DNA of 64,000 nucleotides from Microbacterium sp. Gd 4-13 (GTDB taxonomy: Bacteria > Actinomycetota > Actinomycetes > Actinomycetales > Microbacteriaceae). This document shows, piece after piece, positions 1-64,000 of this stretch (position 1 is the stretch's first letter; each line of letters begins with the position of its first letter). Position numbers and translations under genes: made by a program. The stretch spans positions 1 to 64,000 of the forward strand of contig NZ_QEIJ01000006.1 in NCBI RefSeq assembly GCF_003095395.1. The letters are read 5' to 3'. A model generated the notes under the pieces. The model ran no database searches. It worked only from the letters and a program-made list of their open reading frames with translations, and was not told the DNA's origin.

Positions 1-199
1 GCCTGGGGCGTGGGCGGGGGCGGGGGGGGGGGGGGGGGGGGGGGGGCGGCGGGGGGGGGGGGGCGGGGCCGCTGGCAGCGGGACTGGCGGGCGTCGGCCG
101 CAGGCCGACGCGGGCATGCGGTACCGCACCCCACACCGCGCAGCGTCCGGGGCACGCAGCGTCCGGGGCACGCAGCGTCCGGCGTGCCGCCGGGCCAAC
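1..199. repeat. Poly-G tracts and GC-rich intergenic repeat segment
   Basis: No gene is supported here. The segment opens with an uninterrupted run of 25 G at 22-46 and a run of 13 G at 51-63, separated by a few C. It continues with a dispersed hairpin repeat (71-146, separate entry) and about three short tandem copies of a CGCAGCGTCCGGGGCA-like unit at roughly 140-190. It lies downstream of the ABC permease, which reads leftwards and stops at 200. The G runs could be real slippage-prone DNA or a sequencing/assembly artefact; the sequence alone cannot decide. Confidence 0.6.
71..146. repeat. Dispersed intergenic hairpin repeat, copy A
   Basis: The segment has three conserved blocks around a hairpin: GCTGGCAGCGGGACTGGCGG at 71-90, a perfect 9-bp stem GCGTCGGCC/GGCCGACGC (91-99 with 103-111, loop GCA), then CGGGCATGCG at 111-120 and a CACACCGCGCAGC block at about 132-144. 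A second copy with the same order of blocks but a different stem sequence lies at 25873-25954. Both copies sit just past the 3' end of an ABC transporter operon. Confidence 0.6.
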
Positions 200-1786
200 T
201 CAGGCGTTCTTGTAGGACTTCAGCCGGCTGAGCAGCGACGGCGCCGTGCGGTCGAAGACGCGGCCGCCGACGATGATGCCGACGATGCACAGTACGGCTC
301 CGAGCACGATGCCCACGATGACGGCGAGCCATGACCACAGGGGGTCGCCGAGCGCGATGGCGAGCACGGCGAACACGATCTCGGGTGCGGCGAGGAGCCC
401 GGCCACCAGCCAGAGTCCGATGCCGACCAGGCCCATCGTGAACGTCGCTCCGGGCACGCGCTTGAACGGGCTGTCGCCGGCCGCGGCGACCGGGATCACC
501 AGCAGCGCCGAGCTGACGGCGCAGACACCGTAAGCGGTGAGCAGCACGCCGAACGAGGCTCCGAGCACCGCGGGCAGCACCTCCCAGCGGCCCGAGATCG
601 CGACGGTGACGACCGCGACCAGGAGCACGAGCGGCACCGCGACGGATGCTGCGGCGAGCGTGCGCCCGACGCGGTCGGCCCTCCCGCGGATGCCCGTCTG
701 CAGGATGCCCGCGAACGCGGTGCCGTCGTAGGAGATGATCGTGTACGGCGCGACGCCGACGAAGAACGCCGAACCGATCGCGGACCCCGCGAAGAACGGG
801 CTCGTCAGATCGCCGCCGCTGTAGAACAGCACGAAGACCGGCACCAGCGGGGCGAGGAGCAGCTGCTGCAGGTAGCGGGAGTCGCGCACCCAATAGGTGA
901 GCGAGCGGGCCCAGGTCGCGCCGACGGGTCCGGTCGGAAGCCGGCCGAACCAGCCGAGGGAGCCCGACTGCACGCGGCGAGCGGATGCCTGCGGCGGCGA
1001 TGCGAGACCGGTCGTCAGGCTGCGGTTCCACAGCAGCCAGAGCCCGGCGAGGGTGGCGGCGGCGATGAGCAGCTTGAACAGCGCGGTCACCGGCGAGCCG
1101 GCGGCGAGGTCGCCCGGCACCGCCCATGCCGCGGCGAGCGGCGTCCACGAGAGGCCGTCGAGGATCGCGAGGAACTGCACGCCCGATTCGACCCCGGTTC
1201 GCAAGAGCTGCGTTGCCCCGAGGAAGATCGGGCCGGCGAACAGGATCACCACGAAGGCGATGAGGCCGACGGTCTCCTGGGTGCGCCGGCGACCGCCCAA
1301 GCCCGACGCGAGCGAGGCGACCGTGCGCGACGCGACGACGCAGATGGCTACGCCGAGCGGCACGCACACGATCGCGGCGAGGGCGGCGACGGGCCAGCGC
1401 CACCACGCCGTGAAGGTCGCGAGGCCGCCGATCAGCGAGGCGAGGCCGGGGATGCCGGTGAGTCCCGCGATCGCGATCGCGATCATCATCCGCCCGGTGG
1501 TGAGGGGGAATGTCGCGAGCTTGGCCGGATCGAGCGTCGTGTCGATTCCGGCGACGAACACGGGGCCGATGATCCAGCCGAGCGTGAGGATGGCGCCACC
1601 GGCGACGACGGCGTACCGCGTCACATCCGCCCCCGCCGCTCCGGCGAAGAAGAGGCCGACGGCAGCCATGAACAGCACGCCGAGCGCCCAGAAGGCGGTG
1701 ATGATGAAGCCGACGAGCTGCCAGGGGCTGCGCGAGAGAGTGTTGCCGAGGATGCGGAAGCGGATCCTCAGGAGCGTCGCAACCAC
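200..1786 (-). CDS. ABC transporter permease, large polytopic membrane protein
   Basis: About 528 residues made almost entirely of hydrophobic segments (roughly 12 predicted membrane helices), ending in a short basic tail (SLLSRLKSYKNA). It follows an ABC ATPase gene with a 19-nt overlap, so the two probably form one transporter. An in-frame open reading frame extends further upstream, but that part is arginine-rich and out of frame inside the ATPase gene. I therefore chose the GTG at 1786, giving MVATLLRIRFRIL, where the hydrophobic protein begins. Actinobacterial ABC-2-like permeases have this layout; the substrate cannot be read from sequence. A central loop separates two blocks of helices, consistent with an internally duplicated or fused permease. 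Family level is fairly sure, substrate unknown. Confidence 0.8.
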   Translation of the reverse strand: MVATLLRIRFRILGNTLSRSPWQLVGFIITAFWALGVLFMAAVGLFFAGAAGADVTRYAVVAGGAILTLGWIIGPVFVAGIDTTLDPAKLATFPLTTGRMMIAIAIAGLTGIPGLASLIGGLATFTAWWRWPVAALAAIVCVPLGVAICVVASRTVASLASGLGGRRRTQETVGLIAFVVILFAGPIFLGATQLLRTGVESGVQFLAILDGLSWTPLAAAWAVPGDLAAGSPVTALFKLLIAAATLAGLWLLWNRSLTTGLASPPQASARRVQSGSLGWFGRLPTGPVGATWARSLTYWVRDSRYLQQLLLAPLVPVFVLFYSGGDLTSPFFAGSAIGSAFFVGVAPYTIISYDGTAFAGILQTGIRGRADRVGRTLAAASVAVPLVLLVAVVTVAISGRWEVLPAVLGASFGVLLTAYGVCAVSSALLVIPVAAAGDSPFKRVPGATFTMGLVGIGLWLVAGLLAAPEIVFAVLAIALGDPLWSWLAVIVGIVLGAVLCIVGIIVGGRVFDRTAPSLLSRLKSYKNA

Positions 1787-2580
1787 TCGGGGCCCTCCGT
1801 GTGGTGACGGCCGCCGACGAGCTCGACGAAGCGGTCTTGCAGGCTCTCGCCGCCCCGCACCTCGTCGACGGTGCCCGCGGCGAGCAGGCGCCCGGCGCCG
1901 ATGACGGCGACGTGGTCGCACATGCGCTGCACGAGGTCCATGGAGTGGCTCGAGACGATGACCGTGCCACCGCCCTGCGTGTACCCGCGCAGGATGTCTT
2001 CGATGTTCGCGGCCGAGACCGGGTCGACCGACTCGAACGGTTCGTCGAGCACGAGCAGGCGCGGGGCGTGCACCAGCGCGCACGCCAGGGCGATCTTCTT
2101 CGTCATTCCGGCCGAGTAGTCGACGACGGGCGTTCCGGCGGCCTCGCCGAGGTCCATGATGCGCAGGAGGTCGGCGGTGCGCTGGCCGATCTCGTCGCGC
2201 GAGAGGCCGAACATCATGCCCGTGTAGGTGACCAGCTGCTCACCGGTGAGCCGGTCGAAGAGCTTCACGCCGTCGGCGAGGTTGCCGATCATCGCCTTCG
2301 CCTCGACGGGGTGGGCCCAGACGTCCACGCCGTGGATCGTGGCGGTGCCGGCATCGGGGCGCAGCAGTCCGGTCGCCATCGAGAGCGTCGTCGTCTTACC
2401 GGCTCCGTTGGGTCCGACGAGCCCGTAGAACGAGCCCGTCGGAACGACGAGGTCGAGCCGGTCGACGGCGACCTTCTCTCCGAAGCGTTTGACGAGTCCG
2501 GAGAGCGCCATCGCCGGCACCCCCGGTTCGGCTGGCGGGGGAGCGGTCACGGGGATCGGAAGATCACGAGGGTCGGCCAC
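1768..2580 (-). CDS. ABC transporter ATP-binding protein
   Basis: 270-residue ATPase with Walker A GPNGAGKTTT near residue 55, a signature variant YSAGMTKKIALA, Walker B LLVLDEPFES and a switch histidine in VSSHSMD. The domain runs from about residue 25 to 235; the first 25 residues are a proline/alanine-rich extension. It hydrolyses ATP at the inner face of the membrane to drive the overlapping permease downstream. The signature YSAGMTKK replaces the usual LSGGQ with a form seen in ABC-2 type drug, bacteriocin or Na+ exporter ATPases. It lies 9 nt after the DUF1992 gene on the same strand, so all three may be one transcript. Import or export direction is inferred as export from the ABC-2-like partner. 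Confidence 0.9.
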   Translation of the reverse strand: MADPRDLPIPVTAPPPAEPGVPAMALSGLVKRFGEKVAVDRLDLVVPTGSFYGLVGPNGAGKTTTLSMATGLLRPDAGTATIHGVDVWAHPVEAKAMIGNLADGVKLFDRLTGEQLVTYTGMMFGLSRDEIGQRTADLLRIMDLGEAAGTPVVDYSAGMTKKIALACALVHAPRLLVLDEPFESVDPVSAANIEDILRGYTQGGGTVIVSSHSMDLVQRMCDHVAVIGAGRLLAAGTVDEVRGGESLQDRFVELVGGRHHTEGPEWLRRS

Positions 2581-2589
2581 CCTTCGAAC

Positions 2590-3168
2590 CTAGCGGGGCC
2601 GTACGCGCCGCCACCAGCGTTGCGGCCGCGGGTCGTCGTTCGCGGGGAGGACGGATGCGGCGCTCTCCCGTGCTGTGCGACGGTCCTGCCACGCGGTCAC
2701 CTCCGCGTCGACGTCGTGCGTGGGGGTGACGACGGGCGGTCCGCCGAGCAGCTGCCGCCGCGCCTCGATGACGCGGCGGTTGAAGTCCTCGACGGCATCG
2801 CGAACCTCGTCTTCGCGGTGGAGGAGGTCGAGGCGCTCGGCCATCTCGGCGTGCTCGACCCGCAGCGTCAGCGCGGGTGGGCCGAGCCCGGTGATCTGCT
2901 CGGACGCGATCTTCCGGCGGATCCACCAATCGGGATCGTGGGTGTCCCCGAGCCCCACCAGCGGTTTGCCCGCGCCGGGGAGCCCGTCGAAGTCGCCGCG
3001 ACGGATCGCCTGCTGGATCGCCGTCTCGACGTAGGCGGCGCGTTCGGCCGCGGTCGATCCCCGGGCGACATCGGCGTCGGGCTCCGCAGCATCCGGTGTC
3101 TCTCCGGCCGCGGCGGCGTCGCGCGCCTGTCGATACTCCTGCGCGGCCTGCCGTGGATCGTCTCGCAT
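2590..3168 (-). CDS. DUF1992 domain protein (DnaJ-homologue subfamily C28-like)
   Basis: 192 residues. The conserved core at about residues 45-110 contains ETAIQQAIRRGDFDGLPGAGKPL followed by DPDWWIRRKIASEQ, the hallmark of DUF1992. In bacteria the domain stands alone, in eukaryotes it is fused to a J-domain; its biochemical role is not established. I chose the ATG at 3168 because GGAGAG lies just upstream at a normal distance; the longer reading frame from 3234 adds a glycine-rich stretch without similarity to the family. A charged tail (WWRRVRPR) follows the domain. It is the first gene of a probable operon with the ABC transporter, but no functional link is obvious. Confidence 0.85.
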   Translation of the reverse strand: MRDDPRQAAQEYRQARDAAAAGETPDAAEPDADVARGSTAAERAAYVETAIQQAIRRGDFDGLPGAGKPLVGLGDTHDPDWWIRRKIASEQITGLGPPALTLRVEHAEMAERLDLLHREDEVRDAVEDFNRRVIEARRQLLGGPPVVTPTHDVDAEVTAWQDRRTARESAASVLPANDDPRPQRWWRRVRPR

Positions 3169-3352
3169 GTGCTCTCCGGCTCCTCCCCGGGCTCCATCGA
3201 ACAGAAGGTGTCGCCCTCCTGCAAGTGACCCCACCGAATGCTGGGGGCGGATGCTGAGAAGTGTCGCCGTCGTGGCGGATCGCCCCTCGCGGCGTTCGAA
3301 CGGATGGCGGTGCTCGGGATTCGGCGTCGCCCCTCGCGGCGCCGTCGACGGG

Positions 3353-4273
3353 TCAGGCGTCGCGGCGCTCGTGCTCCAGGCGGCGCAACCGTCGTCGCGC
3401 GAAGTCCTGCGCGCGAGGGCCCGAGCCCAGGGTTCGCGCCGAGATCGCCAGAACGATGCGCGTCAGCGTCACCACCGGCAGCGGCGAGCGTCGCACGCCC
3501 AGCATCCTGCGCCACTCGCGCGGCAGCGAGGCCACGGCCGCCTCGAAGAGCACGCGATACGCCAGCCCCATCGCCCCTGTGAAAGGCGGCTTGCGCAAGA
3601 AGCGCACGACCTCGTCGACCCGCTCGTCGCGGCGCAGCTCGCCGCGGGAGCGGAAGCCCTCGAGCGCGGCTCGCAGCTGCGCCTCGCTGGTCGGAGGGTG
3701 TGGCACCCGCATGAGTCTTCCGGCGGCCGCCCATTCGGCGACGTAGGCGTCGGCGCCCCCGGGTATCGGGACCCCCCACATCTCGTGGCTGCGCAGGAAG
3801 GCGTCGGCGAATGCGAGGTGCACCCAGGTCACGAGGTCGGAGGCGTCGGCGGTGTAGCCGCGGACCGCGCCGTCGCCGGCCGTGTAGTCGCCCTTCACAC
3901 GGGTGTGCAGGCGAGCGACCCGCGCGGTCTCGGCCTCCGCCTGCGTGCGTGAGCCGTAGGTGACGCAGATGACCCAGCGCACGGTGCCGCTCAGCCGACC
4001 GATGGGGTCTTCCCGGTACCGCGACCAGTCGTGGACGCCCGCGAGTGCCCCCGGGTGGAGCGCCTGCACGAGCAGCGCGCGGATGCCCGCGACGAGCGTT
4101 CCCATACCGCCGTGCACGACCCACGTCGCGCCGTCCTCGGGAAAGTACCCCGGGTCGTCGCCGTCTTCGATCGCGAGCACCCACGGCGGGGTGCCGTTCG
4201 GGTCGCCGGCGAGGGCCGTCAGCATCCGCGAGCGCAGACGTGTCGTGCGCGCGGACGGGCCGGATGCGGTCAT
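3353..4273 (-). CDS. DUF2236 / MpaB-like oxygenase family protein
   Basis: 306 residues with the family pattern: an N-terminal helix region, then ALHPGALAGVHDWSRYREDPIGRL (about residues 70-95), a long helical core with LVTWVHLAFADAFLRSHE, and an arginine-rich C-terminus. DUF2236 includes latex-clearing protein Lcp and fungal MpaB, haem b oxygenases, in which an Arg/His-containing pocket binds haem. The HP and HLAFADAF histidines could serve as ligands, but haem binding is only inferred. The gene stands alone on the minus strand, separated by about 185 nt from DUF1992 downstream and divergent from the arabinose block, so nothing nearby suggests the substrate. Confidence 0.8.
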   Translation of the reverse strand: MTASGPSARTTRLRSRMLTALAGDPNGTPPWVLAIEDGDDPGYFPEDGATWVVHGGMGTLVAGIRALLVQALHPGALAGVHDWSRYREDPIGRLSGTVRWVICVTYGSRTQAEAETARVARLHTRVKGDYTAGDGAVRGYTADASDLVTWVHLAFADAFLRSHEMWGVPIPGGADAYVAEWAAAGRLMRVPHPPTSEAQLRAALEGFRSRGELRRDERVDEVVRFLRKPPFTGAMGLAYRVLFEAAVASLPREWRRMLGVRRSPLPVVTLTRIVLAISARTLGSGPRAQDFARRRLRRLEHERRDA

Positions 4274-4369
4274 CCCCCCAGCGTGCCATCGCCGCGCCCC
4301 GAGGGGGCCGGGTTCTCACGCCGTCGAACGACCTGCGAGCCGCGACGCAGCATCCGCCCTTCCCTTCGC

Positions 4370-4447
4370 CGAGCCCGCACGGTCTCGCCGAACACGCACG
4401 CTCTGCGCGCGGGGGGCGTGCGCGTTCGGTGATCGTGTGCGGGCTCG
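4370..4447. repeat. Two-tier palindrome between oxygenase gene and araD
   Basis: Outer arms CGAGCCCGCAC (4370-4380) and GTGCGGGCTCG (4437-4447) are perfectly complementary over 11 bp. Inner arms CCGAACACGCACGC (4388-4401) and GCGTGCGCGTTCGG (4416-4429) match 13 of 14, the exception being a possible G-U. The region lies in the divergent spacer upstream of araD, about 40 nt before its operator-like site. No T-run follows, so a simple intrinsic terminator is not supported. Confidence 0.7.
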
Positions 4448-4486
4448 ACGGGGGACGGGGAGGGGGTGAGGCTGGCGAGGTGGGGG

Positions 4487-4500
4487 TGGTAGCGGTAACA
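4487..4500 (+). promoter_or_regulatory. Operator-like palindrome upstream of araD
   Basis: TGGTAGCGGTAACA matches 12 of 14 positions of the palindrome TGTTAGCGCTAACA, a typical LacI-family operator shape. A related site precedes araA (9206-9219). It lies 47 nt upstream of the araD GTG. The natural candidate to bind both is the LacI-family protein encoded at 8094-9113; this assignment is inference from position and symmetry. Confidence 0.45.
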
Positions 4501-4546
4501 TCGGGGGGCGGTCGACGGGACCGCGCACGACGACGATGGAGCTTCC

Positions 4547-5260
4547 GTGAGCAGTACCGCCCTCACCCCCGAGATCCAGGACGCGGTCGAGGCGGTGCGA
4601 GCCGACGTGGCCCGGCTGCACGGCGAACTCGTCCGCTACGGCCTGGTCGTCTGGACCGGCGGCAACGTCTCCGGACGCGTGCCGGGTGCCGATCTCTTCG
4701 TCATCAAGCCCTCCGGTGTGTCGTACGACGACCTGGCCCCCGAGAACATGATCCTGTGCGACCTCGACGGCACCGTCATCCCCGGTACCCCGGGAAGCGA
4801 GCGGAGCCCGTCGAGCGACACCGCCGCCCACGCCTACGTCTACCGCAACATGCCCGACGTCGGCGGGGTCGTGCACACCCACTCGACCTACGCCGTGGCC
4901 TGGGCCGCGCGGGGCGAGGAGATCCCCTGCGTGATCACGGGCATGGCCGACGAGTTCGGCGGCCCCATCCCGATCGGCCCGTTCGCCGTCATCGGCGACG
5001 ACTCGATCGGTCGCGGCATCGTCGAGACCCTTCGCGGTCACCGCAGTCGCGCCGTGCTCATGCAGAACCACGGACCGTTCACGATCGGCGTGTCGGCCAA
5101 GGATGCGGTGAAGGCCGCCGTCATGTGCGAGGACGCGGCGCGTTCGGTGCACATCGCGCGCGAAGCGGGGCCCCTCATCCCGATCCCGCAGGACCGGATC
5201 GACGCCCTCTACAACCGCTACCAGAACGTGTACGGCCAGAACTCGGACGCCCGCCGGTGA
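4547..5260 (+). CDS. araD: L-ribulose-5-phosphate 4-epimerase (class II aldolase family)
   Basis: 237 residues, near the family's usual 230. The class II aldolase fold is seen from the phosphate-binding GGNVSGR (about residues 39-45) and KPSGVSYDD, followed by the metal-binding HTHSTYA and the C-terminal NHGPF with a catalytic/metal region. The enzyme converts L-ribulose-5-phosphate to D-xylulose-5-phosphate in the cytosol, the last dedicated step of L-arabinose use. The assignment over fuculose-aldolase-type relatives rests on the linked sugar kinase and araA. The start is GTG at 4547, with GGAG a few bases upstream. Its stop overlaps the GTG of the next gene, so translation of the two is coupled. 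An operator-like palindrome lies upstream. Confidence 0.9.
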   Translation: MSSTALTPEIQDAVEAVRADVARLHGELVRYGLVVWTGGNVSGRVPGADLFVIKPSGVSYDDLAPENMILCDLDGTVIPGTPGSERSPSSDTAAHAYVYRNMPDVGGVVHTHSTYAVAWAARGEEIPCVITGMADEFGGPIPIGPFAVIGDDSIGRGIVETLRGHRSRAVLMQNHGPFTIGVSAKDAVKAAVMCEDAARSVHIAREAGPLIPIPQDRIDALYNRYQNVYGQNSDARR

Positions 5261-6834
5261 CCGCCGCGATCGCCGACGGCCGCGCCGTCCTCGGGATCGA
5301 GCTCGGCTCGACCCGCATCAAGGCATGCCTGATCGACCCCGACGACCCGACCGCCGTGCTCGCGGTCGGCAGCTCGGACTGGGAGAACCGCTTCGAGAAC
5401 CGCACGTGGACCTATTCGCTCGACGACGTCTGGTCGGGCCTGCAGGCGGCCTACGTCGACCTCGTCGCCGACGTCCAGCGCCGCTACGGTCTCGCTCTCG
5501 GCGCGGTCGGGGCGATCGGCGTCTCGGCGATGATGCACGGCTACCTCGCCTTCGACGGCGAGGGCGAGCTGCTCGTGCCGTTCCGCACGTGGCGCAACAC
5601 GTCGACCGGCCCTGCCGCGGCCGAGCTGACCGACCTGTTCGGCACGAACATCCCGCTGCGGTGGTCGATCGCGCACCTCTACCAGGCGGTGCTCGACGAC
5701 GAGCCCCATGTCGCCGACGTGCGGTTCGTCACGACCCTCGCCGGCTACGTGCACTGGCGCCTCACCGGTCGCCGCGTACTGGGTGTCGGCGACGCCTCGG
5801 GCATGTTCCCGATCGACGCCACGACGAAGACCTACGACGAGCGGATGCTGCGCCAGTTCGGCGATCTGGTGGGCGAGCGAGGAATCGACCTCGCAGCGCT
5901 CCTCCCCGAGGTGCTCCCCGCGGGGGTGCCGGCCGGTGATCTCACCACCGAGGGTGCCGCCCTGCTCGACCCGACCGGAGCGCTCCGCCCGGGCGTCATC
6001 CTCTGCCCGCCCGAGGGCGACGCGGGTACGGGCATGGTCGCGACCAACTCGGTCGCGCCGCGCACCGGAAACGTGAGCGCCGGCACGAGCATCTTCGCGA
6101 TGGTCGTGCTCGAACGACCGCTCGAGAGTCTGCACCACGAGATCGACCTCGTCACCACCCCCGCGGGTGACCCGGTCGCGATGGTGCACTGCAACAACGG
6201 CGCGAGCGAGCTCGCCGCGTGGGTCGGGCTGTTCACGCGCTTCTCGGAGGCCGCGGGTACGCCCGTCGGGGCCGATGCGGCTTTCGACGCTCTCTTCCGT
6301 GAGGCCCTCGTCGGAGCGGCGGATGCGGGCGGGCTCCTCGCCTACAACCACCTCGCCGGTGAGCCGATCGCGGGTCTCGACGAAGGTCGGCCGCTGTTCG
6401 TCCGCACCCCCGACAGCGCGCTGAACCTCGCGAACTTCATGCGGGCGCAGCTCTACGGGGTGTTCGGCACCCTCGCCCTCGGCATGCGCGTGCTCGACGG
6501 GGAGGGCGTGGCGCTCGACCGCATGTTCGCCCACGGGGGGATGTTCCGCACGGCCGGGGTCGCCCAGCGGTTCCTCGCCGGTGCGCTCGCCGCCCCGGTC
6601 TCGGTCGCTGAGACGGCCTCCGAAGGAGGGGCGTGGGGCATCGCCGTGCTCGCGGCCTACGCCGCCACAGCGCCCAACATCGCGCTCGATGACTATCTCA
6701 CCGACCGCGTCTTCGCGACGTCCGCGTTCGAGACCGCCGACCCCGACCCCGCCGACGTCGCGGGTTTCGCCGTCTATCTCGACCGTTACGCCGCCGGACT
6801 CGCCGTCGAGCGAGCCGCCGTCGCCTCCCTCTGA
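5257..6834 (+). CDS. araB: FGGY-family carbohydrate kinase, probable L-ribulokinase
   Basis: 525 residues. The N-terminal actin-like ATPase domain starts with GIELGSTRIKACLID (phosphate-1 loop), followed by YTGD-type substrate-region sequence VGDASGMFPID; the C-terminal FGGY domain carries the glycine-rich NVSAGTSIFAMV adenosine-binding segment. These enzymes phosphorylate sugars with ATP. L-ribulose is inferred as substrate from the overlapping araD and nearby araA; sequence alone would also allow a xylulokinase-type label, and the length falls between xylulokinase (about 480) and classical AraB (about 560). The GTG at 5257 overlaps the araD stop; longer in-frame extensions upstream are shadows. 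A small inverted repeat CTCCTC/GAGGAG (6896-6911) follows the gene without a T-run. Confidence 0.8.
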   Translation: MTAAIADGRAVLGIELGSTRIKACLIDPDDPTAVLAVGSSDWENRFENRTWTYSLDDVWSGLQAAYVDLVADVQRRYGLALGAVGAIGVSAMMHGYLAFDGEGELLVPFRTWRNTSTGPAAAELTDLFGTNIPLRWSIAHLYQAVLDDEPHVADVRFVTTLAGYVHWRLTGRRVLGVGDASGMFPIDATTKTYDERMLRQFGDLVGERGIDLAALLPEVLPAGVPAGDLTTEGAALLDPTGALRPGVILCPPEGDAGTGMVATNSVAPRTGNVSAGTSIFAMVVLERPLESLHHEIDLVTTPAGDPVAMVHCNNGASELAAWVGLFTRFSEAAGTPVGADAAFDALFREALVGAADAGGLLAYNHLAGEPIAGLDEGRPLFVRTPDSALNLANFMRAQLYGVFGTLALGMRVLDGEGVALDRMFAHGGMFRTAGVAQRFLAGALAAPVSVAETASEGGAWGIAVLAAYAATAPNIALDDYLTDRVFATSAFETADPDPADVAGFAVYLDRYAAGLAVERAAVASL

Positions 6835-6984
6835 TCTCGCGGGAGGGGTCGTCCGTCCCTCCTCCGTGCCAGATCGGCGCCGACCGGTAAAGTTGCTCCT
6901 CGCACGAGGAGTCTCCGAAGACAACGTCGAACACGCTCCGTTCCGCGGCTACGCGGCGTGGATCCGAGGCAGGGTGGTAGGGGC

Positions 6985-8097
6985 ATGCGAAGGCGCATCT
7001 TCGGGTGGGGACGGGTCGTGTCGGTGGCGAGCGCGGCACTGGTGGCGGCCCTGGCGGCAGCGCCCGCCGTCGCCGCGGCGGACGCGGCGGGCGATGTCAC
7101 GTGGTCGGTGACGCCGGCGGCCGCGAGCGGCCCCGACGGTCGCAGCGTCGTCGAGCAGGAACTCGACGCCGGATCTTCGAAAGAGGACTACTTCGCCGTC
7201 CGCAATCTGAGTCCGTCGGAAGTCACCTTCCGGCTGACCGCAGCGGACGGCTACTACACGGATGCCGGGCGGTTCAACATGCTGCCGGCCGGCGAAGAGT
7301 CCATCGACGCCGGCACGTGGATCGACATGCCGGAGACGGTCACGGTCGGAGCCGACGCCACCGCTGTCGTGCCGTTCACGACGACCGTGCCTGACGATGC
7401 GACCCCCGGTGACCACGCGGCCGGGATCGCCGCATCCGTTCTCTCGTCTTCCACGGACGACAGCGGAGCACAGGTCGGTGTCGAGAGCCGGGTCGGATTC
7501 CGCGTGCTCACCCGGGTCACCGGTGAGATCACGCCGTCGATCGAGGTCGCGGCGGTGACGACCGCGTACGACATGTCGTGGAACCCCTTCCGACCCGGCG
7601 TCGCGACGGTGTCGTTCGACGTCCGCAACACGGGGAACGCCAGCGTCTCCGTCGTCGGCCGCGTGGGAGCCGGCGCGGGATCGGTGTCTTTCCCCGCATC
7701 CGACGAACCGCAACAGCTGCTCCTTCCCGGGGACAGTCGCAGCTTCACCGTCGCGGTGGGCGACGTCTGGCCGACGCTGTTCGTGCCCGCATCGATCTCA
7801 TTGACTCCCTCGGCGACGGACTTCGGGGGTGCACGCATCGACATGGCGCCCCTCACGGCCGACGTGACGATCTGGGCCGTCCCGATCCCGCAGCTGCTGC
7901 TGCTGCTCGGTGTCACGCTCGTTCTGGTCGCTCTTCTCTGGGGGCGCCGGCGTTCCCGACGCCGGTTCGTGGCGGCGATCGCGGCGGCGCGCGAGGAGGG
8001 GATGGCCTCGGCCGGTGCGCGTGCGAACGCCGGCGAATCCGTGCCGTTGACGAGGTCTGCGCTGCGGAGCGCCGAACGCCGAGACCGCGACGGATGA
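6985..8097 (+). CDS. DUF916-like (WxL-interacting type) cell-surface protein
   Basis: 370 residues: Sec signal peptide at 1-35 (RRRIFGWGR, then a hydrophobic stretch ending AVAAADA), an extracellular beta-rich region of about 260 residues, one membrane helix (about 290-320, VPIPQLLLLLGVTLVLVALLW) and a basic cytosolic tail. The extracellular half resembles DUF916/WxLIP, including DYFAVRNLSPSEVTFRLTAADGYYT. In Firmicutes such proteins hold WxL-domain proteins at peptidoglycan. No WxL partner is next to it here. I start at ATG 6985 because GTAGGGGC precedes it; the frame continues nine codons upstream. The stop overlaps the LacI gene by 4 nt. Its location between araB and the regulator is unusual. 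Confidence 0.75.
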   Translation: MRRRIFGWGRVVSVASAALVAALAAAPAVAAADAAGDVTWSVTPAAASGPDGRSVVEQELDAGSSKEDYFAVRNLSPSEVTFRLTAADGYYTDAGRFNMLPAGEESIDAGTWIDMPETVTVGADATAVVPFTTTVPDDATPGDHAAGIAASVLSSSTDDSGAQVGVESRVGFRVLTRVTGEITPSIEVAAVTTAYDMSWNPFRPGVATVSFDVRNTGNASVSVVGRVGAGAGSVSFPASDEPQQLLLPGDSRSFTVAVGDVWPTLFVPASISLTPSATDFGGARIDMAPLTADVTIWAVPIPQLLLLLGVTLVLVALLWGRRRSRRRFVAAIAAAREEGMASAGARANAGESVPLTRSALRSAERRDRDG

Positions 8098-9113
8098 TCC
8101 ACCGCCAGCGTCCGAGCATCTACGACGTCGCGCGCCAGGCCGGCGTGTCGCACATGACGGTCTCGCGCGTCTTGAACGGTCACGCGAACATTCGCGACGC
8201 GACGCGCGCGCGGGTGCTGCAGGTCATCGACGAGATGAACTACACCCCCAGCCCCATCGCGAGGGCGCTCGCTACGCGTCGTGCTCATCGAATCGGTGTG
8301 CTGGTCGACGCCCCCGACCAGTACGGTCCGAACAGCACGCTGCAGGCGTTCGAAAGCGCTGCTCGCGTGGCGGGGTACGCGATCAGCACGTTCTCCGTCG
8401 CCGACGACGAGGGATCGCCGATCGATTCCGGCGCGTCGGAACTCGCCAACCAGGGTGTCGAGGCGCTGTGTGTCATCGCGCCACGGGCAAAGTCCCTCGA
8501 CCTGCTCCGACGGCAGGCCACCGGTCTGCCGACCGTCGTGATCAAGTCAGAACGCGACGAGCAGTGGCACACGATCGGCGTCGATCAGCGTGCCGGCGCG
8601 GTGAAAGCGGTCACCCATCTGATCGAGCGGGGACACACGTCGATCGCGCACCTCGCGGGGCCGCTCGATTGGTTCGATTCCCGCGAACGTGCCGAGGGAT
8701 GGCGCCAGGCGCTGAAAGACCACGGGATCCGCCCCGGTGCGATGGTCAGCGGTGACTGGACATCGGATTTCGGCTACGAGTTCGGCCGCCGGTTCGACAT
8801 CGGCGAGACGACGGCGGTGTTCGCGTCCAACGATCAGATGGCACTCGGCCTGATCCACGGGCTGAGCGAGCGCGGTCTGCGCGTGCCGCACGACCTCAGC
8901 ATCGTGGGCTTCGACGACCTCCCCGACACGCGCCACTTTCTTCCGCCGTTGACAACCGTGCGTCAGGATTTCGCTGCCCTGGGCGACCTCGCGCTGCAGC
9001 GAATCGTCTCGGCCATCGAGCACGACGGTGCGCCGCAGCACCACACGATCGAGCCGCTCGTGGTGGTGCGGATGTCGTCGTCCTCGCCGCCGACCGTTCG
9101 CGGCGGACGCTGA
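8094..9113 (+). CDS. LacI-family transcriptional regulator, probable arabinose regulator
   Basis: 339 residues. The N-terminal helix-turn-helix PSIYDVARQAGVSHMTVSRVLNG and hinge-helix segment PSPIARALATRR are textbook LacI; the periplasmic-binding-like sensor domain follows (RIGVLVDAPDQYGP, VGFDDLPDTRHFLPPLTTVRQD near the C-terminus). It would bind a palindromic operator and release it on binding a sugar-type ligand. Two related palindromes precede araD and araA, making it the likely repressor of both. The ATG at 8094 overlaps the stop of the DUF916-like gene (ATGA), so both are probably translated from one message. Ligand identity (arabinose or a product) is inference from position. Confidence 0.9.
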   Translation: MIHRQRPSIYDVARQAGVSHMTVSRVLNGHANIRDATRARVLQVIDEMNYTPSPIARALATRRAHRIGVLVDAPDQYGPNSTLQAFESAARVAGYAISTFSVADDEGSPIDSGASELANQGVEALCVIAPRAKSLDLLRRQATGLPTVVIKSERDEQWHTIGVDQRAGAVKAVTHLIERGHTSIAHLAGPLDWFDSRERAEGWRQALKDHGIRPGAMVSGDWTSDFGYEFGRRFDIGETTAVFASNDQMALGLIHGLSERGLRVPHDLSIVGFDDLPDTRHFLPPLTTVRQDFAALGDLALQRIVSAIEHDGAPQHHTIEPLVVVRMSSSSPPTVRGGR

Positions 9114-9200
9114 GGTCGCGAGGAGCTCCGGGCGGTCGGTGGACACTCGCGCAGAGTGTCAGGACGACTTCGGGTGAACTGCGGCAATCACTCGCGGATT

Positions 9201-9219
9201 TATAGTGTTAGCGCGCACA
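9201..9219 (+). promoter_or_regulatory. araA promoter -10-like element overlapping a LacI-type operator
   Basis: TATAGT at 9201-9206 is a plausible -10 box; I see no convincing -35. It overlaps by one base the imperfect palindrome TGTTAGCGCGCACA (9206-9219), built as TGT-NN-GCGC-NN-ACA. The site is similar to the one before araD at 4487-4500. Binding there would block transcription start, consistent with repression by the adjacent LacI protein. The ATG of araA lies 45 nt further on. Confidence 0.5.
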
Positions 9220-9263
9220 ATGGTAGTTCCAGCCGCACTCCTCAAAGACGAAAGAGCCCCGTC

Positions 9264-10775
9264 ATGTCTCGTACGCCCCTGTCCACGTCGCTCGATGCCT
9301 TCGAGGTGTGGTTCGTCACCGGTAGTCAGAATCTCTACGGGGAGGAGACGCTTCGTCAGGTGGCGGAGCAGTCTCAGGCAGTGGCGGACGGGTTGAGCGG
9401 GTTGCCGGTGAAGGTTGTGTGGAAGCCGGTGCTGAAGGACTCCGACAGCATCCGTCGTCTCGCGCTGGAGGTCAACGGCCGCGATGACGTGATCGGTGTG
9501 GTCGCGTGGATGCATACGTTCAGTCCGGCGAAGATGTGGATCGCGGGTCTGGATGCGTTGCAGAAGCCGCTCCTGCACCTGCACACGCAGGCGAACGTCG
9601 AGCTACCGTGGGCCGACATCGATTTCGATTTCATGAATCTGAACCAGGCGGCTCATGGTGACCGGGAGTTCGGGTACATCCAGACCCGCCTCGGTGTCGC
9701 CCGCAAGACCGTCGTCGGCCACGTGTCGAACCCGGTGGTGCGCCAGCAGGTCGAGGACTGGCAGCGTGCGGCGGCGGGGTGGGCGGCGTCGAGGACGCTG
9801 AAGCTGGCGCGTTTCGGTGACAACATGCGGTTCGTCGCGGTCACCGAGGGCGATAAGACCGAGGCCGAGCTGCGGTTCGGTGTGCAGGTGAACACGTGGG
9901 GCGTGAACGAACTCGCGGATGCTGTGGCCGCAGCATCCGACGCGGATGTCGACGCGCTCGTGGCCGAGTACATCGCCTCGTACGACGTTGCGGAGGAGTT
10001 GCTTCCCGGCGGTGACCGTCACCAGTCCCTCCGTGACGGTGCGGCGATCGAGATCGGGCTGCGTTCCTTCCTGGAGGAGGGCGGGTTCGGCGCGTTCACG
10101 ACGTCGTTCGAAGACCTCGGCGCTCTGAAGCAGCTGCCGGGGCTGGCGGTGCAGCGTCTGATGGCCGAGGGCTACGGTTTCGGTGCGGAGGGCGACTGGA
10201 AGACCGCGATCCTCGTGCGCGTCGCGAACGTCATGGGTGCGGGTCTTCCCGGTGGTGCGTCGCTGATGGAGGACTACACGTACGACCTCGTGCCCGGTGC
10301 GGAGCGCATCCTCGGTGCCCACATGCTCGAAGTCTCGCCGTCGCTGACGACCGCGAAGCCGCGTCTGGAGGTGCACGCCCTCGGTATCGGGGGGAAGGAA
10401 GACCCGGTGCGTCTGGTCTTCACCGCCGACCCGGGACCTGCGCTCGTGGTGGCGATGAGCGACATGCGCGACCGGTTCCGTCTGGTCGCGAACGTGGTCG
10501 AGAACGTCGACGCCCCCGATCTGCCGAACCTCCCGGTGGGCCGTGCGGTGTGGAAGCCGCAGCCCGATTTCGCCACCAGCGCGGCGTGCTGGCTCGCCGC
10601 CGGTGCCGCGCACCACACGGTGATGACCACCGCGGTCGGTATCGAGGTGTTCCGTGATTTCGCGGAGATCGCGAAGACCGAGCTCGTCGTCATCGACGAC
10701 GACACCACGGTGCGCGACTTCCAGCGTGAGCTGCGCTGGAACCAGGCCTACTACCGCCTCGCCCAGGGACTCTGA
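9264..10775 (+). CDS. araA: L-arabinose isomerase
   Basis: 503 residues, matching the roughly 500 of bacterial AraA. The start region [21 protein letters not shown] and the segments EPAKMW-like [40 protein letters not shown] and the C-terminal [12 protein letters not shown] with paired histidines are characteristic. The enzyme interconverts L-arabinose and L-ribulose using a Mn-type metal in the cytosol. I start at ATG 9264; an in-frame extension to 9156 runs through the promoter/operator and is not coding. It is followed one base later by the epimerase gene. Codon use here is slightly richer in GTG/GGT than in neighbours, but the reading frame is intact throughout. Confidence 0.96.
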
Positions 10776-10776
10776 C

Positions 10777-11730
10777 GTGGCACGCGTTCCCGTCTCCGGT
10801 GAGCAGCACGTTCTGCGCGCCGGCGAGTACGACGCGATCGTCGCGAGCGTCGGGGCATCGCTTCGCTCGCTGACTCACCGCGGTCGCGACCTCGTCGTGC
10901 CGTTCGGCGCCGACGAGCTCCGCCCCGGCTTCCGCGGGGCAACGCTCGCTCCCTGGCCCAACCGCATCGTCGACGGTCGCTACACGTTCGACGGCGAGGA
11001 GTATCAGGTCGCTCTGAGCGAGCCCGACCGGGGCCACGCGCTGCACGGACTGCTCGGGTGGAGCGACTTCAGCGTCACCGACAAGGGCCCGAGCCACGTG
11101 ACGCTCGCCGCCACGGTCGAACCGCAGTCGGGCTACCCGTGGCGCGTCGAGGTCGAGACGACCTTCGCCCTCTCGTCGGAGGGGCTCACCCAGTCGGTCA
11201 CGGCGCGCAACGACTCCGCGACGGCCGCTCCGTGGGGCACCGGACCGCACCCGTACCTGGTCGCCGGCGACGGGCTCGTCGATGCGTGGACCCTGACGCT
11301 GCCCGCCGCCGAGGTGCTCGAGGTCACGCCCGACAGGCTGTCGCCCACCGAGCTGTCACCGGTGGATGTCGACGCCGACCGGTTCGACTTCCGCGTCGCC
11401 CGCGCTCTGGGCGCGGTCGAGATCGACCACGCGTTCACCTCGCTCGAGCGCGACGACGACGGACTCGCGACCGTCACGGTGACGGATGCCGCGGGCAACG
11501 GTGTCGCGATGGATTGGGACTCGACGTGCCCCTGGGTGCAGATCCACACCGCCGACGTCGACGGCGACCCCGCGACCCCCGGCTACCGCGTCGGACTCGC
11601 GGTGGAACCGATGACCTGTGCTCCCGATGCGTTCAACGACGCGGCGTACCCGTTCGACGCCGGGCTCATCGTTCTCGAGCCCGGCGTCCAGCATCCGGGT
11701 GCCCGGTGGCGCATCCGCGCGATCGGCTGA
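10777..11730 (+). CDS. Aldose 1-epimerase (galactose mutarotase-like)
   Basis: 317 residues with the mutarotase signatures PWPNRIVDGRYTFDGEEYQ (about residues 57-75), RGHALHGLLGW with a catalytic-type histidine, GPHPYLVAGDG with the second histidine, and an acidic C-terminal EPMTCAPDAFN. It interconverts sugar anomers; here it would supply the anomer used by arabinose isomerase. GTG at 10777 lies one base after the araA stop, so the two genes form one unit. The long upstream frame from 10654 is the shadow of araA. The 3' end meets a convergent membrane gene 18 nt later. Confidence 0.88.
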   Translation: MARVPVSGEQHVLRAGEYDAIVASVGASLRSLTHRGRDLVVPFGADELRPGFRGATLAPWPNRIVDGRYTFDGEEYQVALSEPDRGHALHGLLGWSDFSVTDKGPSHVTLAATVEPQSGYPWRVEVETTFALSSEGLTQSVTARNDSATAAPWGTGPHPYLVAGDGLVDAWTLTLPAAEVLEVTPDRLSPTELSPVDVDADRFDFRVARALGAVEIDHAFTSLERDDDGLATVTVTDAAGNGVAMDWDSTCPWVQIHTADVDGDPATPGYRVGLAVEPMTCAPDAFNDAAYPFDAGLIVLEPGVQHPGARWRIRAIG

Positions 11731-11748
11731 CCCGCAGGGTGTCGCGTA

Positions 11749-12330
11749 TCAATGCCCGTCGTGCGTCACGACGGGCACTGTGCCGTCGTCGGTGAGGAGC
11801 ACGGCGTCCTGCGCCGCGCCGAGCGCGGGGGTGACGATGACGGCGATGATGGCCGCGGCCACCAGCATGCCGAGGATTCCGCGGAGGGTGCCGACGTCAC
11901 GGGCCTTGTCGGCGCCGCGACGGACCACGACGGCGCAGGCGCCGCCGACGACCAGCAGGAGGAAGGTGCCCGCGGCGATCGCGTAGACGCCCGTGTGAGA
12001 GGGCGCGACGGCGAGCAGCCCGAACATCGCCAGCACGCCCGCGACGGCCCCGGCGAGGGCGAGCGGGGGAGCGACGAGACGGGAGGCGACGAGGTTGGCG
12101 CCGCCCCAGAAGAGCGAGAGGACGCCGAGGCTGACCAGCAGCACGCCGACGGCACGCTCGGTGAAGCCCGACGTCGCTCCGACGATCGCCCCGGCGCCGA
12201 GGGCGGCTTGGATGAGCCCGGCCCCCCAGGCCGCGACCGACGGCCACGACCCGGTGAAGCCGGACGACCCCGCGGCCGGACGGGCTCGATGAGCCGTCAC
12301 GACCGCGGGGGTGTTCGCATGAACAGTCAC
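11749..12330 (-). CDS. Small polytopic membrane protein, function unknown
   Basis: 193 residues with a soluble N-terminus (1-28), then about five hydrophobic segments separated by glycine/alanine-rich turns. The ordered hydrophobic repeats resemble small DUF4383-type membrane proteins, such as the one encoded immediately upstream (12348-12758), but I do not see a diagnostic motif. It ends in DDGTVPVVTHDGH. It lies 17 nt after the DUF4383 gene on the same strand and probably shares its transcript. I cannot assign a function. Confidence 0.7.
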   Translation of the reverse strand: MTVHANTPAVVTAHRARPAAGSSGFTGSWPSVAAWGAGLIQAALGAGAIVGATSGFTERAVGVLLVSLGVLSLFWGGANLVASRLVAPPLALAGAVAGVLAMFGLLAVAPSHTGVYAIAAGTFLLLVVGGACAVVVRRGADKARDVGTLRGILGMLVAAAIIAVIVTPALGAAQDAVLLTDDGTVPVVTHDGH

Positions 12331-12347
12331 GGTGAAGAGTCGTTCGA

Positions 12348-12758
12348 TCAGATCGCCGCGGTGCGGGGGACGTTCTTGTCGGCGGCGAGGCCGACACCGA
12401 GCAGCACGACCGCGCTGGCGAGGTGGAGGAAGTGGTCGGCCACGTTCAGCGCGAGGATGTTCGCGGCGGTTCCGACGAGGAAGAAGCCGACGACGCCCAG
12501 GAGCAGGTAGACCGCGCCCACGGTGGTGTTGACGCCCTTCGCGGCGCGGACGTTGGCGAGGCCTGCGATGAGGAGCGCTGCACCGATGAGGAGGTGGGCG
12601 ATGTTGTGCAGCGGGTTCACCTCGAAGATGCCGAGGAGGAGGCCTCCGTCGGTGGCGATGAAGCCCACGCCGCCGGTCACGGCGAAGCCGAGCAGGCCGA
12701 CGAGCAGGTAGACGGCGCCGAAGATGGTGGCGACGATGCGGTTCGGTGACGAGCCCAT
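12348..12758 (-). CDS. DUF4383 domain membrane protein
   Basis: 136 residues, four membrane helices. Family features are the N-terminal NRIVATIFGAVYLLVGLLGF, NPLHNIAHLLIGAALLIAG in the middle and NVADHFLHLASAVVLLGVGL near the end, with histidines placed in the second and fourth helices. DUF4383 proteins are common in actinobacteria, often near stress genes, with no known reaction. The ATG at 12758 is preceded by AGGAGGTCC on the coding strand, a strong ribosome site. It is divergent from the DUF1905-like gene, sharing a 176-nt spacer. Confidence 0.85.
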   Translation of the reverse strand: MGSSPNRIVATIFGAVYLLVGLLGFAVTGGVGFIATDGGLLLGIFEVNPLHNIAHLLIGAALLIAGLANVRAAKGVNTTVGAVYLLLGVVGFFLVGTAANILALNVADHFLHLASAVVLLGVGLAADKNVPRTAAI

Positions 12759-12934
12759 GAGGGACCTCCTAGTTCAGGATGCGACCGGCGCCGCATCTGA
12801 GAATGATTCGTACTGGGTGGGAGATCGGATTGGGCGTTCTCCCAGGTTCGAAGCTATGGCCTGGTCTGGCCTCGAATCGCGGGGGTTGCGCGCGCCGGTC
12901 CGACGCGGTATCTGCGTGCTGTCACACTTCACAC

Positions 12935-13366
12935 ATGACGTTCGAGACGACTCTTTCCCAGAGCGGCAACAACACCGGCATCGAGGTGCCCCCGGAACTG
13001 ATCGAGGAGTTGGGCGGGGGCAAGCGCCCCGCCGTGATCGTGACGGTGAACGGCTTCACCTATCGGAGCACGGTCGGAGTGATGGGAGGGCGCCACCTCA
13101 TCCCGTTCTCATCCGACAAGCGCGCCGAGACCGGACTTCGCGGGGGAGACGCGATCACGGTCGAGCTGGCCCTCGACACCGCTCCGCGAACGGTCGAGCT
13201 GCCCGATGACCTCGTGTCGGCCCTCGCCGAGGCGGGTTCGCGAGAACTCTTCGACGCCCTGGCGCCGAGTCAGCGCAAGGCGCACGTCACGAACATCGAG
13301 GGCGCGAAGACCGCCGAGACGCGGGAACGCCGCATCCGGTCCATCGTGGCGAAGCTCTCCGTCTGA
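12935..13366 (+). CDS. DUF1905 / YdeI-OmpD-associated family protein
   Basis: 143 residues. The N-terminal half (about 1-85) is a DUF1905-like small beta barrel: NNTGIEVPPELIEELGGGKRPAVIVTVNGFTYRSTVGVMGGRHLIPFS. The C-terminal half carries LVSALAEAGSRELFDALAPSQRKAHVTNIEGAKTAETRERRI, the OmdA/YdeI pattern with the conserved S-R-H-NWI-type helix. Family members are associated with general stress or bacteriocin protection, but the mechanism is unknown. The start at ATG 12935 fits the protein family; upstream in-frame codons are not conserved-looking. It is a single gene followed 43 nt later by an unrelated hypothetical. Confidence 0.85.
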   Translation: MTFETTLSQSGNNTGIEVPPELIEELGGGKRPAVIVTVNGFTYRSTVGVMGGRHLIPFSSDKRAETGLRGGDAITVELALDTAPRTVELPDDLVSALAEAGSRELFDALAPSQRKAHVTNIEGAKTAETRERRIRSIVAKLSV

Positions 13367-13409
13367 GCCCGGCCGCGGTCGCGCTAGCCTCGTGTAGAGG
13401 AGGTGCGCC

Positions 13410-13976
13410 GTGGGGAAGACGTCGGATGCTGTCGCCGAGGGCGTCTCGATCGCCGCAGCGGCCGCACGGCTGATCGTGCGCAACCGCATCCTCGTCGACA
13501 CGATCGCCGATGGCGGGCAGTTCGATGCCGACGCGTTCGGCGAGATCACCCGCGAGACGTTGCTCGGACTCGCTGCCGAGCAGGAGCGCGCCGCCGACCG
13601 GGCGCGGCGCTTGCGGCGCGGTGCCTGGGGCAAGTTCTCGACGTCGTCGGGTACGCACGACTACCGCGACCGCGACACCGCCAACCTCCGTCGCCGTCGC
13701 AAGCAGTACCTGGGCGTGGCGTCGGAGTTGCGTGCCTGGGCGGGCGATGAGGCCCGCGTGAGCGCGTTGCTCGAGAGCGCGCGCGACGCCGCGTGGGGCG
13801 ACGTGGAGTCGAACCTCGCCCGTCGGCTGAACGTCGAAGCGATGACGGCCGACTCCGACCCCGAGTACGAGACGATGCGCAAAGCGCGCATGGATTCGCT
13901 GCGCATGATCGACCTGGCCCGACTCGCCTCCCAGGCCAAGAAGAAGGCCCAGCAGGCCCGCGCCGGCGACGCCTGA
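13410..13976 (+). CDS. Hypothetical helical protein
   Basis: 188 residues, predicted mostly alpha-helical and charged, with no membrane segment or signal peptide. The segments RDTANLRRRRKQYLGVASELRAWAGDEARVSALLESARDAAWGDVESNLARRL and the final LARLASQAKKKAQQARAGDA look like long helices, possibly a coiled coil at the end. The start is GTG 13410, chosen because AGAGGAGG lies upstream at good spacing. I do not recognise a family. It converges on the minus-strand gene at 14012. Confidence 0.75.
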   Translation: MGKTSDAVAEGVSIAAAAARLIVRNRILVDTIADGGQFDADAFGEITRETLLGLAAEQERAADRARRLRRGAWGKFSTSSGTHDYRDRDTANLRRRRKQYLGVASELRAWAGDEARVSALLESARDAAWGDVESNLARRLNVEAMTADSDPEYETMRKARMDSLRMIDLARLASQAKKKAQQARAGDA

Positions 13977-14011
13977 CCGCCCGCGGCAGCGCCACCCCGC
14001 CGGGAACCGGG

Positions 14012-14539
14012 TCAGCGCCGCAACGCCGCCGGGCGCGCGATGTCGAGTGCCTCGAGCAGGTCGCCGAGTCGCCGATCGAGCTCGACACCCGCCTGGGTGA
14101 GCTTGTTGAGGCCGAAGCTCGCCAGGTGCGGACCGGGCTGCTCGAGAGTCAGCGCGACCTCGTCGCCGCGCGCGACCAGCAGCATCCGCACCGGCAGGTA
14201 CAGCAGCGCGGTCGGTTCGATGCGGTGGATGCGGGCGGCCGCCGCCCAGTCCATGAGCAGGTAGCCCACGGCCGCAGCATCCCTTCCCGCCACGCTCAGC
14301 ACGCCCCCGAGGTCATCGCTCGACAGGCGTACGAATCCGTTCGGCGCATCCCACGAGAGGCCGCGCACGAAGTCGTCCCACGGAGTGCGTCCTCCCGTGA
14401 CCGCATCGAGGTCGTCGCGGTCGAGCTCGGGCACCTCGGCCTCGATGCGGGCACGCATCTCGTCGAAGGGCGCGGCGACGCGGAGGCTGATGCGGCGCGC
14501 ACCGTGGTCGGCGGCCTCGTCGGCGGTGCGATAGCTCAT
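14012..14539 (-). CDS. Possible DUF302-like protein
   Basis: 175 residues, soluble. An N-terminal segment with SYRTADEAADHGARRISLRVAAPFDEM is followed by a DUF302-like stretch (about residues 85-150): GYLLMDWAAAARIHRIEPTALLYLPVRMLLVARGDEVALTLEQPG. DUF302 proteins have this order of a short-chain-binding region, a leucine-proline strand and a final strand pair; the reaction is unknown. The start is uncertain: ATG 14539, GTG 14542 and ATG 14548 are all in frame, and GGGAG on the coding strand best fits the first two. It converges with the hypothetical gene on the left. Confidence 0.6.
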   Translation of the reverse strand: MSYRTADEAADHGARRISLRVAAPFDEMRARIEAEVPELDRDDLDAVTGGRTPWDDFVRGLSWDAPNGFVRLSSDDLGGVLSVAGRDAAAVGYLLMDWAAAARIHRIEPTALLYLPVRMLLVARGDEVALTLEQPGPHLASFGLNKLTQAGVELDRRLGDLLEALDIARPAALRR

Positions 14540-14581
14540 CACACCCATGCTCCCAGAGCTCGGACGACCGAGGGCGCTCGT

Positions 14582-14637
14582 GAGAGTCCAGAACACCCGG
14601 ACGCACGCTCGGCGCGCTCCGGGTGTTCTGGACTCTC
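14582..14637. repeat. Perfect 20-bp inverted repeat between tRNA-Arg and DUF302-like gene
   Basis: Left arm GAGAGTCCAGAACACCCGGA (14582-14601) is exactly complementary to the right arm at 14618-14637, with a 16-nt loop. Additional CGCTCG/CGAGCG complementarity flanks the arms with small bulges. It lies about 20 nt beyond the tRNA terminator on the minus strand and just upstream of the DUF302-like start. No T-run is present; the arm is much longer than a normal terminator stem. Confidence 0.8.
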
Positions 14638-14653
14638 GAAGCGAGCGAGGCAG

Positions 14654-14694
14654 AGAAAAAGGCTCCGGCCCCCGCTTTCGCGAGGGCCGGAGCC
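14654..14694 (-). terminator. Intrinsic terminator of tRNA-Arg
   Basis: On the minus strand the sequence reads an 11-bp stem GGCTCCGGCCC/GGGCCGGAGCC (positions 14684-14694 with 14661-14671) followed by TTTTT and CT. It lies 22 nt after the tRNA 3' end. Stem plus U-run is the classical Rho-independent form, uncommon in this otherwise T-poor genome. Confidence 0.88.
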
Positions 14695-14715
14695 TGTCAC
14701 TGTCTCAACACAGTG

Positions 14716-14788
14716 TGCGCCCGAAGGGACTCGAACCCCTAACCTTCTGATCCGTAGTCAGATGCTCTATCCATTGAGCTACGGGCGC
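14716..14788 (-). tRNA. tRNA-Arg (anticodon ACG)
   Basis: The minus strand folds as a cloverleaf of 73 nt. Acceptor stem GCGCCCG/CGGGCGC is perfect; the D arm contains AGCTCAATGGATAGAGC; anticodon stem TCTGA/TCAGA encloses CTACGGA with anticodon ACG; the T arm is AGGGGTTCGAGTCCCT. The discriminator is A and CCA is not encoded. The A of the anticodon is expected to be edited to inosine to read CGU, CGC and CGA. tRNA-Arg genes are frequent integration sites, but no integrase or repeated tRNA end is seen nearby. Confidence 0.96.
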
Positions 14789-14875
14789 GCGACCCCCAAC
14801 ACGAAACGGTGCGGGGGCCTCGAGCGAGCTTACCCTACGGAGAACGCGCTCGCCAATCGAGACGGATGCTGCGGT

Positions 14876-16411
14876 TCACTCGTGCTGCGGGAAGCCCAGA
14901 TTCAGGCCTCCGTGCGAGGGGTCGAGCCAGCGCGAGGTCACCGCCTTCTCCTGCGTGAAGAAGTCGAACCCGTGCGTGCCGTAGGCCTTCGCGTCGCCGA
15001 ACAGCGACGCCTTCCACCCGCCGAACGAGTGGTACGCCACCGGCACGGGGATCGGCACGTTCACGCCGATCATGCCGACCTGCACCTCGTGCTGGAAGCG
15101 GCGCGCGGCCCCGCCGTCGTTCGTGAAGATCGCCGTGCCGTTTCCGAAGGCGCCCGAGTTGATCATCTCGAGACCCTCCTCGTACCCGGCGACGCGGATC
15201 ACGGACAGCACCGGTCCGAAGATCTCCTCGCGATAGGCGGCCGAGGCCGTCGGCACGCGGTCGAGCAGGGTCGGGCCGAGCCAGAATCCGTCGGCGTCAC
15301 CGTCGACGGCGGCACCGCGCCCGTCGACGACGACGTCCGCCCCGTCGCCGGAGGCCACATCGATGTACGACGCGACCTTGTCGCGGTGGGCGGCGGTGAT
15401 CAGCGGTCCCATGTCGGTGCCGCGGGTGCCGTCGCCGATCGTGAGTCGTCCCATGCGCTCGCGCACCTTCTCGATGAGCGCGTCGGCGACCGTGTCGACG
15501 GCGAGCACGACCGACACGGCCATGCAGCGCTCGCCCGCCGAGCCGAAGCCGGCGTTCACCGCCGCGTCGGCGGTCAGGTCGAGGTCGGCGTCGGGGAGGA
15601 CGAGCATGTGGTTCTTCGCGCCGCCGAGCGCCTGCACGCGCTTGCCGAGCCGGGTGCCCGTCTCGTACACGTACCGCGCGATCGGGGTCGAGCCGACGAA
15701 CGAGATCGCGCGCACGTCGGGGTGCTCGAGCAGGGCGTCGACCGCCGTCTTGTCTCCGTGGACGACCGAGAAGACGCCGTCGGGCAGCCCCGCCTCCTTC
15801 AGCCGGGCCGCCATCCAGTTCGCCGCCGACGGGTCTTTCTCGCTGGGCTTGAGTACGACCGCGTTGCCGGCCGCGAGAGCGAGTGGGAAGAACCACATGG
15901 GCACCATCGCCGGGAAGTTGAACGGGCTGATGATCCCGACGACGCCGAGCGGCTGCCGCAGGGTGTAGACGTCGACGCCCGTCGAGACGTTCTCGGAGTA
16001 GGCGCCCTTGTTGAGCGTGCCGACGCCGCAGGCGAACTCGATCACCTCGAGGCCGCGCGCGATCTCGCCGAGGGCGTCGGAGGTGACCTTGCCGTGCTCG
16101 GAGGTGAGGATCGCGGCGAGTTCGTCCTTCCTCGCGTTCACCAGCTCGCGGAACGCGAACAGCACCTGCGTGCGCTTCGAGATGCTCGTATCGCCCCACA
16201 CGGCGGCCGCGCGCGAGGCCGAGGCGACGGCATCAGCGACGTCCTGCGTCGAGGCGAACCGCACCTCCTTCTGCACGACACCGCGCGCCGGGTCGAACAC
16301 CGGACCCGTGCGGTCGGACGAGCCGGGCCACGGTGCGCCGTCGACCCAGTGGTCCAGCACGACGGTGTCGGATGCTGCGGCGGGGGGAGCCGTGAGTGCG
16401 GTATCGGCCAT
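14876..16411 (-). CDS. mmsA: CoA-acylating methylmalonate/malonate-semialdehyde dehydrogenase
   Basis: 511 residues of the aldehyde dehydrogenase superfamily. Seen are IISPFNFPAMVPMWFFPLALAAGNAVVLKPSEKDPS (cofactor site), GSTPIARYVYETGTRLGKRVQALGGAKNH with the MMSDH-specific AKNH, and the nucleophile in GSAGERCMA (Cys about 296). This subfamily forms acetyl-CoA or propionyl-CoA, NADH and CO2 from malonate or methylmalonate semialdehyde. In this cluster it would finish beta-alanine breakdown to acetyl-CoA. ATG 16411 has AAAGGA upstream; a longer frame to 16792 is a shadow of the aminotransferase gene. It is the last gene of the five-gene pyrimidine operon, 25 nt after the aminotransferase. Confidence 0.93.
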   Translation of the reverse strand: MADTALTAPPAAASDTVVLDHWVDGAPWPGSSDRTGPVFDPARGVVQKEVRFASTQDVADAVASASRAAAVWGDTSISKRTQVLFAFRELVNARKDELAAILTSEHGKVTSDALGEIARGLEVIEFACGVGTLNKGAYSENVSTGVDVYTLRQPLGVVGIISPFNFPAMVPMWFFPLALAAGNAVVLKPSEKDPSAANWMAARLKEAGLPDGVFSVVHGDKTAVDALLEHPDVRAISFVGSTPIARYVYETGTRLGKRVQALGGAKNHMLVLPDADLDLTADAAVNAGFGSAGERCMAVSVVLAVDTVADALIEKVRERMGRLTIGDGTRGTDMGPLITAAHRDKVASYIDVASGDGADVVVDGRGAAVDGDADGFWLGPTLLDRVPTASAAYREEIFGPVLSVIRVAGYEEGLEMINSGAFGNGTAIFTNDGGAARRFQHEVQVGMIGVNVPIPVPVAYHSFGGWKASLFGDAKAYGTHGFDFFTQEKAVTSRWLDPSHGGLNLGFPQHE

Positions 16412-16436
16412 GGGCGGTCCTTTCTGAGGTCGCTCG

Positions 16437-17759
16437 TCAGCGAGCGCGGGCGAGGTCGGTGAAGGCCTCGTCGTAGATGGCGGCGGCCTGATCGACCTCA
16501 TCGGCCGTGACCACGCAGGGCGGTACGACGTGGATGCGGTTCTCGGACACGAAGGGGAGGAGCCCCCGGGCGACGAGGCCGCTCTTGAGCGCGCCCATGG
16601 CCGCGCCCGACAGCGGCTGGCGGGTGGTGCGGTCGGCGACGAGCTCGAGCGCCCAGAAGACGCCCTCGCCGCGCACCTCTCCGATGACGTCGTGCCGGTC
16701 GGCGAGAGCCCGCAGCGCCGGGCCGATCGAGTCGGCTCCGATGCGTACGGCGTGCTCGACGATGCCTTCGCCCGCCATCGCGTCGAGGGCACCGATGATC
16801 GAGGCCGCGGCGAGCGGGTGCCCGCTGTAGGTGAGTCCGCCGGGGAAGACCTGCTCGTCGAACTGCGCGGCGATGGGGTCGGATATGATGACGCCGCCGA
16901 CGGGCACGTAGCCGGAGTTCACGCCCTTGGCGAAGGTGATGAGGTCGGGCACGACGTCGTAGCCGTCGAAGGCGAACCAGCGTCCGGTGCGGCCGAACCC
17001 TGCCATCACCTCGTCGAGGATCAGCACGATGCCGTACCGGTCGGCCAGACCCCGGACGCCGGCGAGGTATCCCGGCGGCGGCACGAGCACCCCGGCGGTG
17101 CCGGGGATCGTCTCGAGCAGGATCGCGGCGATCGTGGTGGGGCCCTCGGCCTGGATCACGCGCTCGAGGTGGCGGAGCGCGCGCTCGCACTCCTCCTCGG
17201 GGCTGTTCGCCCAGAACTCGGTGCGGTAGAGGTACGGGCCGAAGAAGTGCACGTGCCCTCGGGCGTACTGGTTCGGGATGCGCCGCCAATCGCCGGTGGA
17301 GACGATCGCGGCTCCGGTGTTGCCGTGGTACGAGCGGTAGGTCGACAGCACCGTGTCGCGGCCGGTGTGCAATCGCGCGAGTCGGATGGCGTTCTCGTTC
17401 GCGTCAGCGCCGCCGTTGGTGAAGAAGACCTTCTCGAAGCCGTCGGGCGCCCGCTCGACGATGCGTCGCGCTGCTTCTCCCCGCGCGAGGTTCGCCGTCG
17501 CGGGTCCGATGGTCGCGAGGGTCGCCGCCTGCTCCTGGATGGCGCGGACGACGGCCGGATGCTGGTGGCCGATGTTCACGTTCACGAGCTGGCTGGAGAA
17601 GTCCAGGTAGCGGGTGCCGGCGTGATCCCACACGGTGGTGCCGGACCCCCCGGCGATCACCATCGGATCGAGCGCCCCCTGCGCCGACCACGAGTGGAAG
17701 ACGTGCGCGCGGTCGAGGTCCTTCGTGCGGGCGTCGAGGTCTGTCGTGTCGTGGTCCAT
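16437..17759 (-). CDS. Class III aminotransferase, probable beta-alanine:pyruvate (or oxoglutarate) type
   Basis: 440 residues, PLP-dependent fold type I. Key segments: GTRYLDFSSQLVNVNIGHQHPAV, the PLP-phosphate site TNGGADANENAIRLAR, LILDEVMAGFGRTG with the PLP-ring aspartate, and the Schiff-base lysine in DLITFAKGVNSGY (Lys about 278). It transfers an omega-amino group. With ureidopropionase and the semialdehyde dehydrogenase alongside, beta-alanine to malonate semialdehyde is the natural reaction, though class III enzymes also act on GABA, ornithine or taurine. I start at ATG 17759 because TGAGGATG lies upstream; GTG 17771 and ATG 17765 are alternatives. Confidence 0.88.
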   Translation of the reverse strand: MDHDTTDLDARTKDLDRAHVFHSWSAQGALDPMVIAGGSGTTVWDHAGTRYLDFSSQLVNVNIGHQHPAVVRAIQEQAATLATIGPATANLARGEAARRIVERAPDGFEKVFFTNGGADANENAIRLARLHTGRDTVLSTYRSYHGNTGAAIVSTGDWRRIPNQYARGHVHFFGPYLYRTEFWANSPEEECERALRHLERVIQAEGPTTIAAILLETIPGTAGVLVPPPGYLAGVRGLADRYGIVLILDEVMAGFGRTGRWFAFDGYDVVPDLITFAKGVNSGYVPVGGVIISDPIAAQFDEQVFPGGLTYSGHPLAAASIIGALDAMAGEGIVEHAVRIGADSIGPALRALADRHDVIGEVRGEGVFWALELVADRTTRQPLSGAAMGALKSGLVARGLLPFVSENRIHVVPPCVVTADEVDQAAAIYDEAFTDLARAR

Positions 17760-17844
17760 CGGCATCCTCACCGTCGAGTCGCGTCGTCCGGCCGGAACCC
17801 CGACCTGTCATCGACCATACGGCGTGATCCGCGCGCCGCGCAGG

Positions 17845-18879
17845 TCACGCTTTCGCCGTCACGTGCTGCTGGAGCGCGGGGATGACGGTCTCGCCGTACA
17901 CCCGGAGGGTCTCCTCCTTGTTGTCGTGCTGCAGGTAGCCCGCGAACTGGGTGACCCCGAGTGCGCGCAACCGCTCGAGCTTCGCGATGTGCTCCTCGGC
18001 GGTGCCGAGGATGCAGAAGCGCTCGACGATCTCGTCGGGCACGAAGTCGACGTGGTCGTTGCCGGCCTTGCCGTGGGAGTTGTAGTCGTAACCGGTGCGC
18101 CCGGCGATGTAGTCGGTGAGCGCCTCGGGCACAGCGCTGCCGGTCCCTGAGCCTGTCGAAGGGCCGTACTTCGCCACGATGTCGGCGACGTGATTGCCGA
18201 CCATCCCGCCGAACCACCGTGTCTGGTCGATCATGTGGGCCCGGTCGGTGCCGATGTACATCGGGGCTGCGACGCAGAACGCGATCGCGTCGGGGTCGCG
18301 CCCGGCGGCGGCCGCAGCATCCCGCACCGTCGTGATCATCCACTCCGCGATGTCGACGTCGGCGAGCTGCAGGATGAACCCGTCGGCGACCTCGCCCGTG
18401 AGCTTCAGCGCCATCGGTCCGTAGGCGGCGACCCAGACGTCGAGCTCGGAGCCGCGGCTCCACGGAAACTGCAGGGTCGCGCCCTTGTACTCGACGGGCC
18501 GCGAGTTCGCGAGCTCGCGGATGACGTGGATCGACTCGCGCAGCTCGGCCATCGTCGACGGGCGTCCGTTGGTGACCCGCACCGCGGAGTCGCCGCGTCC
18601 GATGCCGCACACCGTGCGATTGCCGTACATCTCGTTGAGCGTCGCGAAGATCGAGGCCGTCACCGTCCAGTCGCGCGTGGCAGGATTGGTCACGAGCGGA
18701 CCGACCGTCACCCGGCGGGTGGTCGCGAGGATGGCCGAGTAAATGACGTAGGGCTCCTCCCACAGCAGGTGCGAGTCGAACGTCCACACGTGCGAGAACC
18801 CGTGCGCCTCGGCCAGTTGGGCGAGGTGGATCACCCGCGAGGCGGGCGGATTGGTCTGCAGAACGACGCCGAAGTCCAT
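17845..18879 (-). CDS. Luciferase-like F420-dependent oxidoreductase of the pyrimidine operon (TIGR03842-like)
   Basis: 344 residues, TIM-barrel luciferase-like monooxygenase fold: MDFGVVLQTNPPASRVIHLAQLAEAHGFSHVWTFDSHLLWEEPY at the start, TVGPLVTNPATRDWTVTASIFATLNEMYGNRTVCGIGRGDSAVR and WVAAYGPMALKLTGEVADGFIL. Family members bind F420 or FMN. As far as I recall, TIGR03842-type proteins recur beside dihydropyrimidinase genes; that is from memory. Its reaction is unknown; see findings. The ATG 18879 has AAAGGAG just upstream. About residues 239-246 (PSTGSGTG) are encoded by a dispersed palindromic repeat translated in frame, a segment that looks like an insertion relative to the barrel. The gene lies between dihydropyrimidinase and the aminotransferase in the same operon. 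Confidence 0.85.
   Translation of the reverse strand: MDFGVVLQTNPPASRVIHLAQLAEAHGFSHVWTFDSHLLWEEPYVIYSAILATTRRVTVGPLVTNPATRDWTVTASIFATLNEMYGNRTVCGIGRGDSAVRVTNGRPSTMAELRESIHVIRELANSRPVEYKGATLQFPWSRGSELDVWVAAYGPMALKLTGEVADGFILQLADVDIAEWMITTVRDAAAAAGRDPDAIAFCVAAPMYIGTDRAHMIDQTRWFGGMVGNHVADIVAKYGPSTGSGTGSAVPEALTDYIAGRTGYDYNSHGKAGNDHVDFVPDEIVERFCILGTAEEHIAKLERLRALGVTQFAGYLQHDNKEETLRVYGETVIPALQQHVTAKA
18142..18163. repeat. REP-type palindrome inside the F420 oxidoreductase gene
   Basis: The plus strand reads GGTCCCTGAGCCTGTCGAAG then GG. It differs from the intergenic copy at 18890-18911 by a single base. It lies in the coding region of the LLM gene and is translated in frame as part of GPSTGSGTG. 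The imperfect palindrome CCCTTCGACAGGCTCAGGG can form a short stem. This repeat is common in Microbacteriaceae and other GC-rich genomes, as I recall. Confidence 0.8.
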
Positions 18880-18889
18880 GATCTCCTTT

Positions 18890-18935
18890 GGTCCCTGAGC
18901 TTGTCGAAGGGTAGTCCTTGAGCTGTTCCGAAGGG
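18890..18935. repeat. Two REP-type palindromes between dihydropyrimidinase and LLM gene
   Basis: A near-canonical copy (18890-18911, CCTTCGACAAGCTCAGGGAC on the minus strand) and a degenerate one (18913-18935) lie back to back in the 56-nt spacer. The first ends directly before AAAGGAG, the ribosome site of the LLM gene. The same family occurs in the coding region 730 nt away. The transcript could fold here and affect LLM translation relative to upstream genes; this is inference. Confidence 0.75.
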
Positions 18936-20366
18936 TCAGATCAGGTACTGGCTGAGCCCGCGCTTGACGAACCGGCCGTCGCCCTTGGTACCGCGGTAGG
19001 CGCCGTCGTCGACGATGACCCGCCCGCGCGAGAGCACGGTGTCGACGTGTCCGTCGATCTGGAACCCCTCCCACGCCGAGTGGTCCATGTTCATGTGGTG
19101 GGATGCTGCGCTGATGGTCGTGCGACCGTTCGGGTCGTAGACGACGATGTCGGCGTCGGCCCCCGGCTGGATGACGCCTTTCCTGCCGTACATGCCGAAC
19201 ATGCGCGCCGGGGTCGTGCTGGTCAGCTCCACCCAGCGCTCGAGGGTCAGTTCGCCGGTGACAACGCCCTGGTACATGAGATCCATCCGGTGCTCGACCG
19301 AGCCGATGCCGTTGGGGATGGCGCGGAAGTCGTTCCTGCCGAGCTCCTTCTGCCCCTTCATGCAGAACGGGCAGTGATCGGTCGAGACCATCTGCACGTC
19401 GTTCGTGCGCAGCGCCTGCCACATGTGGTGCTGGTGGCCCTCGGCGCGAGAGCGCAGCGGTGTCGAGCACACCCACTTCGCGCCCTCGAACTGGCCCCAC
19501 TCCTCGCTGAAGGCGCCGAGCTGCTCCTCGAGCGAGAGGTAGAGATACTGCGGACAGGTCTCGCCGAACACGTTCCAGCCCTGGTCGCGCGCCCAGGCGA
19601 GCTGGTCGACGGCCTGCTTCGCCGACACGTGCACGACGTAGAGCGGGGCGCCGGTGAGGTTCGCGAGCATGATGGCGCGGTGCGTCGCCTCCTCCTCCAT
19701 CTGCCAGGCGCGCGCGATGCCGTGGTAGTACGGTGCGATCTTGCCGGCTTCGGCGAGCTGGGCGGCCAGCACGTCGATCGCCGGGCCGTTCTCGGCGTGC
19801 ATCATCGTGAGAAGGCCCGTCTCGGCCGACTTCTGCATGGCTCTGAGGATCTGCCCGTCGTCGGAGTAGAAGACGCCGGGGTAGGCCATGAACAGCTTGA
19901 AACTCGTGATCCCCTCGTCGACCAGCGAATCCATCGCCCGCAGTGACGCGTCGTCGACGCCGCCGATGATCTGATGGAACCCGTAGTCGATCGCGCAGGT
20001 GCCGGCGGCCTTCTCGTGCCACGCGGCGAGTCCGTCCTGCACCCGCTCACCGGTCTTCTGCACGGCGAAGTCGACGATCGTGGTCGTACCGCCCCAGGCG
20101 GCGGCCCGGGTGCCCGTCTCGAACGTGTCGGACGCGTTCGTGCCGCCGAACGGCAGCTCCATGTGGGTGTGCGCGTCGATGCCGCCGGGGATGACGTACT
20201 TGCCCGTCGCGTCGATCACGGTATCGACGTTCGCGGCGATGTCGAAGCCCAGCAGCGCCGAGCCCGGCGCCAGCACCGCGGCGATCGTCTCGCCGTCGAC
20301 CAGCACGTCGGCCAGGCTCGAGCCCGTCGCCGTGACGACGGTGCCACCCGTGATGAGTGTCTTCAT
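18936..20366 (-). CDS. hydA: Dihydropyrimidinase / D-hydantoinase
   Basis: 476 residues, cyclic amidohydrolase fold. The metal site is visible: HTHM (His66, His68), carboxylated-lysine candidate Lys157 in SFKLFM, then histidines in TMMHAENG and VVHVSAKQ and the aspartate in STDHCPF. The enzyme opens 5,6-dihydrouracil to N-carbamoyl-beta-alanine. It is flanked by the hydrolase for that product and the enzymes for beta-alanine, which supports dihydropyrimidinase over a hydantoin-specific role. ATG 20366 fits the family start MKTLITGGTVVTATG. The stop at 18936 is followed directly by two REP palindromes. Second gene of the operon. Confidence 0.95.
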   Translation of the reverse strand: MKTLITGGTVVTATGSSLADVLVDGETIAAVLAPGSALLGFDIAANVDTVIDATGKYVIPGGIDAHTHMELPFGGTNASDTFETGTRAAAWGGTTTIVDFAVQKTGERVQDGLAAWHEKAAGTCAIDYGFHQIIGGVDDASLRAMDSLVDEGITSFKLFMAYPGVFYSDDGQILRAMQKSAETGLLTMMHAENGPAIDVLAAQLAEAGKIAPYYHGIARAWQMEEEATHRAIMLANLTGAPLYVVHVSAKQAVDQLAWARDQGWNVFGETCPQYLYLSLEEQLGAFSEEWGQFEGAKWVCSTPLRSRAEGHQHHMWQALRTNDVQMVSTDHCPFCMKGQKELGRNDFRAIPNGIGSVEHRMDLMYQGVVTGELTLERWVELTSTTPARMFGMYGRKGVIQPGADADIVVYDPNGRTTISAASHHMNMDHSAWEGFQIDGHVDTVLSRGRVIVDDGAYRGTKGDGRFVKRGLSQYLI

Positions 20367-20454
20367 GGCCTAACCTCCGTCGCTCCGCTCGGTCTGGAGG
20401 CCGACCCGATACCCAGGTGCTCGAGGCGGGCGGTGACCCGGGCAGTCGCGGCGC

Positions 20455-21303
20455 TCACGGCTGCGCGATCCCGGTGTAGGAGTCGGGGCGGCGATCCCGA
20501 TAGAACTGCCAGTCGTCGCGCATCTGCCGCACCATGTCGAGGTCGAGATCGCGCACCAGCACCTCCTCGTGCTCGCCCGAGCCGCGCTCGCCGACGAAAT
20601 TCCCCCGCGGGTCGATCACCTGGCTGGTGCCGTAGAAGTCCACCGCGAGCTCCCCGTACTCGTTGTCTTCGCGGCCGACGCGGTTGGGCTGCAGCACGAA
20701 GTAGCCGTTCGCGACGGCCGCGGCCGGGCCCTCGACCTCCCACAGGCGGTTCGACAGCCCGGGCTTGGTGGCGTTGGGGTTGAACACCATGTGCGCGTCG
20801 TTCAGACCCAGCTCGCGCCAGCCCTCGGGGAAGTGGCGGTCGTAGCAGATGTACATCCCGATCCGACCGACCGCGGTGTCGAAGACCGGGTAGCCGAGGT
20901 TGCCCGGACGGAAGTAGAACTTCTCCCAGAACCGATCGAGGTGGGGGAGGTGGTGCTTGCGATACTTCCCCAGGATCGAGCCGTCGGCATCGACGAGCAC
21001 CGAGGTGTTGTAGTAGACGCCGGTCTGCGCCTCCTCGTAGATCGGGAGCACCATCACCGTGCCGAGCTCTCGAGCGAGGTCGGCGAACCGCTGCACGATC
21101 GGCCCGTCGGCCGCCTCGGCGAAGCCGTAGTACTTCTTGTCCTGCGTGATGCCGAAGTACGGGCCGTAGAACAGCTCCTGGAAGCAGACGACCTCTGCCC
21201 CGCCGTCGGCGGCGTCGCGCGCGAAGCGCTCGTGCTTGTCGAGCATCGAGGCTTTGTCGCCCGTCCACGTCGTCTGGGTGATGGCCGCTCGTACTGTCGT
21301 CAC
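20455..21303 (-). CDS. N-carbamoyl-beta-alanine amidohydrolase (beta-ureidopropionase), nitrilase superfamily
   Basis: 282 residues. The nitrilase triad is present: Glu43 in FQELFYGP, Lys116 in KYRKHHLPH and Cys153 in YICYDRHFPEGW. EKFYFRPGNLGYPVFDT and GYFVLQPNRVGREDNEYG match the ureidopropionase branch. It hydrolyses N-carbamoyl-beta-alanine to beta-alanine, CO2 and ammonia. The start is GTG 21303 because GGAGG precedes it at 5-6 nt; ATG 21315 would place that site inside the gene. It heads the five-gene operon and is divergent from the histidine kinase gene, with a 139-nt spacer holding both promoters. Confidence 0.93.
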   Translation of the reverse strand: MTTVRAAITQTTWTGDKASMLDKHERFARDAADGGAEVVCFQELFYGPYFGITQDKKYYGFAEAADGPIVQRFADLARELGTVMVLPIYEEAQTGVYYNTSVLVDADGSILGKYRKHHLPHLDRFWEKFYFRPGNLGYPVFDTAVGRIGMYICYDRHFPEGWRELGLNDAHMVFNPNATKPGLSNRLWEVEGPAAAVANGYFVLQPNRVGREDNEYGELAVDFYGTSQVIDPRGNFVGERGSGEHEEVLVRDLDLDMVRQMRDDWQFYRDRRPDSYTGIAQP

Positions 21304-21442
21304 TGCTACCTCCATGCTGATCGTGGTGGTGCTCGCCCGCACTGCATCCCTACCGCACCTCGGCCGTCGCCACAACGGTCGGGGCCTCATCTACATCGCG
21401 AGGCGGATGCTGGGGGCGGCCCCGACGCGTACGGTGAAAGCG

Positions 21443-22582
21443 ATGTTCCGCCCACTCCGCCCGCACCAGATCGCCCTCGATCTGTCCCTCGCCGGCGTGT
21501 TCGCCGCCCTCGCGCTGTCCTTCGAGCTCTCCGCGGGCGGCGGTTCGATCACGAGCTACCTGCCGGTGACCGTGGTGGCCCTGATCTTCACGACCGCGCT
21601 GGCGATCCGCCGACTGCAACCGGGGCTGGCGCTGGGGGTGGCGTGGCTGGCGGCGATCCTCCAGATGCTGTTCCTGCTGCAACCGGGCCCGGTCGACGTC
21701 GTCGTTTTCGCGGTGCTCTACACGTCGGCCGCGTATGGATCGCGCCTGGTCTTCTGGTGGGGGTTCGGCTCGGCCATCGGCGGTGCGGTGGTGATCACCG
21801 TGTATGTCTTCGGCGTGCTTGCCTCGACGGGGGTGGAGAGCCTGCCCCTCGCGGTCGTGGTGCTCGTCGCCGCCCTGTTCGCCCTCCTGCTCTCGTGGGT
21901 GACCGGAGCGCTCGTCCGCACCGCGATCCGCGGTCGCGAAACCCGGCGCGCGCAGGAGCTCGCCGAGGGCCAGGCGGCCGCCGAACAGGAGCGCGTGCGC
22001 ATCGCCCGCGACATGCACGACGTCGTGGCGCACTCGCTGACGGTCGTGATCGCGCAGGCCGACGGGGCCCGGTATGCGGCAGCATCCGATCCCGCCGCCG
22101 CCGCCGTCGCGCTCGGCACGATCTCGACCACCGCCCGTGCGGCTCTCGCCGACGTGCGGCTGCTGCTCACGCAGCTGCGGCACAGCCAGGCGCCCGGTCC
22201 GCAGCCGACTCTCGCCGACGTCGAGGCGCTCTATACGCAGGTGCGTGCGGCCGGGGTCGAGCTCAGGGTGGACGTCGATCCGGCGCCCGCCCACGAGCAA
22301 CCCGCCTCGGTGCAGCTGGCCGTGTACCGCATCTTGCAGGAGGCGCTTACGAACGCCCTGCGGCACGGCGACGGCGGTGTCGTCTCGGTGCGGCTGGCGT
22401 GGTGGCCCACCCGTGTCGAACTGACGGTCACGAACGGACGGACGAGCGACCCCGCCCCCGGCGGCCACGGGCTGATCGGCATGCGCGAGCGCGCGCAACT
22501 CGTCGGCGGGCGTCTCGACGCCGGCGCCGAAGACGCCGACTTCGTCGTTCGGGCGACGATCCCGCTGGGGGTGGAGTCGTGA
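21443..22582 (+). CDS. NarL-type sensor histidine kinase (HisKA_3)
   Basis: 379 residues. Residues about 10-160 are five to six hydrophobic helices forming the membrane sensor without an obvious extracellular domain. The dimerisation/phosphoacceptor box is RIARDMHDVVAHSLTVV with the phosphorylated histidine at about 192. The ATPase domain ends with GGHGLIGMRERAQLVGGRL, a G-box typical of this class. It phosphorylates the overlapping response regulator. ATG 21443 is my start; GTG 21434 is possible. The longer frame to 21236 runs back across the divergent spacer. The signal is unknown, but intramembrane-sensing kinases of this build often watch the envelope. Confidence 0.88.
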   Translation: MFRPLRPHQIALDLSLAGVFAALALSFELSAGGGSITSYLPVTVVALIFTTALAIRRLQPGLALGVAWLAAILQMLFLLQPGPVDVVVFAVLYTSAAYGSRLVFWWGFGSAIGGAVVITVYVFGVLASTGVESLPLAVVVLVAALFALLLSWVTGALVRTAIRGRETRRAQELAEGQAAAEQERVRIARDMHDVVAHSLTVVIAQADGARYAAASDPAAAAVALGTISTTARAALADVRLLLTQLRHSQAPGPQPTLADVEALYTQVRAAGVELRVDVDPAPAHEQPASVQLAVYRILQEALTNALRHGDGGVVSVRLAWWPTRVELTVTNGRTSDPAPGGHGLIGMRERAQLVGGRLDAGAEDADFVVRATIPLGVES

Positions 22583-23232
22583 TCCGGGTGGTGCTGGTCG
22601 ATGACCAGGCGCTCTTCCGCGCGGGCATCCGCATGATGATCGACTCGCAGGACGACCTCGAGGTCGTCGGTGAGGCGGCCGACGGCGCCGAGGGCATCGA
22701 CGTCATCCGCGCGACGTGCCCCGACGTGGTGCTCATGGACATCCGGATGCCGCGGATGGACGGCCTCGCCGCGGCCGCCGTCATCCTCGCCGACCCCGTT
22801 GCCGATCACATCGAGGGGCCGCCGCGGATCGTCATGCTCACGACCTTCGACCTCGACGAGGCCGCCGCGCGGGCCATCCGCCAGGGGGCCAGCGGATTCC
22901 TTCTGAAGGACGCCGACCCCGAGTTCCTGCTCGCCGCGATCCGCACGGTGCACTCCGGGTCGGCCGTGATCGCCGCATCTGCCACCCGCGAGCTGTTCGC
23001 GGCCACGACCCCCGCGCCGGTGCCCGTTCCCGCCGTCTTCGAGACCCTCACCGACCGCGAGCGCGAGATCTTCGCGCTCGCCGCCCGCGGGCTCAGCAAC
23101 GCCGAGATCGCCGCCCGCGAGTACCTGTCGGAAGCCACCGTGAAGACGCACATCAGCCGCATCCTGTCGAAGCTGTCCCTGCGGGACCGCGTGCAGCTCG
23201 TCGTCTTCGCCTTCGAGCACGGACTCGCCTGA
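22579..23232 (+). CDS. NarL/LuxR-family response regulator
   Basis: 217 residues. The receiver domain (1-120) has VVLVDDQ with the acidic pair, the phosphoacceptor Asp54 in VVLMDIRMPRMDG, and the conserved Lys in GFLLKDADP. The C-terminal LuxR helix-turn-helix reads LTDREREIFALAARGLSNAEIAAREYLSEATVKTHISRILSKL. Phosphorylation by the upstream kinase would drive dimerisation and DNA binding. GTG 22579 overlaps the kinase stop. The ABC exporter genes start 240 nt downstream on the same strand and are natural targets. Confidence 0.93.
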   Translation: MIRVVLVDDQALFRAGIRMMIDSQDDLEVVGEAADGAEGIDVIRATCPDVVLMDIRMPRMDGLAAAAVILADPVADHIEGPPRIVMLTTFDLDEAAARAIRQGASGFLLKDADPEFLLAAIRTVHSGSAVIAASATRELFAATTPAPVPVPAVFETLTDREREIFALAARGLSNAEIAAREYLSEATVKTHISRILSKLSLRDRVQLVVFAFEHGLA

Positions 23233-23252
23233 CCCCGAAGCATCCGCGGGCG

Positions 23253-23323
23253 CCCCTGTCTCTTCGCAGGACTGTGGCACCCCCTGTCTCTTTCGCAGGA
23301 ATGTGGCGCATTCCTGCGAAAGA
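23253..23323. repeat. Direct repeat and perfect 15-bp hairpin between response regulator and ABC exporter
   Basis: A 28-29-nt unit beginning CCCCTGTCTCTTCGCAGGA occurs twice in tandem (23253-23280 and 23281-23309). The second copy continues into a perfect inverted repeat: TCTTTCGCAGGAATG (23289-23303), loop TGGCG, CATTCCTGCGAAAGA (23309-23323). A third fragment GTGGCGCATTCC lies at about 23356. It may serve as terminator of the two-component operon or as a REP-like element; there is no T-run. Confidence 0.75.
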
Positions 23324-23472
23324 CTGCACATGTCGCTGCGGGCATTCACCGAGAAGTGGCGCATTCCCGAACGGAGGGCGGCCGGATGCTGCGGCAACGT
23401 CATCCTCGCGATGTACGCGAATGCGCCGCTCGGGCGACGCGGGGCGCGCGGCCCGATTCGTAGCGTCGAAGC

Positions 23473-24252
23473 ATGGAAATCACCTCGACAGATCTCGGGC
23501 TCGCCGCCCGGGTGCAGCAGCTCACCAAGTCCTACGGCGGCGGCGAGAACGCCGTCCGCGCCCTCGACGGCGTCTCGGTCGGCATCCGCCGGGGACAGTT
23601 CACCGCGATCATGGGCCCCTCCGGTTCGGGCAAGTCGACACTGATGCACGTCATGGCCGGACTCGACGCCCCCACCTCGGGTCGAGCCTGGATCGGCGAC
23701 ACCGAGATCAGCGGCCTCGGCGACCTGGAGCTGACCCTCCTGCGCCGCCGCCGCGTCGGCTTCGTCTTCCAGGCCTTCAACCTCGTGCCGACCCTCGACG
23801 CGATCGGCAACATCCTCCTGCCGTTCGACCTCGACGGGCGCCGCCCCTCGGCGATCGAGCGGGCGCGCATCGAGGGACTCGTCGAGACGCTCGGCCTCAC
23901 CGCGCGCCTCACCCACCGCCCGCACCAGCTCAGCGGCGGGCAGCAGCAGCGTGTCGCGATCGCCCGGGCGCTGGCCACCGCGCCCGACCTCGTCTTCGCC
24001 GACGAGCCCACGGGCAACCTCGACTCGCGCTCCGGCCGAGAAGTGCTGAGGCTCCTCGCCGCGGCCAGCCGCGACCACGGCCAGTCGATCGCGATGGTGA
24101 CCCACGATGCGCTCGCGGCCTCGCACGCCGACCGCGTGCTGTTCCTCGGCGACGGCCGGATCGTCGCCGACAAGCCGCGGCAGAGTGCCGAGCAGATCGC
24201 CGCGTACATGCTCGAGACCGAGAGCGCCCTGGCGCCCGAGGTGACGGCATGA
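23473..24252 (+). CDS. ABC transporter ATP-binding protein (MacB/LolD type)
   Basis: 259 residues. Walker A GPSGSGKST, Q-loop VFQAFNLVPTLDA, signature LSGGQQQRVAIARAL, Walker B LVFADEPTGNLDSRSG and the switch histidine MVTHDALAAS are all intact. The order and the NLDS box place it among MacB/FtsE-like ATPases paired with FtsX-fold permeases. The permease gene overlaps its stop. It would power a mechanotransmission-type exporter. The two-component system just upstream may control it, as in many peptide- or envelope-stress-responsive transporters. Confidence 0.93.
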   Translation: MEITSTDLGLAARVQQLTKSYGGGENAVRALDGVSVGIRRGQFTAIMGPSGSGKSTLMHVMAGLDAPTSGRAWIGDTEISGLGDLELTLLRRRRVGFVFQAFNLVPTLDAIGNILLPFDLDGRRPSAIERARIEGLVETLGLTARLTHRPHQLSGGQQQRVAIARALATAPDLVFADEPTGNLDSRSGREVLRLLAAASRDHGQSIAMVTHDALAASHADRVLFLGDGRIVADKPRQSAEQIAAYMLETESALAPEVTA

Positions 24253-25718
24253 CCGCGGTCGCGGTGGAGGAACGGACGGTGAGTCCCGCAGCATCCGCCC
24301 GACCGCTGGCGTGGCTGCGCGAACGCGGGATGGGCGCGAGCGTGCTCGTCGCCGCCCTGTCGAGCGCCTTCGCGGTGGTGCTCATGTCGACGACGGCGTT
24401 CATCTCGCTCGTCCTGCGCTCCGACCCCTTCATCGGGGGGAGCGAGACGCTGGTTTTCATCCTGGGCTTTCTCACCGTGCTGCTCGTCGGGGTCGCCGTC
24501 TACGTCGCCGCGATCGTCACGGCCAACACCTTCGCCACCGTGGTCGCGGGGCGCACACGTCAGATCGCGCTGCTGCGGCTCATCGGCGCGTCGGCCAAGG
24601 CGCAGCGCGCCGAGGTCGCCCGGCAGGGACTGATCGTGGGGGCGATCGGCGCCGCGCTCGGCTTCGTCATCGGCACCGTGCTGTCGCTCGGCGGGGCGCA
24701 GCTCGCGGTGCAGCTGATGGGCCTCGCGCTGGTCGACGACGTCTCGACGCTTCTGCAGCCGCTGCTGGTGCTCCCCGTCGTCGTCGTCGCCCTGACCACC
24801 TGGGGAGCAGCGTGGGCGGGATCGCGCCGCGTGCTGACCGTGACGCCGCTGCAGGCGCTGGGCGGCTCGGTGGAACCGACCCGCGAAACGGTGGCGCGCC
24901 GGAGCGGTCGGAACATCGCCGCCCTGGTGCTGTTCGTCATCGGCGGGGGGCTGCTCGCCCTGGGCATCGCGGTCGGTCTGGTCACGCCCCTGGGCGTTGC
25001 GATCTCGTTCCTGGGCGGCATTTTCTCGTTCACGGCGCTCGCCCTCGGGGCGACCCTGGTCATGCCGCCGGTGCTCCGCCTGGTCGGGCGTCTGTTCGGA
25101 CGCTCGGCGACGGCGCGACTGGCCGCGGAGAACGCGCTGCGCTACCCGGAGCGCTCGTCGCGGATGGCGATCGGCGTCGTCATGGGAGTGACGCTGGTGA
25201 CGATGTTCGCCGTGGCCCTCGAGACCGTCAAAGCGGTGCTGACGGCATCCAGCGGCGGGGAGCTCGACCCCGGGATGGCGACCCTCATCGACTCGTTCTC
25301 GGCCATCATGATGACGCTCGTGGCGGTGAGCGCCGTGATCGCCGGCGTGGGACTGGTCAACCTCCTCACGATCGGGGTGGTGCAGCGGCGACGCGAGCTC
25401 GGGTTGCTGCGGGCGCTGGGGATGTCGAACGCGCAGGTGCGTCGGATGGTGCTGCTCGAGGCCGCGCACGTCACGATCGCCGCCCTCTCGGCGGGCCTGG
25501 TGCTCGGCATCGCCTACGGCTGGGCGGGCGCGCAGTCGGTGCTCGGGTCGGTGCGGTTCCCGCCCGCATGGCTCTCGCCGACCTTCGTGCTTCCCGCGGT
25601 GCCGTTGTGGCCCGTGCTCGCCGTGGTCGTCGCGACCGCGATCCTCACCCTGGTGGCCGCGGTCGTCCCCACCAGGCTCGCCACGCGCGTCGCCCCCGTC
25701 GCCGCGCTCGCCGAATAG
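24249..25718 (+). CDS. FtsX/MacB-like ABC transporter permease
   Basis: 489 residues. Two FtsX-type membrane units are visible: TRQIALLRLIGASAKAQRAEVARQG in the first half and RRRELGLLRALGMSNAQVRRMVLLEAAH in the second, each followed by hydrophobic helices. A long soluble region between helices, as in canonical MacB, is missing, so this is the compact actinobacterial type. ATG 24249 overlaps the ATPase stop (ATGA). Likely substrates are peptides or lipids extruded at the membrane; not determined. The gene ends before a large palindrome. Confidence 0.88.
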   Translation: MTAVAVEERTVSPAASARPLAWLRERGMGASVLVAALSSAFAVVLMSTTAFISLVLRSDPFIGGSETLVFILGFLTVLLVGVAVYVAAIVTANTFATVVAGRTRQIALLRLIGASAKAQRAEVARQGLIVGAIGAALGFVIGTVLSLGGAQLAVQLMGLALVDDVSTLLQPLLVLPVVVVALTTWGAAWAGSRRVLTVTPLQALGGSVEPTRETVARRSGRNIAALVLFVIGGGLLALGIAVGLVTPLGVAISFLGGIFSFTALALGATLVMPPVLRLVGRLFGRSATARLAAENALRYPERSSRMAIGVVMGVTLVTMFAVALETVKAVLTASSGGELDPGMATLIDSFSAIMMTLVAVSAVIAGVGLVNLLTIGVVQRRRELGLLRALGMSNAQVRRMVLLEAAHVTIAALSAGLVLGIAYGWAGAQSVLGSVRFPPAWLSPTFVLPAVPLWPVLAVVVATAILTLVAAVVPTRLATRVAPVAALAE

Positions 25719-25737
25719 CCGCTCCGCGGGTCGTGCC

Positions 25738-25830
25738 GCAGCATCCGATCAACACGCTCGTGGTCGAATCCACATCCCGTTGCAGCGGCGGGATGTGGAT
25801 TCGAGCATCACGGGGTGAATCGGATGCTGC
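25738..25830. repeat. Nested perfect palindrome at the 3' end of the ABC exporter, possible bidirectional terminator
   Basis: Inner arms TCGAATCCACATCCCG (25764-25779) and CGGGATGTGGATTCGA (25789-25804) are perfect over 16 bp with a 9-nt loop. Outer arms GCAGCATCCGAT (25738-25749) and ATCGGATGCTGC (25819-25830) are perfect over 12 bp and contain the abundant genomic word. The structure separates convergent genes (25718 and 26012), fitting a two-way transcription stop without U-runs. Confidence 0.75.
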
Positions 25831-25872
25831 GCAGGGTCGGGGGATCGGCGGAGCGGGGTGAGGGGCCGAGAC

Positions 25873-25954
25873 GCTGGCATCGGGACTGGCGGGGAGCCGC
25901 CGGCCCCGGGCCGGCGACTCCGGGCATGCGTCACGGACCCTCACACCGCGCAGC
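25873..25954. repeat. Dispersed intergenic hairpin repeat, copy B
   Basis: The same order of blocks as at 71-146: GCTGGCATCGGGACTGGCGG (25873-25892), a hairpin CGCCGGCC/GGCCGGCG (25898-25905 with 25909-25916) extended by GGAG/CTCC, then CGGGCATGCG (25921-25930) and CACACCGCGCAGC (25942-25954). A CGCAGGGTCGGGGGAT direct repeat flanks it at about 25829 and 25964. The stem differs from copy A while keeping pairing. Confidence 0.65.
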
Positions 25955-26011
25955 CGCGCCGCCGCAGGGTCGGGGGATCTCACACTGCGCAGCCGTGCCG
26001 CGACCCGCGGG

Positions 26012-26518
26012 TCAGGCCTCGGGCTGGGGCTCGGGGTCGTGGGCCCAGGTCGGGGCGAGGGCGCGCAGCCGTGCGGCACGCCACTGCCACGCCGCCCAGA
26101 GCGTCGGCCACAGGAGGGGTGCCGCGCGACCACCGATGACGAGGCGATCGCGCCACAGGGTGCGCGTGGGGTCTCCGGGGGCGGGTGACACGGCCATCTG
26201 GTGGTCCCACACGTCGAGGGCGGCGAGCGGGCCGGTCAGCGGCATGCCGCTGTCGCGGAAGATGCGCACGCGGGCGCCCGCCGCATCCGTCGTCTCGCGG
26301 TCGGACACCGAGATGAGCTGACTGCCGACGGGCACGACGCCGGCCACGCTCAGGCTCACCGGGGCGTCGGTGCCCGTCTCGAACGAGGTCGGCGGGTCGG
26401 CCAGCGGCTGCATCTGCATGAGCGGCCCGTAGAGCTCGGCGACCGCCGTCGGGGAGTGGAGGGCGCGCCACGCGGCATCCGCGTCGCAGTCGATCACGAG
26501 CTTCAAGAGGATGCGCAT
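26012..26518 (-). CDS. SRPBCC-superfamily (START-like) protein
   Basis: 168 residues. The pattern MRILLKLVIDCDADAAWRALHSPTAVAELYGPLMQMQPL at the start, a beta-rich middle with GSQLISVSDRETTDAAGARVRIFRDSG, and a long C-terminal helix WPTLWAAWQWRAARLRALAP fit the helix-grip fold that binds hydrophobic ligands. No catalytic motif is visible. GAGGATGAGGC on the coding strand precedes the ATG. It follows the SprT-like gene by 36 nt and is the last gene of a minus-strand run. Confidence 0.7.
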   Translation of the reverse strand: MRILLKLVIDCDADAAWRALHSPTAVAELYGPLMQMQPLADPPTSFETGTDAPVSLSVAGVVPVGSQLISVSDRETTDAAGARVRIFRDSGMPLTGPLAALDVWDHQMAVSPAPGDPTRTLWRDRLVIGGRAAPLLWPTLWAAWQWRAARLRALAPTWAHDPEPQPEA

Positions 26519-26554
26519 GCCTCATCCTCTCTCAGCGGCGGCTGCACGAGCGCC

Positions 26555-27043
26555 TCAGCGCGGAGTTCGTGCGGCGAGCCGGTCGGCGGAGCTGATCTCG
26601 CGCCTGGTCCAGGTGAAGAGGAACCGCTGGTCGAAACGCGGCGCGCACGTCGAGCACGACGTGGCCCGCGGTGCGCGGCGATGGCGGTACGCGACGTGGC
26701 CCGCGGGGCAGACCCCCACCCAGGGCGCGAGTTCGACGGCGGTCTCGCCGCGGTGCGTGGTGCCGCCGACGTAACCGAGATCGCGGGCGATCGCCTTCCA
26801 CCGGGGGCCGTGACCGGCACCCGGGCCGGCGATCGCGTGGGCGACCTCGTGCAGCAGGGTCTGGTGGTTCTCTTCGTCGTCGTACCGCGCGGAGAGGTAA
26901 CGCGACACGGTGATGCGTTTGCGTCGGAAGTCGCACAGCCCGGCACGCAGCTTCGCGTTGTCGAAGCCGAACGACCACGAGGCATCGAGGTGGAGGGCGA
27001 GGAGCGCCTCAGCCCAGGTGCGAACGCGCTGCGGTTCGGTCAT
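26555..27043 (-). CDS. SprT-like zinc metalloprotein
   Basis: 162 residues. The gluzincin signature HEVAH (His65, Glu66, His69) followed by GPGAGHGPRWK matches SprT; a C-terminal zinc-ribbon-like part carries CPAGH and CSTC. SprT/SPRTN proteins act on DNA-protein crosslinks in eukaryotes; bacterial roles are poorly known. Active-site residues are intact, so it may be a protease. ATG 27043 is chosen as the start of the conserved part; the longer frame to 27493 is a shadow of the next gene. It lies between the TPR-like and SRPBCC genes, each within 45 nt. Confidence 0.82.
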   Translation of the reverse strand: MTEPQRVRTWAEALLALHLDASWSFGFDNAKLRAGLCDFRRKRITVSRYLSARYDDEENHQTLLHEVAHAIAGPGAGHGPRWKAIARDLGYVGGTTHRGETAVELAPWVGVCPAGHVAYRHRRAPRATSCSTCAPRFDQRFLFTWTRREISSADRLAARTPR

Positions 27044-27087
27044 GCTCGCGACGATAGAACGTACGTGCGACACTCGGCCATCGGGGG

Positions 27088-27615
27088 TCAGCTGGCGACG
27101 GTGGTCCGAGCGCGTCGTCGGTCGGCGGCGTCGATCGCGAGCAGGGTCGCCTCCAGCTGCTCGTCGGTGGCCCCGGCGTCCTGGCGGAGGAAGAGTGCGC
27201 GCTTGAAGTCGGTGCGCGCCGACTCGTAGTCTTCGCCGTCGTAGGAGGTCTTGCCGCGGTGCTGGTAGGCGAACGCGGCGATGCCCGACCAGCGCTGGCC
27301 CTCGGCCTCTTCGGCGCAGGCGGTGAGCTCTTGCAGCGCGGCGGCGAACGCTCCGCGGTTCTGCAGCACGGTCGCGTGCAGGATGCGGGCACGAAGGAGG
27401 TCTTTGCGGGTGCCGCCCATGCGGGCCACGCGCACCGACTGGTCGGAGACCACCAGGGCCTCGTCGAGTCGGTCGAGCACCTTCAGCAGCCACACGCGCT
27501 CGAGGAGCGCGGGCAGGCTGCGCTGCACGCCGATCTCTTCGAGACGCTCACGGCATTCCTCGAGATCGACGATCTCGCGAAGCGTGTCGGGGTCGTACCC
27601 GTGGATGTAGCTCAC
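27088..27615 (-). CDS. TPR-like helical protein
   Basis: 175 residues, all alpha-helical. Repeated helix pairs such as LLERVWLLKVLDRLDEALVVSDQSVRVARMGG, RILHATVLQNRGAFAAALQELTACAEEAEGQ and AFAYQHRGKTSYDGEDYESARTDFKRALFLR are tetratricopeptide-like, giving about three to four repeats. It would mediate protein contacts in the cytosol. GTG 27615 follows GGAAGGAG at 6 nt, clearly better than the ATG at 27765. Partners are unknown; neighbours suggest no pathway. Confidence 0.78.
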   Translation of the reverse strand: MSYIHGYDPDTLREIVDLEECRERLEEIGVQRSLPALLERVWLLKVLDRLDEALVVSDQSVRVARMGGTRKDLLRARILHATVLQNRGAFAAALQELTACAEEAEGQRWSGIAAFAYQHRGKTSYDGEDYESARTDFKRALFLRQDAGATDEQLEATLLAIDAADRRRARTTVAS

Positions 27616-27694
27616 TCGCGACTCCTTCCGCCCGTGCCGGCCGCTCAGCAAGTCTGCGGCACGTCGCCGGGTGCCTCGCCCAGGCGCGCCGATC

Positions 27695-28561
27695 TCACCG
27701 GTGGAACAGCGACGGCAGAGGTTTCGGAGACGCCGTGGCGTCGCCGTCGGTCGCCGGTCGGGCACCGCGGACGAACTCGTCGATCTCGGCGCCCTGGGCC
27801 ACTTTCGCGGGGTGCGGTCCGGCCGCCATCAGCCTCGGCAGCCACTCGACCGGAAGCGGGGACGCCGATGCGACGATCACCAGATTGCCGAACCGGCGGC
27901 CCTTCAGCACCTGCACCTCGGCGAGCACGACGACGTGCTCCAGCACCTCCCGGACGGTCGCGACCTGACGGCGGGCGAAGGCGAGCCCCGCCCCGTCGGC
28001 GACGTTCACGAGCAACACCGCGTCGGGCGCGAGCAGGCGCGCAGCATCCCGGTAGAACTCCACCGTGGTCAGGTGCGCGGGGGTCTGCGCCCCGGCGTAG
28101 ACGTCGGAGACGAGCAGGTCGACTGCGCCGGTCAGTCCTGCCGGGAGCTTCGCGGTGACCGCGCGGGCATCGCCGATGCGCACCCTCAGCGAGGCGTTCC
28201 GCGGCAGGGGGAGGTGCGTGCGCACCAGGTCGACGAGCGGTTGCTCGAGCTCGACCACCTGCTGGCGCGACCCCGGGCGCGTGGCCTCGACGTAGCGCGG
28301 GATCGTCAGGGCGCCCGCCCCGAGGTGCACGGCGGTCAGCGGTTGCCCCGGCAGGCGGAGGAGATCGATGACCGCGCCCATGCGCGCGACGTACTCGAAG
28401 TGCAGGTGCGTCGGGTCGTCGAGGTCGACGTGCGACTGCGGCGTCCCGTCGACGTCGAGCTCGTATCCGGAGGTGTACGCCGAGGGCAGCACGCGCGCGA
28501 TCGTGCCGTCGCCCAGGCGCGCGCGGCCGAGCTCGTCGTTCTCTATCCGCGCCCTGGCCAC
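27695..28561 (-). CDS. Spermidine-synthase-like methyltransferase-fold protein
   Basis: 288 residues. A Rossmann-fold core with YELDVDGTPQSHVDLDDPTHLHFEYVARMGAVIDL, then the nucleotide-binding-like AVHLGAGALTIPRYVEATRPGSRQQVVELEQPLVDL, and DLLVSDVYAGAQTPAHLTT matches actinobacterial spermine/spermidine-synthase-like proteins. The aspartates that hold polyamine in true SpeE are not all evident, so a polyamine reaction should not be assumed. GTG/ATG start at 28561. It is divergent from pxpA across a 158-nt spacer with stem-forming repeats. Confidence 0.75.
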   Translation of the reverse strand: MARARIENDELGRARLGDGTIARVLPSAYTSGYELDVDGTPQSHVDLDDPTHLHFEYVARMGAVIDLLRLPGQPLTAVHLGAGALTIPRYVEATRPGSRQQVVELEQPLVDLVRTHLPLPRNASLRVRIGDARAVTAKLPAGLTGAVDLLVSDVYAGAQTPAHLTTVEFYRDAARLLAPDAVLLVNVADGAGLAFARRQVATVREVLEHVVVLAEVQVLKGRRFGNLVIVASASPLPVEWLPRLMAAGPHPAKVAQGAEIDEFVRGARPATDGDATASPKPLPSLFHR

Positions 28562-28593
28562 GCTCCCACGCTAGTGGCGCCGCCCGGTCGCGC

Positions 28594-28660
28594 CCGACCT
28601 CCGAACGTCGGAGCATCGCACGGCCGTCGGAGGTTCGGCGGCGAAAGCTCCGACCTCCGC
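28594..28660 (+). promoter_or_regulatory. Alternating complementary repeats upstream of pxpA
   Basis: CCGACCTCCG occurs at 28594-28603 and again at 28650-28659, and the complementary TCGGAGGT lies between them at 28627-28634. The middle arm can pair with either outer arm but not both, the arrangement of a two-state RNA switch or attenuator. It lies about 60 nt upstream of pxpA and may also affect the divergent gene. Regulation is inference from symmetry only. Confidence 0.4.
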
Positions 28661-28719
28661 GCGTTCCTCCGACGCCGTGCGGCGGTCGGGAGCGAGCGGG
28701 CCGCCACTACCGTGGGGTG

Positions 28720-29475
28720 ATGGGCACGATCGACCTGAACGCCGACCTCGGCGAGACGATCCGCGGGGTCGCCACGGCCGACGACGAGGCCATGTTCGCG
28801 CTCATCTCGAGCGCGAACATCGCCTGCGGAGGGCACGCGGGCGACGCGGCGTCGATGCGGGCGTCGGTGACGCGCGCGGAACGATTCGGCGTCGCCGTCG
28901 GCGCCCACCCGTCGTACGTCGACCCCGAGAACTTCGGCCGCGTGCGCCGCGACCCCGGGGCTGTCGCCCTGCGCGCGCAGATCGCGGCGCAGCTCGACGC
29001 GCTCCGCGCCGCGGGCGCCGAGATCCGGTACGTCAAGCCCCACGGAGCGCTCTACCACGCGGTCGTGGACGACGCGGGGCAGGCCGACGCGCTCGTGGAT
29101 GCCGTCGCCGACCTCGCGTCCGACCTCGGTCGTCCCGTTCCGCTCCTGGGCGTGGGCGGCGAGGTCGAGCGGGCAGCGGTCGCTGCGGGTCTGCCGTTTC
29201 GTCGGGAGGCCTTCCTCGACCGCGGCTACCTCTCGACCGGCGCTCTCGTCCCGCGCGGGGAGCCGGGCGACCTCCTCGACGACCCACAGGCCGTCGCCGC
29301 CCGCGCGCGGCGCCTCGTCGCCGACGGCGAGCTCGACGCGGTCGACGGCACTCGGCTGCGACCGAACGCCGACTCGCTCTGCGTGCACGGCGACACCCCG
29401 GCCTCCGTCGCGATGGCGCGGGCGGTGCGCCGCGGTCTCGCGGCCGACGGCGTGAGCGTGAGGGCGCCGTGGTGA
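28720..29475 (+). CDS. pxpA: 5-oxoprolinase subunit A (LamB/YcsF family)
   Basis: 251 residues, close to the usual 245-255. Motifs: IDLNADLGE, SSANIACGGHAGDAA, VGAHPSYVDPENFGR and VKPHGALYHA, then CVHGDT near the end. PxpA works with PxpB and PxpC to hydrolyse 5-oxoproline (pyroglutamate) to glutamate with ATP. I chose the ATG at 28720; the GTG one codon earlier is equally possible. It is the first gene of a three-gene operon, 10 nt from pxpB. Confidence 0.94.
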   Translation: MGTIDLNADLGETIRGVATADDEAMFALISSANIACGGHAGDAASMRASVTRAERFGVAVGAHPSYVDPENFGRVRRDPGAVALRAQIAAQLDALRAAGAEIRYVKPHGALYHAVVDDAGQADALVDAVADLASDLGRPVPLLGVGGEVERAAVAAGLPFRREAFLDRGYLSTGALVPRGEPGDLLDDPQAVAARARRLVADGELDAVDGTRLRPNADSLCVHGDTPASVAMARAVRRGLAADGVSVRAPW

Positions 29476-29485
29476 GGTGTCGGCG

Positions 29486-30130
29486 ATGAGCGGCGGCGAC
29501 GCCGCATCCGTCGTCGTCCGTCCGATGGGCGACCGGGCGCTCCTGGCCGAGGCCGGCTCGCTCGACGCGGTGCTCGCCCTCCATGCGACGCTGGATGCGA
29601 CCAGGCCCGCCGGCGTCATCGACCTCGTGCCCGCCGCGCGTACGATCCTGATCGCCGTCGACCCTGCCGTGCTGGCAGTGTCGCGAGCGCGCGCATGGAT
29701 CGTCGACGCGGCCGAGGCCGCGGGGACGGATGCTGCCGGGCCCGGCCCGCTCGTCGAGATCGCGGTGCGGTACGACGGGCCCGACCTCGCCGGCACCGCC
29801 GAACTGCTCGGACTGACGCCGCGCGCTCTCGTCGAGCGCCATCTGGCGACCGAGTGGTCGGTCGCTTTCACCGGTTTCGCGCCGGGGTTCGCCTACCTCG
29901 TCGGCGCGGGGTGGCCCTTCGAGGTGCCGCGGTTGGCCGCGCCCCGCACGCGCGTGCCGGCCGGGGCCGTCGGACTGGCCGGATCGTTCTGCGGTGCCTA
30001 CCCCCGCGAGACCCCCGGGGGGTGGCGCCTGATCGGCACGACACGGGCGACCCTGTTCGACCCCGACGCCGACGATCCGGTGCTCCTCGCACCCCGCAGC
30101 CGTGTGCGCTTCACCGAGGTGACGGGGTGA
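29486..30130 (+). CDS. pxpB: 5-oxoprolinase subunit B (KipI-like)
   Basis: 214 residues, cyclophilin-like fold. RPMGDRALLAEAGSLDAVLALHATL at the start and the conserved TGFAPGFAYLVG, PRLAAPRTRVPAGAVGLAGSFCGAYPRETPGGWRLIG are hallmarks of the allophanate-hydrolase subunit 1 domain. ATG 29486 has GAGG upstream; GTG 29477 is an alternative. The stop overlaps the pxpC GTG. In sporulating Bacillus, KipI inhibits kinase KinA; no such role is expected here. Confidence 0.93.
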   Translation: MSGGDAASVVVRPMGDRALLAEAGSLDAVLALHATLDATRPAGVIDLVPAARTILIAVDPAVLAVSRARAWIVDAAEAAGTDAAGPGPLVEIAVRYDGPDLAGTAELLGLTPRALVERHLATEWSVAFTGFAPGFAYLVGAGWPFEVPRLAAPRTRVPAGAVGLAGSFCGAYPRETPGGWRLIGTTRATLFDPDADDPVLLAPRSRVRFTEVTG

Positions 30131-30996
30131 GCCTGCGCGTGCTCGCGCCGGGCCTGTTCTCGACCGTCCAGGACCTCGGCCGGGCGGGGAGGGCGGCGCT
30201 CGGCATCGCGCGCTCGGGTGCCCTCGATCGCGGCGCGCTCCGGCTGGCGAACCGTCTCGTGGGCAACCGCGAGGGCGCCGCGGCGATCGAGGTGACCGTC
30301 GGCGGGTTCCGCGCCGTCGCCGAGTGCGACCTGTGGGTGGCCGTCGCCGGGGCGGGCGGCGACCTGCGCCTGGGCGGCCGCGGGGTCGACTCGCACGCGG
30401 CGGTGCGGTGGCCCGCGGGGGAGGAGCTGTCGCTCGCGCCCTTCGTCGCCGGTGTCAGGGCCTACGTGGCGGTGCGCGGCGGGATCGACGCGCCCGTCGT
30501 CGCGGGCTCGCGGTCGACCGACACGCTGGGCGGGCTCGGCGGGGCGCCGCTGCGCGTCGGCGACGGGCTCGCCGTCGGGCGGGAGGTTCTCGGCGAGGTG
30601 CCGACGATCGACGCCGTCCCCTGGCGCACGCACCCCGAGTCGCCGATCGAGGTGCGTCTGGCTCCCGGTCCGCGGACCGATTGGTTCGCCGCATCCGCCC
30701 TCTCCCTCCTCTTCGACGGTGCGTGGACGGTCGGCAGTGCCGCCGACCGGGTGGGGCTGCGCCTCGACGGGCCATCGCTCGAGCACGTGCACGACGGGGA
30801 GCTGCCGAGCGAGGGCATGGTGCCGGGTGCCCTGCAGGTGCCGCCGAGCGGGCGTCCGACGATCCTTCTGGCCGATGGTCCCGTGACCGGCGGGTATCCC
30901 GTGATCGCGGTGGTGGCGGATGCGTCGCTGGACGCCCTCGGTCAGGCCAGGCCCGGCGACCGCGTGCGCTTCTCCCACGCGCGCCTGATCGAGTAG
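30127..30996 (+). CDS. pxpC: 5-oxoprolinase subunit C (KipA-like, biotin-independent carboxylase-like fold)
   Basis: 289 residues. Allophanate-hydrolase subunit 2 features: LFSTVQDLGRAGRAALGIARSGALDRGALRLANRLVGN, AYVAVRGGIDAPVVAGSRSTDTLGGLGG and GMVPGALQVPPSGRPTILLADGPVTGGYPVIAVV. With PxpA and PxpB it completes the ATP-dependent 5-oxoprolinase. GTG 30127 overlaps the pxpB stop by one base, so translation is coupled. After the stop lies the long repeat-rich spacer before rpoB; no T-rich terminator is seen. Confidence 0.94.
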   Translation: MSLRVLAPGLFSTVQDLGRAGRAALGIARSGALDRGALRLANRLVGNREGAAAIEVTVGGFRAVAECDLWVAVAGAGGDLRLGGRGVDSHAAVRWPAGEELSLAPFVAGVRAYVAVRGGIDAPVVAGSRSTDTLGGLGGAPLRVGDGLAVGREVLGEVPTIDAVPWRTHPESPIEVRLAPGPRTDWFAASALSLLFDGAWTVGSAADRVGLRLDGPSLEHVHDGELPSEGMVPGALQVPPSGRPTILLADGPVTGGYPVIAVVADASLDALGQARPGDRVRFSHARLIE

Positions 30997-31113
30997 GCGA
31001 CGGCGGCGGCGATGCCCGCCCCCGCGCGCGGCCCCCATCTGCCTCGGTGTCCGCAGCTCGGGCGGGGCTCCGGCAGGCCGGTGCCCCGCAGCTCGGGCGG
31101 GCCCGCCGCTCCA

Positions 31114-31211
31114 GCGTTCCCGGGGGCCCGGGCATCCGCAGTTCCGGCGTTCCCGGGTCCCGGGCATCCGCAGTTCCGGCGTTCCCGGGGTCCCGGGCAT
31201 CCGCAGTCTCC
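31114..31211. repeat. Three tandem 32-33-bp repeats with CCCGGG palindromes
   Basis: Three units begin GCGTTCCCGGG and end CATCCGCAGTTCCG (31114-31146, 31147-31178, 31179-31211). Each centre is a CCCGGG-N-CCCGGG near palindrome, with one or two G inserted between units. The last copy ends CTCC rather than TCCG. Fine differences between copies suggest slipped-strand or unequal events. Confidence 0.8.
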
Positions 31212-31289
31212 GCGTCCGACGGCGCCGGCGTCCTCCGGCAGTGACCGCAGTCCCGACAGCTCCTGACTCCCCGGGTTCCGCCCTCCCTT

Positions 31290-31651
31290 GCGCCCTAACT
31301 CAGGATGGGCCCGGTGCATCGCGCGCGACACGCCGTTCAGAGGGCTATGGGCTCGCTCGTATCCTGAGTTCGTGCTGGGCAGGGGATTCGTCCCGGCCTC
31401 GCTGCCGAGGCGGCGAGGGGTGTGCGGGCGATGGCCGAGGCCGAAGAGGGCGGTCTGGCCGAGGCGAAGAGGGCGGTCCGGCCGAGGCCGAAGAGGGCGG
31501 TCCGTCCGAGGCGAAGAGGGCAGCGGGCCCGCCGAAGTCCGAGAGGCGGCGCGCGGGGCGGCGCGACACGAACTCAGGCTGAGGCCACAGAGCGAGCCGA
31601 AACGACGCGGGGAAGAGGGCGGCGCACCGCACTCATCCTGAGTTCGGGCGC
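31290..31651. mobile_element. 362-bp element with 28-bp terminal inverted repeats (MITE-like)
   Basis: The left end (31290-31317) and right end (31624-31651) are inverted copies, 24 of 28 matching, sharing the block CATCCTGAGTT between a GCACCG outer and a GGGCGC inner part. Internally, a second inverted pair carries the same ATCCTGAGTT core (31361-31370 and 31571-31580) with adjoining GGGCTCGCTC/GAGCGAGCC. A 23-24-bp tandem array lies in the middle. No transposase, no clear target duplication. A MITE-like mobile element is the simplest reading; a large cruciform of other origin is possible. Confidence 0.55.
31435..31523. repeat. Four 23-24-bp tandem repeats inside the TIR element
   Basis: Units of the form CCGAGGC(C)GAAGAGGGCGGTC repeat about four times with single-base differences (CTGGCC, CCGGCC, CCGTCC junctions), the last ending AGAGGGCAGC. 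Frames through it encode low-complexity proline/arginine-rich strings, not convincing protein. Confidence 0.75.
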
Positions 31652-31757
31652 GAAGGTGGGGGAGGGATGGGGCGGGCTGGGGGAGGGCTGCGGGCGGGAA
31701 TGCCGAACGTCGGCGCGCGGTTATACCGCAGCGGATCACACGCGTCAAGATTCCGGC

Positions 31758-31786
31758 TGGACACGGCGCGGGATTCGACATATAGT
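31758..31786 (+). promoter_or_regulatory. rpoB promoter
   Basis: TGGACA at 31758-31763 and TATAGT at 31781-31786 are separated by exactly 17 bp, a good housekeeping-sigma promoter. Transcription would begin near 31793, leaving a leader of about 160 nt before the TTG. The promoter stands about 107 nt right of the TIR element. Confidence 0.7.
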
Positions 31787-31954
31787 TGGTCTTTGCGCTC
31801 CTCGTATCTCCCTGCCCTCATATGGTGGTCGGCTGTCTCTGCGCGTCCCCGCGATTCCGCGGTGTGCGACGCACAGGGTTTCGGGGCCGAGGAGCACTCC
31901 ACCTGACGACGAGGAATCATGAGCCCCCTGCCCGGGCTCTGCGGAGGATATCTT

Positions 31955-35455
<3,501 letters not shown>

Positions 35456-35463
35456 TCCGGAAC

Positions 35464-35509
35464 CGGATGCTGCGGCCCTCCGCCTGAGGGCGACCGGCCG
35501 CAGCATCCG
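35464..35509 (+). terminator. 14-bp hairpin in the rpoB-rpoC spacer
   Basis: CGGATGCTGCGGCC (35464-35477) and GGCCGCAGCATCCG (35496-35509) pair perfectly; the loop holds a small CCTC/GAGG stem. There is no T-run, so this is more likely a processing or attenuation structure than a full terminator. Both arms carry the abundant genomic word. A weaker AAATTTCAG/CTGAATTT repeat follows at about 35529-35548, before the rpoC ribosome site. Confidence 0.55.
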
Positions 35510-35562
35510 ACCCCGGACGTCGACCCAAAATTTCAGCGACTGAATTTCTACCAGGAGAATTC

Positions 35563-39453
<3,891 letters not shown>

Positions 39454-39460
39454 GTGAAGA

Positions 39461-39523
39461 ACGGATGCTGACAGCATCCGTGTGACGAAGGCCTCCGCCC
39501 CTCACGGGTCGGGGGCCTTCGTC
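39461..39523 (+). terminator. Twin hairpins after rpoC
   Basis: ACGGATGCT/AGCATCCGT (39461-39469 with 39473-39481, loop GAC) is a perfect 9-bp stem. A second stem GACGAAGGCC/GGCCTTCGTC (39484-39493 with 39514-39523) follows. No strong U-run is present, as is usual for GC-rich actinobacterial terminators. Confidence 0.7.
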
Positions 39524-39754
39524 ATGCGTGGCCCCGACGAGGCGCTGCTCCTCGACGGGTTCGGGGCGCGTTCTTCGCTCCGGGGCGGAGTATTGCGCGC
39601 CCCAAGGGTCGGAATGCGCCCCACACCGCGAGGGATGGATGCCGGCCGCACGCTCGACCGCCGGCGGAAGGTCCCGCAGCGCGCACGTCGGGCGTGCCGC
39701 AGCCGGGGGATTGACGCCCCGGTGCGTACCGTGGTGGGAGGGGAGGTCGAAGAC
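39524..39754. other. GC-rich spacer right of the rpoC terminators
   Basis: Apart from the two hairpins, the 301-nt gap 39454-39754 contains only short GC-rich repeats, including GCGCGCCCC-type and CCGCCGGCGG-type inverted segments and a CCCCACACCGCG block resembling the tail of the dispersed repeat copies at 71-146 and 25873-25954. No gene is supported. The ribosome site of the next gene (GGGGAGG) is near 39740. Confidence 0.5.
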
Positions 39755-40354
39755 ATGGCCAAGGTGGGTGGACGCAGCGCCTGGATCGCGTGGCCGGCGT
39801 TGCTGTTCTGCGCCGCTGTCGTGCTCGTTCTGCTCTGGCTCGCCGCCCCGGGAGTGCCGGGCGCGATCTCGTTCGTCGGCGACACGCTGCGCAGTGCCAC
39901 GACGGCCTCCGTCGCCAGCACGCCGGACGAGGCCGAGGAGCCCGCGACCGATTGCCGCACGCTCTACCCCGACCGGCTGTGGGCCGAGCTGACCTGGACG
40001 CCCGAGGTGCTCCTCTCGCAGAACGTGTCGGCGCCGGCGACCACGACCACCCTCGCCCAGGCGCTCGCGCCGACGGTGCGGTTCACGTGCACGTGGACGA
40101 CCGAAGACGGCCGGAGCGCGTCGACGACCCTCTCCGATGTTGCCACCGGGGCGGGGGCGATCGCGTCGGCCGCCCTCGCGAGCGAGGGATTCTCGTGCGG
40201 GGACGAGGGCGGGCGCCTGCACTGCGAGCGCACGACGGGCGGGGTCGTCGAGCTGCACGACCTGAGGGGCACGGCGTGGCTCTCGACGGTGCTGACGAAC
40301 TGGCAGCCCGAGGAGTACGGCGCCCAGACGGTGGCTCGCGCGTTCCCGCGCTGA
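39755..40354 (+). CDS. Membrane-anchored secreted protein, paralogue of the convergent lipoprotein
   Basis: 199 residues. A signal anchor at about 11-32 (WPALLFCAAVVLVLLWLAAPG) precedes an extracytoplasmic domain with four cysteines: DCRTLYPD, FTCTWTTEDG, GFSCGDEGGRLHCE, ending NWQPEEYGAQTVARAFPR. The lipoprotein encoded on the opposite strand (40437-41033) has the same order of cysteines and a similar tail (NLAPSGYTSSIIERVFG), so the two look paralogous. No named family is recognised. ATG 39755 follows GGGAGGGGAGG; the longer frame to 39482 is not supported. Function unknown. Confidence 0.75.
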   Translation: MAKVGGRSAWIAWPALLFCAAVVLVLLWLAAPGVPGAISFVGDTLRSATTASVASTPDEAEEPATDCRTLYPDRLWAELTWTPEVLLSQNVSAPATTTTLAQALAPTVRFTCTWTTEDGRSASTTLSDVATGAGAIASAALASEGFSCGDEGGRLHCERTTGGVVELHDLRGTAWLSTVLTNWQPEEYGAQTVARAFPR

Positions 40355-40436
40355 CCGCGTCAGACACGCCTTCCGGCCGAGGCTCCCCGCCTGGCGGTGT
40401 GTCTCAGCCGATCGCGGTGTCCCGAACGGCGGGCGG

Positions 40437-41033
40437 TCAGCCGAAGACGCGCTCGATGATGCTGCTGGTGTAGCCGCTGGGTGCCAGGTTCGAGTACGAC
40501 GTGTCGATCAACAGCCCCTCGCGGTAGAAGAGCGTGCGGCCGTCGGTCGTGCCGTACGTCGGGTTCTGGAACGTCTTCTCGCACCGCGTGCCCTTGTCGG
40601 GGGTGAAGCAGGTGAACCCGTCGGAGGCGACGAGGCCGTTCAGCAGGTCGAGCGCCGGCCCCGACGACATCCTCGTGATCGTGGTGACCAGGCTCGTGGT
40701 GTCGGCGGCCGGGTCGCGCCAGATGCACGTGAGGGTGTCGCCCCGCGCGCCGGAGGGTCCGAACGACGGGTCGTTGAGCGAAACGCCCGCGAGCTCGGCC
40801 AGGACCGAGGCGGACAGGATGCTGCGGCAGTCGGTGGGCAGCGCGGATGACCCCGGCGAACCCGACGGCGACGGCGAGAGGGCGGGGCTGGCAGAGGCGC
40901 CCGTCGTCTGGCTCGTCGCGGGCGCGGTCGACGGCGTCGCCTGCCCGTCGCCCTCGGGGGCGCATCCCGCGAGCACCACGATTCCCGCCACCGCGACGGC
41001 GAGGGCGAGGGTGCGGACGCGGAGACGGGTCAT
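40437..41033 (-). CDS. Secreted lipoprotein of unknown function
   Basis: 198 residues. Signal peptide with lipobox VLAGC (Cys24), then a Ser/Thr/Pro-rich linker to about residue 70, then a domain with cysteines in DCRSILSAS, LTCIWRDP, GFTCFTPDKGTRCE. It matches the convergent protein at 39755 in cysteine order and tail. It would be lipid-anchored at the outer face of the cytoplasmic membrane. ATG 41033 is preferred over GTG 41039 for spacing. The pair is convergent with an 82-nt gap. Confidence 0.8.
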   Translation of the reverse strand: MTRLRVRTLALAVAVAGIVVLAGCAPEGDGQATPSTAPATSQTTGASASPALSPSPSGSPGSSALPTDCRSILSASVLAELAGVSLNDPSFGPSGARGDTLTCIWRDPAADTTSLVTTITRMSSGPALDLLNGLVASDGFTCFTPDKGTRCEKTFQNPTYGTTDGRTLFYREGLLIDTSYSNLAPSGYTSSIIERVFG

Positions 41034-41160
41034 GGGCACACCCTACCGGCGCCGATCGCGACCCCGACATCGACACACGACGGCACGCCTCACCGCCTGG
41101 CGAGCACCACGGGGTTAACCTCGCAACGCGGGATCGTGCCCCCGCGGGAGGAATGCGGCG

Positions 41161-42213
41161 ATGAGTGATTCCAGGTCGTCCTACGGCGAACCGGTCGATG
41201 AGCCGAAGGATGTCGTCGACCACGACGTCGTCAGCCGCGCCCACGAGGGGCTTGCAGAAGCCGAGGCCGCGCGCCGCGAGGCGGAGGCGGCCGACGCCCC
41301 CGGCCCCGAGCGCGCCCCGGTCGACCGTGCCGCCGACGAGCGCGTCGAACCCGTGGCGCAGGATCGCGCGGAGCCCGTCTCCCACGAGCGCGTGGAGCCC
41401 GACGGCGTCCCCTGGTACGAGCGCGACGACGTTCCCCTCGACGACGAGCCCGCGGTGACCGCGAGCGAACCCGCCGCCGAGCGCGACACGTCGTACGCGC
41501 CCGCCGCGTGGACCGGCGGCACCGCGCAGGCGTCGGAGCCGGCCTCCGTCGCGCCCGAGCAGACCTACGCCGCGCCCGAACCCGCCTCCGCGCCTGAGCC
41601 GTCCTACGCGGCCGGCGCCGCGGCGGCGACGGCGCCCGCCGCCCAGCCGATCTTCGTACAGGCACCCGAAGCGCCGCGCGCGCGGGGCAACCGCGGCGCC
41701 GCCGGCGCCATCGGGCTGCTCGCGGCGCTCGTCTTCGCCGTGCTCTTCCTGGCCGCCTGGCTCGGTCTCGAGCTGCTGTACGACGGCGGGATCACGCTCG
41801 CCGAGGTGCCGCAGGCCGCCCTTGCGGCGCTCACGACGTGGACGCTGTGGGTGCCGGTCGTCGCCTTCTACATCGGCTTCTGGCTGCTCGGCGCCTTCAT
41901 CAACCGTGGGCGCTGGGGGCACTGGGTCGTCTGGGGCATCCTGGTCGGTCTGTTCGCCTACGCCGGCAACCTGCTCGGCGAGCTCTTCCAGGCACCGTTC
42001 TGGATGCTGACGGCGCGAGAGGGCGCGACCCTGGTCGAGGAGCAGCTGCTGGCGCCTCTGTCGATCGTCGCCTTCGTGCTCGGACGCGAGCTCACCATCT
42101 GGTTCGGCGCATGGGTCGCCGCCCGCGGACGCCGCGCCACCGAGCTCAACGACGAGGCGCAGCGCGAGTACGAGCGCACTCTCGAAGCGGGTCCGCAGCT
42201 GCGCCAGGGCTGA
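41161..42213 (+). CDS. Membrane protein with long acidic N-terminal region
   Basis: 350 residues. The first 175 are hydrophilic and rich in Glu, Asp, Ala and Pro, probably disordered. The C-terminal half has four membrane helices, starting NRGAAGAIGLLAALVFAVLFLAAWLGLELL, and ends with a short charged tail. I do not recognise a family. The ATG follows GGGAGGAATGCGGCG, a strong ribosome site. It is followed 12 nt later by another membrane gene, likely in one transcript. Confidence 0.8.
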   Translation: MSDSRSSYGEPVDEPKDVVDHDVVSRAHEGLAEAEAARREAEAADAPGPERAPVDRAADERVEPVAQDRAEPVSHERVEPDGVPWYERDDVPLDDEPAVTASEPAAERDTSYAPAAWTGGTAQASEPASVAPEQTYAAPEPASAPEPSYAAGAAAATAPAAQPIFVQAPEAPRARGNRGAAGAIGLLAALVFAVLFLAAWLGLELLYDGGITLAEVPQAALAALTTWTLWVPVVAFYIGFWLLGAFINRGRWGHWVVWGILVGLFAYAGNLLGELFQAPFWMLTAREGATLVEEQLLAPLSIVAFVLGRELTIWFGAWVAARGRRATELNDEAQREYERTLEAGPQLRQG

Positions 42214-42225
42214 TCGGATGCGGCG

Positions 42226-42711
42226 ATGACGGGCGCGTCGGAAACAGAGGGCGGCCCCGTTCGCCGCTCGATCGCGGTCGCCTTCGCGAGCGTCGGGTTC
42301 GCCGCCCTCGCGATCTGCGGGCTCGGCGTGACGAGCCTCGTGCTCGATGCGGACGTGATCACGACCCCCGGGGGCGGACAGATCCCCGGCATCGTCGGGA
42401 TGATCGTCGCGCTCGCCGTCTTCGCCGGGTCTCTCGCCGCCGCGCTGCGGGCGCCGCATCCGTCTTTCTGGAGTGCGCCGGTCGTCGCTCTCGCGGTCTT
42501 CCTGCTCTACGGCGGGGGAGTCGCGATGGGCGCGGCGATCGCGGGTGTCGACCCGGCGGCGGCGGTGGCGGCCGCGGGTCGCACGCTCGTCAGCTGGTTC
42601 GGTGTGATCGTCGCGGCCGCCGCCGTCGTCGCGGCGTGGGCCGGTATCGCACTCGTCCGCACCCGCGCCCGACGCCCCCGGTGGGGCTGGGAGGGCGACG
42701 AAGACGAGTGA
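42226..42711 (+). CDS. Small four-helix membrane protein, unknown
   Basis: 161 residues with four membrane helices (SIAVAFASVGFAALAICGLGVTSLV, GIVGMIVALAVFAGSLAAALRAP, WSAPVVALAVFLLYGGG, LVSWFGVIVAAAAVVAAWAGIALV) and an acidic C-terminus ending EGDEDE. No family motif is visible. It follows the previous membrane gene within 12 nt and precedes the CxxC protein gene by about 40 nt. The ATG at 42226 is the only good start. Confidence 0.75.
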   Translation: MTGASETEGGPVRRSIAVAFASVGFAALAICGLGVTSLVLDADVITTPGGGQIPGIVGMIVALAVFAGSLAAALRAPHPSFWSAPVVALAVFLLYGGGVAMGAAIAGVDPAAAVAAAGRTLVSWFGVIVAAAAVVAAWAGIALVRTRARRPRWGWEGDEDE

Positions 42712-42752
42712 CGCGCCGCGCCGCCGATGGCCGGTGCCTGGGAAGTCCGGGC

Positions 42753-43448
42753 GTGTCGGACTACCGTGGGACCGTGGAGCGGTCGCTCGAAACCCAGGTC
42801 AGCCAGGCCGTCGATACCTGGCTGCGGTGGTTGCCGCGCTGGGAACCCGCCACCCACCGCGGGCGCGTGGCCCCGTGCCGGCGCTGCTTCGGCTCACCGG
42901 TGCTGTCGGCCGCGGGTCTCGGATCCGACGTGCCCCACGGTGTGCAGCACGGCCTGTCGACCCGGGTGAAGACGATCGTCGACCACGCCGTCGCCGAGTA
43001 CACGGCCCGAAACCTCCCGATGCTCCAGGCCGAGCTCGACCAGCAGGCCGAGCGCAACCGCGTCCGCAGCTATCGTCCGGCCGAGGGGCTCGACCCGGAG
43101 TTCGAAGGACTCCCGCTCGACCCCGACCCCGACCCTGCGTCGCCCTTCCTCTTCACCCTCTCCGGGCTGGCGGCCGAGGAAGAAGCGGCGATCCCGGCGC
43201 TTCCTCCGCTCAGCGACGAGGCAAAGGCGGCGCTGCGGCAGGAGGTCGGGCTCGCCGACGACTACGCGAACATGATCGGCCGGGAGGTGTGCGCGATCCT
43301 GCTGCACCACCGGTTGCGCATCCAGGCGGCCGTCGCGCAGTACGTCGAGCCCCAGATCGCCGCGATGCTGGAAGAGCTCACCCGCACGCTCGACGCGCCG
43401 TTCGAGGCGCCGGCGGATCCGGGCGAGCCGGGCCTGCCGAACCTCTGA
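42753..43448 (+). CDS. CxxC-containing hypothetical protein
   Basis: 231 residues, soluble. A CRRC pair at about residues 45-48 (RVAPCRRCFGSP) may bind zinc. The rest is helical with acidic, proline-rich linkers (LDPDPDPASPF) and a long C-terminal helix RLRIQAAVAQYVEPQIAAMLEELTRTLD. No family is recognised. GTG 42753 is the start nearest the conserved-looking part; upstream codons in the same frame are shadow. It is the last gene before the secretion-type locus, separated by 129 nt. Confidence 0.72.
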   Translation: MSDYRGTVERSLETQVSQAVDTWLRWLPRWEPATHRGRVAPCRRCFGSPVLSAAGLGSDVPHGVQHGLSTRVKTIVDHAVAEYTARNLPMLQAELDQQAERNRVRSYRPAEGLDPEFEGLPLDPDPDPASPFLFTLSGLAAEEEAAIPALPPLSDEAKAALRQEVGLADDYANMIGREVCAILLHHRLRIQAAVAQYVEPQIAAMLEELTRTLDAPFEAPADPGEPGLPNL

Positions 43449-43577
43449 CCGGATCGGCCGCTCCACGGGCGGGCGGTGGGCGTTCGCCGCGTCGATCTTG
43501 TTAGCATTGCCGGGCTCGTACCAGGAGCTGCCCGCGCCGATGTCGGCGCGCTGGGACTGCAAGAATCGGGAGGCCGG

Positions 43578-44711
43578 GTGCCGACACGCCTGCCTGCCGC
43601 GCCCCCGATCCTCCCCGGGCTCGGCTACATCAGACCGCTCGGTTCGGGCGGCTTCGCCGATGTGTTCCTCTACGAGCAGGACATGCCGCGCCGGAACGTC
43701 GCGGTGAAGGTGCTGCCGAGCGACGTGCGCGACCCCGACCTGCTGCGCATGTTCAACGCCGAGGCCGACGTGCTCGCGCACCTCTCGGCGCACCCGTCTA
43801 TCGTCACCGTCTATCAGGCGGGAATCTCGGCCGACGGGCGGCCGTACATCGTGATGGAGTTCTGCCCCGGGTCGCTGTCGCAGCGCTACCGCGTCGAGCG
43901 CATGCCCGTTCCCGAGGTGCTCACCATCGGGGTGAAGATGGCGAGCGCACTGGAGTCCGCTCATCGTGCCGGGCTCGTGCACCGCGATGTGAAGCCGAGC
44001 AACATTCTCATCACCACGTTCGGTGCCCCGGTTCTCGCCGACTTCGGCATCTCGTCGTCCCTCGCGCGCGAGTCGGCCGACGAGATGCTCGCGATGTCGA
44101 TCCCGTGGAGCGCCCCCGAGGTCGTCGCCGAGCAGACGGCCGGGTCGATCGCGAGCGAGGTGTGGAGCCTGGGCGCCACGGTCTATTCGCTCCTCGCCGG
44201 GCACAGCCCGTTCGAACGGCGCGAGCGCGGGCAGAATACGCGCGATCAGCTGCGCCGGCGGATCGCCCGCGCGTCGTACGTCGAGATCGCCCGCGCCGAC
44301 GTGCCCGCCTCGGTGCAGAAGGTGCTCGCCCGCGCCATGCATCGCGATCCGCAGCAGCGGTTCGCCAGCGCTCGTGAGGTCGGCGACGCCCTGCGCGAGG
44401 CGCAGTCCGAGCTCGGACTCCCCGTCACGCCGCTCGAGGTCGCGGCCGACGAGTGGGCGCCGACATCGCGCCCGATCGACTTCGCCGACGGCTCCCTGCG
44501 GGGTCCGGTGCGCTCGCGCGTGGAGCACACCAGCTCACGCAAGGTGCGCACCGCGTCGGGGATGGCGGGCCTGGCGCGCGACGAGGACACCGACATCTCC
44601 GCGTCGCCCGGTCGTCGGCGCAGGGTTTCGCCGTGGATGCTGGCCGGGGGCGGTGTGCTCGCGGCCGGCATCGTCGTCGTGACCACCCTCTTCGTCACGG
44701 GGGTGCTCTAG
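43578..44711 (+). CDS. Membrane-anchored Ser/Thr protein kinase (PknB-like, Hanks type)
   Basis: 377 residues. Kinase domain about 10-275: glycine loop GSGGFADVFL, catalytic Lys in VAVKVL, HRDVKPSNIL (His135, Asp137, Lys139), DFGISSS (Asp155) and an activation segment ending WSAPEVV. A linker follows, and one membrane helix at the end (WMLAGGGVLAAGIVVVTTLFV) leaves only a few residues outside, so there is no PASTA sensor. It would phosphorylate threonines read by the FHA domains encoded downstream. GTG 43578 is close to GGGAGG; the ATG at 43476 adds residues of doubtful value. Its stop directly abuts the next ATG, with no spacer. Confidence 0.92.
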   Translation: MPTRLPAAPPILPGLGYIRPLGSGGFADVFLYEQDMPRRNVAVKVLPSDVRDPDLLRMFNAEADVLAHLSAHPSIVTVYQAGISADGRPYIVMEFCPGSLSQRYRVERMPVPEVLTIGVKMASALESAHRAGLVHRDVKPSNILITTFGAPVLADFGISSSLARESADEMLAMSIPWSAPEVVAEQTAGSIASEVWSLGATVYSLLAGHSPFERRERGQNTRDQLRRRIARASYVEIARADVPASVQKVLARAMHRDPQQRFASAREVGDALREAQSELGLPVTPLEVAADEWAPTSRPIDFADGSLRGPVRSRVEHTSSRKVRTASGMAGLARDEDTDISASPGRRRRVSPWMLAGGGVLAAGIVVVTTLFVTGVL

Positions 44712-47700
44712 ATGCGCCGCCGCACCGCGGCCGGGATCACGGCATCCGCTGTCGCGGCCGCTCTGATCCTCGGCGTCAGCGTGGTGTGGCCCGGTCTCGA
44801 CGCCCAGCAGACTCCCGAGGTCGACACCTCGGTCTGGGCGCTTCAGACGGGCGAGAACTTCCGCTACGCGCGGGTGAACACGACGATCCGCGAGCTCGAC
44901 ACGGTGCGCAGCGTCACGAACCCCAGCGCCGTCGTGCAGGGCGCTGACGGCGCGTACCTCTATTCCGACAGCTACAGCAAACTCACTCGCATCGACGAGT
45001 CGCTTCCCGTCGACCTCGACGACGAGGTGCTCCGCACGTCGCCGTCCACGCCCGCGGGCACCACCCGCGTGGCCACGGCCGGCGATTTCACGGCCTACCT
45101 CACCGACACCGGGGCGGTCTTCGCCGGCCGCCTGTCGTCGGGCGACGCCGTCCAGGTCGATCCGTTCGCGTCCGACGACGACGCCCCGCAGTACGCGGCG
45201 GACGCCGTCGCGGTCGACCGCACCGGTCGTCTCTTCGCCTACTCCTCGGCCGACGCATCCGTCGTGCGCTACGACATCGCGACGTCGGAGGTGCGCGGTC
45301 GCGATCCGCTCGACGCGGATATCGCCTCGCCGTCGCTGACGGCCGCCGGCGACGCGTGGGCGCTCGTCGACGGCGAGTCGGGAGACGTGCGGGTGCGCGA
45401 TGTCGAGGCGCCGGTCGTCACCGATCTCACCGGCACGATCGCGGTGGGCGAGCCCGACCCCGCCGGTTCGTCGGTCTACCTCGCCGACGAGTCGACCCTG
45501 GTGGGCGTGCCCGTCGACGGGTCGGGCGTCGCCACGCAACGCGACGCGGGCGCGTCGGTGCTCGGCACGCCCGCCCCGCCGATCGTGCACGACGGCGTCG
45601 TCTACGCCGCCTGGCTCGGCCCGGGCGGCGGGGGCGGAACGCTCTGGCGCAGCGACGTCGGGGAGACGACGCTCGACTACGGCGGCGAGACCGCCCCCGA
45701 TCAGCGCCGACCGGTCTTCGTGGCGACCGATGACGCGGTCATCCTCAACGAGACGCGCACGGGCTGGGTGTGGACGGTACCCGACGGAGAACTCGTACCG
45801 TCGAGCCAGGACTGGTCGCTCGATGACCGCACCGATCCCGACGCCGTGCCCAGCGAGGAGCAGCTGAGCGTCGTGATCGACCCCAAGCCGCCCATCGCCG
45901 AGCCCGACGCCTTCGGCGTCCGGGCCGGGAGCCTGGCGACGCTGCCGGTGCTGATGAACGACCACGACCCGAACGAGGACGTGCTGAGCATCGACCCCGC
46001 GTCGGTCACGGGGCTCGACCCCCGATTCGGCACCGTGTCGATCACCGATGACGGCCAGCGCCTGGCGGTGCGGGTCGAGCCGGGGGCGGTCGGCTCGACG
46101 AGCTTCCAGTACGCCGTGACCGACGGCACCGCGCAGGGCGGCCTGACCTCCGCCGCGACGACGGTCACCCTGACAGTGTCGACGGCGGATGCCGCGCCCG
46201 AATGGTGCGGCGTCGACCGCTGTCTCGTGCGGTGGCCCGAGCCGGAGGTGGCGCGGGGAGGCACCGTCACCGTGCCCGTCCTGCCCGGGTGGGTCGACCC
46301 CGACGGCGACCCGCTGCTGCTGCTCTCGGTCGAGAACCCGTCGGGCATCGGCACCGTCGCCGCGTCGCCGTCGGGCGACGTGGTCTACCAGCACAGCGAT
46401 GACGGCTCGGGCGGCGAACAGCTCATCGAGCTGCCCGTGACGGTGGCCGACACGACGGGGCTGGTCTCGCAGCGCTCACTGCTCGTGCGGGTCTCGCCGA
46501 GCCCCGCGCTCGCGGTGCAGTCGTTCGCCGCCGTCGATTCCATCGAGTCGGGCATCACGGTCGACGTGGCCCCGCACGTGACGGGCACCTCGGGCTCGCT
46601 CTCGGTGTCGTCGGTGCGAGTGCTCGATGACGCGGCTGCCTCGGCGACCGTGGTGGGAGGGTCGACGACCTTCGACTTCTCAGCGCGAGACGCCGGCACG
46701 TTCCGGGTCGGATTCACCGTCACCGACGGCGTCAGCGAAGCCACGGGCACCGCGCGCATCACACTCGTCGCCGCCGACGCGCCCGCCGAGCTCGCCACCT
46801 CCCCGGTCGTGGCGTTCGTGCGCCCGCAGGAGGATGCGACCCTCGACGTCTTCGCCGCGGTCTCGAACCCCACCCGGCGGGTGCTCCTGCTCAGCGACGT
46901 CGTCGCGAACGCCGACGAGGGCGCCACGCTGTCGGTCGACGCCGTGGGGCAGAACGATCTGCGCGTCTCGGGCAGCACGGCGAGCGGCTCCGCCGGGCGG
47001 CTCGGCACGGTCTCGTACACGGTCAGCGACGGCACCGAAGACCAAGGATCCCGCGTCGCGGGCGAGGCCACCGTGTACCTGCTGCCGCCGACGCCCGAGA
47101 TCGCGCCGATCGCGGTCGACGACAGCGTGGTCGTGCGGGCCGGTTCGCAGATCGACATCCCCGTGCTCGACAACGACATCTCGCCCGCGGGCGGGCGTCC
47201 GACCCTGAACCCGGCATCGGTGGTCTCCCGCACCCCCGACGCCCTGGCGTTCGCGTCGGGCGGCGTGCTGCGCTATCTCGCGCCCATCGAGCCCGGCGAG
47301 TACGGCATCGACTACGCGGTGTACACGACCGGACTCCCGTCGCTCTCCGACACCGCGACGGTGCGGGTGCGGGTGCTCCCCGGCGACGCGAATCGCGCAC
47401 CGCGGCCCGACCGCATCGAGGGGCGGGTGCTGAGCGGACAGACCACGTCGATCGACTTCGACGGCTTCGGCATGGATCCCGACGGTGACGTGGTGACCCT
47501 CGACCGCATCGTCACGCAGCCCGAGAGCGGTTCGGCGACGATCTCGGCCGACGGTTCGTCGATCGTCTACACGAGCGTGCCCGGGTATCGCGGGCAGGTC
47601 TCGTTCCGGTACCGGGCGGTGGATGCTGCGGGCGCGGGCGGCGAGGGCACGGTGCGCGTCGGCGTGCTCGACGCCGACGCCAACCCGAGCCCGGTGACCT

Positions 47701-50642
47701 TCACCGACTACGTGCAGGTGCAGGCGGGGCCCGGCAACACGATCCGCGTCAGCGCGCTGGCCAACGACATCGACCCCACGCAGGGGACGCTCGCCATCAC
47801 CGATGTGCGGCCGGATCTGCCCGAGACCCTCGCCGACGGCGAGGTGAACGAGGAGTACACCCGCCTCGCCGCGCAGATCCGCGACGTCGGCGACAGCGAC
47901 GTGCTTCTGGCGGCGGGGGAGAACCCCGGGACGATGTCGTTCCTCTACGACGTCGAGTCCAGCTCGGGCAACACCGGCCGCGGCCTCATCGTCGTGAAGG
48001 TCGTGCGCGAGAGCGTGCCCGACTATCCGATCGTCTCCGACACGGTGCTCACGACCGAGAACCGCGACGAGTTCGCCGACGGCGTCGACGTGCTGACGGC
48101 GAAGGCCTCCTGGTCGGGGGGCGACGTGGGCAGCCTCACCGTGGGCCTGTGGGCCGACCCCGGCGACATCCGGGTCGACGGATGGCGTCTGAGCGGCGAA
48201 CTTCCCCAGACCACCCGGGTCATCCCGTTCGCCGTGACGGGCGAGGCCGCCGGCGCCGAGGTGCGCACCTACGCGTTCCTGCGCGTACCGGGCGACGACG
48301 ACCTGGCGCTGGCCCTGCGCGCCGGCACCACCGCGCAGCAGGTGAACGAACTCGAGTCGGTCTCGTTCGACATGGCTCAGCTGGTCGCCCTCCCGCGCGG
48401 CGCGTCGCTCGAGATCGGTGGCGACGTCCGGTCTGCGGGGGCACGGCCGGCGGCGATCTGCACCGCGGAGGGCGGCACGACGGTGCGCTACAGCTCGGGT
48501 CAGGGCGCGCCGTGGACCGACGCGTGCCAGGTTCCCGTGCGGATCGCCGGCACGGAGGACTGGACCTACCTCTCGGTGCCCATCCTGGTGAACGCACTCG
48601 ACCCGCAGCCCGAGCTGCGCCCCGCATCCCTCACCGTCGGACCCGGCGAGACGGCGACGTTCGACCTGCGAACCATGACGACGTGGCAGCTCCGTGACGA
48701 CTGGAACGCCCTGCAGTACGGCATCGAGTACAGCGGGTCGGCGTTCGACGTGTCTCTGGCGGGGTCGACCGTCACGGTGACCGGCGATGATCGAGCGCTT
48801 CCGGGCTCGGAGAACGCTGTCCTGGTCGGGATCACCAGCCACACCGCGGCCCCCGCCCGCCTCATCCTGCGCGTGGGTGCGGCACCGTCGACGCTGCCGC
48901 AGGGCGGGTCGACCGCGCAGCAGTGCTCGCAGGCCGCCGGGTCGTCGTGCACCGTGACGGTCATCGGTTCGTCGGGGGAGGTCAACCCGCTCCCGCGCAC
49001 GCCCCTGGAGGTCGTCGACGTCCGCCCGACCGGCGCGTGCGTCGGGGTGAGCTTCCGTGTCGCCTCGGCGAACACGGTGACCGCGTCGTGGACGGCGGAT
49101 GCCCCGGGAGCGACCTGCAGCGCCTCGTTCTCGGTGCGCGATGCCCAGGGACGTGTGACGGCCGGCCCCCGGGACGGACGCCTGCTGCTCGATCTGCAGG
49201 GCTTCCCGAAGGCTCCGGGGAGCGTTCGCCAGACGGCGTACGCCGACGGCTCGGTGACCCTCCGCGTGGATGCGGGGGAGTCGCGCCAGGCTTATCCGTC
49301 GCTCTCCGGTTTCGTGATCCGTCAGGCCGGGCAGGAGGTCGCGCGCTGCGGCGTCGACGGCGTCTGCCCCGCGATCGCCGCCCCCAACGGCGAGCAGCGC
49401 TCGTACGAGGCGTGGGCGGTGAACAGCACCGGTGAGTCGCGGTCGAGCGTGCGCACGACCGCGTGGGCGTACGACGCCCCCGATGCCCCTACCGAGATCG
49501 TCTGGCAGCCCCGCGACGTCGGCGCGGACGGAAAGGTCATCGATCTCGCGATCTCGGGAATCGACGCCTCCGCGACCGGGCGGCTGCAGATCATCAGTGC
49601 GGCGGGCGAAACGCGCGACGTGTCCATCCGCCCGGGCCAGACCTCTGTCGACGTCAGATCGTTCTCCGTCGGCTCGAACGCGGCCACGGATGTCACCGTG
49701 ACGCCGTTCTCGCGCTTCACCCTCCCGCCGGGTCTCGGCGGCACACCGTCAGGGCAGTCCACGACGATCCGCGCCAACGGCGTCGGTGCCCCGCAGAACG
49801 TGGCGCTCTCGGTCGAAGCCCGACAGGGGCAGAACGGAACCGAGCTCGTCGCCAGCGCCACGGCCGCGGCCAACGGGGAGGGGTCGACCCTCGTGTACGG
49901 ATTCGCCCTGGGCCGGGATCGATGCAGCCCGAGCGGATCGGCCGCGACCGCCACGTTCTCCGACGTCGACGAGGGCGAGGAGTATTCGGTCGTCGTCTGC
50001 GTGCAGTCGCGCTACCGGGATGAGGGCTTCGGCACCGCCACCGCCAGTCGTACCGCGCGCATCGACACGACCAAGGTCCCCACGGGCTGGCAATTCGAGG
50101 TCGACCGTCGTGCGTCCGTGTCGGGCGCGCGGGCGGAGTGGAGCATCACGAGCGAGCCGCGCTCGCAGACCGATCAGCCGCCTCGACGCTATCGGGCCGC
50201 CTTCGAGGGCTTCCCCTCGACGATCTACGGTCGCGACCCGGGCATCACGGTGCGCTACGTCCGCGACGGGTGGTCGTCGTCGGCGCCCCAGAACGTGGGG
50301 CCCCGCGCCGGCAGCGCGCCGTTCCAGGTGCAGGCGGCGTGGTCGGTGGGCCAGGGGGGATGCGTCGCAGGGGGCACGCTGACCGCGACGGGCACCTCGA
50401 GCAATGCCCAGGCCGACATCGCGTTCGACTACTCCGGGGTGCGCTATCTCGATGCGAACCGCGCGGCGCTCACCCGTGGCGAGGATCCACGGCTGGTGCC
50501 GGTCGGCGCGCGCTACGTCGAGAACATCGCCGTCACAGCCGGATGGACCACGCAGGGCTGGAACCTCGACGCGGCACAGTCGACCTTCTCGGGGCAGTGC
50601 GATCCCGGCACACCCCCGGCGCCCGAGCAGCCCGCCCCCTGA
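44712..50642 (+). CDS. Giant secreted Ig-like/cadherin-like repeat protein
   Basis: 1976 residues. Signal peptide or anchor at 1-32 (AAGITASAVAAALILGVSVVW). Residues about 35-390 form a beta-propeller-like region of short repeats (VAVDRTGRLFAYSSAD, AGDAWALVDGESGDVRVRD). From about 395 on come at least seven beta-sandwich modules with DxDxN-type turns and 'ndhDPNeD', 'dpDGDp' calcium-binding-like patterns (LMNDHDPNEDVLSIDP, GMDPDGDVVTL). Later parts resemble fibronectin type III. The end, PAPEQPAP, has no LPXTG and no second membrane helix. It probably spans or extends from the envelope. It immediately follows the kinase gene without spacer, so it is the most obvious partner of that system. 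Confidence 0.85.
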   Translation: MRRRTAAGITASAVAAALILGVSVVWPGLDAQQTPEVDTSVWALQTGENFRYARVNTTIRELDTVRSVTNPSAVVQGADGAYLYSDSYSKLTRIDESLPVDLDDEVLRTSPSTPAGTTRVATAGDFTAYLTDTGAVFAGRLSSGDAVQVDPFASDDDAPQYAADAVAVDRTGRLFAYSSADASVVRYDIATSEVRGRDPLDADIASPSLTAAGDAWALVDGESGDVRVRDVEAPVVTDLTGTIAVGEPDPAGSSVYLADESTLVGVPVDGSGVATQRDAGASVLGTPAPPIVHDGVVYAAWLGPGGGGGTLWRSDVGETTLDYGGETAPDQRRPVFVATDDAVILNETRTGWVWTVPDGELVPSSQDWSLDDRTDPDAVPSEEQLSVVIDPKPPIAEPDAFGVRAGSLATLPVLMNDHDPNEDVLSIDPASVTGLDPRFGTVSITDDGQRLAVRVEPGAVGSTSFQYAVTDGTAQGGLTSAATTVTLTVSTADAAPEWCGVDRCLVRWPEPEVARGGTVTVPVLPGWVDPDGDPLLLLSVENPSGIGTVAASPSGDVVYQHSDDGSGGEQLIELPVTVADTTGLVSQRSLLVRVSPSPALAVQSFAAVDSIESGITVDVAPHVTGTSGSLSVSSVRVLDDAAASATVVGGSTTFDFSARDAGTFRVGFTVTDGVSEATGTARITLVAADAPAELATSPVVAFVRPQEDATLDVFAAVSNPTRRVLLLSDVVANADEGATLSVDAVGQNDLRVSGSTASGSAGRLGTVSYTVSDGTEDQGSRVAGEATVYLLPPTPEIAPIAVDDSVVVRAGSQIDIPVLDNDISPAGGRPTLNPASVVSRTPDALAFASGGVLRYLAPIEPGEYGIDYAVYTTGLPSLSDTATVRVRVLPGDANRAPRPDRIEGRVLSGQTTSIDFDGFGMDPDGDVVTLDRIVTQPESGSATISADGSSIVYTSVPGYRGQVSFRYRAVDAAGAGGEGTVRVGVLDADANPSPVTFTDYVQVQAGPGNTIRVSALANDIDPTQGTLAITDVRPDLPETLADGEVNEEYTRLAAQIRDVGDSDVLLAAGENPGTMSFLYDVESSSGNTGRGLIVVKVVRESVPDYPIVSDTVLTTENRDEFADGVDVLTAKASWSGGDVGSLTVGLWADPGDIRVDGWRLSGELPQTTRVIPFAVTGEAAGAEVRTYAFLRVPGDDDLALALRAGTTAQQVNELESVSFDMAQLVALPRGASLEIGGDVRSAGARPAAICTAEGGTTVRYSSGQGAPWTDACQVPVRIAGTEDWTYLSVPILVNALDPQPELRPASLTVGPGETATFDLRTMTTWQLRDDWNALQYGIEYSGSAFDVSLAGSTVTVTGDDRALPGSENAVLVGITSHTAAPARLILRVGAAPSTLPQGGSTAQQCSQAAGSSCTVTVIGSSGEVNPLPRTPLEVVDVRPTGACVGVSFRVASANTVTASWTADAPGATCSASFSVRDAQGRVTAGPRDGRLLLDLQGFPKAPGSVRQTAYADGSVTLRVDAGESRQAYPSLSGFVIRQAGQEVARCGVDGVCPAIAAPNGEQRSYEAWAVNSTGESRSSVRTTAWAYDAPDAPTEIVWQPRDVGADGKVIDLAISGIDASATGRLQIISAAGETRDVSIRPGQTSVDVRSFSVGSNAATDVTVTPFSRFTLPPGLGGTPSGQSTTIRANGVGAPQNVALSVEARQGQNGTELVASATAAANGEGSTLVYGFALGRDRCSPSGSAATATFSDVDEGEEYSVVVCVQSRYRDEGFGTATASRTARIDTTKVPTGWQFEVDRRASVSGARAEWSITSEPRSQTDQPPRRYRAAFEGFPSTIYGRDPGITVRYVRDGWSSSAPQNVGPRAGSAPFQVQAAWSVGQGGCVAGGTLTATGTSSNAQADIAFDYSGVRYLDANRAALTRGEDPRLVPVGARYVENIAVTAGWTTQGWNLDAAQSTFSGQCDPGTPPAPEQPAP

Positions 50643-50673
50643 CCTTCCCTTCCCCACGACACAGGAGAGCACG

Positions 50674-51639
50674 ATGACGATCACCCAGGAGCAGGCGACG
50701 TGGTTCGCCGACACCTTCGCGCAGATCGCCGACAACGTCGAGCGCGCCGTGCTCGGCAAGCGGCGGGTCGTCGACCTCGTGCTCACCGCGATGCTCAGCG
50801 ACGGACACGTGCTGCTCGAAGACGTGCCGGGCACGGGCAAGACCTCCCTCGCCCGTGCGGTGGCGCAGTCGGTGCAGGGCACGAACACCCGCATCCAGTT
50901 CACCCCCGACCTCCTCCCCGGCGACATCACGGGCATCACGGTGTACGACCAGAAGACGGGCGCCTTCGAGTTCCACTCCGGTCCGGTCTTCGCCAACATC
51001 GTGCTCGCCGACGAGATCAACCGGGCGAGCCCCAAGACCCAGTCGGCGCTGCTCGAAGTGATGGAGGAGAAGCACGTCACCATCGACGGGGTCACCCGCG
51101 CGGTGGGCGACCCGTTCCTCGTGCTGGCGACGCAGAACCCGGTGGAGCAGGCGGGCACCTACCGCCTGCCGGAGGCCCAGCTCGACCGCTTCATGATGCG
51201 CACCTCTCTCGGGTATCCCGACCACGCCGCCACCGTGCGCATCCTCGACGGCGCAGCGGTCGCCACCGACGACCTCTCGCCGATCATCACACCGCAGGCG
51301 CTAGCGGGGATGGCCGACCTCGCGGCAGAGACCTACGTCGACGCCCTCGTGCTCGACTACATCGCGCGGCTCGTCGACGCGACCCGATCGGCCGACGAAG
51401 TGCGGCTGGGTGTCAGCATCCGCGGCGCCCTCGCCCTCAGCCGCGCGACCCGCGCACGCGCCGCGTCGCAGGGGCGCACCTACGCCACCCCCGACGACGT
51501 GAAGGCGCTCGCCGTGCCCGTGCTCTCGCACCGCCTGATCCTGCACCCCGAGTCCGAATTCGACGGCGTCACGCAGGAGGCCGTGATCGGCCAGGTGCTC
51601 CTCGACGTCGCCCCTCCCACGCAGCGCGAGACCGTATGA
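50674..51639 (+). CDS. MoxR-family AAA+ ATPase
   Basis: 321 residues. Walker A EDVPGTGKTSLARAV, Walker B NIVLADEINRASPKTQSALLEVMEEK, sensor ATQNPVEQAGTYRLPEAQLDRF and the C-terminal lid are intact. MoxR ATPases act as chaperones that insert cofactors or assemble complexes, usually with a VWA or DUF58 partner. Here a DUF58 gene and a transglutaminase-fold gene follow, the typical trio. ATG 50674 has AGGAGAG upstream. The stop overlaps the ATG of an 11-codon reading frame that couples it to DUF58. Confidence 0.94.
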   Translation: MTITQEQATWFADTFAQIADNVERAVLGKRRVVDLVLTAMLSDGHVLLEDVPGTGKTSLARAVAQSVQGTNTRIQFTPDLLPGDITGITVYDQKTGAFEFHSGPVFANIVLADEINRASPKTQSALLEVMEEKHVTIDGVTRAVGDPFLVLATQNPVEQAGTYRLPEAQLDRFMMRTSLGYPDHAATVRILDGAAVATDDLSPIITPQALAGMADLAAETYVDALVLDYIARLVDATRSADEVRLGVSIRGALALSRATRARAASQGRTYATPDDVKALAVPVLSHRLILHPESEFDGVTQEAVIGQVLLDVAPPTQRETV

Positions 51640-51671
51640 GCGCTGACCCGAGCCCCGGCGACGCGGCATGA
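51636..51671 (+). CDS. Possible 11-residue coupling micro-ORF (MSADPSPGDAA)
   Basis: ATG at 51636 overlaps the moxR stop (ATGA), and its TGA at 51669-51671 overlaps the DUF58 ATG at 51668. It codes only MSADPSPGDAA. Such short links pass ribosomes from one gene to the next. The peptide is unlikely to have its own role; it could also be chance given the ATGA junctions throughout the locus. Confidence 0.3.
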   Translation: MSADPSPGDAA

Positions 51672-53041
51672 ACACGGTCGATTCGCGTCTGACCCGCACC
51701 TCCGCCGCGTCGTCGACGACCACGTCGTCTCGCACATCGATCACCTCGACGACCTCCCGGCGGCGCGAGCGGGCGATCGTGCGCGCCGCGGTGCGCACGA
51801 GCATCGCCCTCCGCGCCACCCGCGAAGCGCTCGTCGCCGCGGTCCGCTGGGCGGGGCGCACCGTCCGACCCGCCGGCGCGCTCGTGGTGATCGCTGCCAC
51901 CGCCGGGCTCATCGTCGGCATCGCCTTCGGGTGGGTCGAATGGATGGTCGCCGGGGTCGTCTCCGCGCTCCTGGTGGTCATGGCCGTCCCGTTCCTGTTC
52001 GGCGCCCGCGCCTACGAGGTAGACCTCACCCTCACCCACGAGCGGGTCGTGGCCGGCCAGGGCGTGACGGGCCAGATCATCGTCCGCAACGACGGGCGGC
52101 GCGTCGCCCTCCCCGGGCGCCTCGACATCCCCGTGGGTCGCGGACTCGTGGAGTTCGGGGTGCCGCTCCTGCGTCCGGGGAGCACGGTGGTGCAGCCGCT
52201 CGAGATCCCCGCTCTCCCCCGCGGCGTCGTGAGGGTCGGGCCCGTCACCACCGTGCGCAGCGACCCGGTCGGGCTCCTCCGGCGCGAGCACGCGTTCGAC
52301 GACGTGCGCGACCTGTTCGTTCACCCGCGCACCACCGCGATCCCCTCCACGAGCGCGGGGCTCATCCGCGACTTGGAGGGCAACCCCACGCGCCGTCTCG
52401 TCGACTCCGACATGTCGTTCCACGCGATCCGCGAGTACGCCCCGGGCGACTCGCAGCGCCAGGTGCACTGGAAATCGACGGCGAAGACCGGGCGCCTGAT
52501 GGTGCGCCAGTTCGAGGAGTCGCGCCGCTCCCGCATGGCGGTGGTGCTCGGCGTCGCCGAGCCCGAGTTCGCCGACGCCGACGAGTTCGAGCTCGCGGTC
52601 TCGGCCGCCGCATCCCTCGGCCTGCGCGCCGTGCGCGACGCGCGCGACCTCGACATCGTCTCGGGGTCCGAGATCCCGCGGGTGGTGCGGGGCCGGCTCC
52701 GAGCGATCCAGCACATCGCGACCGTCTCGCCCCGGGCGATGCTCGACGGCTTCAGCGCCATCACGCGCCTGGAGAACACCATGCCGGTCGACGAGGTGTG
52801 CCGCCTGGCCGCCGAGGCGAACGAGCGTCTCTCCATCGCGTTCATGGTGGTCGGTTCGACCGTGCCGTTGCAGCGCCTGCGGCAGGCGGCGCTCGCCTTC
52901 CCCGCCGACACCGCTCTCGTCGCCGTCGTCTGCGACGAGAGCGCGCACCCGCGCATGCGCGTGCTGTCGGGGCTCTCGGTGCTGACGATCGGCACCCTGG
53001 ACGACCTCTCGGGCCTCCTCGCACGGGGGGCGGCGTCGTGA
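51668..53041 (+). CDS. DUF58 domain membrane protein
   Basis: 457 residues. A Ser/Thr-rich N-terminus, two close membrane helices at about 78-118, then a beta-rich region and the DUF58 signature SDMSFHAIREYAPGDSQRQVHWKSTAKTGRLMVRQFEESRRSR (about residues 238-280), which begins a vWA-like fold. DUF58 proteins pair with MoxR ATPases and transglutaminase-like proteins in gene clusters across bacteria. The ATG overlaps the micro-ORF stop; the following gene's GTG overlaps its own stop. Its exact role is unknown. Confidence 0.9.
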   Translation: MNTVDSRLTRTSAASSTTTSSRTSITSTTSRRRERAIVRAAVRTSIALRATREALVAAVRWAGRTVRPAGALVVIAATAGLIVGIAFGWVEWMVAGVVSALLVVMAVPFLFGARAYEVDLTLTHERVVAGQGVTGQIIVRNDGRRVALPGRLDIPVGRGLVEFGVPLLRPGSTVVQPLEIPALPRGVVRVGPVTTVRSDPVGLLRREHAFDDVRDLFVHPRTTAIPSTSAGLIRDLEGNPTRRLVDSDMSFHAIREYAPGDSQRQVHWKSTAKTGRLMVRQFEESRRSRMAVVLGVAEPEFADADEFELAVSAAASLGLRAVRDARDLDIVSGSEIPRVVRGRLRAIQHIATVSPRAMLDGFSAITRLENTMPVDEVCRLAAEANERLSIAFMVVGSTVPLQRLRQAALAFPADTALVAVVCDESAHPRMRVLSGLSVLTIGTLDDLSGLLARGAAS

Positions 53042-55497
53042 AGGGCCCCCGGATCGCCGCGGGCGCCGTCTACGTGGCCGCGACCGTGCTGGTGGCCGCG
53101 CTCGCCGCGTGGCCGATCTACGCGTCGACGGCGTTCCTGCTCGCGGCCGGTGTCGGAGCCCTCGTCGGCGCGGGGATCGCCGTCGCCGCGCTCCTGCGAC
53201 GCTGGGGCGGCTGGATCGTGGCGGCCCTGCTCGTCGGCGCGTTCGCCCTCCTCGCGGTGCCCCTCGCGGTGCCGTCGCGGCTCGTCGGCCCGGCCGAGGT
53301 GCTGCAGGGTCTCGGCGAGGCGTTCGCCGGCGTGATCGTCGGGTGGAAAGACCTCGTCACCGTCGACCTCCCCGTCGGCGCCTACCGCAACCTCCTCGCC
53401 CCGGCGCTCGTGATCTTCCTCGTCGGCACGACCGTGGCACTGCTCCTCGCCTGGCGCGATGACCGGTGGGCGAACGCCTCGGTCGTCGTGGGCCTCGGCA
53501 TGGTGTCGTTCGGACTCTTCTTCGGTCGCACGTCCGTCAGCTCCGCGCTCGTGCTCGGGCCGCTCACTCTCGCCGCGCCCGTCGAGACCCTCGTCGGGGT
53601 CTGCGCCCTCGGCTCCGCGCTGATGTGGCTCGCGTGGCGTGCGCGCGACGAACGCGTCGCGGCGCTGCAGCGCGCCACGTCGGCGACCGGCGTGCGCCTG
53701 TCGCGCCGCCCGTCGAGCGCCGATCGGCGCCGAACGGCTCTCGGCGCGGGAATGCTCGCGATCGCGGTGGTGGCGACCGTGGCGGTCGTGCCGTGGGCTG
53801 CACGGGGCGCCGATCGGCAGGTGCTCCGGACGGCGGCCGGTCCCGAGCTCGAGATCGCCGCCGCGGTGAGTCCGCTGTCGGACTATCGGATGCTGTTCTC
53901 CGACGAGCGTGCCGATGACGTGCTGTTCACGGTCAGCGGCGACGCGCTTCCCGAGCGGGTGCGCGTCGCCACGCTCGACGGTTACGACGGCGAGATCTTC
54001 CGCCCGGGCGGCGACGGCAGCCGGTTCGTGCGCGTACCCTCCGTCCGCGATGCGGGGGAGGGGACGCCGATCGACGCCGAGGTCGAGATCGGCGATCTGG
54101 GCGGCATCTGGATGCCTACCGCGGGCAGCCTCGCCCGCGTGGAGTTCGCGGGCGATCGTGCGGCAGCGCTCGCCGACAGCTTCTACTACGACGTCACGGC
54201 CGGCGCGGGGGTGCAGACCGCCCAGGGCGGGCTCGCGGCGGGCGATCGCTACCGGCTGCGGGGCGTCGAGCCCGCCGTCGCCGATCTCGCGTCGATCGGC
54301 GAGCCGGGCGGTGATCCGGGCGGTGTCGTCCCGCCCGAGAACCTGGCGGCCTGGGTCGACGAGCACGCCGTGGGCACGGGCGGTGCGGCGCTCGACGGGC
54401 TCGTGCGGCTGCTGCGGGAGCGCGGCTTCCTCAGCCACGCGCTGGACGAGGGCGAGCAGACACCGGTGTGGAGGGCGGGGCTCGCGGGCTACGTCTTCCA
54501 GCCCAGCGCGTCGGGGCACTCCCTCGCGCGCATCGACACGCTCTTCTCCCGCCTGATCGAGCGCGAGAGCGACCCGCGGGCCGTCGCGTCCGACAACTTC
54601 GTGGCGGCCGTCGGCGACGACGAGCAGTTCTCGGTCGCCGTCGCGCTCGTCGCGCGCGAGCTCGGCTTCGCCTCCCGGGTGGTGGTCGGTGCGCGACTGA
54701 CCTCTTCCGATCCGGGGCTCAGCACCTGCGAGTCGGGCACCTGCCGCGCGAAAGACCTCGCCGCGTGGGCCGAGGTGCTCTCCGACGACGGCCGCTGGAT
54801 CGCGGTCGACGCGACCCCCCAGTGGGAGCAGTCGCCGAGCCTGGAGGTCACCGAGCAGCGCGACCCCGAGAACGTCACCGAGGTGCGCCCCGACACCGTC
54901 GAGGAGGTCGTGCCGCCCGAGCCCGTGCAGGAGGACTCGGCACGAGACGCCCCCGACGACGACGCCGGCGGGATCGACCTGGCGTGGCTGTGGCCCATCC
55001 TGCGCGTCGCGGGCATCGTGCTGCTCGTCCTCGTGGTCGTCCTCGGTCCGTTCCTGGCCGTCCTGGCCGCCAAGGCGTCGCGTCGGCGCGGGCGCCGGAC
55101 GACGTCCGATCCCGTCGAGAAGATCGCGGGCGGCTGGGAGGAGTACGTCGACGCGGGCGTCGACGCCGGTCATCCCGCACCGCGCGAACTGACGCGCTCA
55201 GAGCTCGCGGCGGCCTTCGGCACCCCGTCGGGCGGGCAGCTCGCGGCCACGGCCGACCGAGCGGTGTTCGCACGCGAGCAGACCACACCCGACGACGCCG
55301 CGGAGTTCTGGCGCATCGTCGACGACGAGCGCAGACGCCTCTCCCGTGAGCGTGGATTCTGGCGTCGCTTCGTCACGGCCCTATCGTTGAGATCATTCGT
55401 CCGGTTGATCGCGCCGCGCCCCTCGCGCCCGCGGTCGCCGCGGTCCGTCGAGAGGGGGAAGCGCCGACCAGCTGCTGGCGGACGCACCACGACATGA
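53038..55497 (+). CDS. Transglutaminase-fold membrane protein, probably catalytically dead
   Basis: 819 residues. About six N-terminal membrane helices (1-190), a large extracellular part, then a transglutaminase-like core near 510-600, one helix at about 650-680 and a basic cytosolic tail. The core matches the family around EQFSVAVALVARELGFASRVVVG and AAWAEVLSDDGRWIAVDATP. However, the catalytic Cys of the usual GYCEQF is Asp528 (GDDEQF) and the His of HAWVEV is Ala575; only the Asp (about 591) remains. It thus likely serves as a binding scaffold. GTG 53038 overlaps the DUF58 stop. Confidence 0.88.
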   Translation: MKGPRIAAGAVYVAATVLVAALAAWPIYASTAFLLAAGVGALVGAGIAVAALLRRWGGWIVAALLVGAFALLAVPLAVPSRLVGPAEVLQGLGEAFAGVIVGWKDLVTVDLPVGAYRNLLAPALVIFLVGTTVALLLAWRDDRWANASVVVGLGMVSFGLFFGRTSVSSALVLGPLTLAAPVETLVGVCALGSALMWLAWRARDERVAALQRATSATGVRLSRRPSSADRRRTALGAGMLAIAVVATVAVVPWAARGADRQVLRTAAGPELEIAAAVSPLSDYRMLFSDERADDVLFTVSGDALPERVRVATLDGYDGEIFRPGGDGSRFVRVPSVRDAGEGTPIDAEVEIGDLGGIWMPTAGSLARVEFAGDRAAALADSFYYDVTAGAGVQTAQGGLAAGDRYRLRGVEPAVADLASIGEPGGDPGGVVPPENLAAWVDEHAVGTGGAALDGLVRLLRERGFLSHALDEGEQTPVWRAGLAGYVFQPSASGHSLARIDTLFSRLIERESDPRAVASDNFVAAVGDDEQFSVAVALVARELGFASRVVVGARLTSSDPGLSTCESGTCRAKDLAAWAEVLSDDGRWIAVDATPQWEQSPSLEVTEQRDPENVTEVRPDTVEEVVPPEPVQEDSARDAPDDDAGGIDLAWLWPILRVAGIVLLVLVVVLGPFLAVLAAKASRRRGRRTTSDPVEKIAGGWEEYVDAGVDAGHPAPRELTRSELAAAFGTPSGGQLAATADRAVFAREQTTPDDAAEFWRIVDDERRRLSRERGFWRRFVTALSLRSFVRLIAPRPSRPRSPRSVERGKRRPAAGGRTTT

Positions 55498-56993
55498 ACG
55501 ACTCTTCCATCGGCGTCGTCGCCGGGCTCATCACGTTCGCCGTGATCGTCGTCCTCTACCTCTGGGCGTCTCTCTCGCTCGCGGCGGTGTTCCGTAAAGC
55601 CGGAGAGGACGCCTGGCAGGCATGGGTGCCCATCCTCAACACCGCGGTGCTCCTGCGGCTGGGCGGATTCTCGCCGTGGCTCGTCTTCATCGTCTTCGTG
55701 CCGCTGTTCGGTCAGATCGCCTTCGTGGTGATCCTCGTGATCTCGTACTACCGCGTCAACGTCGCGTTCGGCTTCGGCGGGGGGATGACGGTCGTCGCCG
55801 CGCTCTTCCCGCTCATCTGGGCGAGCATCGTCGGTTTCGGCTCGGCGCGCTGGATCGGCGAGGAGCAGTCCGGCCCCCGTCGCACGGGGGATCTCGGCGA
55901 CCCCGCGGATGCTGCGCTGGCCCCGCGCGCGCGGGCGTTCACCGCCTTCGAGCCGATGTTCGCCGATCCGGTCGACACGACGCGCGTCGAGATCCCGCGG
56001 GCCGACACCGAGCCTCAGGACGCCGCGCCCCTGTCGACGGGGTTCTGGGCTCCGACCCCCGAGCCGCAACAGCCCGCAGCATCCACCCCTCCTCCCGCAC
56101 CGGTCGTCGTGCCGAAGGCCGAGCCCCCCGCCGAGTCGGCGGTCGTGCCGCCGCCCGCGTCGTTCCTCACCTCGCGGCGCTCGACCCGCCCCGCCGCAGA
56201 GCCCGATGACAGCGCCGTAGACCCCGAAGACCGCGAGACGCCGCCGTCCGCCTCGAGCGCCGCATCCTCCCCGTCTGCTCCGGCACTCGACCCCGAACAG
56301 CCCCGGCGCGGCCCCGAGCCCGCCGCGCCGATCGAGTCGGTGCCGACCGTGCCGCCGCGCGAGACGCCGGAGGTCGCCCCCGCGCCGGTCGCGGAGGTTC
56401 CCGAGCCTCCCGCACCGGCACCGGTGCGAGAACCGTGGGCTCCCGGACCCCTGCGCGCGCCCGCCTCGCCTCCGCGCGATCCCGAGCAGTTCCCCGAACT
56501 CAGCGAGGCCATCTCCGCCGTGCCGGGCGCCCCCGATGCGGGTGCCCCCCGGCCGGCGCTGTCGTCGGTCTCGGCGCTGTACGCCCAGGGCGATTCGTCC
56601 GATGACGAGGACGACGACCTCGAGGCCATGGATCGCACGATCGTGGCGCGGCGGCGTCGCGTGCCGTGGAAGTTGATTCCGCCGGGCGGTGCTCCGATCG
56701 ACATCTCGTCGGAGGTCGTCATCCTCGGTCGGCGTCCCGCCCCCGATGCCACCCGGCCCGGCGCGCAGCTGATCGCCATCTCCGACGAGACGCGCACCGT
56801 GTCCAAGACGCACGCCCGCCTGGAACTGCGCGGCGAGACGTGGTTCGTCACCGACCTCGATTCGACGAACGGGGTGCTGTTCGCGACCCTCATGGGCACC
56901 GAGATCGAGGCGCAGCCCGGTGAAGAACTCGAAGCGGGCGAGCGGTTCTTCCTCGGCGACGCGGAGGTGCGACTCACGCGGAGCGAGGCGTGA
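55494..56993 (+). CDS. FHA-domain membrane protein with proline-rich linker
   Basis: 499 residues. N-terminal four membrane helices (1-115) of DUF5684-like type with AGEDAWQAWVPILNTAVLLRLGG; a 260-residue Pro/Ala/Glu-rich linker; and a C-terminal FHA domain (about 400-495): VVILGRRP, TRTVSKTHARLEL, VTDLDSTNGVLF. FHA binds phospho-threonine, so it should read targets of the kinase at 43578. An EAMDRTIVARRRR segment just before the FHA domain holds a threonine that might be such a target. ATG 55494 overlaps the previous stop, and its stop overlaps the next GTG. Confidence 0.9.
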   Translation: MNDSSIGVVAGLITFAVIVVLYLWASLSLAAVFRKAGEDAWQAWVPILNTAVLLRLGGFSPWLVFIVFVPLFGQIAFVVILVISYYRVNVAFGFGGGMTVVAALFPLIWASIVGFGSARWIGEEQSGPRRTGDLGDPADAALAPRARAFTAFEPMFADPVDTTRVEIPRADTEPQDAAPLSTGFWAPTPEPQQPAASTPPPAPVVVPKAEPPAESAVVPPPASFLTSRRSTRPAAEPDDSAVDPEDRETPPSASSAASSPSAPALDPEQPRRGPEPAAPIESVPTVPPRETPEVAPAPVAEVPEPPAPAPVREPWAPGPLRAPASPPRDPEQFPELSEAISAVPGAPDAGAPRPALSSVSALYAQGDSSDDEDDDLEAMDRTIVARRRRVPWKLIPPGGAPIDISSEVVILGRRPAPDATRPGAQLIAISDETRTVSKTHARLELRGETWFVTDLDSTNGVLFATLMGTEIEAQPGEELEAGERFFLGDAEVRLTRSEA

Positions 56994-57619
56994 GCGACCG
57001 CGACGACGACGACGTCACCATCTGGGCCGGGCGACTGCGCGCGTGGCCGAATCCTCCCCCCGAGGAGCAGCAGCACCCGGCTCCGTCACCGGACGACGAC
57101 GAGACCGTCCTGGCGCGACGCCGCGCGGCGCGGGAGCCGACCGTCCTCGTTCCTCGCGCGTCACCCGCGGGCCCGGTGGAGCCGGCCGCTCCGGCGTCGG
57201 CTGAGCCGCTCGATGAGGCCACCGTCCCGGGGCGTCGGCGGCTCGCCGCATCCGACGGCGAACGCGACGACGACACCGCCCCCGGCACGCGCGCCCGCGC
57301 CCGCCCCGCCGAGGTTCCCCCGACCCGCGTCCGCCAGTCGGCGGTGCGTGCGGCGCGGGGGCTTCCCGCGGAGCGCACGGCGCGCGTCCCGTCGGTGGAG
57401 GACCGCGAGATCTACCGGCCGCGAGCGGTCGAGTCCGAGGTCGTCACGCGTGCGGCTCCGGCCCGACGGGAACCGCAGGTCTCCGTCGATGTGGTCGCCG
57501 CAGCGGCCTCGCGCGCTCGACGGGCTCGGCGTCGGGCCGGTGTCGCGATCGCGGCGGGTGCGGCGGCGGGTGCGCTGGCGATCGCCGCGATCGTCTGGGC
57601 GATCGTCGTACCGGCGTGA
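56990..57619 (+). CDS. Tail-anchored charged protein with TIW/TVL threonine motifs
   Basis: 209 residues. A charged, disordered N-terminus with repeated short acidic-threonine motifs (DDDDVTIWAGR, DDDETVLARRR, LDEATVPGRRR, DDDTAPGTRAR) followed by a single C-terminal membrane helix (AGVAIAAGAAAGALAIAAIVWAIVV). The D/E-x-T-x-x-x-R form looks like kinase/FHA phospho-acceptor sites, as in FHA partner proteins of PknB. This is inference. It sits between the two FHA genes and overlaps the preceding stop. No named family. Confidence 0.75.
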   Translation: MSDRDDDDVTIWAGRLRAWPNPPPEEQQHPAPSPDDDETVLARRRAAREPTVLVPRASPAGPVEPAAPASAEPLDEATVPGRRRLAASDGERDDDTAPGTRARARPAEVPPTRVRQSAVRAARGLPAERTARVPSVEDREIYRPRAVESEVVTRAAPARREPQVSVDVVAAAASRARRARRRAGVAIAAGAAAGALAIAAIVWAIVVPA

Positions 57620-57721
57620 CGGCGGCACCGGGGAGGTGTCCGGCCGCGCGCCCGTCCAGGGACGGGTCGGGCAGCGTCGCTGCGATAGGTTTACCAGTCG
57701 AGCTTTCTGCGAGGGGGACCG

Positions 57722-58810
57722 ATGAGCGGAGCCGGTGAGACGCGGGATCACACCCCGTCGGATTCGATCGGTGGCGACCCGGAGTCCGCGACGAGACTCG
57801 GCATCGTCGACGCGCGCCCCGGAGTGCGGGCGTGGGCGTTCGCGATCGACGTCCTGATCTGGTCGCTGCTGGCCGTCCCCGCCGGCATCGGCGCTGCCTT
57901 CCTCCTCGGGGGAGACGTCTCGTGGGGCCCGATCGTCCTCGTGATCGCCGGTTCGGTGCTGCCGGCCCTGTTCGGACTCGTCCAGCTCGTGCTCCATGGG
58001 CGTCGTGGCGTGACCGCCGGCAAGGCTGCGATGCGGCTGCGCTCGGTCTCCGTCGTCGATCTCGGGCGCCCCGGCTTCTGGCGCATCGTGCTCCGCGCCC
58101 TCGTCCTGTGCGCCAGCGGGATCGTGCCGGTCGTCGGCCCGGCCGTGATGTTCGCGTCGGGGCTGTGGGATCGCGAAGGCCGCGGGCGCAGCATCCTCGA
58201 TCGTGTCGCGGGATGCTGGCTGATCGACGCGCGCGCGGGGCTCGACCCGGCCGACGCGCGGGCGCTGCGCCGCACGATCCGCGAGCTCGAGATGCCGCTG
58301 CGGGAGGTGTCGGAGGGCCTGCCCTCGCTCGCATCGAACGGATCCGGCGAGCCGCCGATGCTCGCCGAGCGTCGCTCGAGGGCCGGCGTCGTCGGTGTCT
58401 CGGGCGGACCGTGGGCTCCGCACCCCGTCGAGGACGAGGCTGCGGGACTGATCACCGCCGCGCCGCGGATCGAGCACGTGCTCGTCTTCGAGGACGGCTC
58501 GAGCGTCCGCGTGCCGGAGTACGGCCTGATCGGCCGCCAGCCCGAGGCCGCACCCGGTCAGACCGCCGAGGTGCTGCTGGCCCTGGAAGACCCCGACAAA
58601 CTGCTGTCCAAGACGCACCTGGCGTTCGGTCTCGATGCGGGCGGGGTGTGGGTCATGGACCGCAACTCGAGCAACGGGACGACGATCGTCGGGGCGGATG
58701 GCGCCGAGACCCCGCTCACCCCGGGGTCGCGCGTCGGCCTCGAGGCGGGCGTCGTCGTGCGCCTGGGTGGCCGCATGTTCCAGGTTCGTCGAGGGGGTCC
58801 CCAGGCATGA
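57722..58810 (+). CDS. RDD-FHA domain protein
   Basis: 362 residues. RDD-type membrane domain at about 25-165 (three to four helices; ARPGVRAWAFAIDVLIWSLLA, GRRGVTAGKAAMRLRSV, LWDREGRGRSILDRVAG), then a linker, then an FHA domain at about 270-355 (YGLIGRQPEAAPG, KLLSKTHLAF, VMDRNSSNGT). RDD proteins are often transport- or envelope-associated. The FHA part reads phospho-threonine, linking it to the kinase. The ATG follows GAGGGGGACCG. Its stop overlaps the ATG of eccC. A 102-nt spacer precedes it, with no clear promoter. Confidence 0.9.
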   Translation: MSGAGETRDHTPSDSIGGDPESATRLGIVDARPGVRAWAFAIDVLIWSLLAVPAGIGAAFLLGGDVSWGPIVLVIAGSVLPALFGLVQLVLHGRRGVTAGKAAMRLRSVSVVDLGRPGFWRIVLRALVLCASGIVPVVGPAVMFASGLWDREGRGRSILDRVAGCWLIDARAGLDPADARALRRTIRELEMPLREVSEGLPSLASNGSGEPPMLAERRSRAGVVGVSGGPWAPHPVEDEAAGLITAAPRIEHVLVFEDGSSVRVPEYGLIGRQPEAAPGQTAEVLLALEDPDKLLSKTHLAFGLDAGGVWVMDRNSSNGTTIVGADGAETPLTPGSRVGLEAGVVVRLGGRMFQVRRGGPQA

Positions 58811-61800
58811 AGATCAAACTCGCCCTCCGCCGAGAGGCCGCAGCGCCCGTCGACGTCATCGTCACCGCTGACGCCACCGCGACCGTCGAAGACGTGGCCC
58901 GATCGCTCGCCGACAGCAGTCGCATCCCGGCATCGGTCACGCCCACGCTGCTCGTCGCCCCTCCCGGCGAGGAGCCCGCGCAGATGGATCCGACGGCGCT
59001 CGTCGCCGACGCGCCCCTCGGCTCGGGCTTCGATGCCGCGGTGGTCGCAGCGACCGCCGACGCCTATGCGTCCAGCGGCGCCACCGCCGCCGTGATGCAG
59101 ATCCTCAGCGGCGCCGAAGCGGGGCGCGTCGTCCCGCTCGCCCACGGCACCTCGATCATCGGGCGGGTCGAGCCGGCTCACGTGGTGCTCCGCGACCCGA
59201 TGGTCTCCAAGCGCCACGCGCGCGTCGAGGTCGACAAGGAGATCGAGGTCATCGATCTCAACTCCGCCAACGGGCTGGTCATCGACGGCGGTCTCGTCTC
59301 CCGCGTGCGTGTGCGACCCGGCCAGATCATCACGATCGGCGGCACCGACGTGCGATTCGTCCGCACGGCGAACGAGGGCGATGCCGAGGAGACGCGCATC
59401 TTCGAGCAGGGCGGGTCTCTGCTGTTCAACCGCTCGCCCCGCGTCGAGAAGCGCTATGCCGGGCGCGAGCACCGGCACCCGATCATCCCGGCCGAGGCCG
59501 ACCCCCGCATCTTCCCGTGGCCGATGGTCGCAGCCCCCGTGCTCCTGGGCCTCGCCCTGTTCGCCGTGACCCAGCGCCCGACGTCGCTGCTGATCGTCTT
59601 CATGGCGCCGCTGATGATGCTCGGCAACTTCATCGGGCAGCGCACGCAGCAGGGCAAGAAGCTCCGTCTGGAGATCGACACGTTCGAGACGCAGATCGAC
59701 GAGCTCGAAGACGCCCTGCTCGCCGAGGAGGTGGTCGAGCGCGAACGCCGCCGAGAGGAGGCTCCTCCGACGGCCACCGTCTTCGAGCAGTCCATGAAAC
59801 TCGGCCCGCTGATGTGGACCCGACGCCCCGAGCACTGGAACTTTCTCTCGGTGCGACTCGGGTCGGGCACCGGTCGCAGTCGCAACACCGTGCAGGAGGC
59901 GAGCGACCAGCGCGGCATCGCCGAATACTCCGACCGGGTGAACGCCCTCCGGTCGCGGTTCGAGCACATCTCCGACGTGCCCCTCGTGGAACTCCTCCCG
60001 TCGGCGGGAGCGATCGGCATCGCCGGAGGACGCGGCGAGGTCGCCGACGTGCTCCGCGGGATCGGCGTGCAGCTGTTCGGCCTCCACGCGCCCAACGAGG
60101 TCATCACCGCGGCGATCGTCGACCCCGCCTGGACGCCCGACGTCGAGTGGATGAAGTGGCTGCCGCACACCACGAGCCCCCAGTCTCCGTTCGCCGAGAT
60201 CGCGCTCGCCGACAGCCCCTCCGCGGCGACCGTGCTGCTCAACGCCCTCGAGGGCGCCGTTCTCGAGCGCCTCACCGGCTCCACCGAGCAGCGGGGACCG
60301 CTCGCCCCGCAGGACACGTCGATGGAGCTCGGCAAGAGCGTCGGCGAGCGGGCACACAGCCCCGCGAAGGGCGGCGACGTCTCGCTGATCCTCATCGCCA
60401 CCAACGACGCGCCCGTCGACCGCGCCCGTCTCACCCAGCTGATCGAGCGTGGACCGGATGCGGGGGTCTACACGATCTTCGTCGCCCCCACCGTCGAGTC
60501 GCTCCCTGCCGCCTGCCGCACGTTCGTCGATGTCACGAACGGCCTCGACGACGCCGTGGTCGGCTGGGTGCGCGCCGGTGAGCGGGCCGAGGGGGTCAGC
60601 GTCGAGGGCGTCTCGCGCGAGTACGCCGAGCACTTCGCCAAGCGGCTCGCGCCCGTCGTCGACTCCAGTTCGGTCGCGCCCGACTCGTCGGACCTGCCCC
60701 ACAGCGTGTCGCTCCTGCGCATCATCGGCGCCGATCGAGCCGCCGAGACCTCGGCCGTGATCGAACGGTGGCGGCAGAACAACTCGATCATCGACCGGTC
60801 GCGCACGCCCCGGCCGCGCCTGAAGCGCGCCGGCACCCTCAAGGCGTTCATGGGGCAGGGGAGCCCCGACGCGATGTCGCTCGACCTGCGCACCCAGGGT
60901 CCTCACGCGCTGGTGGGCGGAACGACCGGCTCGGGCAAGAGCGAGTTCCTGCAGACCTGGGTGCTGGGAATGGCGGCCGAGTACAGCCCCGACCGTGTGA
61001 CGTTCCTGTACGTCGACTACAAGGGCGGCTCCGCCTTCGCCGACTGCGTCGACCTGCCCCACACGGTGGGGCTCGTCACCGACCTGAGCCCGCACCTCGT
61101 GCGACGCGCCCTGACGAGCCTGCGAGCGGAGCTGCACCACCGCGAGCACCTGTTCAACCGCAAGAAGGCGAAGGACCTGCTCGAGCTCGAGAAGCGGCAG
61201 GATCCCGAGACGCCGCCCGCGCTCGTCATCGTCATCGACGAGTTCGCCGCCCTCGCCACCGAGGTGCCGGAGTTCGTCGACGGTGTGGTCGACATCGCCC
61301 AGCGCGGTCGTTCCCTCGGCATCCACCTGATCATGGCCACGCAGCGCCCCGCCGGTGTCATCAAAGACAACCTGCGCGCGAACACCAACCTGCGCGTCGC
61401 GCTCCGGATGGCGGATGCCTCGGACTCGAACGACGTCGTCGGCGATGCCGTCGCATCCACTTTCGACCCCTCCATCCCCGGCCGCGGGATCGCCAAGACC
61501 GGCCCGGGCCGACTCGTGCCGTTCCAGGCGGCCTATGCGGGCGGATGGACGACGCAGGAGCCCGATCGTGCTCAGGTGCGGGTCGCGGAGCTCCGCTTCG
61601 GATCGGTGACGCTCTGGGAGTCCGAGCGCGACGATGACGGATCTGACGCGCACGACGACGATCTCGGCCCGAACGACCAGAAACGCCTCGTGGCGAACCT
61701 GGTGGCCTCGGCCGAGGAGGCCGGCCTGCCGAAGCCGAGGCGGCCCTGGCTCGACGATCTGGCGGGCACGATCGACCTGCGCGACCTGCCGCTCGACGGA

Positions 61801-63279
61801 GATGCGCGCATCCCTCTCGGACTCGCCGACATCCCGCAGCAGCAGCTGCAGACGGCGGTCTTCTTCGAGCCCGACACCGACGGCCACATGCTCGTCTACG
61901 GAACCAGCGGGTCGGGCAAGAGCGTGGCATTGCGCTCGATCGGCATCGCCGCGGGTGCGCGCCCCGACCTCGGCCGGGTGGCGGTGTACGGCATCGACTT
62001 CGGTACCGGCTCGCTCCGCTCGATCGAGACCATGCCGCACGTCGGCGCGATCGTCTCGGGCGACGACTCCGAGCGCGTGCAGCGGCTGCTGCGCACCGTC
62101 CGTTCGATCCTCGACGACCGTTCACGACGGTTCTCCGCGGTGAACGCGTCGACGCTCACCGAGTACAGGGTTCTGGCAGACAAGCCCGACGAGCCGCGGA
62201 TCGTCATCCTCCTCGACGGGTTCGGCACGTTCAAGCAGGACTGGGAGACGGTCTCGGCGCGCGCGCCGTACTACGCGATCTTCATGCGCGTGCTGGGTGA
62301 GGGGCGGCCGCTGGGCGTGCACGTCGTCGCCACGGCCGATCGCTACGGGAGTGTCCCCACGGCCGTGAGCGCGAACGTGACCAAGCGCATCGTCCTGCGC
62401 ATGGCCGACGACGGCGCGTACTCGATCCTCGGGGTGCCGAAGGACGTGCTCAATGAGCGCAGCGCTCCCGGGCGCGCGATCGTCGACGGTGTCGAGACGC
62501 AGATCGCGGTCATCGGGGGCACCACGAACGTGGCCGAGCAGAACGCCGCCGCCGAGGCGTTCAGCGCGAGGCTTCGAGCAGCCGGAGCCATCGAGGCCGA
62601 GAACATCGGCGCACTTCCGACCGAGCTCGAGGCGTCGAGCCTGCCCGACCGGATCGACGGGCTCCCCGTTCTCGGGATCGGCGATGACACCCTGGGACCT
62701 CGGGCGTTCGAGCCGATCGGAACCTTCGTCGTGGCGGGGCCGCCGCAGAGCGGCAAGACCACGGCGCTGCGGGGCCTCGTCAGAGCGGTGGAGCGCCTCG
62801 ACCCCGAGGTGGCACTGTTCCACGTCGGCGGACGCCGTGCGGCACTGCGCTCCTTCCGGCCGTGGACGAGGACGGCCAGCAGTCCGGAGGACGTGCGCGC
62901 GCTCGCCAAGGAGCTCAAGGACGTCGTCATCGACGACACCCTCACCCAGCGGCTCATGGTCGTGGTGGAGAACATCACCGAATTCAGCGACACCGACGCC
63001 GAGCGCCCGCTCAAGGAGTTGTTCCAGGCGATCAACCGCAGCGACCACTTCCTCGTCGCCGACGGCGACGTCGCCCAGCTCACCAGCGGGTTCGGTCTGA
63101 TCGGGGAACTCAAGGCGGGGCGCCACGGCATCGCGCTGCGGCCCGAGACCTACGACGGCGACTCGTTGTTCAAAGTGCCGTTCCCGAAGGTGCAGCGTCA
63201 CGAGTTCCCGCCGGGCCGCGGGTTGTTCGTCGAGAACGGCCGCATGGTGACCGTTCAGCTTCCGCTCGTGACCGCCTGA
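58807..63279 (+). CDS. eccC: EccC/EssC-type FtsK-SpoIIIE secretion ATPase with N-terminal FHA domain
   Basis: 1490 residues. An N-terminal ubiquitin-like stretch (1-90), an FHA domain (about 95-180: GRVEPAHVVLRDPMVSKRHARV, DLNSANGLVIDG), two membrane helices (about 238-278) and three FtsK/SpoIIIE ATPase modules. Walker A boxes: GGTTGSGKSE (about 704), GTSGSGKSV (about 1032), AGPPQSGKTT (about 1310); the first has Walker B VIDEFAAL (about 815). This is the motor of type VII (ESX/Ess) secretion. The N-terminal FHA resembles Firmicutes EssC rather than mycobacterial EccC. The ATG overlaps the RDD-FHA stop. EccB, EccD, EccE and mycosin are not in view and may lie to the right. Confidence 0.93.
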   Translation: MKIKLALRREAAAPVDVIVTADATATVEDVARSLADSSRIPASVTPTLLVAPPGEEPAQMDPTALVADAPLGSGFDAAVVAATADAYASSGATAAVMQILSGAEAGRVVPLAHGTSIIGRVEPAHVVLRDPMVSKRHARVEVDKEIEVIDLNSANGLVIDGGLVSRVRVRPGQIITIGGTDVRFVRTANEGDAEETRIFEQGGSLLFNRSPRVEKRYAGREHRHPIIPAEADPRIFPWPMVAAPVLLGLALFAVTQRPTSLLIVFMAPLMMLGNFIGQRTQQGKKLRLEIDTFETQIDELEDALLAEEVVERERRREEAPPTATVFEQSMKLGPLMWTRRPEHWNFLSVRLGSGTGRSRNTVQEASDQRGIAEYSDRVNALRSRFEHISDVPLVELLPSAGAIGIAGGRGEVADVLRGIGVQLFGLHAPNEVITAAIVDPAWTPDVEWMKWLPHTTSPQSPFAEIALADSPSAATVLLNALEGAVLERLTGSTEQRGPLAPQDTSMELGKSVGERAHSPAKGGDVSLILIATNDAPVDRARLTQLIERGPDAGVYTIFVAPTVESLPAACRTFVDVTNGLDDAVVGWVRAGERAEGVSVEGVSREYAEHFAKRLAPVVDSSSVAPDSSDLPHSVSLLRIIGADRAAETSAVIERWRQNNSIIDRSRTPRPRLKRAGTLKAFMGQGSPDAMSLDLRTQGPHALVGGTTGSGKSEFLQTWVLGMAAEYSPDRVTFLYVDYKGGSAFADCVDLPHTVGLVTDLSPHLVRRALTSLRAELHHREHLFNRKKAKDLLELEKRQDPETPPALVIVIDEFAALATEVPEFVDGVVDIAQRGRSLGIHLIMATQRPAGVIKDNLRANTNLRVALRMADASDSNDVVGDAVASTFDPSIPGRGIAKTGPGRLVPFQAAYAGGWTTQEPDRAQVRVAELRFGSVTLWESERDDDGSDAHDDDLGPNDQKRLVANLVASAEEAGLPKPRRPWLDDLAGTIDLRDLPLDGDARIPLGLADIPQQQLQTAVFFEPDTDGHMLVYGTSGSGKSVALRSIGIAAGARPDLGRVAVYGIDFGTGSLRSIETMPHVGAIVSGDDSERVQRLLRTVRSILDDRSRRFSAVNASTLTEYRVLADKPDEPRIVILLDGFGTFKQDWETVSARAPYYAIFMRVLGEGRPLGVHVVATADRYGSVPTAVSANVTKRIVLRMADDGAYSILGVPKDVLNERSAPGRAIVDGVETQIAVIGGTTNVAEQNAAAEAFSARLRAAGAIEAENIGALPTELEASSLPDRIDGLPVLGIGDDTLGPRAFEPIGTFVVAGPPQSGKTTALRGLVRAVERLDPEVALFHVGGRRAALRSFRPWTRTASSPEDVRALAKELKDVVIDDTLTQRLMVVVENITEFSDTDAERPLKELFQAINRSDHFLVADGDVAQLTSGFGLIGELKAGRHGIALRPETYDGDSLFKVPFPKVQRHEFPPGRGLFVENGRMVTVQLPLVTA

Positions 63280-63396
63280 GGCGCGATACCACAACCTCTT
63301 GGCCGGCGGGAAGGCCTGTCGGAGGCCGCGAAGAGGTTCGATTAGGGTGGTGGTCGTTCAGGGGTTCCGGCCCCTTTCTCCTCAACGAAAAGGTGC
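63280..63396 (+). promoter_or_regulatory. Leader of the small WXG100-like genes
   Basis: The 117-nt gap holds an inverted repeat AACCTCTT/AAGAGGTT enclosing three GGCC boxes and, just before the ribosome site AAAAGG, a short AGGGG/CCCCT hairpin. GATTAG at about 63339 could be a -10 box, but no -35 is clear. A separate promoter for the abundantly needed small substrates is plausible. Confidence 0.35.
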
Positions 63397-63687
63397 ATGA
63401 TGGCGGATTTCAAGGCGTCCTACGGCGAGATGGAGTCGATGTCGGGCAAGCTCGATTCGGGCCGCGAAGAGATCGGCGACGTCCTCCGTCGTCTGAAGGA
63501 CGACGTCGACCGGCTTCTGGGAGACGACTTCAAGACCCAGCACGCTTCCGGCAAGTTCGGTGAGGGTTACACCGAGCTGACGACCGGTCTGGAGAAGGCC
63601 ATCGAGGGCATCTCCGACATGGGCGAGTCGCTGCGCAAGATGATGCAGGCGATCAAGGACACCGACCAGGCGCTCGCGGGCAACTGA
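63397..63687 (+). CDS. WXG100-like protein lacking the tryptophan
   Basis: 96 residues, all helical: two amphipathic helices (about 8-42 and 55-92) joined by a turn, the WXG100 hairpin build. At the turn the sequence is KTQHASGKFGEGY, so the Trp-x-Gly is not present, leaving only the Gly. Such proteins are dimeric substrates or adaptors of the EccC motor. It is directly downstream of eccC with strong ribosome site AAAAGG; two consecutive ATG codons (63397, 63400) are both possible. The next gene carries a real W-D-G, so the two may pair. Confidence 0.8.
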   Translation: MMADFKASYGEMESMSGKLDSGREEIGDVLRRLKDDVDRLLGDDFKTQHASGKFGEGYTELTTGLEKAIEGISDMGESLRKMMQAIKDTDQALAGN

Positions 63688-63692
63688 CGTCC

Positions 63693-63735
63693 TTTCACCC
63701 CGGGCCGTTCTCCACGAGGACGACCCGGGGTGAAA
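63693..63735 (+). terminator. 12-bp hairpin between the two WXG100-like genes
   Basis: TTTCACCCCGGG (63693-63704) and CCCGGGGTGAAA (63724-63735) pair perfectly around a 19-nt loop. It begins five nt after the first gene's stop and lacks a T-run. It may partly terminate or stabilise the first transcript, giving different amounts of the two proteins. Confidence 0.6.
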
Positions 63736-63778
63736 GTCGTGTGCGCGACGGTTCCGGCGACGACGAGGAGGAGACCGC

Positions 63779-64000
63779 ATGGCCAACGACGGGATGGACG
63801 TCGATCTCGGGGATCTCGAGCTGATGGTGGGCCGGTTGGACTCGTTCAAGACCGAGTTCGCCGATCTCGGGAAGAACACCGATACCGTGGCGGATGCTGT
63901 GGGACGACCCTCTGGGCGGTCAGAACTGCGCAGCAAGGTCGAAGAGTTCCAGAGCGGGTGGGACGGCAACCGCGAGCAGCTCTCGGAAGACCTCGACACC
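63779..64000 (+). CDS. WXG100-like protein, partial (cut by window end)
   Basis: 74 residues seen: MANDGMDVDLGDLELMVGRLDSF, a first helix, then a turn region SKVEEFQSGWDGNREQLSEDLDT with W-D-G, the family motif. The C-terminus lies beyond 64000. ATG 63779 follows GAGGAGGAGACCGC, a strong ribosome site. It is the second small helical gene after eccC and probably forms a pair with the first. The frame has no stop to the window end. Confidence 0.72.
   Translation, partial: MANDGMDVDLGDLELMVGRLDSFKTEFADLGKNTDTVADAVGRPSGRSELRSKVEEFQSGWDGNREQLSEDLDT

Follow-up and report, generated by a model that had tools for sequence, protein, structure and literature searches.

Uracil is reduced to dihydrouracil by PreTA/PydA at the head of the reductive pathway, and its ring is opened oxidatively by RutA, whose product in the Rut pathway is ureidoacrylate. 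Among F420-dependent enzymes, Mer carries Glu6 in its active site. The structure of an E6Q mutant of Mer has been deposited as 8qq8. In the available part of PMC7332683, PydAc is a ferredoxin-dependent dihydropyrimidine dehydrogenase, and in the available part of PMC10714638, SSGG-03002, a putative F420/FMN oxidoreductase, is described as needed in vivo for C5-C6 reduction of uracil and as giving no product in vitro. A Streptomyces venezuelae strain deleted for fbiC has been published (PMC12282290). In this study, sequence comparison leads us to regard as likely that an LLM-class protein of Microbacterium catalyses the opening step in a reductive pyrimidine operon, as an F420H2-dependent uracil/thymine reductase replacing PreTA/PydA non-homologously. 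In the literature searched, mostly outside subscription papers and bioRxiv preprints, we found no printed claim of an F420-dependent uracil reductase for this operon type; the nearest printed ideas are analogous proposals only, namely uracil-ring reduction in mureidomycins and the yanthine reductase of Chloroflexota. The same literature yielded neither TIGR03842/CPS_4043 by name nor biochemical or genetic data on a member.

Organization of the operon

The following features were identified in the window, that is, the whole stretch of 64,000 nt that was analysed:

14876..16411, minus strand, CoA-acylating (methyl)malonate-semialdehyde dehydrogenase (MMSDH), TIGR01722 673.9 bits against a cut-off of 448.5
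16437..17771, minus strand, class III aminotransferase, putative beta-alanine / 3-aminoisobutyrate transaminase, PRK06062 740.7 bits
17845..18879, minus strand, LLM-class protein of 344 aa, TIGR03842 574.1 bits against a cut-off of 295.45, PF00296 the only Pfam match
18143..18160, minus strand, 18-bp repeat, copy 1, in frame within the LLM gene
18891..18908, minus strand, 18-bp repeat, copy 2, between the dihydropyrimidinase and LLM genes
18936..20366, minus strand, dihydropyrimidinase / D-hydantoinase, TIGR02033 545.5 bits against a cut-off of 393.25
20455..21315, minus strand, nitrilase-superfamily enzyme, putative N-carbamoyl-beta-alanine amidohydrolase (beta-ureidopropionase), PF00795

The first-pass annotation had assigned to this operon every enzyme after dihydrouracil and had placed the LLM gene between those for dihydropyrimidinase and aminotransferase. 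Family models do find the dihydropyrimidinase, nitrilase-type enzyme, transaminase and MMSDH, and the coordinates confirm the gene order, all on the minus strand, with the operon extending past the LLM gene (beyond 17845-21303) through the aminotransferase and MMSDH genes. The LLM gene starts at ATG 18879 with an AAAGGAG-like site just 5' of it, and the nitrilase-type gene has two candidate starts, ATG 21315 or GTG 21303, the latter being the end used in the first pass. Hydantoinases and dihydropyrimidinases are the solved relatives of the window dihydropyrimidinase (best E 3.3e-139), D-hydantoinases being the nearest, and the best solved relative of the aminotransferase is a taurine:2-oxoglutarate aminotransferase. 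For the nitrilase-type enzyme, two solved relatives share the best match, N-carbamoylputrescine amidohydrolase and beta-ureidopropionase; its top NCBIfam model, N-carbamoylputrescine amidase (TIGR03381), scores 227.4 bits and does not reach the cut-off of 410.25. Judged by families and closest relatives, the genes form a Pyd-type set (dihydropyrimidinase, ureidopropionase, omega-amino acid transaminase and semialdehyde dehydrogenase), the substrates of the nitrilase-type enzyme and the transaminase being predicted ones. The reductive first step is the sole pathway step without a gene among the recognised enzymes of the operon, and the usual ABC transporter is absent from the window.

The 18-bp repeat pattern has 2 matches in the window against 0 in 100 shuffles. 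Its copy 1 encodes part of an extra STGSGTG stretch of the LLM protein, an insertion visible in our alignment A1, and residues 241-247 of the protein are of low confidence in the predicted structure. A scan for promoters and terminators gave one promoter-like site (0.3 in shuffles) and one terminator-like site (1.6 in shuffles), neither of which was used.

The lack of a dihydropyrimidine dehydrogenase, also noted in the first pass, extends to the rest of the genome as far as PreA is concerned: its 3.43-Mb assembly gave 0 matches to PreA at both E<=1e-60 and E<=1e-40, and 0 to RutA at E<=1e-100 (these E-value limits, like those for LLM, CofD, CofG and BtuF, were chosen by us). PreA matches were likewise absent from 197 Actinomycetes (E<=1e-60) and 199 Microbacteriaceae (E<=1e-40), with or without the LLM protein; because PreA is missing regardless of the LLM protein, its absence alone does not point to the latter.

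Conservation of the locus and linkage to F420 genes

Among 80 loci of named relatives (22 of them shorter than 20.9 kb), the dihydropyrimidinase gene was present in all 80, directly before the LLM gene in the mapped loci, and the nitrilase gene in 77; two of the misses, L041 and L048, are contigs starting within the dihydropyrimidinase gene, while L116 is a real absence. Hits below 45% identity for transaminase and MMSDH, 42% for BtuF and 50% for FecCD were dropped from this count. Dihydropyrimidinase and nitrilase genes also adjoin the LLM gene in 17 of 18 further loci, which we picked from the 44 LLM-positive genomes among the 197 Actinomycetes of the class sample, and one of the 18, L158, carries the LLM gene with neither of them within 20 kb. 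A binding protein of an ABC transporter, of NMT1/THI5 type, occurs in 60 of the 80 loci, and an NCS1-type symporter homologue lies beside the LLM gene in 3 of the 18. Transporter, aminotransferase and MMSDH vary between loci, and the dihydropyrimidinase-LLM pair is kept in most. The grouping of the LLM gene with pyrimidine genes is more than chance, with counts inflated because the carriers are related, most of the counted loci belonging to a single class of bacteria and many to a single family.

Of 199 Microbacteriaceae, 71 had both LLM and CofD, 18 LLM only, 17 CofD only and 93 neither (Fisher p 1.5e-20), and cofD lay less than 20 kb from the LLM gene in 60 of the 71. The LLM-CofD association is weak across the class sample (42/44 against 124/153, p 0.019; hand counts, with the LLM-positive exceptions G074 and G152 being fragmented drafts), and these p-values overstate independence because the genomes are related. 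Within the DNA examined, 32 of the 80 loci of named relatives had no CofD, CofG, CofE or BtuF, and these include L041-L052, the 12 nearest to the window protein, of which some are short contigs; among the 58 loci of at least 20.9 kb, CofD, CofG or CofE was found in 32, and one of these or BtuF in 39. Four Cryobacterium loci (L083, L092, L099 and L105) carry BtuF, CofD and CofE and show no CofG in the DNA examined. In the window genome itself, the F420 genes lie on a contig other than that of the operon.

In Alphaproteobacteria, whose carriers are represented by plasmid records rather than whole genomes, cofE lies less than 1 kb from the LLM gene in 11 of 11 records with that gene, which amount to few independent cases because 10 come from two Leisingera species. 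The two fully read examples, from Paracoccus and Leisingera, share the run cofG-cofH-cofD-cofC-cofE-npdG-LLM, and their LLM proteins score 503.1 and 506.2 bits with TIGR03842, respectively. A nucleobase transporter, dihydropyrimidinase, carbamoylase-family amidase and aminotransferase are encoded near the run in Leisingera, so this 44%-identical member sits near pyrimidine genes in a different arrangement; on the Paracoccus plasmid, the annotation shows no dihydropyrimidinase up to 20 kb from the LLM gene. Such ties of the LLM gene to F420-supply genes in two phyla support F420 as the probable cofactor, for which comparative genomics thus provides backing.

Among 89 LLM-positive Microbacteriaceae, CofG was found in 38, a BtuF-like binding protein in 49, both in 0 and neither in 2, a split that suggests deazaflavin salvage in carriers without CofG. 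By genus, 23 of 41 had BtuF only and 15 CofG only, 1 had CofG and BtuF in different species, and 2 had a member without either. Both CofD and CofG were lacking in 18 of the 89, and all 18 keep CofE and a BtuF-like gene (CofE was sought in 25 genomes, all LLM-positive); these 18 carriers count against F420 unless the cofactor is salvaged. We somewhat favour a wider reading, namely that a second type of dihydropyrimidine dehydrogenase, dependent on F420, is widespread in Actinomycetes and also occurs in some Alphaproteobacteria, and that it matters enough for carriers without FbiC (or even CofD) to retain CofE together with a BtuF-FecCD-ABC importer, in most cases encoded close to the operon; they would scavenge Fo/F420 released by neighbours as a vitamin for pyrimidine catabolism. 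The CofG-or-transporter split puts deazaflavin salvage within direct test.

Proposed substrate and cofactor of the LLM protein

The score of the window protein makes it a member of TIGR03842 (F420_CPS_4043), a family with no function assigned to it. Neither PRK08318, the model for PreA/PydA, nor TIGR03612, that for RutA, was among its 22 NCBIfam matches (E<=0.001), and with the Mer model TIGR03555 it reached 135.8 bits against a cut-off of 348.7; a strict Mer homologue was rejected on this score and on the changed Glu6 position. F420-dependent Mer enzymes are its nearest solved relatives by both sequence and structure, and on structural realignment the top 15 entries are all F420 enzymes (Z 28.8-36.2), the first monooxygenase following at 27.7. 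Membership of the protein in the F420-dependent branch of the LLM superfamily is putative, the nearest structures and the F420-gene linkage being indirect indications. No DHO_dh-type enzyme is among the 50 structure matches listed for it, which by itself is uninformative.

Reduction of uracil with F420H2, hypothesised in the first-pass annotation from the order of the genes alone, emerges as the best-supported reading from the lack of PreA and RutA matches, the F420-enzyme structures and the F420-gene linkage; the substrate, hydride chemistry and use of F420 versus FMN are what we infer from these. The LLM protein would take hydride from F420H2 and reduce uracil and/or thymine at the C5-C6 double bond, with dihydrouracil or dihydrothymine as product; the ring would then be opened by dihydropyrimidinase, the nitrilase-type enzyme would free beta-alanine or 3-aminoisobutyrate with CO2 and ammonia, the transaminase would form the semialdehyde, and MMSDH would yield acetyl- or propionyl-CoA.

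Alternatively, the protein might use F420H2 to reduce a different but related ring, be it an unsaturated hydantoin, a pyrimidine with substituents or a ring derived from purines such as yanthine, the operon degrading that compound, which we consider improbable. Dihydropyrimidinases and hydantoinases are promiscuous, and D-hydantoinases are nearest to the window enzyme; hydantoin and allantoin are among the compounds carried by NCS1 symporters, and the Leisingera transporter scores as NCS1, with allantoin permease below cut-off; the Leisingera amidase also exceeds the cut-off of an allantoate amidohydrolase subfamily; and the Chloroflexota proposal provides a precedent in description. On the other hand, a transaminase with a CoA-acylating MMSDH fits the beta-alanine / 3-aminoisobutyrate route and not the alpha-amino acids derived from hydantoins, a C=C reductase is needless for a saturated hydantoin, and the cyclic amidohydrolases encoded in the window and in Leisingera score above the cut-off for dihydropyrimidinase and below that for allantoinase; a main role in the breakdown of hydantoin or allantoin was therefore judged unlikely.

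Reduction of uracil with FMNH2, or with FMN that stays bound to the protein and is regenerated by NAD(P)H, instead of F420 appears still less probable: while many LLM proteins use FMN, and the 18 carriers without CofD and CofG are in keeping with it, the same 18 all keep CofE and a BtuF-like gene, the nearest enzymes in sequence and structure are F420-dependent, and the LLM gene ends a run for F420 biosynthesis and reduction in two Alphaproteobacteria. RutA-like oxidative opening of uracil with FMNH2 and O2 is most improbable. The kinship with RutA pointed out in the first pass holds at the superfamily level, with RutA structures aligning at Z 23.9-24.5, but not at the family level, TIGR03612 being unmatched; moreover, a route through ureidoacrylate would skip dihydropyrimidinase, whose gene is in 80 of 80 loci, and RutG, the sole other Rut protein looked for near the operon, was not found in the window. 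It is equally hard to credit that the protein is a passenger of unrelated redox function, near the operon by ancestry, since, for all the inflated counts and the solitary LLM gene of L158, the pyrimidine genes near the Leisingera member are arranged differently and the dihydropyrimidinase-LLM pair persists in most loci while its partners vary.

If F420H2-dependent uracil/thymine reduction is true, a textbook enzyme has a non-homologous replacement, uracil and thymine breakdown in Actinomycetes without PreTA is accounted for, and F420 gains a concrete catabolic role in aerobic, common bacteria; should fluoropyrimidines be accepted, speculatively, a new route of their inactivation would follow.

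Comparison with known systems

With PreTA/PydA the LLM protein would share the proposed reaction and the position at the pathway head, but it belongs to the LLM family, has PF00296 with no DHO_dh or Fe-S domain, and would use F420H2 where PreTA/PydA uses NAD(P)H or ferredoxin. Among solved structures, those of Mer come closest to it (identity of 25-30% and Z of 34.5-36.2), and Mer has the VTNP, TAS, ATL and GIG-GD stretches in common with it, whereas the Glu6 position is Val in the 15 proteins of alignment A1 and Cys in both alphaproteobacterial LLM proteins, and the LLM gene sits among pyrimidine genes. RutA is of the same superfamily and acts on uracil, but differs in its FMN/O2 ring opening, family model and downstream genes. 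SSGG-03002/NpsU, of mureidomycin and napsamycin, is likened to the LLM protein by its description in the available part of the source and differs in serving antibiotic biosynthesis. The yanthine reductase of Chloroflexota uricolytic clusters, as described in the available part of PMC12507026, is likewise a PF00296 protein proposed as a replacement reductase in reductive ring breakdown with an amidohydrolase neighbour; this likeness, again by description, is to a bioinformatic proposal for a purine pathway in another phylum.

The operon and its missing first step

The LLM gene is the third of five consecutive genes that run on the minus strand of the window from 21315 down to 14876, with intergenic gaps of 25-89 bases and a plausible ribosome-binding site upstream of the LLM gene:

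First gene, minus strand: nitrilase-superfamily carbamoyl amidohydrolase
Second gene, minus strand: dihydropyrimidinase
Third gene, minus strand: LLM-class protein
Fourth gene, minus strand: class III aminotransferase
Fifth gene, minus strand: CoA-acylating methylmalonate-semialdehyde dehydrogenase (MMSDH)

Genes read and family-matched in the window confirmed those described in the first-pass annotation, whose coordinates took in only the first three of the five. The operon lies on contig C6 of a 3.43 Mb assembly of 20 contigs, and the closest named relatives of LLM are Microbacterium proteins (82-87% identity), which makes a Microbacterium the probable source. An 18-bp repeat occurs in two copies, one in frame within the LLM gene (18143-18160, inside the extra STGSGTG stretch) and the other just upstream of its start (18891-18908); the pattern, itself written from these two copies, is absent from shuffles. 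Three adjoining plus-strand ORFs at 28717-30996 resemble PxpA/PxpB/PxpC (5-oxoprolinase) by eye.

The four neighbour enzymes of LLM represent the reductive pyrimidine pathway downstream of dihydrouracil or dihydrothymine. That a dihydropyrimidine dehydrogenase is lacking was borne out by profile searches for PreA (PRK08318), which detected the E. coli positive control and gave no match in the window genome (E<=1e-60 and E<=1e-40), in 197 sampled Actinomycetes (E<=1e-60) or in 199 Microbacteriaceae (E<=1e-40). RutA, the uracil monooxygenase, was matched at E<=1e-100 in 11 of the 199 Microbacteriaceae, three of them above the RutA cut-off, and not in the window genome at that threshold. Some other enzyme must act in place of PreA if uracil is reduced at all, although PreA is absent regardless of LLM, so its absence alone does not single out LLM.

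Conserved neighbourhood and F420 linkage

Among 80 named actinobacterial LLM loci, compared at unequal lengths, dihydropyrimidinase was present in all 80, a nitrilase-type gene in 77 (contig ends account for two of the misses), an NMT1/THI5-type binding protein in 60, an aminotransferase in 57 and MMSDH in 28, and no PreA, PreT or RutA was seen. The class sample has 44 LLM-positive genomes, of which a further 18 loci were hand-chosen; dihydropyrimidinase and nitrilase genes accompanied LLM in 17, an NMT1-type transporter occurred in eight and an NCS1 symporter homologue adjoined LLM in three. In the remaining locus (L158) LLM stood alone, without dihydropyrimidinase and nitrilase genes in the 20 kb covered. 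A named Streptomyces plasmid carries LLM and dihydropyrimidinase, with a nitrilase-type gene about 3.6 kb further. Separately, a possible regulator of the operon is encoded on the opposite strand, upstream of the nitrilase gene (L046:6176-8410, minus): a MocR-type GntR/aminotransferase protein, whose ORF cluster, family-scanned on one member, is present in 45 of 81 loci.

LLM was found in 89 and CofD in 88 of the 199 Microbacteriaceae genomes (71 both, 18 LLM only, 17 CofD only, 93 neither; p 1.5e-20), and CofD lies within 20 kb of LLM in 60 of the 71 genomes with both. In the class sample the association is weak (CofD in 42/44 LLM-positive vs 124/153 other genomes, p 0.019), because most genomes have CofD regardless. 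In the window genome, whose F420 genes lie on another contig than the operon, the match to the CofG half of FbiC passed its cut-off; those to the CofH half and to the model of full-length FbiC stayed below theirs. An FGD-family LLM gene adjoins CofE at L127:14601-15569, with similar arrangements in L129, L130, L137 and L138; it perhaps encodes an F420-reducing dehydrogenase. Of the copies scanned (L127 and a partial one in L137), that of L127 scored above the TIGR03557 cut-off and below those of TIGR03554 and TIGR03885.

In two Alphaproteobacteria, a family member 44% identical and above the family cut-off closes the run cofG-cofH-cofD-cofC-cofE-npdG. In Leisingera caerulea this run faces a gene cluster for an NCS1 transporter, dihydropyrimidinase, a carbamoylase-family amidase, an aminotransferase and an NAD(P) transhydrogenase, a gene content which suggests that electrons pass along a single path from NADH through NADPH and F420H2 to uracil. 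The Leisingera cyclic amidohydrolase passed the dihydropyrimidinase cut-off and failed that of allantoinase; the amidase also scored above the cut-off for an allantoate amidohydrolase subfamily. Among plasmid records, 50 had a CofE match and 12 appeared in the LLM search, the overlap being 11 alphaproteobacterial records only (ten from two Leisingera species), in all of which cofE lies within 1 kb of LLM; F420 therefore has other uses in Proteobacteria. On the Paracoccus plasmid, none of the genes annotated within 20 kb is a dihydropyrimidinase. The Agrobacterium rubi plasmid pW2_73_1 (L161:2226-13427) carries an F420 cluster annotated as cofD, cofC, cofH, cofE and npdG, together with gabT, 5-oxoprolinase-type genes and another LLM protein that matched no NCBIfam model at E<=1e-40. 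This cluster may hold a second F420-dependent catabolic reductase, distinct from the first.

The proposal that LLM is an F420H2-dependent uracil reductase, drawn originally from gene order, is well supported by comparative genomics, short of proof. We consider F420H2-dependent reduction of uracil or thymine the likely activity of LLM, the main alternative being that its substrate is a related ring.

Putative deazaflavin salvage

Eighteen LLM-positive Microbacteriaceae were without CofD and CofG. Were F420 irrelevant, these genomes could be without any F420 gene, yet CofE was kept in all 18, and in some of their loci CofE and LLM have transporter genes of the BtuF, FecCD and ABC types close by. 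Regions with the BtuF-like gene in the wider sample include:

L131:9792-12741, BtuF-like/FecCD/ABC genes
L136:7119-9157, BtuF-like/FecCD/ABC genes
L141:7600-10261, BtuF-like/FecCD/ABC genes

The BtuF-like binding protein was then searched across the same 199 genomes and found in 57 (two matches contain stop codons). Of these, 55 also carry LLM or CofD; the 45 CofG-positive genomes all lack it. Of the 89 LLM carriers, 38 had CofG without BtuF, 49 BtuF without CofG, none both and two neither (p 4e-23); in the 110 genomes without LLM, CofG occurred in seven and BtuF in eight. The BtuF-like gene lies within 20 kb of LLM in 41 of the 49 carriers, and 2.8-13.1 kb from CofE in 19 of the 21 BtuF-positive genomes with listed CofE positions, including three with LLM 0.75-1.7 Mb away from CofE. 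The window genome gave no BtuF-like match. Most simply, genomes that retain CofD would take up Fo, and those that retain only CofE would take up F420 itself; we propose the BtuF-like protein as a candidate for importing Fo or F420, and its presence as an indication of deazaflavin salvage. Within the literature searched, no study of a transporter of this kind came up. According to a study of a Streptomyces venezuelae fbiC mutant, cells are already known to lose Fo by diffusion, and the mutant became autofluorescent in wild-type spent medium (PMC12282290).

LLM family, structure and known systems

LLM belongs to TIGR03842, a model named CPS_4043 that carries no functional assignment. The family is strongly conserved among Actinomycetes, where 14 other members are 58-79% identical to the window protein; a literature search found no paper naming TIGR03842 or CPS_4043. 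Among 13 matches in a solved-structure profile search, ten F420-dependent enzymes, with Mer at the top, rank above the first luciferase. An AlphaFold2 model (mean pLDDT 81.5) agreed with this: its eight best Foldseek matches were Mer chains, and after realignment F420 enzymes filled the first 15 places (Z 28.8-36.2), ahead of the first monooxygenase (Z 27.7) and RutA (Z ~24). LLM is not Mer in the strict sense: its score is far under the Mer cut-off, and the TIGR03842 proteins compared have Val or Cys where Mer has Glu6.

A survey of ferredoxin-dependent PydAc gathered its candidates by dihydroorotate-dehydrogenase and ferredoxin domains, and would thus be blind to an LLM enzyme (PMC7332683). 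Two proposals are analogous to LLM as an F420 reductase: SSGG-03002/NpsU, a putative F420/FMN oxidoreductase that gave no product in vitro and is required for uracil C5-C6 reduction in mureidomycins (PMC10714638), and a putative F420-dependent yanthine reductase proposed in Chloroflexota (PMC12507026).
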